Notes under the pieces: model-generated
What the model was told of the DNA's origin: nothing
The model's input: the letters and a program-made list of their open reading frames with translations, nothing else
The model's database searches: none
Part shown: positions 1 through 64,000 of the stretch, one piece after another
How the letters are laid out: each line of letters begins with the position of its first letter
How positions within the stretch are numbered: the stretch's first letter is position 1
Position numbers and translations under genes: made by a program
Source of the DNA: Oleiharenicola lentus
GTDB taxonomy: Bacteria > Verrucomicrobiota > Verrucomicrobiia > Opitutales > Opitutaceae
Direction: 5' to 3'
DNA length: 64,000 nt
NCBI RefSeq assembly: GCF_004118375.1
Contig: NZ_SDHX01000001.1
Span: forward strand, 3,103,693 to 3,167,692

Positions 1-355
1 ACTTGTAGATCTCTCCCTTCTGAAAGAGCTGCTGGAGGATGTCGCGCACGACCTTCTTGTGCCGCTCCTCGGTGGTGCGGATGAAGTCGTCGTTGGTGAT
101 CGTCAGGCGCGGCAGCAGCCCGCGGAACTCCTGGCTGACCTCGTCGCAGAACTGCTGGGGCGGGATGCCGCGTTTGCGGGCGCTGGCCTGGACCTTCTGG
201 CCGTGCTCGTCCACGCCGGTCAGGAAGTGCACCTCATCGCCCATCATCCGCCGGAACCGGGCAATGACGTCCGTCAGCACCTTCTCGTAGGCATGGCCGA
301 GGTGCGGCGAACCGTTCACATAGTCGATGGCGGTCGTGATGTAGAAACGCGGCAT
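1..355 (-). CDS. metG: Methionyl-tRNA synthetase, N-terminal part (cut by window edge)
   Basis: Translating the minus strand from the ATG at 355 gives MPRFYITTAIDYVNGSPHLG followed by HAYEKVLTD, and then FLTGVDEHGQKVQ. This is the start of a class Ia methionyl-tRNA synthetase, which charges tRNA-Met in the cytoplasm. The HIGH-type ATP motif is HLGH at residues 18-21, and the DEHGQK segment is the usual MetG signature. Only 118 residues are present, so the KMSKS loop and the anticodon domain lie outside the window. The gene is divergent from the sensor kinase that follows. Confidence 0.95.
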   Translation of the reverse strand, partial: MPRFYITTAIDYVNGSPHLGHAYEKVLTDVIARFRRMMGDEVHFLTGVDEHGQKVQASARKRGIPPQQFCDEVSQEFRGLLPRLTITNDDFIRTTEERHKKVVRDILQQLFQKGEIYK

Positions 356-445
356 AAAAGGGTCAAAAGATGTAGCCGGGCCGGGGCGTTTGTCGAAGGT
401 TTTGACGAACCCCTCATCCCCGGCCTAACCTTCGGCCAGTCCCGC

Positions 446-1690
446 ATGCATCCCCTCACCCGCTCCATCGGCCTGGCCCTGCTGCTGTTGCTGCTTTTCC
501 TGGCCGCGGCCCTGAGCCTCCAGTGGTGGCTGACCAAAGAGACCCGCCATCTGCAACGCCTGGCCGTGGACGAGCAACGCGCGCGCTTGGGGCGGATTAT
601 CGCGCTGAGCGGTTTGCCGCCGGAGCGCTGGGATGCCTATTTTCAGAAGGAACTCGGTGCCATGGTCGGCGGCACGGTCGAACTCTACCAAACCGGGCAA
701 GCTCCCGCCACCCCTGGACCGGCAGGCGGACTGAGCTTCACCATGCCGGTCGGAAACATGCCGGGCTGGGAGGCGCGGGTGAGTTTCGCGACACCTGCAC
801 TGACCCGCACCCAGGTGCTGCATCAGCGTATCATGGCCACCGTGGTTCTGCTGGCTCTCTTGCTCGGTCTGGTGCCGTTGCTGGCCATCCTGATTGAAAG
901 CCGCCGATCGTCCATGGAGTCCACCACCCGCGCTCCCTGGGGACAGGCACGGGCCGAGGCGACGAGCTTGCAGGAGCTGGCCCGGCTGACCCACGAGCGA
1001 GGCACCGCCCTCGCGGTGGAGCACGCCGCGCGCGCCCGCGCCGAGGAGGATCTGCAGGTCAACCGCAGCCTGCTCGACCGCTCCGTCGCCGAACGCGTGC
1101 GCCTGGGCCGCGAGTTGCACGACAACATCTGCCAGACCCTCTACGCCGTGTGCCTCACCCTGGAGAGCGTGCAGAAGAAATCCGACCTCGCCCCGGAAAT
1201 GCAGGAGCGCATGCAGCAATGCCTGGCCGAGTTGCGGCGCGTCAACCAGGAGGTGCGCTCCTACCTGCAAGATCTCGAGCCGGGCAGCGTCAACGGCCAG
1301 TCCTTCAACGCGGCGCTCGCCGGCATGCTGGGATCACTGCCCACCGGAGACGAGGTTCGCATCGAGCGCCGGCTCGACGCCGAGACCCTGGAGCTGATAC
1401 CTTCGCCGCAAGTGGCCGAAATCATGAACATCCTGCGAGAAGCCGTGAGCAACAGCCTGCGGCATGGCGGCGCCCGCCGGATCATCCTCCGCGCTGGCCG
1501 CAACGACGAATCGATCGCGCTATCCGTGCAGGATGACGGCCGGGGCTTCAGCCCCGAGGCCAGCCGGGGCCACGGTCTGGACAACATGCAAGCCCGGGCC
1601 CTCGGCCTCGGCGGCGGCTTGCAAGTCGAGTCCACGCCCGGTCAGGGCACCCGCATCATCCTCACCTTGCCGCTGCCCGCCCACTCATGA
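446..1690 (+). CDS. NarL-family sensor histidine kinase (HisKA_3)
   Basis: A 414-residue membrane sensor kinase. The first transmembrane helix is at about residues 7-27 and the second at about 130-150, with a periplasmic sensor of about 100 residues between them. A cytoplasmic coiled linker leads to a HisKA_3 dimerisation domain whose box is GRELHDNICQTLY, phospho-acceptor His225. A HATPase_c domain follows with VSNSLRHGG (N box), DDGRGF and GHGLDNM (G boxes). The ATG at 446 is chosen because it directly precedes the first hydrophobic helix; the frame stays open further upstream but runs into metG. The stop overlaps the next start (ATGA at 1687), so kinase and regulator are translationally coupled partners. 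The signal sensed is unknown. Confidence 0.88.
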   Translation: MHPLTRSIGLALLLLLLFLAAALSLQWWLTKETRHLQRLAVDEQRARLGRIIALSGLPPERWDAYFQKELGAMVGGTVELYQTGQAPATPGPAGGLSFTMPVGNMPGWEARVSFATPALTRTQVLHQRIMATVVLLALLLGLVPLLAILIESRRSSMESTTRAPWGQARAEATSLQELARLTHERGTALAVEHAARARAEEDLQVNRSLLDRSVAERVRLGRELHDNICQTLYAVCLTLESVQKKSDLAPEMQERMQQCLAELRRVNQEVRSYLQDLEPGSVNGQSFNAALAGMLGSLPTGDEVRIERRLDAETLELIPSPQVAEIMNILREAVSNSLRHGGARRIILRAGRNDESIALSVQDDGRGFSPEASRGHGLDNMQARALGLGGGLQVESTPGQGTRIILTLPLPAHS

Positions 1691-2355
1691 GCGCTTCCTC
1701 GGCCAGCATCATCCGTATCATCCTGGTTGACGACAGCCCCATCGTCCGACTCGGCCTGCGCAGCGCCCTGGAGGACTACGCCGACATCCAGATCGTCGGC
1801 GAGGCCGGCACCGCGGCGGCAGGGTTGGAACTGCTGAACCGCTTGAAACCGGATGTCGTGATGCTGGACCTGCACTTGCCGGACAAATCCGGACTGCTGG
1901 CGTGTCGCGACTACCTCAAATCGCGCCCGGGCACTCCCGTGCTCATCCTGACTTCCAGCAACAGCGAACGGAATGTGCATGAAGCCATAGCCGCCGGGGC
2001 CAAAGGCTACCTTCTGAAGGAGAACGATGGCCCGACCCTGGCCTCCGCCTTGAGAGCAGTGGCGCGGGGCGATTCCGTGCTGGATCCCTCCATGGCCAGT
2101 CAAGTGGTCAACTTGGTCCGCCACGGCGGCACGCAAAGCGCTAACGACAAGCTGGATGCGCTTTCACCGCAAGAGCGTCGGGTGGTCGCCTTATTGGCCG
2201 GTGGTATGACCAACAAGGAAATCGGCGAACAGCTGGGGCTGACCGAGAAAACGGTGAAGAACTACCTCGCGACCATCTTCACCAAGCTAAACATCACCCG
2301 CCGCACCCAGGCAGCCGCACTCTATGTTGAAGCGGGGAAAGCGGGGCAGCATTAA
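1687..2355 (+). CDS. LuxR/NarL-family response regulator
   Basis: A 222-residue response regulator. The receiver domain (about 8-125) carries the acidic pair D15-D16, phospho-acceptor D61 in VVMLDLHLP, and the conserved Lys in GYLLKEND. A GerE-type helix-turn-helix follows (about 153-215): LSPQERRVVALLAGGMTNKE then IGEQLGLTEKTVKNYL. It overlaps the upstream kinase by four bases and is its likely cognate output. The nearest downstream genes are the pseudopilin operon, which is a plausible target by proximity only. Confidence 0.9.
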   Translation: MSASSASIIRIILVDDSPIVRLGLRSALEDYADIQIVGEAGTAAAGLELLNRLKPDVVMLDLHLPDKSGLLACRDYLKSRPGTPVLILTSSNSERNVHEAIAAGAKGYLLKENDGPTLASALRAVARGDSVLDPSMASQVVNLVRHGGTQSANDKLDALSPQERRVVALLAGGMTNKEIGEQLGLTEKTVKNYLATIFTKLNITRRTQAAALYVEAGKAGQH

Positions 2356-2363
2356 TGACCAAT

Positions 2364-2379
2364 AGAGGCTTAAGCCTCT
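2364..2379. repeat. Perfect 16-bp palindrome after the response regulator
   Basis: AGAGGCTTAAGCCTCT is a perfect inverted repeat nine bases after the regulator stop. A short T run lies about 16 bases further on. It could be a weak intrinsic terminator or an operator. The other 150 bases before the first pseudopilin gene show nothing recognisable. Confidence 0.35.
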
Positions 2380-2531
2380 GGCCATAACAGAGTCTTTTTC
2401 TGCGGCCATAGGGCCATATCGGGTTTCACCGGCTTAGGCTACTATGGCCGCCGATGCATCCCCACCCGTCCAGCAATATTCACGCGCGGAGAGGAACAAC
2501 GATTCCTTCTGCATGCGTTGAGGGCACCACC

Positions 2532-3149
2532 GTGGTAGCTCCAATCCAGCCGCGTAAAAAATCCAGCGGCGTCACCCTCGTCGAAGTCATGGTCGCACTG
2601 ACCCTGATGGCGGGCGTGATGTTGGGCTTTATCGGCACCTTTATCCAAAGCCGCCGGGTGACCGAGTCGAGCGTGCTGCATGCCGCCGCAACTTCGATGA
2701 CCTATGGGATCATCGAGCAAATCAAGCAGCTCGACTACACGACGCTCTTGCCGAGCTACGAGACGGATCCTTTTGCGCCGTCGGCGACAACCCCGCCCTA
2801 CTTCCGGGTCCGGCTTAACCAATCAAAGGTAGTCTGGTTGAAGGTGGTCCACACCACGGCGGGCAACACCCCGAAGGGACCCACGACCACGCCCGATGCC
2901 TCGGTCAAGGCAGCCGACATCGGCGCCATCGACAACTACACCGGCAGCATTCCCCTCTCGACCGTCACCGGCACGGCCTCGCAGCAAATCAACATGAACA
3001 TCTGGGTGTGGATCGACGAGATTCCCGACGGCGACGCCAGCGAGGTGAAGAAAATCACTCTGGTCTACACTTACAGCTACCTCGATGGCCGCGTCGAACG
3101 CGTCATTCGCGACCGTGAGGTCATCATTCGCACCCGCTTCGATCAATGA
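2532..3149 (+). CDS. Type IV/type II pseudopilin-like protein
   Basis: A protein of about 205 residues with a class III prepilin leader. From the GTG at 2532 it reads VVAPIQPRKKSSG then VTLVEVMVALTLMAGVMLGF: a short basic leader, Gly13 at the prepilin-peptidase site, Glu at mature position +5 and a hydrophobic N-terminal helix. This start is preferred because GAGGG lies just upstream and gives a normal 13-residue leader. An ATG at 2454 in the same frame would add 26 residues of unlikely leader. It is the first gene of a three-gene operon (ATGA overlap at 3146). It is probably a minor pilin or pseudopilin of a secretion or pilus apparatus. The export machinery is not in this window. Confidence 0.75.
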   Translation: MVAPIQPRKKSSGVTLVEVMVALTLMAGVMLGFIGTFIQSRRVTESSVLHAAATSMTYGIIEQIKQLDYTTLLPSYETDPFAPSATTPPYFRVRLNQSKVVWLKVVHTTAGNTPKGPTTTPDASVKAADIGAIDNYTGSIPLSTVTGTASQQINMNIWVWIDEIPDGDASEVKKITLVYTYSYLDGRVERVIRDREVIIRTRFDQ

Positions 3150-3961
3150 AAACATCCCCGACCAATTCCCGACGTCTCCACCAGCGCGGTTTCACCTTGG
3201 TGGAGGTTCTGATCAGCATGACCGTGATCTCCATCGTCATGACAATGTGCCTGAGCACGTTCCTCTTCGGCCTGCGCACGATGTATAAGGACAGCCAGCG
3301 CCTGGAAACCAACGCCACGCTGCGGTCCCTCATGGCCCAGATTTCCAAGGAGACGCTGGACGCCTCGTTCTTCTACCTCTTCCCGTATTACACCGATATC
3401 GACACCAATGTCAGTCTGGTGGCCGGCGAAGCGGGCGGCCCTTCATCCATGCAACTCGAGGATGCGGCTGACAACGACTACGACAAGTGGATCGCCCATG
3501 GCGACTGTTTGGTGCTGGTGACCGCGACGTCCCAATACCGGACCAGTGATATCCGGCAGATCCGAATCTATTACCGGATGACGGGCAGCCAGGAGAAGCG
3601 AAACGTCCCGCAGGAAATGCGCTACTATGAAACCAAGGATTGGGGTGAGGGTTCCTCCTCCACCTCGAACGGCCACCCGCTCACCGGCCTCGCCGCGGAA
3701 CTTAATGCCATAAACCTGGCCGGAAACGCCAGCCCGACGGGTTACAAGGTGCTCGCCGATCAAACCATCGGACGGGCGGTAACGGTGGCCTCTTCACCCT
3801 TTGTCGTGGGCGACCGCTACCCGTCATTCTCGTCTGAATCGCCCGATTCCACCGCCACAAACGGCTTCATCGCGATCAACATGGAAGTCGTGAACGGCAC
3901 CACCCGGAACAACATGCTCTCCAGCTCCAGTTTCAACTACACCGTCTCGCCCCGACGCTAA
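3146..3961 (+). CDS. Pseudopilin-like protein (prepilin N-methylation motif)
   Basis: A 271-residue protein with leader MKTSPTNSRRLHQRG and then FTLVEVLISMTVISIVMTMC. Gly15 is the predicted peptidase cleavage site, the mature protein starts with Phe, and Glu is at +5. This is the classical N-methylation motif, PilW/GspJ-like in size and layout. The rest is a Ser/Thr/Asn-rich globular domain. Its start overlaps the preceding stop by four bases and the next gene begins three bases after its stop, so the three genes form one unit. The assignment to type IV pili rather than type II secretion is open. Confidence 0.8.
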   Translation: MKTSPTNSRRLHQRGFTLVEVLISMTVISIVMTMCLSTFLFGLRTMYKDSQRLETNATLRSLMAQISKETLDASFFYLFPYYTDIDTNVSLVAGEAGGPSSMQLEDAADNDYDKWIAHGDCLVLVTATSQYRTSDIRQIRIYYRMTGSQEKRNVPQEMRYYETKDWGEGSSSTSNGHPLTGLAAELNAINLAGNASPTGYKVLADQTIGRAVTVASSPFVVGDRYPSFSSESPDSTATNGFIAINMEVVNGTTRNNMLSSSSFNYTVSPRR

Positions 3962-3964
3962 GCC

Positions 3965-6949
3965 ATGAACAACCACCGTATCTCCTCCTTCTCTCGTGAA
4001 CGCGGTTCCGCGTTGCTGACCGTAGTCATTTTCACGGCGGTAATGGCCATTCTGACCGCCAGCATGCTGAATTACACCGTCAGTGAGCGGCGCGGCAACG
4101 AACGAAACCGCCTCATCCTGCGCACCAAAAACGCGGCCGAAAACATTTGTCTCTATGGTGCCGAGCAGATCACGACGAAACTCTATCGCCTGCGCAGTGC
4201 CACGACCATGGCATTCATCGGCGGCAGCAACCAGGTGACACTGCCTCCGGAATCTGTCCTGCAGGCCGCGAGCAAAAAATATTCTGCCGGAGACAGCACG
4301 ATGGAGATTTTTGCCGGCCTGACCAGTGCGACCGGCCTCCAGTTCATTGATCCGGCGGTCTCCCCCAACGACCCGAACGCCGGCCTGCAGGTCAACACCG
4401 CGACCGTCCCGATTATCTCCAAGGCCACCGGCTGGCATTCCGCCCTGGGTAACATCACATCCTATGCCCGCCAGGACCTGGCCGTGGACTTTGTGCCCCT
4501 TTTCCAGTTCGGCGTTTTCTACAACATGGATTTGGAGATCTGGCCCGGTGCCAACATGACCCTGGCTGGCCCGGTGCACAGCAACGGCGAGATCAATGCC
4601 CGTTCGGCCCCGGGATTCACCGCCACCATTGCGTTTCTTGACCGCGTATCCACCTCGAAGGGCTTTTATGCCGATGCCAACAAGCAGGGTGACTCCATCC
4701 AGTCCAACGGCGCGATCATGAGCGGCGCCGGCGGCGATGCCCCGGTGACCTTCAAACATACCACCACCGGCACGGCGACTGCCATCAAGTCGAGTTCGAA
4801 CGTCTGGCGGGATCACAAATATGGCAATTCCAGCGAGACCACGACCACCCAGAACAATTTCAAGGTATTCGCGACCAATACCTATGCCATCAATCTCCGC
4901 ACCAGCGTGCATGGGGTGACTGAACTTGTCCTCCCCGCGGTCACCGGTTATTCGAAGACCGACAATCCCGCAACCGCGACAGAGGATGAGCGGGACAACG
5001 GCCGCCAGATCATATCCCCGCCCAATCACCAGGATTGGAACGGCACCAGCTGGGTGGACACCACCGACAGCGGGGCCATCAAGGAGATCAAGATCTCCCG
5101 TCAGGCCGGTCTCTATATCGTGGCAAACCCGGACGACACAACGCGCACCGGCAAGCTGCCCGATGGCAGCAACATCACCATGCTGCCGCGGACCTATCGC
5201 GCCTTCCTCAACACCGTGGGTTCCGACCTGAGCCACACCATCCAGGAAGTCATCCTGCCCGGCCAGCCTTGCTACGGTTACAATAACAACGGCACCCCCA
5301 CTGACGATACCGACGACTGGATGTATGTAAACAATCTCCCCAACCGCTACACCACTTCCACGGTCATCGGCCACAATCAGTTCCTGCGGATGCTGCAACC
5401 TTCCTACACTCACGTGCGCCGCTATAACGGTTCAGCCTGGGTGGCCACGGATGCCACCACCCTGCCCGATGGCGCCGGATACACGACCGGTTCTCCCACC
5501 ATGTCGTCGTTCACGGACGGCTACTTTTTTGACATGCGGCGCGCCACCAACAACTCGGGCCTGGCGGCACTTGGCGCCTCAGGCTCATTCCGTTCCAGCA
5601 ACGCCTACACGCCGCGCCCTATCGCCAAGATCGACTTCGACCTGACCCGGTTCCGTATGTGCGTTGAACGCACCCTCTCGGGCACGTCGGGAAATTATGC
5701 CGCCAGCGACACGGCGTCCACCATCTACGTTGTGTCCGCTCCCAACTCGGGCAATTGGACCAATTCCATCTTCAACCCCTCCGGCACCGCCGCCGCGAAA
5801 AGCCTGGGGCTGGGCGGCTCATTCACGACCTTTCCCACGAGCACGACCCTGACCGCCCAGGATCCCTACCGGATGTATCTCGCGCCCTCCGCCCCCACGA
5901 GCGCGGCGGTCATCACCCAGATTGCCACCGATCCGTCTGTCTACGCCGTCGGCGGAGCGGACTTGGTCAGCAATTCCTCGAAAAAGCCCTGGTATGACGG
6001 CGTCACCGTTTACATCCACTCGGTGGATGCCGAGAAACGCGCCAAAACTTCCGGGGTTCCGGACCGCATTGACTCCGGTGTGAGACTTTGGAACGGCCGC
6101 GGACCCATCATCTCCCTCGATGGCACCACCTACCCCAACAAAACCGGCTTCACCTTCTGCACCAACGATGCCGCGTATATCATCGGACATTTCAATGCGG
6201 ACGGAACGATCAACTCGACCACGACTGCCACAGGCAACGGTGGCTACAGTGCCCGCTACCCCGATTCCGCCAATGAGAAGCTCTGCGCCGTGATGGCCGA
6301 TGCAATCACCCTACTGTCCCAACCGGTTTACTCGAGTGGCACCACCCCCTACTCCCAGAGCGGCGGCTGGTCCGACTCGCTGAGCGCCCACGCCACGGGC
6401 TCGACCGCCGCCGCCTGGGCCACCACCCAGCCCAGCAGCTCAAACGGCTCTGACGGCTCAAACACTTCCTTCGTGCCAGCAGCTCTCCCCTGGTCGGGCC
6501 GGACCGCGGGCACCAGCGGCTCCGCCCGCACCACCAAGTTTGATGCCACGACGACCGAAATTTCTTCCGCCCTATTGGTCGGCATAGTGCCAACCAAGCA
6601 TAACCCCAGCGGACTCACCGATGGGCCGGCCTCCTCCGGTCAAAATGGCCAGGTCAGCGGCGGACTGCACAACTTCCCCCGCCTGCTTGAAGTCTGGGGC
6701 TCGTCCGGCCTCTACATCCGCGGTTCAATGGTGGCGATGTTCGAAAGCCGCGTGGCCATGGAACCATGGAGCCAACGCGTTTACTCCGCGCCTGCGCGCA
6801 CCTGGGGTTTGCACCACAATCTCGCCAGTGCGGCGCACGATCTCCCGCTCGAGCCGGTGCTGCTCGGAGCCCGCCGCCTGGGCTTCAAGGAAATCACCGC
6901 CGCGGAGTATGCCACCCTCAAGGCCGCGATCGAGGCGCTGCCCCACTAA
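3965..6949 (+). CDS. Large PilX-like exported protein of the pseudopilin operon
   Basis: A 994-residue protein. It starts with a prepilin-like basic leader (MNNHRISSFSRERG) and a hydrophobic helix SALLTVVIFTAVMAILTASM, but it lacks the Glu at mature +5, as PilX/GspK-like proteins often do. The long remainder is rich in Thr, Ser, Asn and Gly with many Asp-Gly turns, consistent with an extended surface or tip protein of mainly beta structure. I recognise no catalytic motif. It is the last gene of the pseudopilin operon and its 3' end overlaps the convergent rdgB by 32 bases. It may be a tip adhesin or minor-pilin complex component; that is inference from position and leader. Confidence 0.65.
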   Translation: MNNHRISSFSRERGSALLTVVIFTAVMAILTASMLNYTVSERRGNERNRLILRTKNAAENICLYGAEQITTKLYRLRSATTMAFIGGSNQVTLPPESVLQAASKKYSAGDSTMEIFAGLTSATGLQFIDPAVSPNDPNAGLQVNTATVPIISKATGWHSALGNITSYARQDLAVDFVPLFQFGVFYNMDLEIWPGANMTLAGPVHSNGEINARSAPGFTATIAFLDRVSTSKGFYADANKQGDSIQSNGAIMSGAGGDAPVTFKHTTTGTATAIKSSSNVWRDHKYGNSSETTTTQNNFKVFATNTYAINLRTSVHGVTELVLPAVTGYSKTDNPATATEDERDNGRQIISPPNHQDWNGTSWVDTTDSGAIKEIKISRQAGLYIVANPDDTTRTGKLPDGSNITMLPRTYRAFLNTVGSDLSHTIQEVILPGQPCYGYNNNGTPTDDTDDWMYVNNLPNRYTTSTVIGHNQFLRMLQPSYTHVRRYNGSAWVATDATTLPDGAGYTTGSPTMSSFTDGYFFDMRRATNNSGLAALGASGSFRSSNAYTPRPIAKIDFDLTRFRMCVERTLSGTSGNYAASDTASTIYVVSAPNSGNWTNSIFNPSGTAAAKSLGLGGSFTTFPTSTTLTAQDPYRMYLAPSAPTSAAVITQIATDPSVYAVGGADLVSNSSKKPWYDGVTVYIHSVDAEKRAKTSGVPDRIDSGVRLWNGRGPIISLDGTTYPNKTGFTFCTNDAAYIIGHFNADGTINSTTTATGNGGYSARYPDSANEKLCAVMADAITLLSQPVYSSGTTPYSQSGGWSDSLSAHATGSTAAAWATTQPSSSNGSDGSNTSFVPAALPWSGRTAGTSGSARTTKFDATTTEISSALLVGIVPTKHNPSGLTDGPASSGQNGQVSGGLHNFPRLLEVWGSSGLYIRGSMVAMFESRVAMEPWSQRVYSAPARTWGLHHNLASAAHDLPLEPVLLGARRLGFKEITAAEYATLKAAIEALPH

Positions 6950-7580
6950 TCCGGCTCCTCCACCACTCCACCAGAATCAGCCATGCGCGTCCGCGGTGGC
7001 TGATTTTGTTTTTTTCGGCATCGGACAACTGCGCATAAGTGCAAGCATGGCCCGCCGGGATGAACAGCGGATCATACCCGAAGCCGCGCCCCCCCTGTGG
7101 CTCGCGCGCGAGCACGCCTTCGCACCGGCCCTCAAACACCTCCTCCGCGCCCCCCCCGAGAAGCACGAGCACACACACGAACCGTGCCGCGCGGCGACTC
7201 TCCGGCACATCGCGCATCACCTCGGTGAGCTTGCGCAGATTGGCGGCCGCGTCGTGCTGCGGGCCGGCGAAATACGCCGACTCCACGCCGGGCGCGCCGT
7301 CGAGCGCGTCCACGCATACGCCGCTGTCGTCGGCCAGCACCCAACTCCCGGCCGGCAACTGCGCAAGCAGGGCCTGCGCCTTCTTCCGGGCGTTGCCGAC
7401 GAAAGTCCCCGCATCCTCGACCACTTCGGGCATCGGGTTGGCCGGCACGATCCGCAGCGGGAGGCGGGATTCGTCTGCAAGCCTCTGAAATTCCTCCGCC
7501 TTGTGCCGATTGCCCGAGGCCAGGTGAATGACCTGGAGCCGGGGTGGCTCCGCGCGGGTCTTTTCAGGCTCAGGCGCCAT
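6918..7580 (-). CDS. rdgB: XTP/dITP diphosphatase (RdgB/HAM1 family)
   Basis: A nucleoside-triphosphate pyrophosphatase that removes non-canonical purine nucleotides (XTP, ITP) from the pool. Family motifs are visible: LASGNRHKAEEFQ near the N-terminus, WVLADDSGVCVDALDGAPGV with the catalytic DDSG, GRGFGYDPLFIP, and SDAEKNKISHRGRA. The start is placed at the ATG at 7580 (MAPEPEKTR), 11 bases inside the end of ribD, which implies coupling. An in-frame start at 7607 also exists but only adds residues overlapping ribD. The C-terminal tail after HRGRA is about 20 residues longer than usual and runs into the 3' end of the convergent pilus gene. Confidence 0.92.
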   Translation of the reverse strand: MAPEPEKTRAEPPRLQVIHLASGNRHKAEEFQRLADESRLPLRIVPANPMPEVVEDAGTFVGNARKKAQALLAQLPAGSWVLADDSGVCVDALDGAPGVESAYFAGPQHDAAANLRKLTEVMRDVPESRRAARFVCVLVLLGGGAEEVFEGRCEGVLAREPQGGRGFGYDPLFIPAGHACTYAQLSDAEKNKISHRGRAWLILVEWWRSRISGAAPRSRP

Positions 7581-8739
7581 AGTCCTTCCGATTGAAGGTC
7601 GCCTCATCCACGAACATCCGGTCGGGATACTTCACAAAGCCGCGCATCAGCGTGTCATCCCCGTGCACCTCGTGCCGCACCTGCTGCAGGCGGATGGCCT
7701 GCGCCAGCGTCTCGGTACGCAGGCCGCGCAGGATCGCCTTGCCCTTGTCGTCGGCGAACAACACCGGCGCATGGTAGGTGAAAAGGTAGTCGAGTTCGCG
7801 CGATTGCAGCAGCTCGCTCAACAGCTGGGCTCCGCCCTCGAAGAACACCCCGGTGATGCCCTCCTGGGCACAACGGGCGCGAAAATCCTCGAAGTTCACC
7901 TTGGGTGTCGTGGAGTTGAGCACCCAGGCCTTCACGCCCATGGCATTGAGTTTCCGCACATAGCCGAGGCCGCCGTGCGGGGTCGTCACCACGATGGTGC
8001 GGTCGCGGAACTCATCGGTATAGACCCCGGGCATCGACTTGTCCGTGACCGTGCGCAGCAGGCCGTCGAACACAAAGCGCCACGGACACCACTCGACTCC
8101 GTCCACCCGCGCCGTGAGCCGAGGGTTGTCGGCCCGCACCGTGCCGGCGCCGACCGCGATGGCAGGAAAATAACGGCGCCACAGGTGGCCGTTGGCCCTG
8201 GCCGCCTCGCCGGTGATCCATTTCGAGTCCCCGGTCCGGGTGGCCACTTTGCCATCGAGCGTCACTCCCGACTTGGCCGCCAGCAGTGACCGTCCGGTCG
8301 TGATCCAGTGATTGAAAATGAGGTTCAGGTCGGTGCAGTCGGCCGCGAGCACGCCCTCGACCACCTCCACCCCGCCGGCACGCAGCAATTCAAAGCCCTT
8401 GCCCGCGTGGGCAGGATTCGGATCGGTCGCGCCCACCACCACCCGGCTGATGCCGGCGTCCACAATGGCATCGGTGCAAGGCGGGGTGCGCCCGTGCGTG
8501 CAACAGGGCTCCAAGGTCACGTAGAGCGTGGCCCCGGCCCGGGGTTTGCGTCCCAGCGCGCGCAACGCCTTGATCTCCGCGTGGGGCTCGCCGGCCTTGG
8601 CGTGAAAACCCTCGGCCACCACCGCGCCTTCTTCTACGATTACGGCGCCCACCAGCGGATTCGGGTGCGTATCGCCCCAGCCCCGGCGGGCCGCCGCCAG
8701 TGCCTGACGCATGAATGCCTCGTGCCGGGGTTCGCTCAT
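7570..8739 (-). CDS. ribD: Bifunctional riboflavin deaminase/reductase RibD
   Basis: A 389-residue enzyme for two successive riboflavin steps: deamination of the diaminohydroxyphosphoribosylaminopyrimidine and NADPH-dependent reduction of the ribosyl chain. The N-terminal CMP/dCMP-type deaminase domain (about 5-150) has the zinc motifs HAEIKAL and PCCTHGRTPPC. The C-terminal RibD_C reductase domain (about 155-375) includes SLLAAKSGVTLDGKVAT and SKWITGEAARA. Its ATG overlaps the stop of the upstream MBL hydrolase (ATGA at 8736-8739) and its end overlaps rdgB, so the three genes form a tight minus-strand operon. No FMN riboswitch is apparent because the gene is internal to the operon. Confidence 0.95.
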   Translation of the reverse strand: MSEPRHEAFMRQALAAARRGWGDTHPNPLVGAVIVEEGAVVAEGFHAKAGEPHAEIKALRALGRKPRAGATLYVTLEPCCTHGRTPPCTDAIVDAGISRVVVGATDPNPAHAGKGFELLRAGGVEVVEGVLAADCTDLNLIFNHWITTGRSLLAAKSGVTLDGKVATRTGDSKWITGEAARANGHLWRRYFPAIAVGAGTVRADNPRLTARVDGVEWCPWRFVFDGLLRTVTDKSMPGVYTDEFRDRTIVVTTPHGGLGYVRKLNAMGVKAWVLNSTTPKVNFEDFRARCAQEGITGVFFEGGAQLLSELLQSRELDYLFTYHAPVLFADDKGKAILRGLRTETLAQAIRLQQVRHEVHGDDTLMRGFVKYPDRMFVDEATFNRKDYGA

Positions 8740-9380
8740 GAAACAACGGCCGCCACGTAAGGGTTGGTTTCCTTCTCCACCCCCACGGTGGTGCGCTCAC
8801 CGTGACCGGGAAGCACGACCGTGTCGTCGGGCAGCGTGTAGATTTGCGCGCGGATGGAGCGCTCCAGCTCCTCAAAACTGCCGCCCGGCAAGTCCCAGCG
8901 CCCCACGCCACTGCTGAAGAGAGCATCGCCCACCAGTGCAATCTTGGCCGCGGCCTGATAAAACAGCACGTTGCCCGGACAATGTCCCGGCACGTGACGC
9001 ACCTCAAACTCCCGGCCGAACGCCTTGAGCATTTCACCCGGTTCAAGCCAGGCATCCACCTTGACGCCTTCCAGGCCGAGGCGTTGCCCCATGAATCCTT
9101 CCATGATCTCGGGCGTCTCGATCAGCGCCTGGTCGGCCCGGTGCGCGCGCACGATCGCGCCGGTGCTGCGCTTCACTTCGGCCGCCGCCTGCATGTGGTC
9201 CCAGTGCCCGTGCGTGAGCCAGAGTTCGGTCAGCCGGCAGCCGGCCTGCTGCAGGAGTGGAGTCACCTTCGCCATGATTTGGCCGGGCGCATCCACGAGC
9301 ACGGCTTCGCCCCGCTTGGGTTCCAGGAGGAGATAACCGTTGGTCTCGATCGGCCCGGAGGGCAGCACATGGATCTTCAC
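8736..9380 (-). CDS. MBL-fold metallo-hydrolase (glyoxalase II-like)
   Basis: About 214 residues of metallo-beta-lactamase fold. The metal motif is LTHGHWDHMQAAAE (HxHxDH), followed by HVPGHCPGNVLFY and VGDALFSSGVGRWDLPGG, the usual second and third metal-ligand regions. It belongs to the small cytosolic hydrolases often called hydroxyacylglutathione hydrolase-like; the natural thioester substrate cannot be read from sequence. The start is uncertain: GTG at 9380 gives VKIHVLPSGPIETNGYLL, which fits the family, while a TTG at 9422 would add 14 residues. It is located between a hybrid kinase (51-base gap) and ribD (ATGA overlap). Confidence 0.85.
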   Translation of the reverse strand: MKIHVLPSGPIETNGYLLLEPKRGEAVLVDAPGQIMAKVTPLLQQAGCRLTELWLTHGHWDHMQAAAEVKRSTGAIVRAHRADQALIETPEIMEGFMGQRLGLEGVKVDAWLEPGEMLKAFGREFEVRHVPGHCPGNVLFYQAAAKIALVGDALFSSGVGRWDLPGGSFEELERSIRAQIYTLPDDTVVLPGHGERTTVGVEKETNPYVAAVVS

Positions 9381-9431
9381 GCGCGTAGATTCGTGCAGTC
9401 GACTCAGTCCGCGCAACGCCAAAGCGGTCCG

Positions 9432-11966
9432 TCAGCTCCCGGCCGGCCGGATTGTCGCGGGAGTCACCGGGCCGTCGAGCACCTCGCGCACCAGCAGAAA
9501 CAGACGCTCAATCTCGTAGGGCTTTGCCAGGTAGTTCATGCCTTGACGCATCGCCTCCTCATCGCCCGCCACCTCCCGGTTGTAACCGCTGGTGTAGATC
9601 ACGCGGAGCGCAGGCTTCTCGGCTTGAAGGCGCCGCGCCAATTCGAGACCGCTGACTCCGCCGGGCATGACCACGTCGGTGAGCAGGAGCGCAATCTCAT
9701 CGCGATGGACCGACCAGAGGTCCAGGGCCGTCCGGCCGTTGTCGGCGGCCAGCACCTTGTAACCTTGCCGCCCGAGCACCTTCACCCCGACTTCGCGAAC
9801 CGCCGGTTCATCTTCCACCAGCAGGATCACCTCACCACGGCCTGAGGCAGCCGGCAGACGCACTTGCCCGGAAGGTTCGTTGAGGGTCACATGCTGCTGC
9901 GGCAGGAAGATGCGGAAGGTCGTGCCCAACCCCGGCTCGCTCTCCACGTCGATCCAGCCGTGATGCTGTTGCACGATGCCAAAAACCGTGGCCAGGCCCA
10001 GTCCGGTGCCCTTGCCCACCTCCTTGGTCGTGAAGAACGGCTCGAAAATCTTGGGCAAAATCTCCGGCGGGATGCCCGTCCCGGTATCGCTCACGCTCAG
10101 GCAGAGCCAGGAGGCAACCTCGGCGGATACGTTTGCCTCGCGGCCGGGGCGTCTCTCGCTGTTGGTGGCGATGCGCAGGGAGCCGCCGGCGGGCATCGCG
10201 TCGCGGGCATTGACCACCAGGTTGAGCACCACCTGCTCCATCATGCCGGCGTCGCCGTTGAAAACGAGCTGGCCCGGCGCGAGATCGAGGTGCATCGCGA
10301 TGTCCTCGCCGAGGAGGCGCCGCAGCATCTTTCCCAGGTTGGTCACAACCTCGTTGAGATCCAGCGGCTGGATGCTGCTGACCTGCAGCCGGCTGAAGGC
10401 GAGCAGCTGGTTCGTGAGATTCGTGGCGCGACCCGCGGCCTTGGCGATCTCCGCCAAGGAATCCTGCGCCTCCGGCGGCAGCGCCGGGCCGTTCTGCAGG
10501 AGGCCGAGATGTCCGATGATCGCCGTGAGCAGATTGTTGAAGTCGTGGGCCACGCCGCCGGCCAGCTGCCCGACCGCCTCCATCTTCTGGGATTGCCGCA
10601 ACTGGGCTTCGAGGAGCGTTCGCTCGGTGACGTCACCGATGTAGCAATGCACGGTCTGCTGCTGCCGGATGGGGTAGAAAGACCAGGAGAGCGTGTGCTT
10701 CCCGTGCTTGGTCACCAGGCGGAGGCGAGGCTGCCCGGTTGAGAGGCATTGGGTCACCACCTGCCCGGCCTCGGCCGGCAACATTTTCTCGATCCGGTCC
10801 TGGCCCAGCCGGCGCAACATCTCCTCGGCGGCCGGATTTTGGTAAAGCAGGCTGCCATCCGCGGCGAACTCCAGCACAGGGTTGGGGTTGAGTTCGGGGA
10901 AATTGGCCAGATGCCTGATCCGGTTCTCGGCCTTTTTCCGGTCCGAGAGATCGAGCACGAACGCCAGCGCTTCGCTCTCCTCACTGCGCTGGTCATCGAG
11001 CATCGCCACACCCACCAGGACCGGCACGCGGGTGCCATCCTTGTGAAAATACTCCTTTTCCCACGGCATGCAGAGCCCGCGAGTGCGCAATTCGTCGATG
11101 ACGCGACGGTCCAGTTCGGCCCACTCGGGCGGCGTCAGGTTCTGCCAGTTGATCCGCCCGGCTAGCAGATCGGCCCGCGTGTAACCAATGATGCGGAGGA
11201 ACGCGTCATTGGCGTCGGAGATCTGGCCGCGAAAATTGCAGATCAACACGCCCTGGATGTTCGACTCAATGAACCGCCTGACCCGCGCCTCGCTCGCGCG
11301 CAACGCCACCAGCTGGCGGTCCGACAGCAGCAACACGAGGCCAAGGGAGAACCCCAGCACGCGCAGCGTCCAGCCCAGGTAGATCCACTCGGGGTAATAG
11401 CCGAAATAAAACTGCCACGGCACGGCCAGGCCGAAGGCAATGTAAGGCACCCCGAAAACGATGGCCGGCAGCGTGCCCGGCCGTCGCGTCCGGCGCCACA
11501 GGCCGATGAACCACACCAGGATGGTGACCCGGGCGATGGTCACCGTCGTGAAAATCAGCACCAATTCGACCAAAAGGCTCCAGCGTATTGCTTGGTCCGC
11601 GGCCACACCGGCCGACTCCAGGGCGGGGGGCGCGAGATACCGCAGAGCCAGGATCACCCCGCTGCCGATGCCGATGTAGAACTTGCCCAGTTTCGCCGGC
11701 AGGCGCGCCCCCACCAGGTCGGCACAGCCCGCCAGCAGCCACCAGGTGGCCACGAGATTCAGGCAGTCCGACAGACTGTGCCAGTGACTAAACCCGCCGG
11801 TGCGGTCCAGCTCGGCATAAACAATCCCCGCCCGAAATGCCTCCAGCAGCCAGCTCTGTGCGATCAGCCGCGAGAACTTGGCCGGATGCTGCCAATTCAT
11901 CAGCAGGAACATGCAGCCAAAGGCGGCATGGAGCATGATGATCACCTGCACGATGACTGCCTGCAT
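9432..11966 (-). CDS. Membrane hybrid histidine kinase with PAS domains and C-terminal receiver
   Basis: 844 residues. The N-terminal third (about 1-220) has several hydrophobic helices (for example [19 protein letters not shown]) and forms an integral membrane sensor. Two PAS domains follow (about 230-350, with [18 protein letters not shown], and about 355-460). Then a HisKA domain with [16 protein letters not shown], a HATPase_c domain with [10 protein letters not shown] and [17 protein letters not shown], and a C-terminal receiver with [14 protein letters not shown]. The catalytic core and receiver closely resemble those of the next gene upstream, suggesting an old duplication with different sensor parts. 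The output partner is unknown. Confidence 0.88.
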
Positions 11967-12080
11967 AGGTCAGCAAACGCTATCGGTGGACGTGGCTCGC
12001 CGGGGTGGGCGCTGGGGTTCGGCGCCGTCACCCTACCCGCCGGCCCGACCGGGGCAATCGTCAAATCGGTCTGGTTCGAC

Positions 12081-15000
12081 TCAGGAAGGAACTCGCTTGT
12101 CCAAGGCGACCCGTACCGCGCGGTGCAGCTCATCCATTTCGTATGGCTTGGGCAGAAAGACGAAACCTTGGTCCAGATGATCGGTCTCGGTTTTTTCAAG
12201 GCCGTAGCCGCTGGAGCAGATCACCTTCAAGGCAGGATTCTCCGCCACCATGCGCCGGGCAATCTGTAGACCGGATACTCCGCCCGGCATGACCAGGTCC
12301 GTCAGCAGCAGGTGTATTTCGTTACGGCGTGCGGCCCACAACTCCATCGCGGACAGGCCATCCGGGGCCACGAGCACACGGTAACCCTGGCCGCTCAGCG
12401 CCCGGAAAACAACGTCACGCACCGCTGGTTCGTCCTCCACCAGCAGGATCGTTTCACCACGTCCTCGCCCCACAGTCTCGGTCTTGGCCGCTTGCCGGGT
12501 CACGGCCGCCGCCACCCGGGGCAAATAAACCCTGAACGTCGTGCCTTGCCCAAGCTGACTGCTGACCTCGATGCGTCCCTGATGTTGTTGCACGATGCCG
12601 AACACCGTGGCCAGGCCGAGCCCGGTGCCCTTGCCCACCTCCTTCGTCGTGAAGAAAGGCTCGAAAATCTTCGGCAATACTTCCGGGGCAATGCCCGTAC
12701 CGGTGTCCGTGACCTCCAACACCGCGCCAGGAGGGCATACCCCGGCCGGCAATTCGGCGTCCCTGGCCGGGCGGCTGTGGATCTGCAGGCGGCCCCCCCG
12801 GCTCATCGCGTCCCGCGCATTGATGGCCAGATTGAGCACGACCTGCTCGATCATGCCCGGGTCGGCCCGCAGCCATACTGGTTCCGCCGAAGCGGTGATC
12901 TCGATGGAAACTTCCTCAGTGATGAGTCGCCGCAGGAGCTTCCCCAGATTGGCCACGAGCGGACCAAGCTCAACGTCCCGCTTCTGTGCCTTTTCCTGCC
13001 GGCTGAAAACCAACAGCTGGCGCGTCAGCGCTGCCGCGCGTTCGGCGGCCGCCCGAATGTCGCGCAACAGCGGTGCATTCTCACCGTGCCCGGCCAAGCC
13101 CGACTGCAACAGTCCGGCATTGCCGGTGATGACGGTCAGCAAGTTGTTGAAATCATGCGCGACCCCGCCGGCCAGTTGCCCGAGAGCCTCCATTTTCTGA
13201 GACTGGCGGAACTGGGCCTCCAGCTGCTGCACCTCGGTGATATCACGTGAATTCACTACCACCAGCGGCTCACCTTCGGCCGCGGGAAGCCGGCGGCCCA
13301 ACGACTGCAGCACGCGCCACTGGTCGTCGAAGGTCCGAACCCGGAACTCGACCGCAGTGGGTTCGTCGGTGGCCGCGGCCCGGGCAATCGTCGCACGCAC
13401 CGCCGCCTGGTCCTCGGGGTGAATCAGCTCGTAGATGTCAGCCGACACCGGCGTGCCGGCGGGGCGAAGCAACACGCGACTGGCCGCCGGGCTTTGGTAT
13501 CGAATCTGTCCGTCAACGGTCAGCACGGAGATCAGATCCGAGCTGTGCTCAATGAGGTTCTGGAAATACTCCTCCTTCGTGCGCAACGTTTCCTCGGCCT
13601 GCCGGTGTTCGGCGATTTCTTTCGCCAGTTCGCGATTCACCCGGCGCAGTCTGAGCTGTTGCCCGATCAACCGCCCCGTGAGCACGGCCACGAGCCCTCC
13701 CGCCAGCGCGATCATTGCCAGAAACCACGGCTGCCGCCAAACCGGCGGGAGCACGGTGAACTCCAGCACCGCCGGGGTCGGATCGACATTGAAATCACGG
13801 TCGCGGGCCCTGACCTCCAAGCGGTGCTGACCGGGAGTCAGCGCAAAAAGCGCGCGCCCCGTCTCGGTGCTGAAAACAGACCAAGCCCCGCCATCCAGCC
13901 GGTGCGAAAACTGCAAACGCGCCTCTTCCGGACTGCGCCAGGGTGAACGCCCCGCCCACGCGACCGAGAGATTTCCCGGCGGTGGCACCCGCTCCGGAGC
14001 GAGGGTGAATGTCGTTTCGGGCGGCGGTCCGGTGAATTTGTGAGCGATGGTGCGAAAATCCTCGCCGGCCGGTTTTCGCCCGGGAGCAGGCGCCCTCGAC
14101 CACGCCCGCCACATCCACTCCGCCGGAAAGTGGTTGATCCAAATCCTTCCATTCCGCCCGGCCCGGAGACTGCCGCCATCGTGCGGCAATACAAATTCGG
14201 CGGGAAAGCCGCCCGGCGTCCAGGCATGACCGTCAAACCGGCTGATATCGTGATCGGTCGCCGCCCAGACGGTTCGGTCCTCGGTTTGGGTGAACCCGCG
14301 GATGCCATTGGCAACCAGGCCGCCCTTTTGCAGATAACTGCGCCATTCGCGACCGTCGTAGCGGAACGCCCCGAACTGGCGCGAGCCCACCCAGAATTCG
14401 CGGTCGCGAGTGGTGAACATTGCGTCCACCTGCCCGAAATTCATTCCCTTCGGCGCGTGAGTTCGCTCCCAGCGACGTCCGTCGTAGACCGCCAGCAAAT
14501 TGCGTCCGGTCCAAATCCGGCCGTCGGCCGACTCAGCCAACGAGGAAAACTTGCCAACCGGTTCGGGCCGTTGCGTTGCAGGCAGCAGGGTGGCGGGATC
14601 GTCGTCGTTGGCCCCGGTGGGGGCGCGGCCGGGCTGATGATGGTGGATCCACCGTCCCCCGCGGTATTGCAGCAAACCGGCCTTGTGCCGCTCCGGCGCC
14701 CGCGAATCCACGGTGGCCGCGAACCACAGTGAGCCGTCGGAGGCTTCCAGGACGCCGCGCCAATCGACGCCCCAGGCGAACTCGGTCTGCACCATGCGTT
14801 CCCAGCGGCCGTCCCCGCGGTAGCGCGCCATCGCCGCCTCGCCGCCGTGACTGCCCGCAACCCAAACTTCGTCCTGCCGGGTGCCAAGCAGTGCCACCGG
14901 CGCATCCGGCAGTCCGTCACCCGCATCGTAACATTCCCAACGGCCGGCTAGATGTCGCACCACCCGCCCGTCACGGTGCAGAAACCATTCGGCGCCATCC

Positions 15001-16160
15001 GGGCCCTGCCACTGGAACATCAGGTCCAGCAGCGTGACCCAGCGACCCGTGTCGTAATCCACCCGCTGGATCTCGGTGCTGGGTCCGCCGATCCACAGCG
15101 CCCCGTCGATTCCCTCGCAGAGGAAACTCCACGCCGTCGGGATCGGGACGGCGGGTTTCTCGTAACTGTGCCAGCGGCCGTCCCGCCAGGCCGCGACTTG
15201 GTAGCGAGCGGACACCCACACAGTCCCGTCCCTGGTCTGCAGGAGATTGTTGCAATCTCCCGGCGCCCCCTCGGCCGAGAGCGGCCGCGCGGTCCAGCGC
15301 GATCCGTCGAAAACATTCAAATGCCCCGAATCCAGCCCATACACGACCCAGATTGCACCATCGCGCAGCCGAAGCACCGACGGACGGCGCCCGGGCTTGA
15401 GACCGTCCTTAGCGGTGTAAACCCGCCAGGCTTCGTCGCCGGCAGCCGGTGAGTAATGCAGCACTTCCCCCTCATCCGCCACCATCCATAACCCGCCCTG
15501 GCCGTCGGAGGTCAAATCAGACAACGCAAGTTCACCGGCGCGCCGGCTGGCCGAAATGTGGGCCGTCACCTTTTCGGGAATGGTCACTTTCTCCACGTCC
15601 GACACTGTTCGATCCACCGGCACCCGGGCAGCCTGGGCCGAAGAGGTGTGAAGCCGCGCCCGACCATCACGGATTTCCAGCAAGCCCCACAGGCTCGCAA
15701 CCCAAACGGTTCCCTGGGCATCAACAATCACTTTGCGGAAATCACCGAACATCCGCCCTGTGCGCTGCCAGGCCCAGTTCCACTGGCCCGCCTGATATCG
15801 CTGCATGCCCCAATACCCCACCGCCAACACCGAGCCCGCGGGCTCAACGGCCATGGCGTTCACCGGGCCGCCGTGAAACACCAAGGCGTTGTGGTTTTTC
15901 CAATCAAGGCCGTCATAGCTCCAGATCGTTTCGTTGGTGCCGAACCACACCACTCCGTCGGGCGCCTGCACCATGCAATTGGCCGCCAACCCGCTCAGTT
16001 CCGGATAAGAGCGCCACCGCCAAGATTCGTGCATCGGGTCGGCATACCGAGGGACGAAGGGATCGGCGGCGGCGGCCCCGACCGACCCGACCAAGCTGAA
16101 CCCCACGAGGATCTGCAACCTCAGCGCCCATCTAGCAGGCCAGCTGCTCTGGCACCGCAC
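12081..16160 (-). CDS. Hybrid two-component sensor with periplasmic propeller and Y_Y_Y domain
   Basis: About 1359 residues. A signal-peptide-like N-terminus ([18 protein letters not shown], then DPF) leads to a long periplasmic region of repeated blades such as [20 protein letters not shown] and [16 protein letters not shown]: two-component regulator propeller repeats, about residues 45-700. A Y_Y_Y-like Ig domain follows (ending [20 protein letters not shown]), one transmembrane helix ([18 protein letters not shown]), a PAS domain, HisKA ([16 protein letters not shown]), HATPase_c and a receiver ([14 protein letters not shown]). In Bacteroidetes such sensors often control polysaccharide use, but this one has no AraC output domain and no glycan locus next to it. 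The start is uncertain: GTG at 16160 is chosen for the signal peptide; GTG at 16211 is possible. Confidence 0.85.
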
Positions 16161-16295
16161 CCAGCGCCCAAACCATCGGCAAACCTTACCGTTGGGGTTA
16201 GCATCCTTCACGACGTCGTAATCAACTTTGTAAAGCAGATCGTGGCAATCTCCGAACCTGTGTCCGCCAAATCCCGCCTTGCCCCCCTTCCCGCC

Positions 16296-16325
16296 ATCCT
16301 CTGTCCTCTGCCCTCTGTCTCCCGC
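16296..16325 (+). repeat. Pyrimidine-rich CCTCTGTC tract before alaS
   Basis: A run of degenerate copies of CCTCTGTCC (CTCTGTCCTCTGCCCTCTGT) ends two bases before the alaS start codon. A related tract precedes the probable lgt start at 53974. On the opposite strand it reads as purine-rich GGACAGAGG repeats. Its function is unknown. It replaces any recognisable Shine-Dalgarno for alaS. Confidence 0.45.
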
Positions 16326-16326
16326 C

Positions 16327-19020
16327 ATGACCTCCGCCCAAATCCGCCAGTCGTTCCTCGATTTCTTCGCCCAACAGGGCCACACGATTACGCCGTCGTC
16401 GTCCTTGCTGCCGGACTCCCCCGGGCTGCTCTTCACCAACGCCGGCATGAACCAGTTCGTGCCCATCTTCCTCGGCGACCGCGCGCCCGACGTCTCGAAG
16501 TGGGCCGGCGTCCGCCCGGCCAAGGACACCCGCGCCGCCGACACCCAGAAGTGCATCCGCGCCGGCGGCAAACACAACGACCTCGAGGACGTCGGTTTCG
16601 ATACCTACCACCACACAATGTTCGAGATGCTGGGCAACTGGTCCTTCGGCGACTACTTCAAGAAGGAGTCGCTGCAGTGGGGCTGGGAACTGCTCACCAA
16701 GGTCTGGGGCATCCCGCCGAAGCGCCTCTTCGCCACCGTCTATGCACCCAACAAGGCCAAGGGCGACCCCGCCGACTTCGACCAGGAGGCCTACGACATC
16801 TGGGCCGGCATCTTCAAAAAGGAAGGCCTCGACCCCGCCATCCACATCGTCCACGGCAACAAGAAGGACAATTTCTGGATGATGGGCGACACCGGCCCTT
16901 GCGGCCCGTGCTCCGAGATCCACTTCAACCTCCTCCCCTCCGACGACGAGGTCGAAGGCCGCAAGGGAGTGAACAGCTCCAGCCCGCGCTGCATCGAGAT
17001 CTGGAACCACGTCTTCATCCAGTTCAACGCGAACGCCGACGGCACCTTCGCCCCGCTCGCCGCCAAGCACGTGGACACCGGCATGGGCTTCGAACGCGTC
17101 GCCGGCATCATGGCCACGACGAAGGGCTTCAAGGATTTCTCCGCCGAGCCCTCCAACTACAACGCCGACGTCTTCGCCCCGCTCTTCGCCAAGGTCGCCG
17201 CCCTCTCCGGCAAGACCTACACCGGCACCGTGCCGACCAAGCGCGAGGGCCTCACCGAGCAGGAGAACATCGACATCGCCTTCCGCGTCCTCGCCGACCA
17301 CGCGCGCTGCGTCAGCTGCGCCATCGCCGACGGCATCCTCCCCGCCAACGAGGGCCGCAACTACGTCATCCGCCGCATCCTCCGCCGCGGTATCCTCTAC
17401 GGCAAGAAGCTCGGCTTCAAGGTCGGCGACTTCTCCCAACTCGTCGCCCCCGTCGTCGAATCCCTCGGCCACGTCTTCCCCGAGCTGAAACAGCAGCAGG
17501 ACATCGTGCGGCGCGTGATCGCGAGCGAGGAAGAGTCTTTCGGCCGCACGCTCGAACGCGGCCTCCAGATCTTCAACAAAGCCGCGGCCTCTGGAAAAAT
17601 TGATAGCTCTGCCGCCTTCGAACTCTACGACACCTACGGCTTCCCGCTCGACATGACCCAGCTGCTCGCCACCGAGCGCGGTCTCACGGTAGACACGGCG
17701 AAGTTCGAGGAGCTGATGGAGCAGCAGCGCGAGCGCGCCCGCGCCGCGCAGAAGAAGGAGATCGTCGTCGCCGCCACCGAGGGCGAGAACACCAACGTCG
17801 AACCGACCAAGTTCCTCGGCTACACCGAGACGACCGCCACCGGCAAACTCCTTGAGGTGGTGAAGACCGAGAAGGACACCTTCCTCATCGTCGACCAAAC
17901 CCCTTTCTACGGCGAAATGGGCGGCCAGACCGGCGACACCGGGACCGCGGTCATCAACGGTGAGACGTTCTCCATTGTGGACACCGTGAAGGACAAATAC
18001 GGCCGCCACCTGCACAAGTTGGCTCCGGCCTCCAGCCTCCCGGCTCCGGCCTCCACTGCAACCCTTCAGGTTGACGTCGCCCGCCGCCGCGCCATCAACC
18101 GCCATCACAGCGCCGCGCACTTGATCCACTGGGCCCTGCGCAAGGTCCTTGGCACCCACGTCCGCCAGGCCGGCACGTCCAAGACTGCCGACCGCATGCG
18201 CTTCGACTTCTCGCACTTTGAGGCGATGACTGCCGAACAGATGAAGGAGGTCGAGCGCCTCGTAAACGAGAAGGTCATCGACAACGCCAGGGTCGAATCC
18301 TACGAGACCGAATTCGACAAGAAGCCCGAGGGCACCCTCGCTTTCTTTGGCGACAAATACGGCAAGTTTGTCCGCGTCGTAGACATCGGCGGCTACAGCC
18401 GCGAGCTCTGCGGCGGCACGCACGTCGCCACCACCGGCGAGATCGGCCTGATCAAGGTCGTCGCCGAAATGGCCGTCGCCGCCGGCACCCGCCGCATCGA
18501 GGCCGTCGCCGGCCAGCCTGCCTACGAGTTCGTCGCCGGCGAGGAGGCCGCCCTCAAGGCCGTCAGCGCCCGCCTCAACGCCGGCGTGCAGGACGTCACC
18601 ACCAAGCTCGACTCGCTCCTCGTCCACCAGAAGGAGCTCGAGCAGAAGCTCAAAGCCTATCAGGCTAAGGAATCCGCCGGCCTCGCCGAGGAACTCGCCG
18701 CCAAGCCCGTCGAGAAGGACGGCCTCAAATGGATTTCTGCCGTCGTCACCGCCGAAAACCAAGACGCCCTGCGCTCGCTCGGCAGCCAGGTGCTGCACAA
18801 GGTCGGCGCCGGCGCGGTCGTGCAACTCGGCGCCCTCTTTGACGGCAAGGTCGCGCTCGTCGCCTACTGTTCACCCGAAGCCATCAAGTCCGGCCAGGCG
18901 GCCGGCAAGCTCATCGGCGCCCTCGCCGGCAAGCTCGGCGGCAAGGGCGGCGGCAAACCCGACTACGCCCAAGGCGGGGGCGGCGACGCCAGCAAGCTGG
19001 CCGACGCGCTGAAGCTGTAA
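16327..19020 (+). CDS. alaS: Alanyl-tRNA synthetase
   Basis: 897 residues, a normal length for AlaS, which charges tRNA-Ala. It starts MTSAQIRQSFLDFFAQQGHT and continues with SSLLPDSPGLLFTNAGMNQF, the class II catalytic core. Motif-rich stretches include GDTGPCGPCSEIHFN and MGFERVAGI. The editing domain has the zinc motifs HHSAAHLIHWALR and CGGTHVATTGE. The C-terminal part holds a helical segment (about 755-800) and the C-Ala DHHA1-type domain ending in a Gly-rich stretch. The ATG at 16327 is preferred over an upstream in-frame ATG at 16279, because it matches the family N-terminus. Third positions are almost all C or G, as expected of a highly expressed gene, and this creates a long antisense frame. 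Confidence 0.97.
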   Translation: MTSAQIRQSFLDFFAQQGHTITPSSSLLPDSPGLLFTNAGMNQFVPIFLGDRAPDVSKWAGVRPAKDTRAADTQKCIRAGGKHNDLEDVGFDTYHHTMFEMLGNWSFGDYFKKESLQWGWELLTKVWGIPPKRLFATVYAPNKAKGDPADFDQEAYDIWAGIFKKEGLDPAIHIVHGNKKDNFWMMGDTGPCGPCSEIHFNLLPSDDEVEGRKGVNSSSPRCIEIWNHVFIQFNANADGTFAPLAAKHVDTGMGFERVAGIMATTKGFKDFSAEPSNYNADVFAPLFAKVAALSGKTYTGTVPTKREGLTEQENIDIAFRVLADHARCVSCAIADGILPANEGRNYVIRRILRRGILYGKKLGFKVGDFSQLVAPVVESLGHVFPELKQQQDIVRRVIASEEESFGRTLERGLQIFNKAAASGKIDSSAAFELYDTYGFPLDMTQLLATERGLTVDTAKFEELMEQQRERARAAQKKEIVVAATEGENTNVEPTKFLGYTETTATGKLLEVVKTEKDTFLIVDQTPFYGEMGGQTGDTGTAVINGETFSIVDTVKDKYGRHLHKLAPASSLPAPASTATLQVDVARRRAINRHHSAAHLIHWALRKVLGTHVRQAGTSKTADRMRFDFSHFEAMTAEQMKEVERLVNEKVIDNARVESYETEFDKKPEGTLAFFGDKYGKFVRVVDIGGYSRELCGGTHVATTGEIGLIKVVAEMAVAAGTRRIEAVAGQPAYEFVAGEEAALKAVSARLNAGVQDVTTKLDSLLVHQKELEQKLKAYQAKESAGLAEELAAKPVEKDGLKWISAVVTAENQDALRSLGSQVLHKVGAGAVVQLGALFDGKVALVAYCSPEAIKSGQAAGKLIGALAGKLGGKGGGKPDYAQGGGGDASKLADALKL

Positions 19021-19056
19021 GGCTTACGAGTATGAGCGTGCCTTGTGCGCGCCCTC

Positions 19057-19131
19057 GGGCGTGGACAAGCCACGCCCCTACATGTGGAGGGCTGACCTCC
19101 GTGCCAGCCGCGGTCGGTGCGGAGACCGACC
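19057..19131. repeat. Cluster of three short palindromes downstream of alaS
   Basis: Three hairpins follow each other: GGGCGTGG/CCACGCCC with loop ACAAG, GGAGG/CCTCC with loop GCTGA, and GGTCGG/CCGACC with an 8-base loop. The cluster fills the gap between the convergent alaS and ABC-permease ends. It looks like a REP-type intergenic element. A related element with the word GGACAAGC lies at the other end of the permease gene. Confidence 0.5.
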
Positions 19132-19139
19132 CAAAACAA

Positions 19140-21635
19140 TCACTCGTCGCGCAGTGCGACAAGCGGATCAATCTTCGCGGCACGACGCGCGGGCAGATAG
19201 CTCGCGAGCAACGCCACGAGGATCAACACCAGCGCGACGACCCCGTAAACCATCGGATCGGTCGGTTGCACGCCGAAGAGCATGCTGGTCATGTAGCGGC
19301 TCAGCAGGAACGAGCCGACTAGGCCGATCACCACGCCGAGGCCCGCCTTCCACAGGCCCTGGGTCAGGATCAGGCCGACGATCTGGCTTTGCGAGGCGCC
19401 GATCGCACCGCGCACACCGATCTCGCGGGTGCGCTGCGACACATCGTAGGCCAGCACACCGTAGATGCCGAGGGCTGAGAGGAAAAGCGCCAGACCGGCG
19501 AAGGCCGCGAGCAGGAGCATGACCGCGCGCCGGTTGTCGAACGACGCCCCGACCACCTTCTCCATGGAGCCGACATCGTAGAGGAAAATCGTGGGATCGA
19601 GCTCCTTCATCTTGGCGCGCAGGACCGGGATCAGTTCCTCCGGCGGCCGGCTCGTCCGCACGAACATCGTCGCCCCGCCCGGGCGAGCGCCCTGCGGCAC
19701 GACCTGGTAAATGAAGGGATTGCCGCTCTTCTCCTCGACACCGTTGTGCGGAATGTCGCGCACGACGCCAATAATGGTCGGCCAGTCTTCGGGTTTCTCC
19801 GGGCGCGGCCCGAAGGCGAACCGTCCGCCGATGGCCGATTTGCCGGCGAAGAACTTCCGGGCGAAACTTTCGTCCACCACGAACACGCGCTGCTTGGGAT
19901 CGCGGTCCGCCTCGGTGTAGAAGCGCCCCTCGAGCACCTTCAGCCCGAGCGTTTCGGCATAGCCGGGCGTGACCTGCACGCGAAACGCGCCGGGCTGCGG
20001 TGAACCGGGCGGCAGCGTGTCCTGTTCGAGCGTGAAGGCGTTGATCGGCAGGCCGCCTTGGAACGGCGTGGAGCCCGAAAGCGCCACCGACGTCACCCCG
20101 GGCAGCTCCTGCAAGGATTGCCGAAGGCGTTCCTGAAACTTGTCTGCCGATTCCGCCGTGGCCCGGTGGGCCTGCGGGATGATGATGCGGGCCGTAACCA
20201 CGCCCTTGGGATCGAACCCGGGGCTTACGGCAAGGGCCTTGGAGAAACTGTGGATGAGCAGACCCGCGCCCGTCAGCAGCATGAGGGCCACGGCCACCTG
20301 CACGACGACGAGCACGCTGCTCAGCGCGCGGACCCCGCGGCCGGAGGAGGCGCTGCGTGAGCTGCTCTGGATGATTTCCGCGAGATTGGTGCGCAGGATG
20401 TGGAAAACCGGGATCAAACCGATCAGCAGCCCGATGGCCACGGTGAGTGCGATGGCGAAGCCGAGCACCCGGTAATCGAGCGTCGCCGGCAGGGACAGGG
20501 GCAGCATCTTGGCCAGGTAGAAATTGCTGCCGCGCAGGGCCGCCCACGCCAGAGCGATGCCGAGCACGGCACCCATCGCGGTGAGCAGCACGCTCTCCAG
20601 CATGAGCTGGCGCGCGATAAGACCGCGACCGGCGCCCAGCGCCGAACGGATGGCCAGCTCGGACTGACGGGAGTTGGCCCGCACGAGCTGCAGGTTGGCC
20701 ACGTTAACGCAGCCGATCAGGAGCACGAAAGCGACGACGCCCTGCAGGATGAGGAGGGTCGTGCGCACCGGCTGCACGCGTTGCTCCTGCACACCGCCCA
20801 CGTTCATCGTCATGCCCGAACGCTCGGAGAACTGCTTCACGCCGGGGGGCGAGGCCTCGACGTAGCGCTGTTCCAGCGTCTTGGCCTCGGCATCGGCCTG
20901 CCCGGCCGTGACGCCCGGCTTAAGGCGGCCGAAAAGCTGAATGCCCACGCCGTAGCGGCCCTGTGGATTTTCCTGCTGGGGCTGCCACGACAGTGGGGTC
21001 ACGTATTTGATCCGGGCGTCCCAGGCCTCGAACACGCGGGGCGCCACGCCGATGATCTTGAAGGTCTCGTTGCCGATCCGCATCTCCTTGCCGACGATTT
21101 CCGGGTCCTCGGCGTATTGGGTCCGCCAGAAGGTCTGCGTGAGCACCACGACCTTGTCGGCACCGGGCTTGTTCTGCTCCTTGGTGAAGAACTCTCCGAG
21201 CAGCGGCTGCACGCGCAGAATCGGGAAAATCTCGGCCGTCGCCCGCGCCATGTCGAGGCGGACGGGGTTCTGCTCCTCGCCGACCATCTGCTGCTGGAAT
21301 GTCCAGAGCGCGATCATCTCGTAAGAGGAAGCATTTTTGCCGTAATCGAGGTAGAACGGGACGTTGGCCGGCATCTTGTCGAGGCCGGCCTTCTTGGCCG
21401 AGGTGTAGAGCTCGACGATGCCCTCCGGCTCGGAAAACGGCAGCGGCTTCAGCATCAGCGAATAGACCGTCGAGAAGATCGCCGTGGTGGCGCCGATGCA
21501 GAGGGCGAGCGTGAGCAGCGTGGTGGCCGTGAGGCCCTTGGCCTTCCAGAGGAGGCGGGTGGCGTGGCGGAGGTCGCCGGCAACGCCGGTCAGCATGCCG
21601 GTGGAGGTCGGCACGGAATCAGGGGGGAGGGACAT
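19140..21635 (-). CDS. ABC transporter permease of the ADOP/MacB-like family
   Basis: 831 residues with two FtsX-type permease units. The first transmembrane helix (ATTLLTLALCIGATTAIFST) is followed by a MacB_PCD periplasmic domain, then three helices (about 280-410), and the arrangement repeats with a second periplasmic part and a C-terminal set of helices (ending ASYLPARRAAKIDPLVALR). This is the acidobacterial duplicated orphan permease layout, also common in Verrucomicrobia. Such proteins are predicted to work with a LolD/MacB-type ATPase in lipoprotein or antimicrobial export. No ATPase gene lies next to it. It is flanked on both sides by related palindromic elements. Confidence 0.85.
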   Translation of the reverse strand: MSLPPDSVPTSTGMLTGVAGDLRHATRLLWKAKGLTATTLLTLALCIGATTAIFSTVYSLMLKPLPFSEPEGIVELYTSAKKAGLDKMPANVPFYLDYGKNASSYEMIALWTFQQQMVGEEQNPVRLDMARATAEIFPILRVQPLLGEFFTKEQNKPGADKVVVLTQTFWRTQYAEDPEIVGKEMRIGNETFKIIGVAPRVFEAWDARIKYVTPLSWQPQQENPQGRYGVGIQLFGRLKPGVTAGQADAEAKTLEQRYVEASPPGVKQFSERSGMTMNVGGVQEQRVQPVRTTLLILQGVVAFVLLIGCVNVANLQLVRANSRQSELAIRSALGAGRGLIARQLMLESVLLTAMGAVLGIALAWAALRGSNFYLAKMLPLSLPATLDYRVLGFAIALTVAIGLLIGLIPVFHILRTNLAEIIQSSSRSASSGRGVRALSSVLVVVQVAVALMLLTGAGLLIHSFSKALAVSPGFDPKGVVTARIIIPQAHRATAESADKFQERLRQSLQELPGVTSVALSGSTPFQGGLPINAFTLEQDTLPPGSPQPGAFRVQVTPGYAETLGLKVLEGRFYTEADRDPKQRVFVVDESFARKFFAGKSAIGGRFAFGPRPEKPEDWPTIIGVVRDIPHNGVEEKSGNPFIYQVVPQGARPGGATMFVRTSRPPEELIPVLRAKMKELDPTIFLYDVGSMEKVVGASFDNRRAVMLLLAAFAGLALFLSALGIYGVLAYDVSQRTREIGVRGAIGASQSQIVGLILTQGLWKAGLGVVIGLVGSFLLSRYMTSMLFGVQPTDPMVYGVVALVLILVALLASYLPARRAAKIDPLVALRDE

Positions 21636-21690
21636 GGTAAAAGAGAACCCGGGGAACGTGCGGGAAGTTACACTTTAAGCGCCGCCGAAG

Positions 21691-21718
21691 CCACGCCCAA
21701 TCTGGACAAGCGGGCGTG
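21691..21718. repeat. Palindromic element between the permease and ispH
   Basis: CACGCCC and GGGCGTG form a 7-bp stem around a 13-base spacer containing TCTGGACAAGC. It shares CACGCCC and GGACAAGC words with the palindrome cluster at 19057. It lies between the divergent permease and ispH starts, where a promoter would be expected, so it might also act as an operator. Confidence 0.4.
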
Positions 21719-21769
21719 AGGGCGTCCCGGCGGTTGACCCCCGGCGGGGTTGTGGTTCCGTGGAAGGGA

Positions 21770-23497
21770 ATGTCCGTGCCCGCCCAAGTCGTCATCCTCG
21801 CCTTCAACGCCAGCAACCAGCTGGCCGTGCGCGCCGCCGGCACCCGCCTGGGTCTGGCCTTTGTCGGAGCCGACGAGGCGATGGCCACAGCGCGGCTGGA
21901 GAGCTGCTTCAAGGAGCACACTCCGGCTGCGGAGTATTTCACCTGCACCGCCGGAGCCCTCTCCTACCGGGTGTTTTTCACCCAGGTCGCCGGGGAGCCG
22001 TCCGACAACGAGGTGAGGTTTCACTGCCTGGAACAGTTGGATCGCCAAAAGGCCGCCCAAGCCGGCTCACTCGCGGCGGTGTTGGCCGGGCTCGAACCGC
22101 ACCTGATCGAGATTCCCTACCTGCACCTCGGCGAGAACGACTACATCTACAAGTTCCGCGTCGAGCGCGACCGCAACCGCGGCATCTACCAGCAGGACGA
22201 CGCCGCGCGGGCACTCTACCAGAGCCAGCTCTGCGAGGCCATCAAACGCCTCTCGCGCACGCATGAACGCACCGCCGGCAAGCCCGCGATGCTCGACTTC
22301 GGTGCGGTGCGCTACGTCATCCCCAGCCATTTTGGGTTCTGTCTCGGTGTGAAAAACGCGATCGAGCGCGCTTACGAGACGCTGGCGGAGAACCCCGGCC
22401 GCCGCGTGTTCATGCTGAGCGAGCTGATCCACAATCCGTTTGTGAACGAGGATCTGCTCCAGCGCGGCCTGCGCTACCTGCAGAGCGACAAGGGTGTGGG
22501 CTTCACTGACGAAGGCCTGGTCGCCGCCCCGGGGGCCACCCCGCGCCTGCTCTGGGACACGCTGACCGGCGAGGACGTGGTGATCATCCCGGCCTTCGGC
22601 GCCACCGACGAGGACAAAAAGCGGCTCGTGCGCAAAGGCCTGAAAGTCGCGCAATACGACGCCACCTGCATGCTCGTGGAAAAGGTTTGGAAGGCCGCCC
22701 GCAGCTACGGTCGCGCCGGCTACACCGTGATCATTCACGGCAAAAGCGAGCACGAGGAGACCAAGGCGACTTTCTCCAACTCCCGCCGTCACGCCCCGTC
22801 GCTCATCATCCGCCATCTCGACGAGGCCCGCCTGCTCGGTGACTACATCAGTGCGCCCGACGAGGCCAAGCGCGCCGCCATCCTCGAACACTTTGCCGGC
22901 CTCTGCACCCCGGGCTTCGATCCGGCACACCACCTGGAGCGCATCGCCGTGGTGAACCAAACCACGCTCCTGATGAACGAAACGGCCGCCATCATCGACT
23001 ATTTCAAGGAGATCTACACCGCCCGCTACGGCGCGGAAGTGGCCGAGGAACGGGTCGGCGGCGCCGGCCGCAAGGACACGCTTTGCTACGCCACGCAGGT
23101 GAACCAGGACGCGCTGCAACGCGCCCTGGGATTGCCGCTCGACGCGGCGTTCATCATCGGCGGCAAGAACAGCTCAAACACCTACCAGCTCTATAGGCTC
23201 TGCGAGCAGACGCTCGGCAAACGGGCCTTCTTCATCCAGTCGGAGAAGAGCATCCTCGGTGCGGACCGGATCATGCACTACGTTTTCCCTTCGGCGGGCC
23301 GCGGTTCCGCCGGACACACCGAGATGCTGCCCCTCTGGCCGGACTGCTCTGCGCCCAAGACCGTCTTGATCACCGGCGGCGCTTCCTGCCCCGATGGATT
23401 GGTCCAGCAGGTGGTTTCGCGCATCAACGCGCTTTTCCCTGCCGAGCGCCTGCGGAAGATCGAGGACGTGCTGGCGGGACTCAGAAACGAACCGTGA
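21770..23497 (+). CDS. ispH: 4-hydroxy-3-methylbut-2-enyl diphosphate reductase, plant/cyanobacterial type, with extra N-terminal domain
   Basis: Last enzyme of the MEP isoprenoid pathway, reducing HMBPP to IPP and DMAPP with a [4Fe-4S] cluster. The three cluster cysteines are visible: Cys191 in HFGFCLGVKNAIERAYE, Cys300 in DATCMLVEKVWK and Cys540 in TGGASCPDG. The substrate loop HGKSEHEETKATFS and NQTTLL fit the longer cyanobacterial/plant IspH, not the E. coli type. About 125-130 residues precede the segment YKFRVERDRNRGIYQQ, which I take as the family N-terminus; I do not recognise that extra domain. The ATG at 21770 follows GGAAGGG closely; an in-frame ATG/GTG-type start at 21716 is also open. 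The 3' end overlaps the convergent barrel gene by 17 bases. Confidence 0.9.
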   Translation: MSVPAQVVILAFNASNQLAVRAAGTRLGLAFVGADEAMATARLESCFKEHTPAAEYFTCTAGALSYRVFFTQVAGEPSDNEVRFHCLEQLDRQKAAQAGSLAAVLAGLEPHLIEIPYLHLGENDYIYKFRVERDRNRGIYQQDDAARALYQSQLCEAIKRLSRTHERTAGKPAMLDFGAVRYVIPSHFGFCLGVKNAIERAYETLAENPGRRVFMLSELIHNPFVNEDLLQRGLRYLQSDKGVGFTDEGLVAAPGATPRLLWDTLTGEDVVIIPAFGATDEDKKRLVRKGLKVAQYDATCMLVEKVWKAARSYGRAGYTVIIHGKSEHEETKATFSNSRRHAPSLIIRHLDEARLLGDYISAPDEAKRAAILEHFAGLCTPGFDPAHHLERIAVVNQTTLLMNETAAIIDYFKEIYTARYGAEVAEERVGGAGRKDTLCYATQVNQDALQRALGLPLDAAFIIGGKNSSNTYQLYRLCEQTLGKRAFFIQSEKSILGADRIMHYVFPSAGRGSAGHTEMLPLWPDCSAPKTVLITGGASCPDGLVQQVVSRINALFPAERLRKIEDVLAGLRNEP

Positions 23498-24821
23498 CGC
23501 CGCCGCGGATACCGACGGCGCTGCCCAGATCAATGTCGGCGGTGCGATCGCCCAGCTTCTGTTCGTAGGAATCAAGCTGCTGGGCCGTCACGCCACCGAA
23601 GAGTCCAAAACGGTCGTTCACATCCCAATCGAGGTTCAGGTCGGCGTAATAGCCCGTGAGGAACTTGGTGGCCGTGCTGCTGAGCGTGGAATCGCCAGTT
23701 TCCGAATCAACCGTCTCGATGTCGGTGTTAGGCATGGCCGCCACCTGGAATGACTCGTAGGCCGTGTAGCGGGTGCCGGCATAAGCGCCGGCCAGACCCA
23801 CACTGGCGCTGATACCGATGGTGTCGGTGATCTGGGTGCGCAGGGTCGGCCCGAATTTAAACATGAAGTAGGCGCCCTTGACCTGCCAGCGCCCGGTCAC
23901 ATTCGCCCCGCCGGGGGTCAGCACATCGGTGGTGAGACTGGGATCGGGAGCAATGGGCAGGGCCACGGTGTTCTCGAAAGTATTGGCCACCCCGTCGCCG
24001 TCGGAATCAAGCGTGGTGTCGTTGCTCGGGTTGCTCAGCTGGCTAAGGGGCAGGACCGACCCGTTGGTGGTGTAGTAATCGGTGTAAGTCCGCAGCGTGG
24101 AAGCCACCGAGCCGGCGGTCTTGCTGTTGATGTCGTTCAGCGAGATTCCCGCCAGCACCCCCCACTTGAAATACCGCCCGCTGGAGCCGAGCTCCCGGTT
24201 CATCTGCAATTCCAGGCCGCCGCTCATGCCCTGTTCCTTGGCCAGGCTGCCACCGTCGGAAACCGCCGCGTAGTTGTTGAAGGCAACATAGCCCGGCTTG
24301 GTCAGAAACTGGCTTTGCCCCATCACATCCCACTCACGGGTCATGCCCGGGGTGTAGGAAAGATAATCGCCGACCAGGCGCTGAACGTCCTGCGTGCCGA
24401 TCACGTTGCCGTTGGAGTCGGTGACATTGACCGTGACCGTGGAATAAACCTGATAGCGACCGCCGGGCGTGGAGGTTTGGTTGCCGTTGCCATCCACCTC
24501 ATCGGTGCGGAGCCCGTCCAAACCAATCTGCCCATCGTTGTAAGAGCGCACCACCGCCCCTTCCGAGGCGGGGATGATTTCATTCAGGAAAGGCACGGTG
24601 CCGAGATTGCCGAAACTGACCTTGCCACCAGAATCCAGGATGCGGAGGCCGACCGAAACCCGGGTCTTGGGGGTATACCACATGCCATCGTTGCGGGCCA
24701 GCTGGCTCATACGCTCCTCCTCCTTGGCACTCGTCTCCTGGGCGGACAGAAAGGCCGGCAGGGCGGCGAGGAGGACGAGGGCAACAGGACGGAAGCGTGG
24801 CATCATTGGAAAAGTGGACAT
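23481..24821 (-). CDS. Predicted outer-membrane beta-barrel protein
   Basis: 446 residues. A signal peptide (MMPRFRPVALVLLAALPAFLSAQ) is followed by alternating hydrophobic/polar strands, and the chain ends in GGVTVRF with C-terminal Phe, the usual BAM recognition end. One loop carries a calcium-binding-like DSDGDGVANTFEN. There is no recognised family. It starts 48 bases after the coiled-coil gene and is in the same direction as the ParA cluster, so it may belong to that transcript. Two further ATGs (MM) lie five residues in, so the exact start may shift slightly. Confidence 0.7.
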   Translation of the reverse strand: MSTFPMMPRFRPVALVLLAALPAFLSAQETSAKEEERMSQLARNDGMWYTPKTRVSVGLRILDSGGKVSFGNLGTVPFLNEIIPASEGAVVRSYNDGQIGLDGLRTDEVDGNGNQTSTPGGRYQVYSTVTVNVTDSNGNVIGTQDVQRLVGDYLSYTPGMTREWDVMGQSQFLTKPGYVAFNNYAAVSDGGSLAKEQGMSGGLELQMNRELGSSGRYFKWGVLAGISLNDINSKTAGSVASTLRTYTDYYTTNGSVLPLSQLSNPSNDTTLDSDGDGVANTFENTVALPIAPDPSLTTDVLTPGGANVTGRWQVKGAYFMFKFGPTLRTQITDTIGISASVGLAGAYAGTRYTAYESFQVAAMPNTDIETVDSETGDSTLSSTATKFLTGYYADLNLDWDVNDRFGLFGGVTAQQLDSYEQKLGDRTADIDLGSAVGIRGGVTVRF

Positions 24822-24869
24822 AGGGGCGGGAGACAGCCTTGGAAAGGGGAAACTGACGCGGGTTCCGTG

Positions 24870-25628
24870 TCAGGCCTTTTCCATCGGCTCTTTGGGCTCT
24901 TCCTTCAGCACGCCGACCTGGCGGGCCAGGCGCTTGAGGTCCTCTTCCTTCTGCTCGAGCTCTGTCTCCTTCTCCTGCTGAGCCTGCATTTTTTCGAAAA
25001 GGGAAGCTTCGCTCTGGTTGAGGAACTCCTCGCGCTCCTGCAGCGCCACGCGCTGCTCCTTGATGGAGGCCTCCTGCTGGTCGAGCGTCTCCTTGAGCTT
25101 GGCGAGGGCTTCCATTTCAGCGGGATTGACGCCACCGGGTGAAGGGGCGGAAGCCTGTTCCTTGCGGAGGGCATCGATCACTTTCTCGCGTGCCTGCAAA
25201 AGTGCTTCGGTCTCGGCCAGGGCCCGGTCTTTCTCGGCCAGTTTGTTCTCGGCCTCGGCCAGCGCCATCTCGCGCTCGCCCACCTTGGCCTCGAGGCCGC
25301 GCAGGGCTTTCTCCAGCTCCTCCACCTGGGCGCCGCTGAGGCCGGCACCTTTACCGCCCCAAGGGGCGCGTGAGCTCGACATGATCGCGTCGATCGACTT
25401 GCGGGCCGCCGCGGTGGCCTGTGACGCCTCCTGGGCCCGCTGCAAAGGCGTGGCCCTTCGGGGCAACACCAAGGGTTTCAATCCACTGCTCGGACGGGCC
25501 GGAAACTTGATGCTGCCAGGAGGGGGAAAAGAGGGCGCAGCCGGACCGGGCGCCGCGGATTTCAGCGGCGGCGGAAACATCGGCCCGGGAGGCGGTCCTC
25601 CGGGCGGGGTTGGCGTGTTGTTATCCAA
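24870..25628 (-). CDS. Proline-rich, coiled-coil protein of the ParA cluster (function unknown)
   Basis: 252 residues in two parts. Residues 1-55 are Pro/Gly-rich (TPTPPGGPPPGPMFPPP) and probably disordered. Residues about 100-250 are a long charged coiled coil with repeated Glu/Lys/Ala heptads (for example KLAEKDRALAETEALLQ). No signal peptide or membrane helix is visible, so it should be cytoplasmic. The apparent start is a TTG, 20 bases after the upstream stop; a later ATG at residue 17 is possible. Coiled-coil partners are typical of ParA-type positioning systems, as cargo adaptors or scaffolds; that role here is inference. Confidence 0.6.
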   Translation of the reverse strand: MDNNTPTPPGGPPPGPMFPPPLKSAAPGPAAPSFPPPGSIKFPARPSSGLKPLVLPRRATPLQRAQEASQATAAARKSIDAIMSSSRAPWGGKGAGLSGAQVEELEKALRGLEAKVGEREMALAEAENKLAEKDRALAETEALLQAREKVIDALRKEQASAPSPGGVNPAEMEALAKLKETLDQQEASIKEQRVALQEREEFLNQSEASLFEKMQAQQEKETELEQKEEDLKRLARQVGVLKEEPKEPMEKA

Positions 25629-25648
25629 AGGTGGATGGGACGGGCAGA

Positions 25649-26617
25649 CTAGCGCTTGCCGAAGAGCTTCGAGAAGAAGCCGCCCTTCTTGTCCTCGACG
25701 GGAGCACTGGCCGCAACCCCGGCGGGTGCGACATCCTTCAGCGCAACACTGACGAGCCGCACCGCGATCGCTTCGCGGACCGGATCATTCAGCACGATGA
25801 AGTATCGCTCGTAAGTGCCACCATCTTTGAGGTGCTTGATCAAAGCCGCCTTGCCGTCCTTGAACCACTCCAAAGCGATGTTGAGCGTCAGGCGCATCAT
25901 GGCCTCCATCTTGGCCAGCTCTTCCTTGGAGAGAGTTTTGCTGATGGCGGCGTCGCTGTTGGAGAGACGAGCCCCGAAGGACTTGGCCAGCGCAACTTGG
26001 TCGATCCGCGGAATGCTGCCCGCAATGAGTCCAACCGCCTCGGGCAGGTGGAGACCGGTGGAACCCTTGCGATACGGGAGAAATTTGCCGATACCTTCCT
26101 CGTCACCATGGGTGAGCGCGTTCAGCGCATTGCGGAAATCGCCACCGAGCACGACCTTCGTGGACATCTGTTGTCCGAGATTGGCAAACTCGCCGATCGT
26201 CTTGATGCCCTCGGATGCGCACACGACTCGCGTGCCTTCGCTGAAATTGGCCAGCGCCAGCGGGAAGTTTTCGGGAATGCCGAGGCGGCCAAGTGTCTTG
26301 AGAATGGGGTTCTCCTTGGCGGAGGTCACTTCGACCTGGGCAACCATGTCGCCAAAAGGATCGTCGAAAGCGAGCGTCTCCTTGAGAATGCCGATCAGGT
26401 GATCGGCCCGGTCGGAGCTGCCGGCGATTTCCGGCAGCATGAGCAGCTCGTCGTAGGAGAAATCGATGTATTTAGAGGGCTTCTCGTCCTCGCCCTTGTG
26501 CGGCCACTCCTTGGTGTCGAGATTTTGAGCCAGACTGACCAGCGAGGTGTCAGCCATGATGGAATTGCGGAATTTCTTCCGGATTTCTTCCCATTCGGTG
26601 GAATTGAACTTGGCCAT
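25649..26617 (-). CDS. Unrecognised protein of the ParA cluster
   Basis: 322 residues, not recognised. It begins MAKFNSTEWEEIRKKFRNSI and has a mixed alpha/beta composition with short motifs such as YDELLMLPEIAG and LGIPENFPLALANF. The C-terminal part is helical (LSKEELAKMEAMMRLTLNIA) and ends in a basic tail with GGFFSKLFGKR, which could be an amphipathic membrane-contact helix. No signal peptide is visible. It is 22 bases downstream of the ParA-like gene and 20 bases upstream of the coiled-coil gene, so the three are very likely co-transcribed. It is a candidate ParA partner. Confidence 0.6.
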   Translation of the reverse strand: MAKFNSTEWEEIRKKFRNSIMADTSLVSLAQNLDTKEWPHKGEDEKPSKYIDFSYDELLMLPEIAGSSDRADHLIGILKETLAFDDPFGDMVAQVEVTSAKENPILKTLGRLGIPENFPLALANFSEGTRVVCASEGIKTIGEFANLGQQMSTKVVLGGDFRNALNALTHGDEEGIGKFLPYRKGSTGLHLPEAVGLIAGSIPRIDQVALAKSFGARLSNSDAAISKTLSKEELAKMEAMMRLTLNIALEWFKDGKAALIKHLKDGGTYERYFIVLNDPVREAIAVRLVSVALKDVAPAGVAASAPVEDKKGGFFSKLFGKR

Positions 26618-26639
26618 GGTGCGGAGGAGTCGGAATGGT

Positions 26640-27536
26640 TTAGGAGGCAGGCGGGGCGTTCTCGATGATCTCGTTCGCGAGCTTCAGATAATCGTTGGCG
26701 ACACTGTCCTCGTCGTTGCCTTCGGTGCCCACGAGGAAGACCGGCAGACCCAGGGTGACCGCGCGGCGCACGATCATGGCGTCACGGATCTGCGTGGTGC
26801 AGATCTTGGCCGCGGGCGCGCAACCGCGCTTCTGCGTCTTGAATTGGTTCAGACGAAGCTGCATGCGCATCTTCGGCACCTCGATGTCGGTGTTGGCCTT
26901 GATCGAGTTGAACACGATGCCATAGACCTGCGAGGCCGGGCCCATCGCCGTGGTGCGGAAACTGGCGGACGACTGCTGGAAGCGGAGCAACTTTTCAACC
27001 AGGAGCGTGAAACCGATCAGGCTGAGTGCATCGGGGTTGGAAGGCACATAGATCTCACCCGCGCAATACACGCCGTTCTGCGAGGCGCGCAGGACGTTCG
27101 GCGGACAATCAAAGAGAATGAAGTCGTAGTTGTTTTCGATCTCGGCGAGCTGCTCCTGGAAGATCACGTAGGAGGGGCGCTTGGGATCGGGCTTATACTC
27201 GCCCTCGAGATCGACGAGGTTGAAGGTCGTGGGAATCAGATCCAGCCCGGGAAGGAGCTTTTCCCCGTCCTTGCCCTCGACCACATCCTTGATGACGATG
27301 TCCTTCAGGCGGGCGGTGCCCGGGTCGAAGATTGAATACACCGAACCTGTGCCGGTGGCGTTGATTTTGTTCCAGCGCTCCAGCTTGAGCAGCCAGATAC
27401 TCGCGTTCGACTGCGTATCGAAATCCATCAGCAACACCCGCATTCCGCGTCGGGCGAGGCTGGCCGCCGTGTTGACGATCAAGGAGGTCTTGCCGACACC
27501 GCCTTTGTAATTGAGGAAGGCTATCTTGCGTGCCAT
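26640..27536 (-). CDS. ParA/MinD-family ATPase
   Basis: 298 residues starting MARKIAFLNYKGGVGKTSLI. The deviant Walker A motif KGGVGKT with the signature Lys11 and catalytic Lys16 defines the ParA/MinD (SIMIBI) class. Walker A' is LLMDFDTQSNAS and Walker B is FILFDCPPN. The length fits a small ParA without a DNA-binding N-terminal extension. No parB or parS-like gene is adjacent, so it is more likely an orphan ParA for cargo positioning than the chromosome-segregation ParA. ATG at 27536 is chosen over a GTG at 27557, as it gives the standard N-terminus. No strong Shine-Dalgarno is visible. It is divergent from the thioesterase at 27646. Confidence 0.88.
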   Translation of the reverse strand: MARKIAFLNYKGGVGKTSLIVNTAASLARRGMRVLLMDFDTQSNASIWLLKLERWNKINATGTGSVYSIFDPGTARLKDIVIKDVVEGKDGEKLLPGLDLIPTTFNLVDLEGEYKPDPKRPSYVIFQEQLAEIENNYDFILFDCPPNVLRASQNGVYCAGEIYVPSNPDALSLIGFTLLVEKLLRFQQSSASFRTTAMGPASQVYGIVFNSIKANTDIEVPKMRMQLRLNQFKTQKRGCAPAAKICTTQIRDAMIVRRAVTLGLPVFLVGTEGNDEDSVANDYLKLANEIIENAPPAS

Positions 27537-27645
27537 TGGTGGGTTATATGTGGGCACAATGTGGCAAAGGATGCAAGCTGTGCCAGTTAAAAATCTTACT
27601 AAGTTGGGGTTTTGAATCCTACCCTCGAATGGCCCTGCTCCGCTG

Positions 27646-28110
27646 ATGTTGAAACCTTGCCTCCAAGAACAATTCGCCCCCTACAGCCAATGCTTCGGGT
27701 GCGGTCCGGCCAATCCCACGGGACTGCGCCTTCGTAGTTTCGTCGTGGATAAATGCGTCGTGGCCGAATGGCAGCCCAACGAAGGCCATCAAGCCTTCCC
27801 AGGTATGCTCAACGGAGGCATCATCGGAGCCTTGCTGGATTGTCACAGCAATTGGACTGCGGCATGGGAACTGATGCAAAAAAGTGGCTTTGCCAGCCCG
27901 CCCTGCACCGTGACCGCAGAATACGCGATCAAGCTCTTCCGACCCACTCCTCTGCATCTGCCGGTCACTCTGCGCGCCAGCGCCAAGGAAGTCCTCACGG
28001 ATCGAACCATCATAGAAGCCGAACTATCCAGCGATGGGAAAATCCGCGCGAACTGCCGGGGAGTGTTTGTCGCGGTCAAGCCAGGCCACCCCGCCTACCA
28101 TCAATGGTGA
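27646..28110 (+). CDS. Hotdog-fold PaaI-family thioesterase
   Basis: 154 residues of hotdog fold. It carries the N-terminal CFGCGPANPTGLRL segment and the core FPGMLNGGIIGALLDCHSNW, which correspond to the 4HBT/PaaI active-site helix region. Such enzymes hydrolyse acyl-CoA thioesters; the acyl chain is not predictable. It is divergent from the ParA cluster. The two CxxC-type cysteines near the N-terminus (CFGCG) are conserved in a subgroup of this family. Confidence 0.8.
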   Translation: MLKPCLQEQFAPYSQCFGCGPANPTGLRLRSFVVDKCVVAEWQPNEGHQAFPGMLNGGIIGALLDCHSNWTAAWELMQKSGFASPPCTVTAEYAIKLFRPTPLHLPVTLRASAKEVLTDRTIIEAELSSDGKIRANCRGVFVAVKPGHPAYHQW

Positions 28111-28184
28111 GGGGTGGTGTTTCGTTACCTGATCGTCACGCGGCCCGTACGTTTCCGTAACCTGGACCAGTCACTGTCAGCACG

Positions 28185-28568
28185 ATGCCCAATCGTGCCA
28201 GAATCCTCGCCGTGGATGACGAACCCGAGCTCACCGACCTGATGCAATATCATCTGGTTCGGGCGGGCCATGAAGTTACCACCGCCGCGAACGGTTGGGA
28301 AGCGATCCATGCCGTGCGCGCGAACCGGCCGGATATCATCCTGCTCGACCTGATGCTCCCCGATCTCGACGGCTTCGGGGTGTGCGAGATCCTCCGCCGC
28401 GATCCGCAGACCGCCACCATACCGATTGTGATCGTGTCCGCCTGGTCTTCGCCCGACTCGCGCAACCTCGGTCTCGAGCTGGGCGCGCTGGATTATCTCA
28501 CGAAGCCGTTCAGCCCGCACGAACTGGTCGAGCGCGTCAACCGCCTCGTCCACGCCCGCGCAGGCTGA
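28185..28568 (+). CDS. Stand-alone response regulator (receiver only)
   Basis: 127 residues, a single receiver domain. Acidic pair D11-D12 (LAVDDEP), phospho-acceptor D55 in IILLDLMLPDLDG, Ser in VIVSAWS, and Lys in DYLTKPFSPHEL are all present, so it should be phosphorylatable. No output domain is attached. It is not paired with a kinase gene; one of the hybrid kinases may serve it. It is convergent with the TonB gene. Confidence 0.88.
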   Translation: MPNRARILAVDDEPELTDLMQYHLVRAGHEVTTAANGWEAIHAVRANRPDIILLDLMLPDLDGFGVCEILRRDPQTATIPIVIVSAWSSPDSRNLGLELGALDYLTKPFSPHELVERVNRLVHARAG

Positions 28569-28589
28569 TTTCCCCCCCCGTCGCCGGGT

Positions 28590-29261
28590 TCACTCGGCGG
28601 CGGTGAACTCCATCGGCACGGCCATCCGGAAACTCACCTTGCGACCGTGCTGGGTGCCGGGCTCGAAGCGCCAGCGCCAAACCGCGCGAACCGCCGGTTC
28701 CACGAACTCCCGGCGACTCCACTTCACGGCCTCTGCCTGGACAACTCGCCCGTCGGTGCCGACCACAAACTCCACCGTCACTGAACCGTTCACACCTTCG
28801 CGGCGCAACATCTCGGGGTAATTGGGCGAAGGTTGCGCCACGGCCCGCGGCATGCGGTCGAGCTTGTCCACCCCGGGGATCGAGGGGAACCCAACGGGGC
28901 CATCGCCAATCCGGTTTCCGTCCGGCAACCCGGTCACACCGCGAAGATCCTTCACCGGATCGATGCTCTGGTTGTAAGGAGTGACGGGGACCGTGAAAAC
29001 TTCGCCGGGATTGATGAGGGGCGCTGGGACGTCAGGCAGGCTGGGCAGGGAGCTGGCGGATGCGCTCGAGACGGGACTCTTTCCGTCGGTGTCATCCGGC
29101 GGCGTGGCGACCGGCTCCTCCTGAATGGGAGTAAAGGTGATGGGCACGAGTTTGGTCGGCGGCGTGATAACGACGACTTCCGGTTCGGCCGAGATGAGAA
29201 AAAGCGCGCCGTGCAAGGCCGCTGCGATGATGACTGGCAGTCCGAAGCTTTGGGTGTTCAT
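28590..29261 (-). CDS. TonB-family energy transducer
   Basis: 223 residues: an N-terminal membrane anchor (GLPVIIAAALHGALFLI), a Pro-rich periplasmic linker (about 35-120), and a TonB_C domain (YPEMLRREGVNGSVTVEF through VWRWRFEPGTQ). It would couple the ExbBD proton-motive force to TonB-dependent outer-membrane receptors; none of these is in the window. A clear Shine-Dalgarno (AAGGAGG) lies 8-9 bases before the ATG, one of few in the window. The genes on both sides are unrelated. Confidence 0.85.
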   Translation of the reverse strand: MNTQSFGLPVIIAAALHGALFLISAEPEVVVITPPTKLVPITFTPIQEEPVATPPDDTDGKSPVSSASASSLPSLPDVPAPLINPGEVFTVPVTPYNQSIDPVKDLRGVTGLPDGNRIGDGPVGFPSIPGVDKLDRMPRAVAQPSPNYPEMLRREGVNGSVTVEFVVGTDGRVVQAEAVKWSRREFVEPAVRAVWRWRFEPGTQHGRKVSFRMAVPMEFTAAE

Positions 29262-29357
29262 AGGGGTGTGCCTCCTTGCCTAACCACGGGCCGGCGCGAA
29301 TTTTCTTAGACCATTCCGGCGTTGCCTCATGAAATTCCCGGAGGAAGGCTCGCTCCG

Positions 29358-29792
29358 GTGAAAGCCACCGACCTTGCCTTCAGCCGCGCCCTCGGACTGC
29401 GCGACGCCCCGCCGGATGCGGAGCACCTGCTTGAACTGCCCTTCACCGACCTGCTCCATAACCACCTGGGCACGATGCATGCCGCCGCCCAGTTCTCGCT
29501 GGCTGAGGCCGCCAGCGCCGAGTGCCTGCAACGGCGCTACGGCGCGTCCGTCGGCGAGGTTTTTGCCGTGGTGCGGGGCGTCGAGGTCAAATACCGCAAG
29601 CCCGCCACCGGCGACCTGCTGGCCTTCGGCCGGCCCGATGAAGCCACCGCCGCCCACCTGTTGACCGAACTCGCCGACCGAGGCCGCACGAATGCCGTGA
29701 TCCTGATTGATCTCAAGGATCGCACCGGCACGCTGACCTTTCATGGCAAGTTCGAGTGGTTTATTTCCCGGGTGCCCCCACCCCTGCTTTGA
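29358..29792 (+). CDS. Hotdog-fold thioesterase-like protein
   Basis: About 144 residues with a hotdog pattern: NHLGTMHAAAQFSLAEAASA resembles the DUF4442/YiiD-C class, in which the helix after an HxG-type turn carries the active site. GTG at 29358 is preferred because GGAGGAAGG lies about 10 bases upstream; a TTG at 29322 is the alternative. The substrate is unknown. It is followed directly by the secreted hypothetical. Confidence 0.7.
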   Translation: MKATDLAFSRALGLRDAPPDAEHLLELPFTDLLHNHLGTMHAAAQFSLAEAASAECLQRRYGASVGEVFAVVRGVEVKYRKPATGDLLAFGRPDEATAAHLLTELADRGRTNAVILIDLKDRTGTLTFHGKFEWFISRVPPPLL

Positions 29793-29808
29793 CCCGTTGC
29801 GCCGGTTG

Positions 29809-30480
29809 ATGGCGGGGTTGGCGATGCTGCTTGGTTTCGTCGCTCTGCCGGGGCAACAACCCGCCTACCTGCGGACCGCGCTCGAGGGCTTTAACACCGG
29901 CGTGCCCGCCGGCTGGGCCTACACCCTGACCACCGTCCGCCACGGCCGCGCTCTCACCGAGCGCTTCGACCCCGCGCTTCCGCCGGCAGCGCAATGGACC
30001 TTGCTCGAAACCGAGGGCCGCCCGCCCACCCCTGACGAATTGGAAAAATACCGCCGCGCCCGGGCCGCCGCCCCCGGTGGCATGCAGGCGAATTTCGAGC
30101 GGGCCGACATCGAGCCCGGCAGCCTCACCTTGGTGCGTGAGGATGCCACTTACGCCGAATATTCCAGCGCGTTCCGGGAGACTTCGGTCGGTCCCGACAA
30201 GATGCTCGGCCACCTGAAACTGGTGCTCAAGGTGGACAAGACCATCCCCCACGTCAGCGCCTACGTGCTTGAACTCAAGGAGCCGTATTCCCCGGTCCTT
30301 GGCGTCAAAATGACCGAGCTCCGCGTCGAAGCCCGCTTTTCGCCCCCGGCAACCGGCCGTCCCAGTCTATTGACCGGACTCAGCTCACGGTTCACCGGCC
30401 GGATTTTTTTCATCCCCACCGGGGAGGAACTCGAGCTGACTTACCGTGAGCACACGCCGCCGACTGAGCTATCTCGTTGA
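29809..30480 (+). CDS. Secreted protein of unknown function
   Basis: About 223 residues, not recognised. The N-terminus MAGLAMLLGFVALPGQQP looks like a short signal peptide. An in-frame TTG at 29797 would add MRRL and give a better positive n-region, so the start is unsettled; a still earlier ATG at 29743 lies inside the previous gene. The mature part is mostly beta-rich (for example FTGRIFFIPTGEELELTY). There are no cysteines and no catalytic motif that I can name. Confidence 0.5.
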   Translation: MAGLAMLLGFVALPGQQPAYLRTALEGFNTGVPAGWAYTLTTVRHGRALTERFDPALPPAAQWTLLETEGRPPTPDELEKYRRARAAAPGGMQANFERADIEPGSLTLVREDATYAEYSSAFRETSVGPDKMLGHLKLVLKVDKTIPHVSAYVLELKEPYSPVLGVKMTELRVEARFSPPATGRPSLLTGLSSRFTGRIFFIPTGEELELTYREHTPPTELSR

Positions 30481-30526
30481 CTTTACGGGATAATGCACAG
30501 CCTTAGCAACGTTGCCTCTCCCTCAC

Positions 30527-32863
<2,337 letters not shown>

Positions 32864-32896
32864 TCCCCAACGTCCACCTATTAACCCGCTCCTCCC

Positions 32897-33277
32897 ATGC
32901 CCAAGATTCTTCTGGTTGAAGACAACGAAATGAACCGCGACATGCTTTCCCGCCGCCTGGAGAAACGCGGCTACACCCTCGCGATCGCGGTCGATGGCGG
33001 CGCTGGCGTGGCCATGGCCAAAAGCGAGTCGCCCGACCTCATCCTCATGGACATGTCCCTCCCCGTGCTCGACGGCTGGGATGCGACCCGCCAGGTGAAG
33101 GCCGACCCTGCCACCAAGGGCATACCCATCATCGCTCTCACCGCCCATGCCATGGAAAGCGACCGGCAAAAGGCGCTTGAGGCCGGCTGCGACGACTTCG
33201 ACACCAAGCCCGTGGAGCTCAACCGCCTCCTGCTCAAGATCGAGGAACTCCTGAAGAAGTTCCCGCCCAAGGCATGA
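32897..33277 (+). CDS. Single-domain response regulator (DivK/CheY-like)
   Basis: 126 residues, receiver only. It has LLVEDNEMNRDML with the acidic pair, phospho-acceptor D52 in LILMDMSLPVLDG, Thr in ALTAHAM and Lys in DTKPVELNRL. The sequence type is that of receivers normally found at the ends of hybrid kinases or as phosphorelay shuttles (DivK). It lies between a hybrid kinase and the cyclase fusion, and its stop overlaps the cyclase start (ATGA at 33274), so it probably carries phosphate between them. Confidence 0.9.
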   Translation: MPKILLVEDNEMNRDMLSRRLEKRGYTLAIAVDGGAGVAMAKSESPDLILMDMSLPVLDGWDATRQVKADPATKGIPIIALTAHAMESDRQKALEAGCDDFDTKPVELNRLLLKIEELLKKFPPKA

Positions 33278-34920
33278 GTGGTTCCGGGCCCAGTCCGGCG
33301 GAAGGCTCCGGCCATCCGTTCACCCTTACGCCGCTGCTGAAGGCGTTGAAGACCCGCGACCACGAGGGTCTTTCCAAGCTGCGCCATGCCCTGCGCACGC
33401 CGTTGAACCAGATCATCGGCTACAGCGAGCTCCTGATGGAATCCATCGAGGAAACCGGCCGCGGGGAAATCCTGCCCAGCCTGCAGCGCATCCACACCGG
33501 TGGCGGTGAGCTGCTCGCGCTGATCAACGACGCCCTGGCCGCCTGGAAAATCGAGGCCGGCAAGGTAAACTTCACCGCCCTTCAGGATAATCTCCAGGCG
33601 CCGCTCAGCGGCGTCATCACGGTGACCGGCCAGTGCATCGAGCAGGCCCGGACCCTCGGCCAGACCGACGCCATCCGCGATCTGGAGAAAATTCTGCGCG
33701 CCGCGGAAAATCTCCTCACCCTGGCCAACAACACCGACCCGTCGGCCCTTGCCGGCTACGGGCAGAGCAACTCACCCGTCGACGAAACGCAGGAGCCCGC
33801 CACCGCCCTCAGCCCCACGCTCCTGCAGCCGGCCACCCAACAGGACTTCGGCATCTCCAACCAGCCGATGCCCAGCGCCCGCCTGCTGGCGGTGGATGAC
33901 GACGACCTCAATCGTGACATGCTGGTGCGCCGGCTCAAAAAGCTGGGCTACGACGTGACCGAAGCCGCGACCGGCCGCGAAGCCCTCAGCCGGCTCAAGG
34001 AAAGCAGCTTCGACCTCATCCTCCTCGACATCCTCATGCCCGATCTGGACGGCTTCCAGACGCTCGAGTTCATGAAGGCAGATCCCCGGCTCAAACACCT
34101 GCCGGTGATCATGCTCACCGCCCTTGACGATGTGGACAGCACCGTGCGCTGCATCGAGGCCGGAGCCGAGGACTACGTCCCGAAGCCCTTCAACCCCGTC
34201 ATCCTCCGGGCCCGTATCACCGCCTCGCTGGAAAAAAAGCGCCTGCGCGACCAGGAACAGGCCTTCCTTACCCAGCTGCAGGTTGAGCGTGCGAAGTCCG
34301 AGCGCCTGCTGCTCAACGTCCTGCCCAAGGCCATTGCCGAGCGCCTCAAGGCCGGTCAGCGCACCATTGTGGACAGCTTCATCGAGTCCACGGTGCTTTT
34401 TGCCGACATCGTCGGCTTCACCCGCATTTCCTCCAAGCAGTCGCCGCAGCGCACCGTGCAGCTGCTCAACGAATTTTTCTCCAGCTTTGACCGCATCGCG
34501 GAGCAGATGGATCTGGAGAAGATCAAGACCATCGGCGACGCCTACATGCTCGTCAGCGGCGTCCCGATCATCCGTCCGGATCACGCCGAGGCCTGCGCGG
34601 CCGCCGCGATGGAAATGCTCGAGGCGGTGCGTCAGTTCAACCGCCGCCATCAGGTGGACTGGAGCATCCGCATCGGCATGAACAGCGGTCCCGTGGTGGC
34701 CGGCATCATCGGCACGCGCAAGTTTGCCTACGACCTTTGGGGCGACACCGTGAACATCGCCAGCCGCATGGAATCCCACGGCCAACCCGGCCACATCCAG
34801 GTATCCGAGGCGACCAAGCACCTGCTGGAGGGCAAATACGTTTTCGAACCGGTCGGCGTGATTCCGATCAAGAACTCGCAGCCGATGCCCACCTACCTGT
34901 TGGTGCGCAAAATCGGGTGA
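33274..34920 (+). CDS. DHp-receiver-adenylate cyclase fusion protein
   Basis: 548 residues in three parts. Residues 30-115 form a HisKA/DHp-like helical hairpin with LRHALRTPLNQIIGYSELL (His38) but no HATPase domain follows. Residues 199-320 are a receiver with D252 in LILLDILMPDLDG and Lys in YVPKPF. A coiled linker (EKKRLRDQEQAFLTQLQVER) leads to a class III cyclase catalytic domain (about 370-545): metal ligands D378 (FADIVGF) and D422 (IKTIGDAYM), adenine-selecting K418 and D487 (YDLWGD), and transition-state N494/R498. These choices predict cAMP rather than cGMP. The start overlaps the receiver gene upstream. Phosphorelay control of cAMP synthesis is inference from the fusion and operon. 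Confidence 0.88.
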   Translation: MSGSGPSPAEGSGHPFTLTPLLKALKTRDHEGLSKLRHALRTPLNQIIGYSELLMESIEETGRGEILPSLQRIHTGGGELLALINDALAAWKIEAGKVNFTALQDNLQAPLSGVITVTGQCIEQARTLGQTDAIRDLEKILRAAENLLTLANNTDPSALAGYGQSNSPVDETQEPATALSPTLLQPATQQDFGISNQPMPSARLLAVDDDDLNRDMLVRRLKKLGYDVTEAATGREALSRLKESSFDLILLDILMPDLDGFQTLEFMKADPRLKHLPVIMLTALDDVDSTVRCIEAGAEDYVPKPFNPVILRARITASLEKKRLRDQEQAFLTQLQVERAKSERLLLNVLPKAIAERLKAGQRTIVDSFIESTVLFADIVGFTRISSKQSPQRTVQLLNEFFSSFDRIAEQMDLEKIKTIGDAYMLVSGVPIIRPDHAEACAAAAMEMLEAVRQFNRRHQVDWSIRIGMNSGPVVAGIIGTRKFAYDLWGDTVNIASRMESHGQPGHIQVSEATKHLLEGKYVFEPVGVIPIKNSQPMPTYLLVRKIG

Positions 34921-35031
34921 GCGGCGGCGCGGCCCCGAAGTTCTCCGCATCTCGCCCCGCGCAAGCGCCAAAATTGCAGCGGCAGAAACCCACCGACCGC
35001 CGCTGGAGCGAAGTGTTATACCGACGGGCGC

Positions 35032-37785
35032 TTAACCGGTGTTCTTGAGGCCACCGGCGATGCCGTTGACCGTCAGCTCCAGCACCGCACGGATACCCTC
35101 GCGGTCGGGCTTGCTCACCCGCCGCACGCGGCGACGCTTGATCATCTCCACCTGCAGGTAGTTCAACGGGTCCACGTAGGGGTTGCGCAGCTTGATGGAC
35201 TTCGCGAGCACCGGCTCGTTCTCCAGCAGCTGCGCCTGGCCCGTCACCGCGAGCATCGTCTTTTCCGTGAGATGGAATTCGTGCGACAACCGGCTCCAGA
35301 CGCGCTCGCGCAGCGCTTCGTCCTCCACCAGCCCCGCATAAACGCGCGCGATCGACATGTCGGCCTTGCACAGCGTGAGCTGGGCGTTGTCGATCATCGT
35401 CTGGAAAAACGGCCAGCGCTGATACATTTCATGCAGGAGCTTCGCGCCGCCCTTGCGGGCCAGCACCGCGTGCAGGCCGCTGCCCAGGCCATACCAGCCC
35501 GGAAAATTGAAGCGGCTCTGCATCCAGGAGAAGACCCACGGAATGGCGCGCAGGTCGGCCACGCTCACGCTGCCGGTGCGGCGGTAGGTCGGGCGGGAGC
35601 CGAAGTTGAGCTCGCTAATTTCGTCAATGGGGGAGGCCTGCCGCCAGAACGTGAGGAACTCCGGGTCCTCGTGCACGCAGGCCTTGTAGGCCGCGAGCGC
35701 GGCGGCACTCATCTGCTCCATCGCCTTCAGCCAGCGCATGGGCACGCGCTGGGAGCCGCGCTGCGCCTCGTTGGAGCCGAGCAGAACGCCATAGGCCATC
35801 TGCTCCAGCACGCGGTGGGCGAGGTCGGGATCGTGATAACGGGTGGAAAGCACCTCGCCCTGTTCGGTCACGCGGATGCCACCATCCTTGAGCCCGACGG
35901 GTTGGGCGAGGATGGCCTTCGCCGCGGGACCGCCACCCCGCGCGATGCTGCCGCCGCGGCCGTGAAACAGCGTGACCCGCATCTTGTGCTGCCGGCATAC
36001 CCGCATGATCGCATCCTGGGCCTGGAACAACGCCCAGTTGGCCGTGAGGTAGCCGCAGTCCTTGTTGCTGTCGGAATAGCCCAGCATGACATGCTGGTGC
36101 CGTCGGTTCCGGGCCAGCTCCCCGGCGTAGGCCGGGTGGGAAAACAGCGCGCTCAGGATCGACGGCGCGTTGGTCAGGTCGTCGAGGGTCTCAAAGAGCG
36201 GCGCGATGGGCAGGTGCACCCCCGCCAGCTTTTGCAGCAGCATCACCTCCATCAGGTCCGAGACCCCGTTGGTCATGCTGATGATGTAGATGCCCAGGGC
36301 ATCCACCCCGTATTGTTGCTGGGCGCGGAGCGCGAGCCGCAGCGGTTCGATCACGGTGCGGGTCGCCGGCGACAGGGCGGCCACCCGGCCCGCGGGCAAA
36401 ATCTCGGCCGTGCGAAGCGCGACGGCCAGCAAACCCTGTTTCTCCTCCTCAGACAGCTGCTCGTAGTCGGGGCGCTCCAGCAGTTCCGCCACCGCGCGGG
36501 CATGCGGTCCGGAGTGCTGGCGCAAGTCGAGCCGCGCAGTGCTGAGGCCAAACACATCCACGCACGCAATCGCATCGCGCAACTCGCCGTTGGCCAGCGG
36601 CGCGCCCCGGTCGTGCAGAAGGTCGGCCTCGATCTGCGCCAGCACCGCCCGCACGGTCGCGGTGGTCTCGCGCAACGGGTCGCCTTCGGAAAGCTCCAGC
36701 AGGTCGGCGTCGGCCTGGGCCAACAGGCGTTCGCGCAGGCTGCTCAGGATGATGCGATAGGGCTCGCGTGGATACCGCTGACCCACCGTGGCCATGAGGC
36801 TGGAGGAGGCCCGGCATTGCTCGGCCAGCCGCCGGATGGCCGGCGAAAATCGGGCGCGCCGGTCGGAAACGGTCAGCGAACCCGCCAGCCGGTACAGCAG
36901 GTCGGCCAGCTTCTTCACCGCCATGCGCCGGTTCATCCGGAGCACCTGCGCCGTGACCTCGGCCGTCACCCCGGGATTGCCGTCGCGGTCACCGCCGATC
37001 CATGAGCCGAACGAAAGCCACCGGTTGGGCGCACGCACTCCCGGGTAGTGCCGGTTCAGCGCTTCCTGGAGGTCGGCCTGCAAACGGGGCAGCAGCTGGT
37101 AGAGCGTGCGGTCGAAATACCACAAGCCGGTCCGGGCCTCGTCGGCCACCTCGGGCCGTTCGGTGCGGCTGCGGTCGGTCAGCCAAAGCGACACGATCTC
37201 GCGGCGCACATCATCGGGCGCATGCTGGATCTCCTCCAACGTGTGCGCCCGCAGGATCCCGGCGAGGGTGGAAAGTTTTTCGAGCATCGTCCGCCGCTTG
37301 GATTCGGTCGGATGCGCGGTGAACACCAGCTCGATTCCCAGCTGACGCACGAGCTTCTGCATCTTTTGGCCGGAAACGCCTGCCTGCTTGAGTTCGATGA
37401 TGGCGGACTCGATGGATTCGCGCATCGGGTCGCTCGCATGCCCGGCCGCCAGCGCGCTGCGATGCCGCTGGTTGCGCTCCCGCAACAGGCGGATGCGGAA
37501 ATTTTCCTCCGCCAGGTTCACCAGCTCGAAGTAGAGGGTGAAGGCCATGGCCTGGTTGAAGGCCTCTGCCGGTGTCAGCCGGCCCACGGCCTGCGCCAGC
37601 TCGCGCGCGGCGGCCGCATCCCCGGCCCGGCTGCTCTTGGCAAGCGTGCGGAGCGATTCAACCAGCTCGAGGGTCCTCGGCCCCTCCAGCATGGCAATGG
37701 TTTGGCCCAGCGTCGCGCCGAGACTGCGAATCTCGGCCCGAAGCTTGGCGTGCTGATCCAGGGCGTGGTGCGTGGTGACCGCCAT
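35032..37785 (-). CDS. ppc: Phosphoenolpyruvate carboxylase
   Basis: 917 residues, normal length for bacterial PEPC, which carboxylates PEP to oxaloacetate to refill the TCA cycle. Signatures: VFTAHPTESKRRT with catalytic His158, GYSDSNKDCGYLTANWALFQ, the Gly-rich FHGRGGSIARGGGP loop, and the C-terminal VNGIAGGLKNTG typical of the family. It is convergent with the cyclase gene. The short 111-base gap after the cyclase holds no feature I recognise. Confidence 0.97.
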   Translation of the reverse strand: MAVTTHHALDQHAKLRAEIRSLGATLGQTIAMLEGPRTLELVESLRTLAKSSRAGDAAAARELAQAVGRLTPAEAFNQAMAFTLYFELVNLAEENFRIRLLRERNQRHRSALAAGHASDPMRESIESAIIELKQAGVSGQKMQKLVRQLGIELVFTAHPTESKRRTMLEKLSTLAGILRAHTLEEIQHAPDDVRREIVSLWLTDRSRTERPEVADEARTGLWYFDRTLYQLLPRLQADLQEALNRHYPGVRAPNRWLSFGSWIGGDRDGNPGVTAEVTAQVLRMNRRMAVKKLADLLYRLAGSLTVSDRRARFSPAIRRLAEQCRASSSLMATVGQRYPREPYRIILSSLRERLLAQADADLLELSEGDPLRETTATVRAVLAQIEADLLHDRGAPLANGELRDAIACVDVFGLSTARLDLRQHSGPHARAVAELLERPDYEQLSEEEKQGLLAVALRTAEILPAGRVAALSPATRTVIEPLRLALRAQQQYGVDALGIYIISMTNGVSDLMEVMLLQKLAGVHLPIAPLFETLDDLTNAPSILSALFSHPAYAGELARNRRHQHVMLGYSDSNKDCGYLTANWALFQAQDAIMRVCRQHKMRVTLFHGRGGSIARGGGPAAKAILAQPVGLKDGGIRVTEQGEVLSTRYHDPDLAHRVLEQMAYGVLLGSNEAQRGSQRVPMRWLKAMEQMSAAALAAYKACVHEDPEFLTFWRQASPIDEISELNFGSRPTYRRTGSVSVADLRAIPWVFSWMQSRFNFPGWYGLGSGLHAVLARKGGAKLLHEMYQRWPFFQTMIDNAQLTLCKADMSIARVYAGLVEDEALRERVWSRLSHEFHLTEKTMLAVTGQAQLLENEPVLAKSIKLRNPYVDPLNYLQVEMIKRRRVRRVSKPDREGIRAVLELTVNGIAGGLKNTG

Positions 37786-37864
37786 CGGAAGGGTGAAATA
37801 CGCAGTTCCTGTGCCGGGGCGGAAGCGAAATTTTCACCCCCGCGATGTCATAACCCTCCGCCGT

Positions 37865-40465
37865 TCACCGCCACTCGTGACGGGGGTAACGGCGGCTGAG
37901 CTCGGGCTTGATCTTGGGATACTGTTCCTTCCAAAAATTGCTCAGGTCGTCGGTTACCTGGATCGGGCGTTGGTTGGGCGCGAGGACCTCGATCTTCACC
38001 GTCACCCGCCCATGGCCAAGGGTGAACTTCGAGCTGACGCCGTAAAGCTCCTGAATCCGCGCGCTCAACACTGGCGGCCCTTCCTTGTGGTAGGTGAGGC
38101 GCGCCTTGCGGCCGTTCGCCATCACCAGCCGCTCGGGCAGGTAATCGTCGAGCACGGCCAGTTGTTCGGCCAGCAGCCAGTCGCGCAGGACCGGCATCAC
38201 GGGTTTGTCCTTCAGCTCACGGGCTCCGTGGCTGCCGTAGCAAATTTGCTCGATCAGCGTGGCGCGGTCGGCGTCGGTGATCGGGTTGACCTCCAGCTCC
38301 GGCCACCACTTGGCCAGGCAGTTCACCCGCACGATCCACTGCTCGACGGCTTCGTTCCATTCGGTGAGCACGATGTTTCCGGCCATGACCTCGCGGGCCA
38401 GAATCGCCGCGGCCTCGCCGTCCGGCGGCTCCTCGGCCGTCTGTTTGGATTCGAGCACGAGGTCGCGGAACTTCCGCTCCTTGCGCGCCAGCACGCGGCG
38501 CATCGTCGGGTCGTAGGTCACGCCGCCGGCATCGCTGAAATCCTCGGGGAAAAGCTCCTTGAGCCACGCCTCCTCCACCGCGGTGCAAAGATTGAGCAGG
38601 GTGTTCACCTCGCCGCGGCTCTCGATCTCAGTGATTTCGGCCGCCACGAGGAGCGGGGCCTCCTGGATGCAGCTCTCGCGGGCGAGCACGCCCTTCCGCT
38701 TGTGGACGAGTTCGCAGCGCAGGGTGCCCTGGTCGAGGCGGCGTGCCAGGTGGTCGCTGAAGCCGAGCAGCACGCACTTCCGCACCGCCACGCCGTCGAT
38801 GCGCTTCTCGGCGACGTCCAGTTTCTCCGCCTGCGCAATCTCCAGGAACTGTTCGTAGAGCGGTCCGACCTGCCGCACGCCCTGGATGTGGATGCCCAGC
38901 CGGCGGCAGGCGTCGGCATTGTAGTTCGCCTTGTCCGCGTAGCGCCACGCCCGCATCAGCAGGAAGAAGTCGGACTCATGTTCCTCGCCAAAGAGGTCGT
39001 CGCGCGCCTCCTGCGTGCGCTTGTCCACGTTGCGCAGGAGAAAATTCCGCCCCTGCGTCAACGCCGCCATCAGCGCCACCGAGCGCACGCAGCCGTAGTC
39101 CTGCGCCGCGAGGAACATGCGGGCGTAACGCGGATGCATCGGGAAACGCAGCATCTTCCGGCCGACGGGAGTAATCTTCAGTAGCCGCGTTTGAGCCGTC
39201 CCGGCGAAAGCGTGGTCCACGTTGTCGCTGCGCTCCAACCCGGCTAGGTGCAGCGCGCCCAAGTCTTCGAGCAAAGTTTCGGCGCGCTCCAACGACTTCG
39301 GCTCGGGTTTCTCCAGCCAGGGAAAGTTGGCAATGTCGTCGATGCCCGCGGCCTTCAGCGTCAGCACCACCTCGGCGAGATCGAGTCGCTTCACCTCGGG
39401 CAGCTCCTGCAACGGACGCCGCGCATGCTCGTTCTCCGTCCACAACCGCACGCACACGCCCGGCGCCGTGCGCCCCGCGCGGCCGGCCCGCTGGTCGGAT
39501 GACGCCACGGAAATTTTCTCAATGAGCAGCGTGTTGATGCCCCGGTGCGGATCGTAGCGGGCGACCCGCGCGAGGCCGCAGTCCACGACCGCGGTCACGC
39601 CATCAATCGTGAGCGAGGTCTCGGCCACATTGGTCGAGACGATGATCTTCCGGGTGTCGTAGCGCGCCACGGCGCGGTCCTGCTGGTCCGGCGGCAGCTC
39701 GCCATGCAGCGGAAAGCACACGAACCCGCGCAGCGCATGCGAACCCTGCACATCCTGCACCGTGCGGCTGATTTCGTAGGCCCCGGGCATGAAGACAAGG
39801 AGGTCGCCCGTGGTGCGCGCGGCAACGCGTTCGCATTCGCGCGTGGCGACCGCCCACACAGGGTCGTGCTCGAAATCCACCGACTTGGACAGGTATTCCA
39901 CCTGCACCGGAAACGTCCGGCCCTGCGAGGTCAGCACCTCACACGGCGCGAGGTAACCCTTGAGCTGCACCGTATCAAGCGTGGCCGACATCACCACGAT
40001 CTTCAGGTCCGGTCGCTGCGCCTGCTGGATCTGCAGGGCTCGTGCCAACGAAATGTCGCCATAGAGATGCCGCTCGTGAAACTCGTCGAACACGATGGCG
40101 CTGATGCCGCGCAGCGTCGGATCAAACGACATCTGCCGGAGCAAAATGCCTTCGGTCACGAAGCGGATGCGCGTCTGCTCCGACACCCGCGAATCCAGCC
40201 GGATCTGGTAGCCGACCACGTCGCCCAGCCGCGTGCCCACCTCCTCGGCCACGCGCTTCGCCAGCATCCGGGCGGCGAGCCGGCGCGGCTGGAGCACCAC
40301 GACCTCGCCCTGGCCCAGCAGCCCGTGATGGAGCAGCATCTGCGGCACCTGCGTGGATTTGCCCGATCCGGTCGGCGCCTGCACGATGAGCCGACCCTGC
40401 GCCCGCACCGCCGCGACGATGCGGTCCTCGAGTTCATAGATGGGCAGGTCGCGCGGCTCAGGCAT
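37865..40465 (-). CDS. hrpB: DEAH-box helicase, HrpB-like
   Basis: 866 residues. The ATPase core has Walker A APTGSGKSTQVPQ, a DEFHER variant of the DEAH box, VVMSATLDT (motif III) and SSDQRAGRAGRTAPG (motif VI). The long C-terminal region fits the HrpB-type helicase C-terminal domains. HrpB proteins are RNA-dependent helicases with poorly defined roles. ATG at 40465 (MPEPRDLPIYELEDRI) is preferred over an in-frame start at 40510. It follows the flavoenzyme gene by 60 bases in the same direction. Confidence 0.85.
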   Translation of the reverse strand: MPEPRDLPIYELEDRIVAAVRAQGRLIVQAPTGSGKSTQVPQMLLHHGLLGQGEVVVLQPRRLAARMLAKRVAEEVGTRLGDVVGYQIRLDSRVSEQTRIRFVTEGILLRQMSFDPTLRGISAIVFDEFHERHLYGDISLARALQIQQAQRPDLKIVVMSATLDTVQLKGYLAPCEVLTSQGRTFPVQVEYLSKSVDFEHDPVWAVATRECERVAARTTGDLLVFMPGAYEISRTVQDVQGSHALRGFVCFPLHGELPPDQQDRAVARYDTRKIIVSTNVAETSLTIDGVTAVVDCGLARVARYDPHRGINTLLIEKISVASSDQRAGRAGRTAPGVCVRLWTENEHARRPLQELPEVKRLDLAEVVLTLKAAGIDDIANFPWLEKPEPKSLERAETLLEDLGALHLAGLERSDNVDHAFAGTAQTRLLKITPVGRKMLRFPMHPRYARMFLAAQDYGCVRSVALMAALTQGRNFLLRNVDKRTQEARDDLFGEEHESDFFLLMRAWRYADKANYNADACRRLGIHIQGVRQVGPLYEQFLEIAQAEKLDVAEKRIDGVAVRKCVLLGFSDHLARRLDQGTLRCELVHKRKGVLARESCIQEAPLLVAAEITEIESRGEVNTLLNLCTAVEEAWLKELFPEDFSDAGGVTYDPTMRRVLARKERKFRDLVLESKQTAEEPPDGEAAAILAREVMAGNIVLTEWNEAVEQWIVRVNCLAKWWPELEVNPITDADRATLIEQICYGSHGARELKDKPVMPVLRDWLLAEQLAVLDDYLPERLVMANGRKARLTYHKEGPPVLSARIQELYGVSSKFTLGHGRVTVKIEVLAPNQRPIQVTDDLSNFWKEQYPKIKPELSRRYPRHEWR

Positions 40466-40525
40466 AAGAGGCGACTGATAAGACCAACCCGTCGCCTTGC
40501 GCAAGGCCAAGCCTCGCCAATCTGT

Positions 40526-41797
40526 TCAGGCCCCGAGAACGCAGCGTTCCACGAAACGATTGCGGAACTTGCCGGTGGGATCGAAGCGACGAACGAGGTC
40601 GCTAAAATCACGCCAGCGCGGGTAAACCTCGGCGAGTCGCTCGGCGGACATGGCGAACAGCTTGCCGAGATGCGGGCGGGCGCCGAAGGGTGCCAGCGCA
40701 TTTTCCAGCACGGGCAGGAACGGCTCGATCCCGACCCACTTCTTCTGCCAGTTGAAATGTATGCCGACCGCATCCTCCCCGTAGGCGGAGCTCAGCCAGA
40801 GATCGTCGGCGCGGATGGTGCGGATTTCCGACAGCCCCAAAATTGGTGCCAGTTCCTGCCGTAGCGCCAACACCGCCCGGATGGCGGAAACGGCATGGCG
40901 GCGCGGGATGAAATACTCGCTCTGCAACTCGTTGCCCAGTCCGGTGGGATCGTGGAGTTCGTAGTGCGGCAGGCGCTCGTGCCAGATGCCCGGCTTGGCA
41001 AACGGCGTGAGCGTGCGGTCCGTGGGCGGCGCACCGGAGGGTTGGGCGGATGCCAGAGCCGCCCCAAAGATCCGGTCGGGCACGCGCTCGGGAGTCAGGT
41101 TCGGCACGCGCCGCTTCACCCACATCGTGTCCACCCAGTCGTGCTGCCAGGTCGGAAACAGGCTCACGCTGTCGCCCGCGGCGGTGATCTCGTCGAAATG
41201 CGCGAATACGTCGGCGAAGGGCAGCCGCTCATAGTTGTCCTGCTGCACCAGATAGGCCGGTTCCAAGTCGAGCGTCAGGCGCGTGACCACGCCGAGCGCG
41301 CCGAGGTTGACGACCGCGCCGCGGAACGTGTCGCCGTCGCGCTCGCGGGTCAGTTCGACAAGTTCGCCCGCAGCATTCACGAACTCCATGCCGACCACCG
41401 CCGTCGCAAGATTGCCGAATGCGTTACCGGATCCGTGCGTGGCCGTGGTCACCGCACCGATGACGGTGATGTGTTTCAGCGAAGCCAGGTTCGGCAGGGC
41501 AAAACCGGCCGCCTGCAACTGCGGGCAGAGCGCCTCGTAGGTCATCCCCGCGTGGATGACCGCCCGGCGGCGGACTGCATCGATCGTAACCGGGACATCC
41601 AGGTGACCGAGCCAGAGCATATCACCGGTCGTGTCGGCGATGTCGTTGAAACAGTGCCGCGAGCCGATGACGCGCACCTGCGCGGCGTCGCGCACGAGAG
41701 CCTGCACTTGGGGCACGGAGGTGGGCTGGTGAAAACGCGCGGCGCGGTAGTCAAGGTGGCCGGACCAGTTGTGCCGGTGCCAATCGGGGAGTTTCAT
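40526..41797 (-). CDS. FAD-linked alditol/xylitol oxidase-like protein
   Basis: 423 residues of the vanillyl-alcohol-oxidase flavoprotein superfamily. The N-terminal FAD-binding part has VIGSRHCFNDIADTTGDM, in which His48 aligns with the histidine that carries covalent FAD in alditol oxidase (AldO), and the VTTATHGSGNAFGNLA loop. The C-terminal part has the substrate-cap pattern ending RFDPTGKFRNRFV. AldO-type enzymes oxidise sugar alcohols at the terminal carbon and release H2O2. The ATG at 41797 (MKLPDWHRHNWSGHLDY) fits the family; an in-frame start at 41905 would add 36 residues without similarity. Substrate assignment is inference. Confidence 0.82.
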   Translation of the reverse strand: MKLPDWHRHNWSGHLDYRAARFHQPTSVPQVQALVRDAAQVRVIGSRHCFNDIADTTGDMLWLGHLDVPVTIDAVRRRAVIHAGMTYEALCPQLQAAGFALPNLASLKHITVIGAVTTATHGSGNAFGNLATAVVGMEFVNAAGELVELTRERDGDTFRGAVVNLGALGVVTRLTLDLEPAYLVQQDNYERLPFADVFAHFDEITAAGDSVSLFPTWQHDWVDTMWVKRRVPNLTPERVPDRIFGAALASAQPSGAPPTDRTLTPFAKPGIWHERLPHYELHDPTGLGNELQSEYFIPRRHAVSAIRAVLALRQELAPILGLSEIRTIRADDLWLSSAYGEDAVGIHFNWQKKWVGIEPFLPVLENALAPFGARPHLGKLFAMSAERLAEVYPRWRDFSDLVRRFDPTGKFRNRFVERCVLGA

Positions 41798-41874
41798 GCA
41801 GCGGAAAACATCCTCATCTGTCTCCCCTACGCCCCGGACCGCAAGTGCGCAAAGGGCGGCCGTTCGTCGAACAT

Positions 41875-41916
41875 GTGAATAACCCGCGAGCAAACGCGCG
41901 GGCACAAGTTATTCAC
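41875..41916. promoter_or_regulatory. Interrupted inverted repeat upstream of the flavoenzyme gene
   Basis: GTGAATAA and TTATTCAC match perfectly as outer arms and CCCGCG/CGCGGG as inner arms, with a 6-base insertion (CACAAG) on the right side. It lies about 80 bases before the flavoenzyme start and about 120 bases before the candidate structured RNA. It could be an operator or the end of a divergent transcript. Confidence 0.4.
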
Positions 41917-42039
41917 CGTATCCGCGGAGCAAAATCCACCCAGCCGGCGTGAATAAGATGGGAGGAAGAACCCCGTGACTTTCGCCCGGGGCGGATGCAT
42001 CTTTTCACCGTTCCTTGATAGAACAGTCGCAGCACGGCG

Positions 42040-42868
42040 GCATGAAAAAACCGACGGGAGCGCGACTGGGATAATCCCGGGCAACCGGGGAAAGGAGCAC
42101 GGCAACTGGTGCCGGGCTCCCCTCTGCGGCGCGAGCCGCATGCAGGCATATGTCACCAGTTCCTCTGGCCGGGGTCGCACCCGGTCCAGCAATGCGAACA
42201 TGGAACTGTGCGGCGAGGCGCGAACTTAGAAACCGCGTCCGAGCCGGGTCAGATCCGGGGTCAGTTTCAGGCCCCGCGTCCATGCAGTTACCCAGAGGGT
42301 TGTGGTTGCTACTGTATCACCAGGACGTTGTGCAGTGCTCCGGTGGGTCCACCCCACCAAAAGGCCCGGCCCGCAAGGCTGGGCGCGAAACGGGCGCGGC
42401 ACGACGGGGAGCGGGCGAGTCTGGCAAAGCTCGCAAAACCTCCTCCTTGGGGCGGCGCGAAAACCGCGTCACCCAACTGCAAATCGAAAGCAACCTGAGA
42501 GGTAAGAGGTCAGACCCGTTACACGGGGCCAACGCCCGGCCAAAAGCCGGGGCCGTCCCCGTGGCAAGGTGCTGGCGCGAAATGCACTGTTGCAGGCGTG
42601 CCAACACCCGTCCGGCGAGCGAGTCATCGGCAGATGACGCCGAACCGGGCGTAGAGGCCTCACTCGACAAATTCCGGAGCAGAAATGGCCGGAACGGTCC
42701 CGCTATGAGACCGAAACCTGCGCCTGCCGCGTAGAGTAGCGTCGGGGAGCACACGGCCCGCGAAAGCGAGGCGCCCAACGTTGTGCGACTGGGAAAGAGC
42801 GCGTGGCGAGCGCCCACCCCCAAAATCTGGCCCGGTCACCGCAAGGTGGCCGGGCCTCTTTGCTTTTA
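42040..42868 (+). ncRNA. Candidate large structured non-coding RNA
   Basis: This 1.2-kb gap between the flavoenzyme and plsC has no credible gene but holds many stable plus-strand hairpins: TGCGGC/GCCGCA closed by a GCGA tetraloop (42125-42140), GGAGC...GGCTCC containing GGCA/GGTGCC (42094-42120), TGGCCGGG/CCCGGTCCA (42166-42188), GGTGGG/CCCACC (42342-42358), an 8-bp stem with a GCAA loop (42364-42384), CCCG/CGGG (42515-42527), CCCGGC/GCCGGG (42535-42551), GTCATC/GATGAC (42623-42638), and GTC..GCACA/TGTGC..GAC enclosing CGC-GAAA-GCG (42741-42789). It ends in an intrinsic terminator. GNRA loops and terminator agree on the plus strand. I see no RNase P, tmRNA or SRP signature. The 5' end is not defined by a clear promoter. 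Confidence 0.55.
42829..42868 (+). terminator. Intrinsic terminator at the end of the candidate RNA
   Basis: A 12-bp stem GGCCCGGTCACC/GGTGGCCGGGCC (one G-U pair) with a GCAA tetraloop is followed by TCTTTGCTTTTA. Orientation is plus. With no coding gene directly upstream on this strand, it must end a non-coding transcript. Confidence 0.8.
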
Positions 42869-42882
42869 TAGAGACCCCTTTT

Positions 42883-42944
42883 CAGCGCGCCGGGCCGGCG
42901 TGTGATACCCGGAACCTGCGGCTTTACCCCTGCCCGGCGCGCTG
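42883..42944. promoter_or_regulatory. 13-bp inverted repeat before the phospholipid operon
   Basis: CAGCGCGCCGGGC is repeated as its exact reverse complement GCCCGGCGCGCTG, separated by 36 bases. It lies between the terminator of the candidate RNA and the plsC start. As RNA it would form a strong stem in the plsC leader; as DNA it could be an operator pair. Confidence 0.5.
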
Positions 42945-43028
42945 ACTGTCTCTCCCGCGAGCTCGGATCGCCGCCAGGCAGGCAGACCGTTGACTCCCCT
43001 GCCCCGCCCGGTCAGCAATGGCGCGCCC

Positions 43029-43622
43029 ATGAAGGATTTCGTCGCCTGGTTGGTTCGTGTCGTCTGCGGCGTCCGCCTGTTGCCGGCAGAAGCCCTGCCC
43101 GCCGGACCGGCCATCTTCTTCGCCAACCATTCCAGCCATCTGGATTTTGTGGCCATCTGGGCGGCGCTGCCCGCGACCGTGAGGGCCCGCACCCGTCCGG
43201 TGGCCGGACGCGACTATTGGGAGAAGACAAAACTGCGCCGGCGCATCGCCGAGGGTTTCTTCAACGCCGTGCTCATCGAGCGCCAGCGCGTGACCGTCGC
43301 CAACAATCCGCTGGCGGCGATGACCGCCGCGCTCGCGGCCGGCGATTCGCTGATCGTGTTTCCCGAGGGCACGCGCAGCCCCGACGGGGCGATCCAGGAA
43401 TTCAAATCCGGCCTGCATCACCTCGCCCGGGCCCAGCCGGGCATCGCGCTCATCCCGGTCTATCTGCAAAACCTGAGCCGCATCCTGCCGAAAGGCGAAA
43501 GCCTGCCCGTGCCGCTGCTCGGGAGCCTGTCCGTCGGTCCGGCCCTGGCGCTCGCCGAGGGTGAGGACAAGGCCGCCTTTCTGGCCCGCGCCCGGGCCGC
43601 GGTGCAGCAGCTCGCCGCCTGA
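43029..43622 (+). CDS. 1-acyl-glycerol-3-phosphate acyltransferase family protein (PlsC-like)
   Basis: 197 residues. The acyltransferase box NHSSHLD (NHx4D, residues 33-39) and FPEGTRSPDG (about 111-120) are intact. PlsC-type enzymes acylate lysophosphatidate to phosphatidate at the membrane. ATG at 43029 (MKDFVAWLVRVVCG) is chosen over a TTG at 42990. The short length and its position at the head of an operon with CdsA-like and CDP-alcohol-phosphotransferase genes suggest a dedicated copy for one lipid pathway rather than the housekeeping PlsC. Confidence 0.88.
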   Translation: MKDFVAWLVRVVCGVRLLPAEALPAGPAIFFANHSSHLDFVAIWAALPATVRARTRPVAGRDYWEKTKLRRRIAEGFFNAVLIERQRVTVANNPLAAMTAALAAGDSLIVFPEGTRSPDGAIQEFKSGLHHLARAQPGIALIPVYLQNLSRILPKGESLPVPLLGSLSVGPALALAEGEDKAAFLARARAAVQQLAA

Positions 43623-43627
43623 CTTTC

Positions 43628-44563
43628 ATGCAACTCGACCAACAGCTCATCTGGATTCTGGGCGGCATCATCGGTCTGCTGGCCCTGTCGTCCACCATCA
43701 CCTTTTTCCTGAAACGCCGGCCGGGCGGGCCCAACAAGGTGGTCGCCAACCTCGACGCCCGGGTGAAGGCGTGGTGGGCCATGGTCGCCGTGTTCGGCGT
43801 GGCCCTGGCCACGGGCGGACTGGGCTCCGTGATCCTGTTCGGCCTGTTATCGTTCTTTGCCCTGCGCGAATTCATCACGCTTACCCCGACCCGGGCGGGC
43901 GACCACCGCACCCTATTCTGGGCGTTCTTCATCATCACGCCGCTCCAATACTACCTCGTGGCGATGGAGTGGTATGGGCTCTTCTCGATCTTGATTCCCG
44001 TTTACGCTTTCATCTTCGTGCCCACGCGGAGCGCGCTGGCGGGCGACAGCGAACACTTCCTCGAACGCACGGCCAAGATCCAGTGGGCGCTCATGGTCTG
44101 CGTCTATTGTGTCAGCCATGTGCCCGCGCTCCTGACGCTTAAGATCAAGGGCTACGAGGGCCAGAACGCCAAGCTGCTGCTCTTCTTCGTGATCGTCGTG
44201 CAGATCAGCGACGTCCTGCAATACGTCTGGGGAAAACTGCTGGGAAAACGCGCCATCGTGCCGACCATCAGCCCCAACAAGACCGTGGAAGGCTTCTGGG
44301 GCGGCATCCTGTCCGCCACGGCGGTCGGCGCAGGGTTGTGGTGGGCCACGCCGTTCACCTGGTGGCAGGCGGCGCTGTTCGCGTTTCTGCTCACGCTCAT
44401 GGGCTTCTTCGGCGGTCTCGTGATGTCCGCCATCAAACGGGACCGCGGCGTGAAGGACTACGGCACGATGATCGAGGGCCACGGCGGCGTGATGGACCGC
44501 ATCGACTCGCTCTGCTTCGCCGCGCCGGTGTTCTTCCACCTCGTCCGCTACATTTTCACCTGA
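43628..44563 (+). CDS. CdsA-like phosphatidate cytidylyltransferase (YnbB-like)
   Basis: 311 residues with about eight hydrophobic helices. The CTP-transferase signature is complete: SPNKTVEGFWGGI, then KRDRGVKDYGTMIEGHGGVM and DRIDSL. It makes CDP-diacylglycerol from phosphatidate. It starts 5 bases after plsC and ends 3 bases before the CDP-alcohol phosphotransferase. The gene pair resembles E. coli ynbB-ynbA in order and, from memory, in sequence. Confidence 0.9.
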   Translation: MQLDQQLIWILGGIIGLLALSSTITFFLKRRPGGPNKVVANLDARVKAWWAMVAVFGVALATGGLGSVILFGLLSFFALREFITLTPTRAGDHRTLFWAFFIITPLQYYLVAMEWYGLFSILIPVYAFIFVPTRSALAGDSEHFLERTAKIQWALMVCVYCVSHVPALLTLKIKGYEGQNAKLLLFFVIVVQISDVLQYVWGKLLGKRAIVPTISPNKTVEGFWGGILSATAVGAGLWWATPFTWWQAALFAFLLTLMGFFGGLVMSAIKRDRGVKDYGTMIEGHGGVMDRIDSLCFAAPVFFHLVRYIFT

Positions 44564-44566
44564 GCC

Positions 44567-45172
44567 ATGGCCTCGATCTACGACATCAAGCCCGCGTTCC
44601 AAAACCTGTTGCGCCCGCTGACCCGCGCGCTGGCCGGCGCCGGCGTCACCGCCAATCAGGTCACCGTCGCGGCGGCGGCGCTTTCCGCCGCTGTCGGCGC
44701 CTGCATCTGGCTTTGGCCAGCGGCCCGCTGGCCGTTGCTGCTGCTCCCGGGATTCCTGTTTGTGCGCATGGCCCTCAACGCCATCGACGGTATGCTGGCG
44801 CGCGAGCACAACATGAAGTCCCGCCTCGGCGCCGTGCTGAACGAGATCGGCGACGTGCTGGCCGACACCGCGCTCTACCTGCCGCTGGCCGGCGTGGCTG
44901 GTTTCTCTCCGTGGCTGGTGGTCGTCATCACCATCCTCGCCATCGTCAGCGAAATGACCGGCGTCGTCGCCGTGCAGATCGGCGCCTCGCGTCGCTACGA
45001 CGGCCCGATGGGCAAGAGCGACCGGGCTTTCGTGTTCGGCCTGCTGACCCTGCTGCTCGGCCTCGGCGTGCCCCCGGGTGACTGGCTGCTCTGGGCGCAG
45101 GTGCTGGTCGGGGCGCTCCTGGTGGTCACGATCATGCGCCGCGCCCGCCGGGCGCTGGCGGAGGCCGGATGA
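44567..45172 (+). CDS. CDP-alcohol phosphotransferase with Asn-substituted motif (YnbA-like)
   Basis: 201 residues, about six membrane helices. The family motif is DxxDGxxAR...GxxxDxxxD. Here it reads NAIDGMLAR (N71, D74, G75, A78, R79) and GAVLNEIGDVLAD (G88, N92, D96, D100), so Asn replaces Asp at the first and third canonical positions. The rest is intact and well preserved, so this is a distinct subfamily rather than a decayed gene. I recall the same Asn pattern in E. coli YnbA, whose product is unknown. It would transfer a CDP-activated lipid to an alcohol, but the head group cannot be predicted. Confidence 0.85.
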   Translation: MASIYDIKPAFQNLLRPLTRALAGAGVTANQVTVAAAALSAAVGACIWLWPAARWPLLLLPGFLFVRMALNAIDGMLAREHNMKSRLGAVLNEIGDVLADTALYLPLAGVAGFSPWLVVVITILAIVSEMTGVVAVQIGASRRYDGPMGKSDRAFVFGLLTLLLGLGVPPGDWLLWAQVLVGALLVVTIMRRARRALAEAG

Positions 45173-45732
45173 GCGCGGCTCCCGGATGCGGCGCACGCTG
45201 GCTCGCTTTCGGCTGGGGGCTGGCCGAAGCGACGTTCTTTTTTGTCGTACCGGACGTTTTGAGCAGCCGGCTGGTCCTGCGGGACCCAAAGGCCGGGTTC
45301 GCCGCCTGCCTCTGGAGCCTGGCGGGGGCACTGCTGGGCGGAGGCGGGCTGTTCATTCTCGGCCGGAATCCGGCAACTGCCGACGTGCTGCTGCGCGCCT
45401 TCGACCTGATTCCGGGCATACAACCGGCCCTGATGGCCGAGGCCCGCAGCGGTCTGGAGCAATCCGGCGCCTCCGCCCTGTTCGCCGGCTTTATCGGCGG
45501 CATTCCCTACAAACTCTACGCCGTCCAAGCGGCGGGCACAGGGATGGGCCTGCCGATGTTCCTGGCGGCCTCGGCGGCAGCCCGGCTGAGCCGGTTCCTG
45601 CTGAGCACCACCTTGGCCTGGGGAATCGGCCGCCTTTGGCTGCACAAACTGGCCCCCGCCGCCCTGTTACGTGTCCATGCCGCCGGCTGGTGCGCCTTCT
45701 ACGCGGTCTATTTCTGGCGCATGGGTCTGTAG
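45169..45732 (+). CDS. DedA/YqaA-like (VTT-family) membrane protein
   Basis: 187 residues with several hydrophobic helices and the family-like segment GFIGGIPYKLYAVQAAGTG. DedA/VTT proteins are linked to phospholipid or undecaprenyl-phosphate transbilayer movement. Its ATG overlaps the stop of the CDP-alcohol phosphotransferase (ATGA at 45169), so it is the last gene of the four-gene lipid operon. A role moving the operon's product or precursor across the membrane would fit; that is inference. Confidence 0.7.
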   Translation: MSAAPGCGARWLAFGWGLAEATFFFVVPDVLSSRLVLRDPKAGFAACLWSLAGALLGGGGLFILGRNPATADVLLRAFDLIPGIQPALMAEARSGLEQSGASALFAGFIGGIPYKLYAVQAAGTGMGLPMFLAASAAARLSRFLLSTTLAWGIGRLWLHKLAPAALLRVHAAGWCAFYAVYFWRMGL

Positions 45733-45809
45733 CCCAAGGTTAGTCCTTGCCAAGGCACGCGCCGATTTGCACCGTGACCCTTTTCTCACTGCAAACGCGT
45801 CCGCCCGAA

Positions 45810-47642
<1,833 letters not shown>

Positions 47643-47662
47643 GCCGCCCCCGTCACTTCCGA

Positions 47663-47693
47663 GCCCGCGTCTTTCCGACGCGGGCTTTTTTGT
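47663..47693 (+). terminator. Intrinsic terminator of typA
   Basis: A perfect 10-bp stem AGCCCGCGTC/GACGCGGGCT with loop TTTCC is followed directly by a run of T. It is 20 bases after the typA stop. Confidence 0.92.
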
Positions 47694-47713
47694 GCACTGA
47701 CATGAAAGCGGCT

Positions 47714-47734
47714 GGCGGGACGGTCAGTCCCGCC
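47714..47734. repeat. Intergenic hairpin GGCGGGAC/GTCCCGCC
   Basis: A perfect 8-bp stem with loop GGTCA lies between the convergent typA and RND permease genes. It is one of several short GC-rich palindromes in gene gaps of this window. Confidence 0.45.
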
Positions 47735-47788
47735 GGCATGCGCGCCACGTTCCCACTCTGCAGGGTTGATAGTGCCACATCCACTTTC

Positions 47789-47812
47789 AACCGGGGCGAG
47801 GGTGCCCCGGTT
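47789..47812. repeat. Repeated hairpin CCGGGGC-GAGGGT-GCCCCGG, copy 1
   Basis: A 9-bp stem (AACCGGGGC/GCCCCGGTT) with loop GAGGGT lies 30 bases beyond the end of the RND permease. A second copy with the same stem core and a loop differing by one base is found beyond gcvH. Both sit at the 3' ends of minus-strand genes, so they may act as transcript-end or mRNA-stability elements. Confidence 0.55.
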
Positions 47813-47841
47813 CCAGTTTCAACTCCTCCGCAATGTACGCC

Positions 47842-50800
47842 TCAGTGCGCCGCCGCTCCGGTGCCAATGGCTTCGGTCTCGCGCTCAATCTCCGCGGCTT
47901 TCTTCAGGCCGTGAGCGCTGGATTTGCCGGTGAGCTTCACACACAGCTTGTCCATCAGGATGTAAACAATCGGAATGACGTAGAGCGTGATGCCGGTGGC
48001 CAGCGTGAGTCCACCGACCACGACGATGCCCATCGGATTGCGGGTCTCGGCGCCGGCGCCTTGCGCGAAGGCGATCGGCACCGCGCCGAGCACGGTGGAG
48101 ATGGACGTCATCAGGATCGGCCGGAAACGGATCGTCGCCGCCTCGAAGGCCGCCTCCGCGGCCGCGACACCCTTCTCCACCTGGAGCTGGTTCGCGAACT
48201 CCACGATCAGGATGCCGTTCTTGGCCACGAGGCCGATCAGCATGATGAGACCGAAGCGCGAGAAGAGGTTGTCCGTCATCGGCACGCCCCAGAAGCGGGT
48301 GCAGTAGAGCACCAGCAGGCCGCCGGCGATGGCGATGAACACGCCGGTGAAAATCGTGGCCGGATGGATCCACGACTCAAACTGCGCCGCGAGGATCAGG
48401 AAGGTGAAGAGCAGCGCCAGCGCGAAGAGGATGATCGTGTCGTTGCCACTTTCGACAAACTCGCGCGTCTCGCCATCCCACGCAAAGGTGTAGCCGGAGG
48501 GCAGTTTCTGCCGCGCGAGCTCCTCCATAAAAACCACGCCGTCGCCGATCGTCTTGCCCTCGGCCATCTGGGCCGTGACGGTGACCGCACGCAGGCGGTT
48601 GAAATGCGGGTAGCTCTCGGGGACGGTGTTCTCGGACCAGCTCACGACGTTGCTGAGCTGCACCAGCACGCCGTCGGTCGAGCGCACGTAGAGGCGCGCG
48701 AGGTCGCTGGGCGTGGCGCGGTTCTCGTCGGTCACCTGCACCATGACGTAATACTGCTGGTTGCCGCGCTGGAACTCGGTCACGCGGCGGCCGCCGAGCA
48801 GCGACTCGAGCGTGGAGGCGATGGCGCTGACCGGGACCTTGAGATCGGCGGCCTTGGCGCGGTCGATGTTCACGTCGAGCTGCGGCTTGCTGGGCGAGGG
48901 ATCGACGCGCGGCTGGATGAATTGGCCGCTCTCGCGCATGGAGACGAGCATCGCGGCGCCGAGGCGTTGCAACTCGGCGAAATCGCTGCCCAGCAGCACG
49001 AGGGCCACGCCGCTGCTGCCGCCGCGCGGGCCGCGGCCGAAGGGCCGCACCGGGCTGGCGATGGCCTGCCCGCCGGTGATCTCCTTCTGGAACTTGCGGC
49101 GCAGGTCGGCCACGATCTGCTGCGTCTTGCGCTCGCGCTCCTCCCACGGCTTGAGCGTGGCGAACACGAAGGCCCGCCCGCCGTCGCCCGTGCGGTGGAA
49201 GGTGCGGTCGATCTCCGGGATCTGCAGGATCATCTGCTCCATATCGTAGGAGTAGGTGCGCAGGTAGTCGGGCGTGGCGCCGATGGGCGCCGTGAGGTTG
49301 GCGGTGAAGATGCCGCGGTCCTCGATCGGTGTCAGTTCGCGCTGGAGCTGGGTATAGAGCCAGAGGCCGGCGGCGGTGAACAGCAGCGCCGCCAGCAGCA
49401 CCAGGGGCTTGAAGCGCAGCGAGCCGCGCAAGGAGCGTTCGAAGAGGCCGTTGAGCCACACGAAGAACGGCTCCGTCTTGTTGTAGAACCAGCCGTGCTG
49501 GGCCTTGCCGTCCACGACCTTGGCCTTGAGCACCCGCGAGCAGAGCATCGGCGTGAGCGTGAGCGCCACGAAGGCCGACACCAGCACCGAGACCGCGAGC
49601 GTGATGCCGAACTCGAAGAACAGGCGCCCCGTCTGGCCGCTCTGGAACGCCACCGGCAGGAACACGGCCGCGAGTGTGAGCGTGGTGGCGATGACCGCGA
49701 AGGCCACCTGCCGCGCGCCGAAGATCGCCGCATGGATGGGGCCCTCGCCCTCCTCGATGCGACGGTAGATGTTTTCCAGCATCACGATGGCGTCGTCCAC
49801 CACGAGGCCGACCGCCAGCACCAGCGCGAGCAGGGTCAGCGTGTTGATCGTGAACCCGAGCGCCTGCATCACGGCGAAGGAGCCGATGATGGAAACCGGG
49901 ATGGCCACGAGCGGCACCATCGTGGCGCGCCAGTCGCGCAGGAAGAGGAAGATCATCAGCACCACCAGCACCGCGGCCTCCCAGAGCGTCTTGTAAACCT
50001 CGCGCACCGAGCGGTCCACGAACACGGAGCTGTCGAAGCCCACGTTCACGCCGACGCCCTCGGGCAGGTCGGACTGGATGAGCGGGATCATGGCCTTGGC
50101 GCCGTTGGCCACGTCGAGCAGGTTGGCCTGCGACTGCCGCAGCACCTGCACGCCGACCGACGGCTTGCCCTTGAAATAAGTCTCGGAGCGGTATTCCTCG
50201 GAGCCCAGCTCCACCCGGCCGACGTCGGCGAACTTCACCTGGTGGCCGCCGCGGGTGGCGAGCACAAGGTTCTCGAACTCGGACACCATCGTCATGCGGC
50301 CCTCGATGCGCACCGGGAACTCGCGGGCGCTCGACTCGATGCGGCCACCGGGAATCTCCACGTTCTGCTGGCGCAGGGCGGATTCGACGTCACCCACCGT
50401 GAGCTGGTGCGCCGCGAGGCGGTCGCTGTCCACCCACAGGCGCATGGCGTAACGCGGGCCGCGGATATTGACGGAGCCCACGCCGGGAATCGTCTGCAGG
50501 CGCTGGATCGCCACGCGCTCGACCATCTCGCGCAGCTCGAGGCGGCTGTAGCGCTCGGAATTGAAAACCAGGGTGATGACCGGCGACGAATCGGCGTCGG
50601 CCTTCGTCACCTGCGGTTCCTCGATCTCGTCGGGCAGCCGGCTGCGTGCGCGGCTCACGCGGTCGCGCACGTCGTTGGCCGCCTCGTCCACGTCGCGGCC
50701 GACGTTGAACTCGACCGTGATGCGCGAATATTCCTCCTGGGACTCCGAGCGGATGACCCGGATGCCGTCGATGGAGGCCACCTCTCGCTCCAGCGGCTCG

Positions 50801-50991
50801 GTGATCTTGCTCTCGACCACCTCGGCCGAGGCGCCGCGATAGCTCGTGTCCACCGTGACGATGGGCGAATCGATCAGCGGGTATTCGCGCACGGGCAGCC
50901 GCTCGAAACTCAGCAGGCCGATCAGGACCACCAATATCGAGGCAACCAGAGCGACCACCGGTCGGCGGATGGAAACGTCGGACAGGATCAT
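47842..50991 (-). CDS. RND efflux permease (HAE1/AcrB-like)
   Basis: 1049 residues, full length for the AcrB class. N-terminal helix VVALVASILVVLIGLLSF, two large periplasmic loops, and the helix block with VLAVGLVVDDAIVMLENIYRR containing the DD proton-relay pair. It would drive proton-coupled export of drugs or other hydrophobic compounds, or lipids. Its start overlaps the adaptor stop (ATGA at 50988), so the two form an operon. No TolC-like channel is adjacent. Substrates cannot be predicted. Confidence 0.93.
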   Translation of the reverse strand: MILSDVSIRRPVVALVASILVVLIGLLSFERLPVREYPLIDSPIVTVDTSYRGASAEVVESKITEPLEREVASIDGIRVIRSESQEEYSRITVEFNVGRDVDEAANDVRDRVSRARSRLPDEIEEPQVTKADADSSPVITLVFNSERYSRLELREMVERVAIQRLQTIPGVGSVNIRGPRYAMRLWVDSDRLAAHQLTVGDVESALRQQNVEIPGGRIESSAREFPVRIEGRMTMVSEFENLVLATRGGHQVKFADVGRVELGSEEYRSETYFKGKPSVGVQVLRQSQANLLDVANGAKAMIPLIQSDLPEGVGVNVGFDSSVFVDRSVREVYKTLWEAAVLVVLMIFLFLRDWRATMVPLVAIPVSIIGSFAVMQALGFTINTLTLLALVLAVGLVVDDAIVMLENIYRRIEEGEGPIHAAIFGARQVAFAVIATTLTLAAVFLPVAFQSGQTGRLFFEFGITLAVSVLVSAFVALTLTPMLCSRVLKAKVVDGKAQHGWFYNKTEPFFVWLNGLFERSLRGSLRFKPLVLLAALLFTAAGLWLYTQLQRELTPIEDRGIFTANLTAPIGATPDYLRTYSYDMEQMILQIPEIDRTFHRTGDGGRAFVFATLKPWEERERKTQQIVADLRRKFQKEITGGQAIASPVRPFGRGPRGGSSGVALVLLGSDFAELQRLGAAMLVSMRESGQFIQPRVDPSPSKPQLDVNIDRAKAADLKVPVSAIASTLESLLGGRRVTEFQRGNQQYYVMVQVTDENRATPSDLARLYVRSTDGVLVQLSNVVSWSENTVPESYPHFNRLRAVTVTAQMAEGKTIGDGVVFMEELARQKLPSGYTFAWDGETREFVESGNDTIILFALALLFTFLILAAQFESWIHPATIFTGVFIAIAGGLLVLYCTRFWGVPMTDNLFSRFGLIMLIGLVAKNGILIVEFANQLQVEKGVAAAEAAFEAATIRFRPILMTSISTVLGAVPIAFAQGAGAETRNPMGIVVVGGLTLATGITLYVIPIVYILMDKLCVKLTGKSSAHGLKKAAEIERETEAIGTGAAAH

Positions 50992-52094
50992 GAACCGCCT
51001 CCCACGCGAAATTCCTCCCGCAACGGCCGCGGCTCCAGCTTCATGCCCGGGTAAAGGATCAGTGCGCCCACACCGGAGGCCACCACGCTCTGCTGGTCGG
51101 CCAAGCTGCCTTCCTTGAGCGATTGGATTTCCACCAGCCCGCGCTCGCGCAAGCCGAGTTGAACCGGCACCTCCTCAGCCACGTTGGCACCATCCCGTGA
51201 GCGGACGGCGACCACGAAGGTGCCGCCCGGCTTCACGAGGATCGCACCCTCGGGCACGGTCAGGGCGCCGCGCCGCACCTGCAACACGATGTCGATGTTG
51301 GCGAACATGCCGGGTTTCAGCCCCGGCACCTCGGCACCCAACCAGCCCTTGACCTGGCTGGACCGAGAAGCTCGCTCAATGATCGAGGAGCTGAAATAAA
51401 CCTCGCCCTCGGTCCGCACATCACCGGAGGGCGTCTGGGCGCGGAGCGTGAACTTCGAGCCGGGCTTCACGCGCTCAACGAAGCGCTCCGGTACTTGGAA
51501 CTCCACCTTCAGGCGGCTCAGGTCGTCGATGGTCGTGATGCTGGTGCTGGCCGTGACGTAGTCGCCCGGCGAGACCGTGCGCGCGCCCGCGATGCCGGCA
51601 AAGGGCGCCTTGATCTCCATCTTGGCGAGCCGCACCTGCAGCAGCTGCAACTCCGCTTGGGCGGAGGCGAACTCCGAGCGCGTGCGATCCGCCTCGGCCT
51701 GCGACATCGAGCGGGCCTGCGTGAGGTCCTCGCTGCGCTTGAGGTTGAGCTCAGTCAGCTTGAAACGGGCCTCGGCCTGCGCGAGTTGCGCCCGCAGTTC
51801 CGAGTCGTCGATGCGAAGGAGCACCTGGTCCTTCACAACCGGGTGGCCCTCCTCGAAGAGCACGGCGCGGACCTGCCCCGCGATCTCGGCGCGGATCTGG
51901 GCTGTCTCGTTGGGTGCCAGGGACCCGACCAGCGAGAGCGTCTCGACCAAGTCACGGCGGACCACCGGAGCAACCTCGACGGGCTGGATTTGGGCCGCGG
52001 CGGAAGCGGCGGCGGGACTGGCGGCTTTCTTTCCGCAACCGCTCAAGACGAGCGCGGCGACGGACAAGAGGGGGGTGAGCAGGGCTAACCTCAT
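50988..52094 (-). CDS. RND efflux periplasmic adaptor (membrane fusion protein)
   Basis: 368 residues. The lipoprotein-type N-terminus (LLTPLLSVAALVLSGCGKKA, Cys20) marks it for lipidation. Barrel-sandwich halves (AEIAGQVRAVLFEEGHPVVK and KMEIKAPFAGIAGARTVSPG) flank an alpha-hairpin, then beta-barrel and membrane-proximal domains follow. It links the RND permease to an outer-membrane channel. It is the first gene of the pair. Confidence 0.92.
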   Translation of the reverse strand: MRLALLTPLLSVAALVLSGCGKKAASPAAASAAAQIQPVEVAPVVRRDLVETLSLVGSLAPNETAQIRAEIAGQVRAVLFEEGHPVVKDQVLLRIDDSELRAQLAQAEARFKLTELNLKRSEDLTQARSMSQAEADRTRSEFASAQAELQLLQVRLAKMEIKAPFAGIAGARTVSPGDYVTASTSITTIDDLSRLKVEFQVPERFVERVKPGSKFTLRAQTPSGDVRTEGEVYFSSSIIERASRSSQVKGWLGAEVPGLKPGMFANIDIVLQVRRGALTVPEGAILVKPGGTFVVAVRSRDGANVAEEVPVQLGLRERGLVEIQSLKEGSLADQQSVVASGVGALILYPGMKLEPRPLREEFRVGGGS

Positions 52095-52131
52095 GCGGGA
52101 CCCACTCTTTCCACAAAGCCAGCTGGCGCAA

Positions 52132-52146
52132 GTGACAATCAGTCAC
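52132..52146. promoter_or_regulatory. Small palindrome upstream of the RND operon
   Basis: GTGACAATCAGTCAC is a 5-bp inverted repeat with a 5-base centre, about 40 bases before the adaptor start. Its placement would suit a repressor operator. It is short, so chance is possible. Confidence 0.25.
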
Positions 52147-52238
52147 AGAACCAAACTTATCCCGGAAACCTGTGACCAGCGCGCAGCGTCACCTTAAGTT
52201 CGGCGACGGAGGCCGGCAAGAACCCAGCGTGAAGCAAT

Positions 52239-52258
52239 CCGGGGCGAGGGCGCCCCGG
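52239..52258. repeat. Repeated hairpin CCGGGGC-GAGGGC-GCCCCGG, copy 2
   Basis: CCGGGGCGAGGGCGCCCCGG is a perfect 7-bp stem around loop GAGGGC, 20 bases beyond the gcvH stop. It is the second copy of the element seen after the RND permease. Confidence 0.55.
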
Positions 52259-52277
52259 CCCCTTTTTCAAGGCGTCC

Positions 52278-52661
52278 TCAACCGATCACCGCGGCATAGC
52301 CGGCGGCGTCGAGCAGGGCGGCCACGGCGGCCGCATCGGCGACCTGGAGCTTCAGCATCCAGCCGTCGGCGTAGGGCGAGGCATTGACCTTCTCGGGATT
52401 CGCATCGAGGGCTTGGTTGACCTCGAGCACCGTGCCGGCAACCGGCGCATAGACGTCGGAGGCGGCCTTGACCGACTCGACGACGCCGAAGGTTTCACCG
52501 GCCTTGAGCGCGGCGCCGACCTTGGGCAGCTGAACAAAAGTGATGTCACCGAGACTGTTCTGGGCGTAGTCGGTGATACCGACCAGCGCGGTGCCGTCGG
52601 CGGCGAGTTTAACCCATTCGTGGGACTTGGCGTAACGGAGATCGGCGGGAATGTTGCTCAT
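52278..52661 (-). CDS. gcvH: Glycine cleavage system H protein
   Basis: 127 residues, standard length. The lipoyl domain has the attachment lysine K65 in GVVESVKAASDVYAPV. H protein carries the aminomethyl group between the P, T and L proteins of glycine cleavage. It is 7 bases downstream of gcvT in the same direction. gcvP is not in the window. Confidence 0.96.
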   Translation of the reverse strand: MSNIPADLRYAKSHEWVKLAADGTALVGITDYAQNSLGDITFVQLPKVGAALKAGETFGVVESVKAASDVYAPVAGTVLEVNQALDANPEKVNASPYADGWMLKLQVADAAAVAALLDAAGYAAVIG

Positions 52662-52668
52662 CGGTGTG

Positions 52669-53766
52669 TTAGCTTTTCTTTAGCGGCACGAACGGCGGCT
52701 TGACCAGTTGCAAATTCAGTTTTGTCCCGCGCACGTCCACGGCCAGCGGCTGCGTGGCGGCGGCCGCCTCGACAAGGGCCGAGCCGATGGCTTCGTTAAG
52801 AATGGGCGACAGCGTGCCCGAGACCACGCGACCGACCGTCGCCCCGGAGGCATCGAGCACGGATGATTCGGCGCGAATGATGCGGCGGTCGCCGGTCTTG
52901 AAAAACACGATCTTCTTGGCCGGCCCTTTGGCTTTCTCGGCCGCCAGCACGTCGGAGCCCACGAATGGCCCCTTGTCGAATTTGACCACCCAACCCAACC
53001 CCGCCGTGAGCGGGCTGATGTCCTGGGTGATTTCGTGGCCGTAGAGCGGAAACCCGGCTTCGAGCCGCAACGAGTCGCGCGCGCCCAGCCCGGCCAGTTC
53101 GAGCCCGAGCGGCACACCCGCGGCAAGGACGGCCTCGGCGAGCTTCTCCACGTCGCCCGCAGCGCAATAGAGCTCCACGCCGTCCTCGCCGGTGTAGCCG
53201 GTGCGCGAGATGATGCATTTCACACCGGCCACCTCGCCGTCGGCGAAGTGGTAATATTTGATGCCCGCGAGATCGCTGTTCGTAAGTATCTGCACGATGC
53301 CGACAGCCAGCGGTCCTTGGACCGCCAGCTGGCCGTAATCCGCCGAGCGGTCGGTCACGGTGCAGTTGAAAGCCTTCGCCTGCTCCTGCATCCACGCAAT
53401 GTCCTTGGTGATGTTGCCGGCGTTGATGCAGAGAAAGTAGTCGTCGGGCCCGCGCATATAGACGAGCAGGTCGTCCACCACGCCGCCGTTCGGGTAGCAC
53501 ATGACCGTGTAGAGCACGCGACCCGGGAAAAGCTTGCTACAGTCGTTGGACACGAGGCGTTGCAGGAACTTGAGCGCCTCGGGACCCTTCACGTCGGCCT
53601 CGCCCATGTGACTCACGTCGAACAGGCCCGCGCGCTGGCGCACGGCCTTGTGCTCCTCGAGGATGCTCCGGTATTGGACCGGCATGTCCCAGCCGGCGAA
53701 GTCCACCATGCGACCGCCGTGACGACGGTGAAACGCGTTAAGGGGGGTGATCTGCGGAGCGCTCAT
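52669..53766 (-). CDS. gcvT: Glycine cleavage system T protein (aminomethyltransferase)
   Basis: 365 residues. Family features: FAGWDMPVQYRSILEEHKAV, RAGLFDVSHMGE near the N-terminus, and ISRTGYTGEDGVELY in the centre. It transfers the methylene group from the H-protein lipoyl arm to tetrahydrofolate and releases ammonia. ATG at 53766 (MSAPQITPLNAFHRRHGG) is chosen over an in-frame start at 53865 that extends into the divergent lgt leader. No glycine riboswitch fold is evident in the leader. Confidence 0.96.
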   Translation of the reverse strand: MSAPQITPLNAFHRRHGGRMVDFAGWDMPVQYRSILEEHKAVRQRAGLFDVSHMGEADVKGPEALKFLQRLVSNDCSKLFPGRVLYTVMCYPNGGVVDDLLVYMRGPDDYFLCINAGNITKDIAWMQEQAKAFNCTVTDRSADYGQLAVQGPLAVGIVQILTNSDLAGIKYYHFADGEVAGVKCIISRTGYTGEDGVELYCAAGDVEKLAEAVLAAGVPLGLELAGLGARDSLRLEAGFPLYGHEITQDISPLTAGLGWVVKFDKGPFVGSDVLAAEKAKGPAKKIVFFKTGDRRIIRAESSVLDASGATVGRVVSGTLSPILNEAIGSALVEAAAATQPLAVDVRGTKLNLQLVKPPFVPLKKS

Positions 53767-53894
53767 GGAGTGACGAAGCCAGCGCCGCCCGCCCGTCGCA
53801 AGGCAACATTGGCCGCCGCCTCGGGTCATTAAGCCGCATTGTGGACGGGAAAGAGATTGTTTCACCCACCCGATTCCCGCCTACTCTGCGATCT

Positions 53895-53966
53895 TCGTCC
53901 TCCGACCTCCGTGTTCAGCCCTCTGTCCTCCGTCCTCGGTCTTCCGTCCCCCGCCCTCCCGCTCGC
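53895..53966 (+). repeat. Pyrimidine-rich CCTCTGTCC/TCCGTCCTC tract before lgt
   Basis: Degenerate copies of TCCGTCCTC and CCCTCTGTCC fill the leader of lgt, closely like the tract before alaS. The tract makes the start of lgt hard to place, as it is open in the lgt frame but is probably not coding. Confidence 0.45.
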
Positions 53967-53973
53967 CCAGTGG

Positions 53974-54780
53974 GTGCACACGCCGCATCCGTTCCTGATC
54001 CAGTTCGGCGAGAATTTCGGCCTCCGCTACTACGGCCTCGCCTACCTGCTCGGTTTCGCGGGCGCCGCCTGGTTGTTGCACCGCTACCACCGCACGGGGC
54101 GCTCCTCGGTCGGGCCGGACGCCATCTGGGACCTGATGACCTACCTGATCGCGGGCGTGCTTGTCGGCGGACGCCTCGGCTACTTCCTGTTCTACCAGCC
54201 CGGCTCACTGCTGCGCGAACCGCTCGCGCTCTTCCGCGTGTGGGAAGGCGGCATGGCCAGCCACGGCGGCTTTCTCGGCGTGACCCTCGCTCTGGTGATC
54301 TTCGCCCGCCGGCACCGCGTGGGGTTCCTCCACCTCGGCGACCTGATCGTCAGCACCGTGCCGCTTGGCCTCGGGCTCGGCCGCCTGGCCAACTTCCTCA
54401 ACGGCGAACTCTGGGGCAAGGCGACCGACGCGTCGTGGGCCGTGGTTTTCTCCGCCACCGGCGGCGGCAATGTCCCGCGCCACCCCTCCCAGCTCTACGA
54501 AGCCGCGCTCGAGGGCTTCCTGCTGCTCGCCTACGTGCAGACCCGCTTGTGGAAATCCGACGTCGTGCGGCAGCAACCCGGCCGCCTCGCCGGTGAATTC
54601 CTGTTTGGCTACGCCCTCGCCCGCGTCGTGTGCGAACTCTTCCGCGAACCCGACGCAGGCGTCTCCCTCATCCTCGGCCTGAGCCGCGGCACCTTCTATT
54701 CCCTCTTCCTGGCCGCCGCCGGCGTGGCGCTGATGGTTTACGCCCGCCGTTCAATTCGATCCGGCAGCAGTCGCCCCTGA
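53974..54780 (+). CDS. lgt: Prolipoprotein diacylglyceryl transferase
   Basis: About 268 residues with seven hydrophobic helices. Motifs: FGLRYYGLAYLLGF, MASHGGFLGV with the essential HGG, GLGRLANFLNGELWG (Lgt signature) and RHPSQLYEA. It transfers diacylglycerol from phosphatidylglycerol to the lipobox Cys of prolipoproteins. The start is uncertain. GTG at 53974 (VHTPHPFLIQFG) follows the pyrimidine tract and gives a normal length; an ATG at 53839 or a GTG at 53911 in the same frame would add 45 or 21 residues translated from the repeat tract. Confidence 0.93.
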   Translation: MHTPHPFLIQFGENFGLRYYGLAYLLGFAGAAWLLHRYHRTGRSSVGPDAIWDLMTYLIAGVLVGGRLGYFLFYQPGSLLREPLALFRVWEGGMASHGGFLGVTLALVIFARRHRVGFLHLGDLIVSTVPLGLGLGRLANFLNGELWGKATDASWAVVFSATGGGNVPRHPSQLYEAALEGFLLLAYVQTRLWKSDVVRQQPGRLAGEFLFGYALARVVCELFREPDAGVSLILGLSRGTFYSLFLAAAGVALMVYARRSIRSGSSRP

Positions 54781-54892
54781 GTCGCCTGATCCGTTCGCCG
54801 ACCTGCCAAAAACCGGCGGCTGATGAATCAGGGATTGAATTTCGGGCCGCAAACCGGCCACTTTAATTCACGGGCCGCCACACTGAACTGTC

Positions 54893-55249
54893 ATGCTTAT
54901 CAATATCGTCCTGTTGTTTCTCGTCTTCGGGGCCACGAAGAAAAAATTCAATCCTTACGCCGCAGCCGCCACTCTCGGAGCCGTCAAAGGAGGGCTCTAT
55001 TTTCTGGCCAGCCAAAGCCTGCTTCTCGCGGCTGTCGCCTTCGGACTGTTTGGGGGCCTGGCCGCCGCGTTGGTCTTCCTGCTCGCGCAGCTGGATCGAA
55101 AGGAACTTTCGGAGGATCCCTACCCCAAGTATGGCGGGCTCAGGAAATCGAATTTCAAGTGGGAGTATGTTCCTCTCTCGGTGATCGTCCTGTGCCTGAT
55201 ATTTGGCGAATTCTTCGCCTCGCTTTTCCTGGGCTTGGGCAGGAGCTGA
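54893..55249 (+). CDS. Small membrane protein of unknown function
   Basis: 118 residues with three hydrophobic segments: at the N-terminus after MLINIVLLFLVFG, at about 45-65 (LLLAAVAFGLFGGLAAALVF) and at the C-terminus (PLSVIVLCLIFGEFFASLFL). A basic stretch (ATKKKFNPY) and a charged loop (DRKELSEDPYPKYGG) lie between them. I recognise no family. It is 112 bases after lgt in the same direction and convergent with the next kinase. Confidence 0.6.
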   Translation: MLINIVLLFLVFGATKKKFNPYAAAATLGAVKGGLYFLASQSLLLAAVAFGLFGGLAAALVFLLAQLDRKELSEDPYPKYGGLRKSNFKWEYVPLSVIVLCLIFGEFFASLFLGLGRS

Positions 55250-55289
55250 GCGCGGCCAACCGCTTTGCTGGAAAAACGCCCGATTGCGC

Positions 55290-58200
55290 TCACGCCCGTT
55301 CGCCGCGCAGCACGCGGTCCACGGTGTCGGTAAAGTCGGAAACGTCGTAGGGCTTGGAAATCATTCCGCGGAATCCGTGGGCCTGGTAGTTGGCGAGCAC
55401 GAGGTCGTTGGAGTAGCCGCTGGAGACGATGGCCTTCACGTTTGGATCGAGGCGGAGCAACTGCTCCATCGTTTCCCGGCCGCCCATTCCGCCCGGGATC
55501 GTGAGGTCGAGGATCACGAGATCGAAGGGCTGGCCGGCCTCGCGGGCGGCCGTGTAGTCGCGCAGGGCCGCGGCCCCGTCGGCGACCGCCGTCACCTGGC
55601 AACCATGGCGCCGGAGAACCGAGACGGCGAGATCCCGGATAAAGGCTTCGTCGTCCATGACCAACACCCGCACGCGGCCGTTGGCTTTGCCCGCTTCGGC
55701 CGACAGCACCGGCACGGAGGGGACCACGGCGCCGGCGGCAGCAGCGGGCAGCCAGATATGGAAAGTGGTGCCGCGTCCAAGGGTGGATTCCGCGGTCACA
55801 TGACCGGCATGCTTTTTCACGATCGAATGCACGGTCGCCAGGCCCAGACCGCTGCCTTGTTTCTTGGTCGTGAAATAGGGATCGAAGATGCGGGCGAGGT
55901 CACCCGTGGGGATGCCCGGCCCGTGGTCCGCGATGTCGAGCCGCACATAGCGACCCGGAGCCAGCACCCCGGCGAACTCCGTGCTCACCTCGCGGTTGGA
56001 GAGGCTTATCTCCACCGTGCCGCCCCCGGGCATCGCCTGCATGGCGTTGATCACGATGTTCTGCACCACTTGTCCGATCTGCCCCTTGTCCGCGTCGGCG
56101 GCCCAGAGGTCGGCCGGCAGGTCGAAGCGCGGACTGACCTTGGAGCCGCGCAGGGCGAACTCGGTGACCTCGCGCACGACCTCGGGCAGGGAAACCGCGC
56201 TGCGCAGCGGCGCGCCGCCCTTGGCAAAGGTCAGCAGCTGCTGCGTAAGGTCGCGGGCGCGGGCGGCGGCTTTGGCCGCCTGCTCCATCGACTGGGCCGG
56301 CTCACCGGTCAGGCCCGCTTCCATGCGCACAAGGGAGATGTTGCCCATCAGCACGGTGAGCAGGTTGTTGAAATCATGGGCGATGCCGCCGGCGAGCAGC
56401 CCGAGCGCCTCCAGTTTGCCCGCCCGCGCCAGCTCACCCTGGAGCCGCGCCTCGCGCTCCAGCTGGGCGCGGATCTGCCCGGTCTGATCGCGCACCTGGC
56501 GGCGAAGCACGGTGTTCCAACCGAGGAACAGCACGGCGCCGAGGGCGATCAAGCCCGTGAAAGTCAGGATCCGCCCGCGGGTCCACCACGAGGGCGCCGC
56601 CAGCAATTGCACATCCGCCGTCTGCCTCAGGTGCAGCCGGAAGCCCGTCGGCCGGCCGGCCTGGTCGAATTCCCGCTCGTGCACTCCGGTCAGACGGAGC
56701 CGGGAGCCAACGGACAAAATCTCCAGGGGGGCGCCGGCCGCGTCGTGCTCCTCCAGCACCGCCACAAAGATCAGCTCCCCCGCTTGCATCACGAGGCGCG
56801 TAGTGCCGGCAATGCGCACATCGTCGAGCAACTGCCCCTCGATGACCACCAGTTGCCCGTCGCGCGCCTGCATGCCGGTGGCGTCATGGGCGACCTTGGC
56901 CGGCACGGGCGCCCCCGACTCCCCGGTTCTCCGGATCACCGCATCGCGCAGCACAATCCGACCGGATTGCCTGCCTAAAAATCCGACGGCCTCCGCACGA
57001 TCGCCCGCCCGCAGGGTGTCCCCCGTCCCCGACCACACCAACAGGCTCTGGCCTGCGTCCTCCAGCCAGACGGATTTCCCCGCATCGTGATGCAGCACCA
57101 CCCCGCCCACGCGCACCCGGCGGTTGAAACTTTGCACGGTCTCGAACTGGCCCAAACTGGCCAGCGGACGCTGCGGCACCGTGAAGGGATCCGCCGGGGC
57201 CGGCTCCTCCACATGCACGTAGGCGATGCCGGGCACCCACAGCGAGATGCCGGTGAGACGCCGCCGTTCATCGGCCTTCGCCGTGCACACGCCATGCACG
57301 CGGATCACGGAGCCGATCATGGAAGAAACATCCTCGGTGGCGGGCAACACCGCGATGAAATCACTGGTCGCTGTCGCGAGTTCGAGCCGCTTCCACCCTT
57401 CGGTCTGGTGCACGCGGCGCAGATAGCCGCGCATCTCCACCCATTGGGCTTCCTCGACCCCGCTCAGTGCGTGTTCCACCGAGACCGAGCGCGCCAAGGG
57501 GAGCACGGCGTCGCTGACCCGCTGGAAGCGGCTCGCCACCACCACCGGCGCGAATTCACCCATGGCGGTCACGCCCTCGATCTCCACGTTGCGCCCGGGA
57601 GAACGGACCATGGAGTCGGAGGCGCCGCGCATGATCTGGATGCCTCCGCTGGAATCGGCGATGAAGAAGAACGGCGAATTGGGATGCGACCAGGTCACGA
57701 CCCCGGTCAACCTGACCGGGCGACCCGCGGCCGCCTCTTCGGCCGGAAGACCATGCACTTCGGCAGCAAGCCCGAGCGGACGATCACTGGCCGGGGCCGT
57801 CACATTTGGTGAGCGGGCGGACAGCCGGAAAAAGCCTGCTTCCAAGCGCCAGTTCGGACCGTCGGTACTGGGGTAACCCACGGCTTCAATGACATCGCCG
57901 ACCGCGAGCGGCCGTATCTGACCGGTCATGATGTCCACCTGGCCACTGCCGTCGCGGATCCGCACGTAGCGGCCAACCTCACGGGCAATGACCGAACCCG
58001 TCACCCGCATCAGCTGGTCCGTCGGTCGGCCGCGTAAACTGCCGATCGGGACCGCCGGCAGCTGGAAGGCGGGGTTCTCGTCGAGATGACCCACGGTCTC
58101 AATCCGGGAGAAGTCAGCGACCATGATCTCCAGTCCGTCCAGATGACCATCGGTGCCAATCTTGGCATTATACACCCCCACCACCCGGATGCGCCGGTCG

Positions 58201-58793
58201 ATCAGGTCGGGTGTGGAAGTCGTGGGCGACATCTGCACCCAACAGCCGACGCTCAAGCCATCCACCGAGAGCGACATTTGCATGTGGGTTTCATCCACCC
58301 GCCGGACCCAGTCCACGTAGCCCTCAAGCGCGACGTATTTGCGGATGAATTTCGCGTGATTGCGAATCTCCTTGGTGCAGTCCAGCGGCTGCAGGGGCGG
58401 CGCGTCCCGGCGCGTCACCTCAGCATGCTCGAATGAGACATCCAGGCTGGGCGGCAGAAACTGTCCGCGGACCAGGATCGCTTCGCCCGCCCGGAAGGGA
58501 TAGGCATTATTGCCATAAGGAACATAGGCCGCCTCGCCCTCGTCGTCCTGCACAAAAAGCATCCGCCAGCTGGGGTCGGCATCGATATAAGTGACCGTGC
58601 AGGCCAGCTCGAAGTCGACTGGCTGCGCCTTTCGTTCAACCGGGAGCAACCAATACTGCCGGATGCTGGTCACCTCCGGCTTTTCGCCGGTCGGCGCGGC
58701 CCAAAGTGCGCCCGCGCTGATTCCCGCCACGGCTGGCAACAGCCGTAGAAAGTGAAGCAGAAGGACGCCGGCGAGATGATTAAGCCGGAACAT
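55290..58793 (-). CDS. Hybrid histidine kinase with tandem OB-like periplasmic repeats
   Basis: 1167 residues. A signal peptide (LLLHFLRLLPAVAGISAGAL) is followed by about 690 periplasmic residues that can be read as about seven repeats of one pattern, for example VRLTGVVTWSHPNSPFFFIA (360-379) and VRVGGVVLHHDAGKSVWLED (560-579). Each has a hydrophobic strand, a DDSG-type turn, another strand, then GD-x-V/A-x-V-x-G. This is OB-fold-like. One transmembrane helix (about 741-760) leads to HisKA ([14 protein letters not shown], His805), HATPase_c (NAMQAMPGGG, GSGLGLATVHSIVKKHAG) and a receiver (LVILDLTIPGGMGG). ATG at 58793 is chosen for the signal peptide; an in-frame start at 58931 is unlikely. 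The ligand is unknown. Confidence 0.88.
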   Translation of the reverse strand: MFRLNHLAGVLLLHFLRLLPAVAGISAGALWAAPTGEKPEVTSIRQYWLLPVERKAQPVDFELACTVTYIDADPSWRMLFVQDDEGEAAYVPYGNNAYPFRAGEAILVRGQFLPPSLDVSFEHAEVTRRDAPPLQPLDCTKEIRNHAKFIRKYVALEGYVDWVRRVDETHMQMSLSVDGLSVGCWVQMSPTTSTPDLIDRRIRVVGVYNAKIGTDGHLDGLEIMVADFSRIETVGHLDENPAFQLPAVPIGSLRGRPTDQLMRVTGSVIAREVGRYVRIRDGSGQVDIMTGQIRPLAVGDVIEAVGYPSTDGPNWRLEAGFFRLSARSPNVTAPASDRPLGLAAEVHGLPAEEAAAGRPVRLTGVVTWSHPNSPFFFIADSSGGIQIMRGASDSMVRSPGRNVEIEGVTAMGEFAPVVVASRFQRVSDAVLPLARSVSVEHALSGVEEAQWVEMRGYLRRVHQTEGWKRLELATATSDFIAVLPATEDVSSMIGSVIRVHGVCTAKADERRRLTGISLWVPGIAYVHVEEPAPADPFTVPQRPLASLGQFETVQSFNRRVRVGGVVLHHDAGKSVWLEDAGQSLLVWSGTGDTLRAGDRAEAVGFLGRQSGRIVLRDAVIRRTGESGAPVPAKVAHDATGMQARDGQLVVIEGQLLDDVRIAGTTRLVMQAGELIFVAVLEEHDAAGAPLEILSVGSRLRLTGVHEREFDQAGRPTGFRLHLRQTADVQLLAAPSWWTRGRILTFTGLIALGAVLFLGWNTVLRRQVRDQTGQIRAQLEREARLQGELARAGKLEALGLLAGGIAHDFNNLLTVLMGNISLVRMEAGLTGEPAQSMEQAAKAAARARDLTQQLLTFAKGGAPLRSAVSLPEVVREVTEFALRGSKVSPRFDLPADLWAADADKGQIGQVVQNIVINAMQAMPGGGTVEISLSNREVSTEFAGVLAPGRYVRLDIADHGPGIPTGDLARIFDPYFTTKKQGSGLGLATVHSIVKKHAGHVTAESTLGRGTTFHIWLPAAAAGAVVPSVPVLSAEAGKANGRVRVLVMDDEAFIRDLAVSVLRRHGCQVTAVADGAAALRDYTAAREAGQPFDLVILDLTIPGGMGGRETMEQLLRLDPNVKAIVSSGYSNDLVLANYQAHGFRGMISKPYDVSDFTDTVDRVLRGERA

Positions 58794-58908
58794 GAGAGGT
58801 GGGGTGGACCAAACTGACTGGATAGACCTATATCGGAACAAACCGACGGAGCGAAAGCCGATATTGGCCGGCAACGCAAACCTCTGCCGCCAACCGGACA
58901 ATCCGGCC

Positions 58909-60249
58909 CTAGTCCAAAACTTCCAGCTCACTGCGTGCCGCCGATCGCAGACGATCCATCACAGCCTGCACGGTTTCCCGCGTGGGTCCTTCCACCAGCA
59001 GCCGCAGCTTGGGCTCCGTCCCCGAATACCTCACCAAGACCCGTCCGCGTGCGCCCAACTCCGACTCAACCTGGCGGATGGTGCCGGTCAAACCCGGCAA
59101 AGTATCCAGCGGCTTCTTCTCCCGGACTTTCAAAGCCAGTGTGAGTTGCGGGAACTTGACGAGCACCCGGCGCAACACGGAGAGCGGGTGGCCGGTCGCG
59201 AGCATCACCTCGATGACCTTGAGCGCAGCCACCAAGCCGTCACCGGTCGGCGAAACTTCCGAGCAGATGATGTGGCCGGAGGATTCACCACCCAGGATCG
59301 CACCCTCGGCGCGCATGCGCTCAATCACGTAGCGATCCCCGATCGGCGTGCGGGCCACGCGGCCGCCGGCCGCCTCGACCGCGGCCTCGACCCCGAGATT
59401 GCTCTGCTGGGTCACGACGAGAAGTTTTTGCGCCAGGCGGCCTTGTTTCAGCGCATGCAGCGCCAACAGCGTGAGAATCTCGTCCCCATCCAACACCTCG
59501 CCTTGCTCGTCGCAGAGGATGCAACGGTCACCGTCGCCGTCGTGCGCGATGCCAAGCCGTGCTCCCTGACGCCGGACCAGCTCGGCCAGCTTTTCGGGAT
59601 GCTCGCTGCCGACCCCGTTGTTGATGTTCCGACCGTCAGGCTCTGCACCGAGCGGAATGACTTCCGCGCCCAATTCGCGCAGCACCCGACCGCTGGTATG
59701 GACCGTGGCACCGTTGGCCGTGTCGAGGGCGATCCGCCAACCAGTCAGCCGGGCGGGCAGAAGCTTGGCTGAGGCGGCCAGGTAGTCCGTGATCCCATCC
59801 ACCGTCTCCAGCGGGCTGGACCGCATTTCGCCCCGTCGGGCGGGCAGGAGCGCCTCGATGCGCGCCTCCTGTTCATCGGTGAGCTTGATGCCGGCGGCCC
59901 CGAAAAACTTGATGCCATTGTCGGAGGCGGGATTGTGCGAAGCGGTAACCACCACACCGAGCGCCGCCTTGCGGGCGGACACCGCGCACGCCACGGCCGG
60001 CGTCGGCAGAACGCCCAACGTGAACGGCCGGCATCCGCCATGAGCCAAGCCATCGGCCAACGCGCGGGTCAGTGATTCACCCGAAGCGCGCGTATCCCGC
60101 CCGATCAACGCCACGGCCCCTTGCGCCGCGCCGTTTTCCCTCAGCCAGCCCGCCACGGCCACGCCGAGGCGCCAGGCAAAGTCTTCATTCATGATGTCGC
60201 TGCCGTAAGGCGCGCGAATGCCATCGGTGCCGAAATACTGTCTTTTCAT
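58909..60249 (-). CDS. glmM: Phosphoglucosamine mutase
   Basis: 446 residues, typical for GlmM, which converts glucosamine-6-phosphate to glucosamine-1-phosphate for peptidoglycan and LPS. It starts MKRQYFGTDGIRAPYG. The phosphoserine loop is VVTASHNPASDNGIKFFG, the metal loop DGDGDRCIL, and the sugar loop GGESSGHI; RYSGTEPKLR is the phosphate-binding end. Its start overlaps the trpD stop (ATGA at 60246), so it is co-transcribed with trpD, an odd functional pair. Confidence 0.97.
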   Translation of the reverse strand: MKRQYFGTDGIRAPYGSDIMNEDFAWRLGVAVAGWLRENGAAQGAVALIGRDTRASGESLTRALADGLAHGGCRPFTLGVLPTPAVACAVSARKAALGVVVTASHNPASDNGIKFFGAAGIKLTDEQEARIEALLPARRGEMRSSPLETVDGITDYLAASAKLLPARLTGWRIALDTANGATVHTSGRVLRELGAEVIPLGAEPDGRNINNGVGSEHPEKLAELVRRQGARLGIAHDGDGDRCILCDEQGEVLDGDEILTLLALHALKQGRLAQKLLVVTQQSNLGVEAAVEAAGGRVARTPIGDRYVIERMRAEGAILGGESSGHIICSEVSPTGDGLVAALKVIEVMLATGHPLSVLRRVLVKFPQLTLALKVREKKPLDTLPGLTGTIRQVESELGARGRVLVRYSGTEPKLRLLVEGPTRETVQAVMDRLRSAARSELEVLD

Positions 60250-61292
60250 TTCAGGTAAAATTCGCGGGTGGAGGCGATCTTGGCGCGCACGGCGCCGCCG
60301 AGCAGGAGCTCCCGCGCCTGCGGGATGCCGGCAGCGATCGCCGGCGTCCGTCCGGCCACATGCAGCGCGACCGCACCATTGAAAACGATCGTGTCCACAA
60401 GACCCGCCGGGCCGCGACCGGCAAGAATGGCATCAACCGTGGCCAGATTGGCGGTGACATCGCCGCCGCGCAGGTCGTCGAAGGACGAGGTCGGCAGGCC
60501 GAAGGTCTCCGCGCCCCAGATGCCCTGCACCCCGCGCAGGCGGCCGACGCCGCGCACGCGGTTGGGTGTGGCCGTGGTGAGTTCGTCGATGCCCTGCCCT
60601 TCCCCGATGACGCCGTGTCCGACGAGCCCCGCGGGCTGGCCAAGCTCCTCCAGGGTGGCGGCCAGTTTATCCACCAGCGGCGCCGCATACACGCCGAGCA
60701 GGATGTGCGCGGGACGGCCGGGGTTGATGAGCGGCCCGAGGATGTTGAAGACCGTGCGCCGTCCCTGCGCGGCCAGCTGCTTGCGCACCGGGCCGATGTG
60801 CTTGAACGCCGGGTGGTAGTTCGGCGCGAAGAAGAAGGCGTAACCCAATTGCTCGAGCGCGCGGCGCGACTTTTCCGGAGTCGCGGTGATTTCCACGCCG
60901 AGGCCCGCCAGCAGATCGGCGCTGCCGCACTTGGAGGTGATGCCGCGGTTCCCATGCTTCATCACAGGCACGCCGGCACTGGCCAGCACCAGCACAACGA
61001 GGCTGGAAATATTGAACCCGCCCGCGTGGTCCCCGCCGGTGCCGACGATGTCGATCGCCCGCGGCGCGATGGCTTCGACCCCCGGATTAATGGCCATGGC
61101 TCGAAACGCCGAGGCAAAGCCGGCGATCTCCGCGGGCGTCTCGCCTTTGTCGGCCAGGGCGAGCAGAAAGGCGGCCTTCGGTTCGTCGGACACCTCGGGC
61201 GAGGCCAGCGCGGCCGCGGCGGCCCGCACTTGTTCGGGATCCAAATCCTGACGAGCTTGCAGGGATAAGGTGAGCGCAGGGAGAGCGGCCAT
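60246..61292 (-). CDS. trpD: Anthranilate phosphoribosyltransferase
   Basis: 348 residues, normal length. It transfers the phosphoribosyl group of PRPP to anthranilate in tryptophan synthesis. The PRPP motif is IVGTGGDHAGGFNISS, and KHGNRGITSKCGSADLLAGL and LGPLINPGRP fit the family. ATG at 61292 (MAALPALTLSLQARQDL) is the family-like start; the frame stays open to 61697 but that part is antisense to uppP. It is divergent from uppP. No other trp gene is in the window. Confidence 0.95.
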   Translation of the reverse strand: MAALPALTLSLQARQDLDPEQVRAAAAALASPEVSDEPKAAFLLALADKGETPAEIAGFASAFRAMAINPGVEAIAPRAIDIVGTGGDHAGGFNISSLVVLVLASAGVPVMKHGNRGITSKCGSADLLAGLGVEITATPEKSRRALEQLGYAFFFAPNYHPAFKHIGPVRKQLAAQGRRTVFNILGPLINPGRPAHILLGVYAAPLVDKLAATLEELGQPAGLVGHGVIGEGQGIDELTTATPNRVRGVGRLRGVQGIWGAETFGLPTSSFDDLRGGDVTANLATVDAILAGRGPAGLVDTIVFNGAVALHVAGRTPAIAAGIPQARELLLGGAVRAKIASTREFYLK

Positions 61293-61374
61293 GGTGCGCG
61301 ACAACATGCAAAACCCCGGACCCCCGCAAAGCATAAAACTCGACAGCACCCGGGCTTTGCGCGGACATGGACGC

Positions 61375-62382
61375 GTGATTTCCGCGCTCCGCACCCTCTG
61401 CGCCACCCTCCTGCTGACCGCCACCCTAGGCGCCGCTGAACCAGCCGGGCCGCAGGCTGCTCCCGCTCCGGCCGCCGAGCTGAGCGTGGGCGATGCCATC
61501 GTGCTTGGCGTGGTCGAGGGTGTGACGGAGTTTCTCCCCATTTCGAGCACCGGGCACCTCATCATTGCCAACCGCGTGCTCGGACTGGAGTCCGAGGCCC
61601 AGCTCAAGGACAAGGACGGCCAGCCGCTCTGGCATAAACGCCCCACGGAAGCGAACCCCGACGGCGAGCCCCTCACGCTCAAGCTCGCCGCCGACACCTA
61701 CGCGGTCGTCATTCAGGTCGGCGCGATTGCCGCCGTGTTGTTTCTTTACGCCCAGCAACTGTTCCTCATGGTCGGCGGCCTCTTCGGCCGCAGCAGCGCC
61801 GGCCTGCGTCTGCTGCGCAACGTCGCTCTGGCCTTCCTGCCGGTCGTCGTCTTCGGCCTGCTGCTGCACGACCTGATCGACCAATACCTGTTCTCGGTCT
61901 GGGCCGTGATCGTGGCCCTAGTGGCGGGCGCCATCCTCATGCTCTGGGCCGAGCGCTGGCGCGAAGCCCGCATCGGGGTCGGCCGCGCCAAGGGCGATGC
62001 CGCCGACCTTCCCCCGCGCAACGCGCTCCTGATCGGCCTCGGCCAGTGCCTGGCGCTCTGGCCCGGCACGAGCCGCTCGATGGTGACCATCGTGGGCGGT
62101 TATCTGGCCGGCCTGAGCCCGGCGAAGGCCGCGGAATTCAGCTTTCTGGTGGGGTTGCCCACTCTGGGAGGCGCCGCCCTTTACAAGGGCGTGAAGTCCG
62201 GCCCCGCCATGATCGAGGTATTTGGCTGGAGCAACGTGCTGTTGGGAGCAGGCGTGGCGTCCATTTCAGCCCTGATTGCGGTCAAGTTTCTGGTTCACAT
62301 CATCTCCCGCTACGGCCTGGCTTTCTTCGCCTACTACCGGCTGGCCTTGGCGCTGATCCTGACGATTGTCTATCTGCTCTGA
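61375..62382 (+). CDS. uppP: Undecaprenyl-diphosphate phosphatase UppP
   Basis: About 335 residues, membrane protein with about seven helices. The two catalytic regions are EGVTEFLPISSTGHLIIANR and WPGTSRSMVTIVGGYLAGLS. It recycles undecaprenyl-PP to undecaprenyl phosphate for cell-wall synthesis. An extra signal-like N-terminus (ISALRTLCATLLLTATLGA, then an Ala/Pro-rich spacer) and an insertion after RVLGLESE make it longer than E. coli UppP. GTG at 61375 is a tentative start; ATG at 61306 in the same frame is possible. Confidence 0.92.
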   Translation: MISALRTLCATLLLTATLGAAEPAGPQAAPAPAAELSVGDAIVLGVVEGVTEFLPISSTGHLIIANRVLGLESEAQLKDKDGQPLWHKRPTEANPDGEPLTLKLAADTYAVVIQVGAIAAVLFLYAQQLFLMVGGLFGRSSAGLRLLRNVALAFLPVVVFGLLLHDLIDQYLFSVWAVIVALVAGAILMLWAERWREARIGVGRAKGDAADLPPRNALLIGLGQCLALWPGTSRSMVTIVGGYLAGLSPAKAAEFSFLVGLPTLGGAALYKGVKSGPAMIEVFGWSNVLLGAGVASISALIAVKFLVHIISRYGLAFFAYYRLALALILTIVYLL

Positions 62383-62505
62383 GCGACAGCGACTCGGCTG
62401 ACGAGTAACTACTTGACGGCTCCCACCGCCAACCTTACCACCCTTACCTTTATACAGAAAACAGCGTCGGTTTTTACACCCCCGGCGCACTACCAAACCT
62501 GATTT

Positions 62506-62682
62506 ATGGCCAATCCGAAACGCAAACAGTCCAAGCGCCGCAGCGCCAACCGCCGTGCCGCCAACGCCTTCAAGGCCCCCCAGTTCTCCAAGGACACCGA
62601 CGGCGGCGCTTTCCGCCCGCATCGTGTGAACCCGAAGACCGGCATGTATCGCGGCCGGCAGGTTCTCAACGTCGAGGTCTGA
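62506..62682 (+). CDS. rpmF: 50S ribosomal protein L32
   Basis: 58 residues: MANPKRKQSKRRSANRRAAN, then AFKAPQFSKDTDGGAFRPHR and a short tail ending LNVEV. The basic N-terminus and HRVNP segment are typical of L32. It lacks the CxxC zinc motif found in some L32 proteins. It heads the conserved rpmF-plsX-fabH cluster. The 123-base gap after uppP has a TTGACG word at 62413 but no convincing -10 partner. Confidence 0.93.
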   Translation: MANPKRKQSKRRSANRRAANAFKAPQFSKDTDGGAFRPHRVNPKTGMYRGRQVLNVEV

Positions 62683-62756
62683 TCGGGTTAGCGGCTGGGT
62701 TTTTCGCCATCCACCCCGATACCGCCAGTCCCGCGCCCGGTAACGCCCGCATTGCG

Positions 62757-63791
62757 GTGGACGCGATGGGCGGAGACTTGGGTCCGTCCGAGGTCGTCGC
62801 GGCGGTTCAGCTCGTGCTGGCCGATGAGACGATGGATCCCATCACGCTCGTGGGCGACCAAGCGGTGCTGTCGCCCTTGCTGAGCACCGCCGGGCTCGCC
62901 GGTAACCCGCGGGTTTCGATCCTGCACGCCTCCGAGGTGATCACCATGGAGGACAAACCGCTGCAGGCCCTCAAGCGGAAGAAAGACTCTTCGATGGTGA
63001 AGGCCATCGATCTGGTCAAAACCGGCGAGGCCCGCGTCACCATCAGCTGCGGCAACACCGGGGCCCTCATGGCCGGCAGCACCCTGCGCCTCCGCATGAT
63101 GGATGGCGTGGATCGCCCCGCCCTGGCCGCCGTCATCCCGCGTGAAGGCGGCCATTTCATTTTGATCGACGCCGGCGCCAATCCCGAGGCCAAGCCCGAA
63201 CACCTCGTGCACAACGCCATCCTCGGCGCCAATTACGCCAAGGTGATCCTGGGCGTCGCGGCCCCCCGCGTCGGCTTGCTCACCATCGGCACCGAGGAAG
63301 GCAAGGGCAACTCCCTCATCACCGAGACGCATGATCTCCTGAAGCGGCTCGACGGCGTGGTGAACTACGCCGGCCCCATCGAGGGCTTCCAAGTTTTCCG
63401 CGACACCGTGGACGTCGTCGTCTGCGACGGCTTTGTCGGCAACACGCTGCTCAAGACCTGGGAATCGCTGGCCAAATTCATCACGGGCATGCTCAAGCAG
63501 GAGCTGCAGGCCAACCCGCTCCGCATCGGCGGCGCGCTGCTCGCCAAAGGTGCCTTCGACGCCCTGAAATCGCGGATGAACCCCGACCGTTACGGCGGCG
63601 CCCCGCTCCTCGGCGTGCGCGGCAACATCCTCAAGGCCCACGGCTCGAGCAGCCGCCACGCCATGGCCAATGCCATCCGCGCCGCCGCCAAGATCATCCA
63701 CCAGGACCTTTACCAGCACTCCGAACAGGACGTCGCCCGCGCCAACGCCCTCCTCGATCCCCCGGCGGCTCCGGCCGCCCCCGCTTCCTGA
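62757..63791 (+). CDS. plsX: Phosphate acyltransferase PlsX
   Basis: At least 344 residues from the GTG at 62757 ([12 protein letters not shown]). PlsX makes acyl-phosphate from acyl-ACP to start phospholipid synthesis. [15 protein letters not shown]-like sequence ([13 protein letters not shown]), [13 protein letters not shown] and [16 protein letters not shown] fit the family. The first beta strand usually reads [11 protein letters not shown]. Here RIA is encoded just before the GTG but no ATG, GTG or TTG lies further upstream in this frame before rpmF, so initiation is either at this GTG, with a shortened first strand, or at a rare codon such as ATT at 62751. Confidence 0.93.
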
Positions 63792-63799
63792 TTTCTCCC

Positions 63800-64000
63800 A
63801 TGGCTTCCGTCATCATCGCCGGCGTCGGCTCCTACGCCCCCGCCCAGGTGCTCACCAACGAAGAACTTTCCAAACGGGTCGATACCTCCGACGAGTGGAT
63901 CCGCACCCGCTCGGGCATCCGCGAACGGCGCATTGCCGCGCCCGACGAGGCCTGCTCCGACCTTGCCCTCAAGGCTGCCGCCAATGCCCTCGCTGACGCC
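63800..64000 (+). CDS. fabH: Beta-ketoacyl-ACP synthase III, N-terminal part (cut by window edge)
   Basis: The first 67 residues read [20 protein letters not shown], then [20 protein letters not shown] and RERRIA. This is the start of FabH (KAS III), which condenses acetyl-CoA with malonyl-ACP to initiate fatty-acid synthesis. The [10 protein letters not shown]-type segment binds CoA. The catalytic Cys-His-Asn lies beyond the window. It starts 8 bases after plsX, in the standard rpmF-plsX-fabH order. Confidence 0.95.

Follow-up and report, generated by a model that had tools for sequence, protein, structure and literature searches.

In the window, the 64,000-nucleotide stretch of Oleiharenicola lentus DNA analyzed here, hrpB and a gene for an FAD-linked oxidase lie on the minus strand. 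They are followed on the plus strand by a gene for MISL RNA, genes for a PlsC-type acyltransferase, a CdsA-type cytidylyltransferase and a CDP-alcohol phosphatidyltransferase, then an ORF that matches nothing in Pfam, and typA. The oxidase gene (40526-41905) separates hrpB from MISL. The original prediction held that a gene-free stretch of this region encodes a folded RNA. No recognizable gene is indeed present, and the two ORFs tested within the RNA stretch had no match in a Pfam search.

In an Rfam covariance-model scan the window scored 516.9 bits for RF03079 (MISL RNA), whose curated cut-off is 274.6 (E 6.3e-156). No other Rfam family reaches its gathering threshold anywhere in the window; weak matches to Guanidine-II and Cobalamin inside the region fell under their own cut-offs and were set aside. 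The stretch is thus a large folded RNA gene and an ordinary member of the known class MISL, for which the Rfam annotation of type is only 'Gene; sRNA'. The RNA had been suggested to fit no known class, a suggestion said to be refutable by a significant match to one; the full-length RF03079 match therefore refutes it. The window copy has the same helices and conserved single-stranded words as RF03079, but the Rfam model, which begins at 42069, includes neither the boxA-like motif nor P0, an additional helix of the window leader (Table 1).

Table 1. Features of the MISL locus and its flanks, in window coordinates
Feature	Position	Strand	Basis or remark
DnaA-box-like site TTATTCACA	41874..41882	-	family-wide enrichment
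DnaA-box-like site TTATTCACC	41909..41917	+	family-wide enrichment
DnaA-box-like site TTATTCACG	41948..41956	-	sequence match
GTGACTTT, possible -35 region	41975..41982	+	assigned by eye; a sigma-70 scan gave no match
boxA-like motif GTTCCTTGATAGAAC	42010..42024	+	5' leader of MISL
P0 helix	42024-42030 with 42062-42068 (42024..42068)	+	directly before Rfam position 1
MISL RNA	42069..42814	+	full-length RF03079 alignment, model 1-751, not cut off
CACCCCC, conserved word	42815..42821	+	immediately 3' of Rfam end; 3' flanks and alignment
Intrinsic terminator	42829..42866	+	12-pair stem 42829-42856, GCAA loop, T-rich tail

Base pairing and the two ends of the RNA

The hairpins of the original prediction are real: the plus strand of 42004-42862 is more stable than 20 of 20 dinucleotide shuffles (z -3.82), and 162 of the 174 mapped Rfam pairs are standard base pairs in the window. 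GNRA loops can be read at the places where they had been proposed (GCGA near 42131, GCAA near 42373, GAAA at 42762). The nested long-range stem stood in part. Pairing of 42749-42753 with the 42782 side is an Rfam helix (helix 26 of the alignment described below; 95.4% of cells paired), but the proposed extension at 42741-42743 is absent from the model and sits in a word, GCGTCGGG, that is present in all 57 MISL copies.

Compensatory changes in homologues, for which the original prediction had proposed to look, were found in an alignment of 39 of the 57 MISL copies in hand at that stage; 11 outgroup copies and seven family copies (G018b, G001b, G011, G008, G007, G010, G002) were omitted. The 193 pairs scored are those of the Rfam structure together with the P0 helix and the terminator, the latter two having been added in this analysis. 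Both-side changes occur in 118 of these pairs (shuffled, 70.2 ± 3.7) and in 730 cells (shuffled, 223), a comparison in which kinship among the sequences can by itself outdo shuffles. Overall, 89.4% of cells are paired, falling to 36.6-41.1% when partners are slid by 1-3 columns; this contrast is biased toward the real pairs because the pairs derive from the window sequence itself. Helices 4 (66.7% of cells paired) and 22 (59.7%) are weaker, and helices 2, 18 and 27, being invariant in the alignment, are neither supported nor refuted. Over these 39 sequences, then, pairs are maintained by compensatory change in homologues, as membership of MISL requires. Covariance model, homologues and compensatory changes agree with the predicted large plus-strand RNA gene with its own terminator.

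Two terminator-like sites, one of them the stem at 42829-42856, occur in 41800-43000. Since shuffles lead one to expect 1.7, the pattern taken by itself does not exceed chance. The stem (helix 30) covaries, however: 11 of its 12 pairs have changed on both sides somewhere and 99.4% of cells are paired, so the terminator with a GCAA loop that had been predicted is real. The conserved word between the Rfam end and the terminator is widely kept in the form CACYCCC, also outside the window's family.

At the other end, the P0 helix, which is absent from the Rfam model, spans the gap from the boxA-like motif to model position 1. A stem of at least six pairs was found in 73 of 97 leaders (75%); the figure was 33% with a 3' side borrowed from a different leader and 10% with a shuffled one. 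This survey measured 97 of 98 unique leaders, placed by a motif looser than that of the 108-locus count given below, and a few may be misplaced. The arms differ by lineage: the window, for example, has CAGTCGC/GCGACTG, whereas G091 has CAGAGGT/ACCTCTG and G392 has GAGTGCG/CGCGCTC. Within the family P0 (helix 1 of the 39-sequence alignment) has both-side changes in five of seven pairs, with 89.4% of cells paired; its innermost pair is open in 22 of the 39 sequences.

The boxA-like leader word

The conserved MISL unit begins about 60 nt ahead of the Rfam model start. The RNA is present where it had been predicted, but the unit is longer than the proposed start at 42040, the boxA-like motif beginning at 42010. 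A leader word is common to MISL 5' flanks, and its core ends 29-147 nt (mostly 48-51 nt) before the Rfam start. After removal of 15 duplicates and 14 loci without a full 5' flank, 137 loci gave 108 unique ones. Of these, 97 carry the pattern [AG]NTC[ACT]TTGAN[AG]GAA and 11 lack it. It occurs in none of 2729 control stretches (200 bp each, taken from these contigs) and none of 57 stretches just downstream. The looser core TC[ACT]TTGAN[AG] is found at 103 of the 108 loci against 55 of the 2729 controls, and the five loci that miss it carry close variants, for example GTTCTTTGGAAG or GTCCCTTGATAG. In the genome to which the window belongs, 42010-42024 is the sole copy within one mismatch of TTCYTTGAYAGAAC.

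The word resembles the boxA of rRNA (rrn) operons in other MISL-bearing lineages, the window's own family lying outside this comparison. G149 has one rrn word about 170 nt ahead of 16S, GATCTTTGATA, and a second about 100 nt ahead of 23S, GTTCTTTGACA; in G392 the word is GCTCTTTGACA, between a tRNA and 23S. These come from the three readable ones of nine 5S regions, two of the three being in G392; five of the remainder have N in the rRNA part and one is too short. Five more MISL-bearing genomes have similar words ahead of 16S, after spacer tRNAs (where 23S is presumed to come next), or both. In the genome of L114 the 16S-leader word GCTCATTGAAA shares an A variant with the MISL word GTTCATTGAAA. 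The genomes of L145 and L170 speak against a strict match: their MISL motif (TCATTGAAA) is one or two bases away from the boxA of the 16S leader (TCTTTGAAA, TCTTTGAGA), and an A in MISL corresponds to a T in the rrn word. For a group other than Verrucomicrobiota, the gamma-proteobacteria, an excerpt of PMC5725501 gives the boxA consensus as GYTCTTTAANA.

By eye, a small hairpin (e.g. ATTCCTTCGGGAAT) precedes the boxA-like word on its 5' side in L127, L132, L135, L140, L143 and G351. This arrangement matches the boxB-boxA order of rRNA leaders.

Is the word a boxA or simply a hairpin? It could be read as a stem (GUUC, a 7-nt loop NUUGANA, GAAC) with a role in RNA processing or protein binding. 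GTTC[TC]TTGANAGAAC, with both arms, occurs in 45 of 57 loci, and in Verrucomicrobiales-type leaders the hairpin is longer (CAGTTC-ATTGAAA-GAACTG). We nevertheless consider this reading unlikely. The arms are lost while GATCTTTGACAGAA is kept in Puniceicoccaceae-type leaders (L127, L135, L140, L143) and in a Haloferula copy (G351), and it is the loop word that resembles the rrn boxA of MISL-bearing genomes.

Several known systems invite comparison. The rRNA operon leader, a site of Nus-factor antitermination, has a boxA, which the MISL word resembles, before a long untranslated folded RNA, but MISL is no rRNA, and P0 is a local hairpin rather than a leader-trailer helix around the RNA. In CRISPR arrays, according to an excerpt of PMC7862264 that cites Stringer 2020, boxA stands, like the boxA-like word of MISL, before a long non-coding transcript that is not rRNA; MISL differs from these in being a single structured RNA with no repeat array. 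OLE, ROOL and GOLLD are, like MISL, large multi-helix bacterial RNAs (PMC12286853), but they are Rfam families other than MISL, the sole family matched in the window; that paper does not contain the term MISL. MISL RNA serves as an example in a chemical-mapping study. Our literature search found no published function for MISL RNA and no publication for RF03079 and related phrases or for boxA with NusB in Verrucomicrobia. As judged from the literature searched and the Rfam model alone, the boxA-like motif and P0 are new for MISL.

Distribution, neighbors and upstream sites

Among 95 relatives, 46 carry MISL (43 above the cut-off), as do 31 of 387 genomes sampled from the phylum (28 above the cut-off). 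Both counts include the window's own genome, and none of the 14 control genomes of either survey gave a match. Both surveys used stricter filters, at the cost of weak matches. There are at least 119 MISL stretches in named genomes. Among the 80 loci listed, every title is that of a Verrucomicrobiota taxon (Opitutaceae, Lacunisphaera, Pedosphaera, Akkermansia, Haloferula and Puniceicoccaceae are represented), and all 80 match a profile made from 57 MISL copies.

Three genomes (G001, G018 and G403) have two copies each. The second copies (L055, L054 and L056, respectively) retain the boxA-like word with small changes and have no DnaA-box-like sites. An ORF near G001b resembles a REP-type transposase; among the nearest ORFs, inspected by eye, no mobile gene is common to the second copies.

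Neither the phage nor the plasmid collection gave a match to the window copy, and carriage by phages or plasmids as a mobile large RNA was rejected on these grounds. One scan of viral contigs yielded a single contig (L052), two more yielded three each, with L052 again in one of them, and another yielded none; the five other contigs have no match above any Rfam cut-off. Positions 1-485 of L052 (2347 nt, from a viral collection) match MISL from model position 144 with 254.5 bits, just below 274.6; this part is cut at its 5' end, and by eye the match is good to about 485. Positions 743-2026 encode an ssRNA-phage maturation protein (PF03863, E 7.1e-28). As ssRNA phages are not known to have a DNA stage, the contig should derive from an RNA library. 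It would then be an assembly chimera in such a library or a product of RNA recombination, and either way hints at transcription of MISL.

What of the neighboring genes? In wide contexts from the window's family an HrpB cluster is present in 20 of 29 and a TypA-type cluster in 26 of 29. By eye, and ignoring small overlapping ORFs, hrpB adjoins MISL in 17 of the 29; at least one member of the TypA-type cluster, that in G403a, looks like LepA. Such proximity could mean that MISL is the RNA partner of the HrpB helicase or the TypA GTPase, but we think this very improbable. Outside the family the neighbor genes vary and neither cluster appears in any of 11 contexts, four of them shorter than 13 kb; moreover, HrpB or an HrpA-type paralog is found in 79 of the 95 relatives, many of them without MISL, and is absent from the MISL-bearing G068 and G086. 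The outside-family contexts and the spread of HrpB rule out partnership as a general rule, and the proximity looks like shared ancestry.

Upstream of the leader, sites of the form [TA]T[AG]TNCACN (TTATNCAC-type) are enriched. At least two lie within 140 bp in 68 of 98 loci against 1 of 3926 controls, and at least one in 85 of 98 against 124 of 3926; the 13 leaders that have none include those of the three second copies at other loci, G018b, G001b and G403a. Recurrent distances between sites are 33, 11 and 35 bp. The search pattern itself fixes most bases, so that the site count and not the base table is the evidence. We take these sites to resemble DnaA boxes (TTATNCACA). The window has three sites within one mismatch of the DnaA-box-like pattern, and the presence of at least two TTATNCACA-type sites near the putative promoter is what a DnaA-controlled promoter would be expected to show. 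A similar pair lies upstream of dnaA in the same genome, in which TTATNCACM shows no genome-wide enrichment (46 sites versus 62 for the reversed pattern). Seven of 103 leaders, all from outside the window's family, have a promoter-like pattern TTGAC..TA ahead of the motif, compared with 2 of 2729 control stretches; a consensus promoter scan of 41800-43000 found none.

The TTATNCACM sites upstream of MISL, and the similar pair ahead of dnaA, could also suggest that MISL is an oriC element whose transcript aids initiation. GC skew does change sign across MISL in an origin-like direction in G086 (-0.023 to +0.065) and, barely, in G285. It flips slightly in the non-origin direction in G003, however, and its sign is unchanged in 34 of 37 contexts, in a local test with flanks of about 7 kb. 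MISL and dnaA are 75 kb apart in G000. With contigs taken as circular, the gap is about 1.1-2.2 Mb in G003, G023, G040, G346 and G392, and it reaches about 2.5 Mb in G033. Mainly these distances, with GC skew also against it, rule out origin linkage as a general rule, and we give the idea almost no credence. Equally implausible is that MISL is a cis-acting leader of the acyltransferase gene, which lies on the same strand 175 bp downstream but is separated from MISL by the terminator with its covarying stem, and whose place is taken by other genes among relatives.

How MISL RNA may be made, and what it may mean

The reading that we favor, with good confidence, is that of a stand-alone MISL RNA gene whose transcription would be antiterminated by Nus factors, a step to which the leader word points. 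Transcription would begin just upstream of 42010, with promoter activity perhaps set by a DnaA-like protein. NusB-S10 would bind boxA in the nascent RNA and make RNA polymerase processive and Rho-resistant across some 800 nt of untranslated RNA, until intrinsic termination at 42829-42866 ends the transcript. The finished RNA might then work in trans, as a structural RNA or in an RNP, being useful yet dispensable. The patchy spread of MISL suggests dispensability, and its changing neighbor genes suggest action in trans.

More tentatively, and with less likelihood than not by a wide measure, MISL may have an rRNA-like transcription program of its own, in which boxA and the P0 hairpin recruit the Nus machinery and the DnaA sites couple the promoter to the replication state.

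The leader offers a concrete clue to how MISL RNA is made. Because the motif and P0 extend the defined transcript, the longer unit is the proper one for expressing, imaging or deleting MISL, and the patchy spread (46 of 95 relatives) offers natural absences for comparison. The motif also allows a direct test of whether Nus factors act on a long non-coding transcript beyond rRNA and CRISPR arrays. Should the rRNA-like program prove true, MISL would be among the few RNAs besides rRNA and CRISPR transcripts to have a dedicated boxA, and Verrucomicrobiota would have in it an RNA machine coupled to growth or replication.
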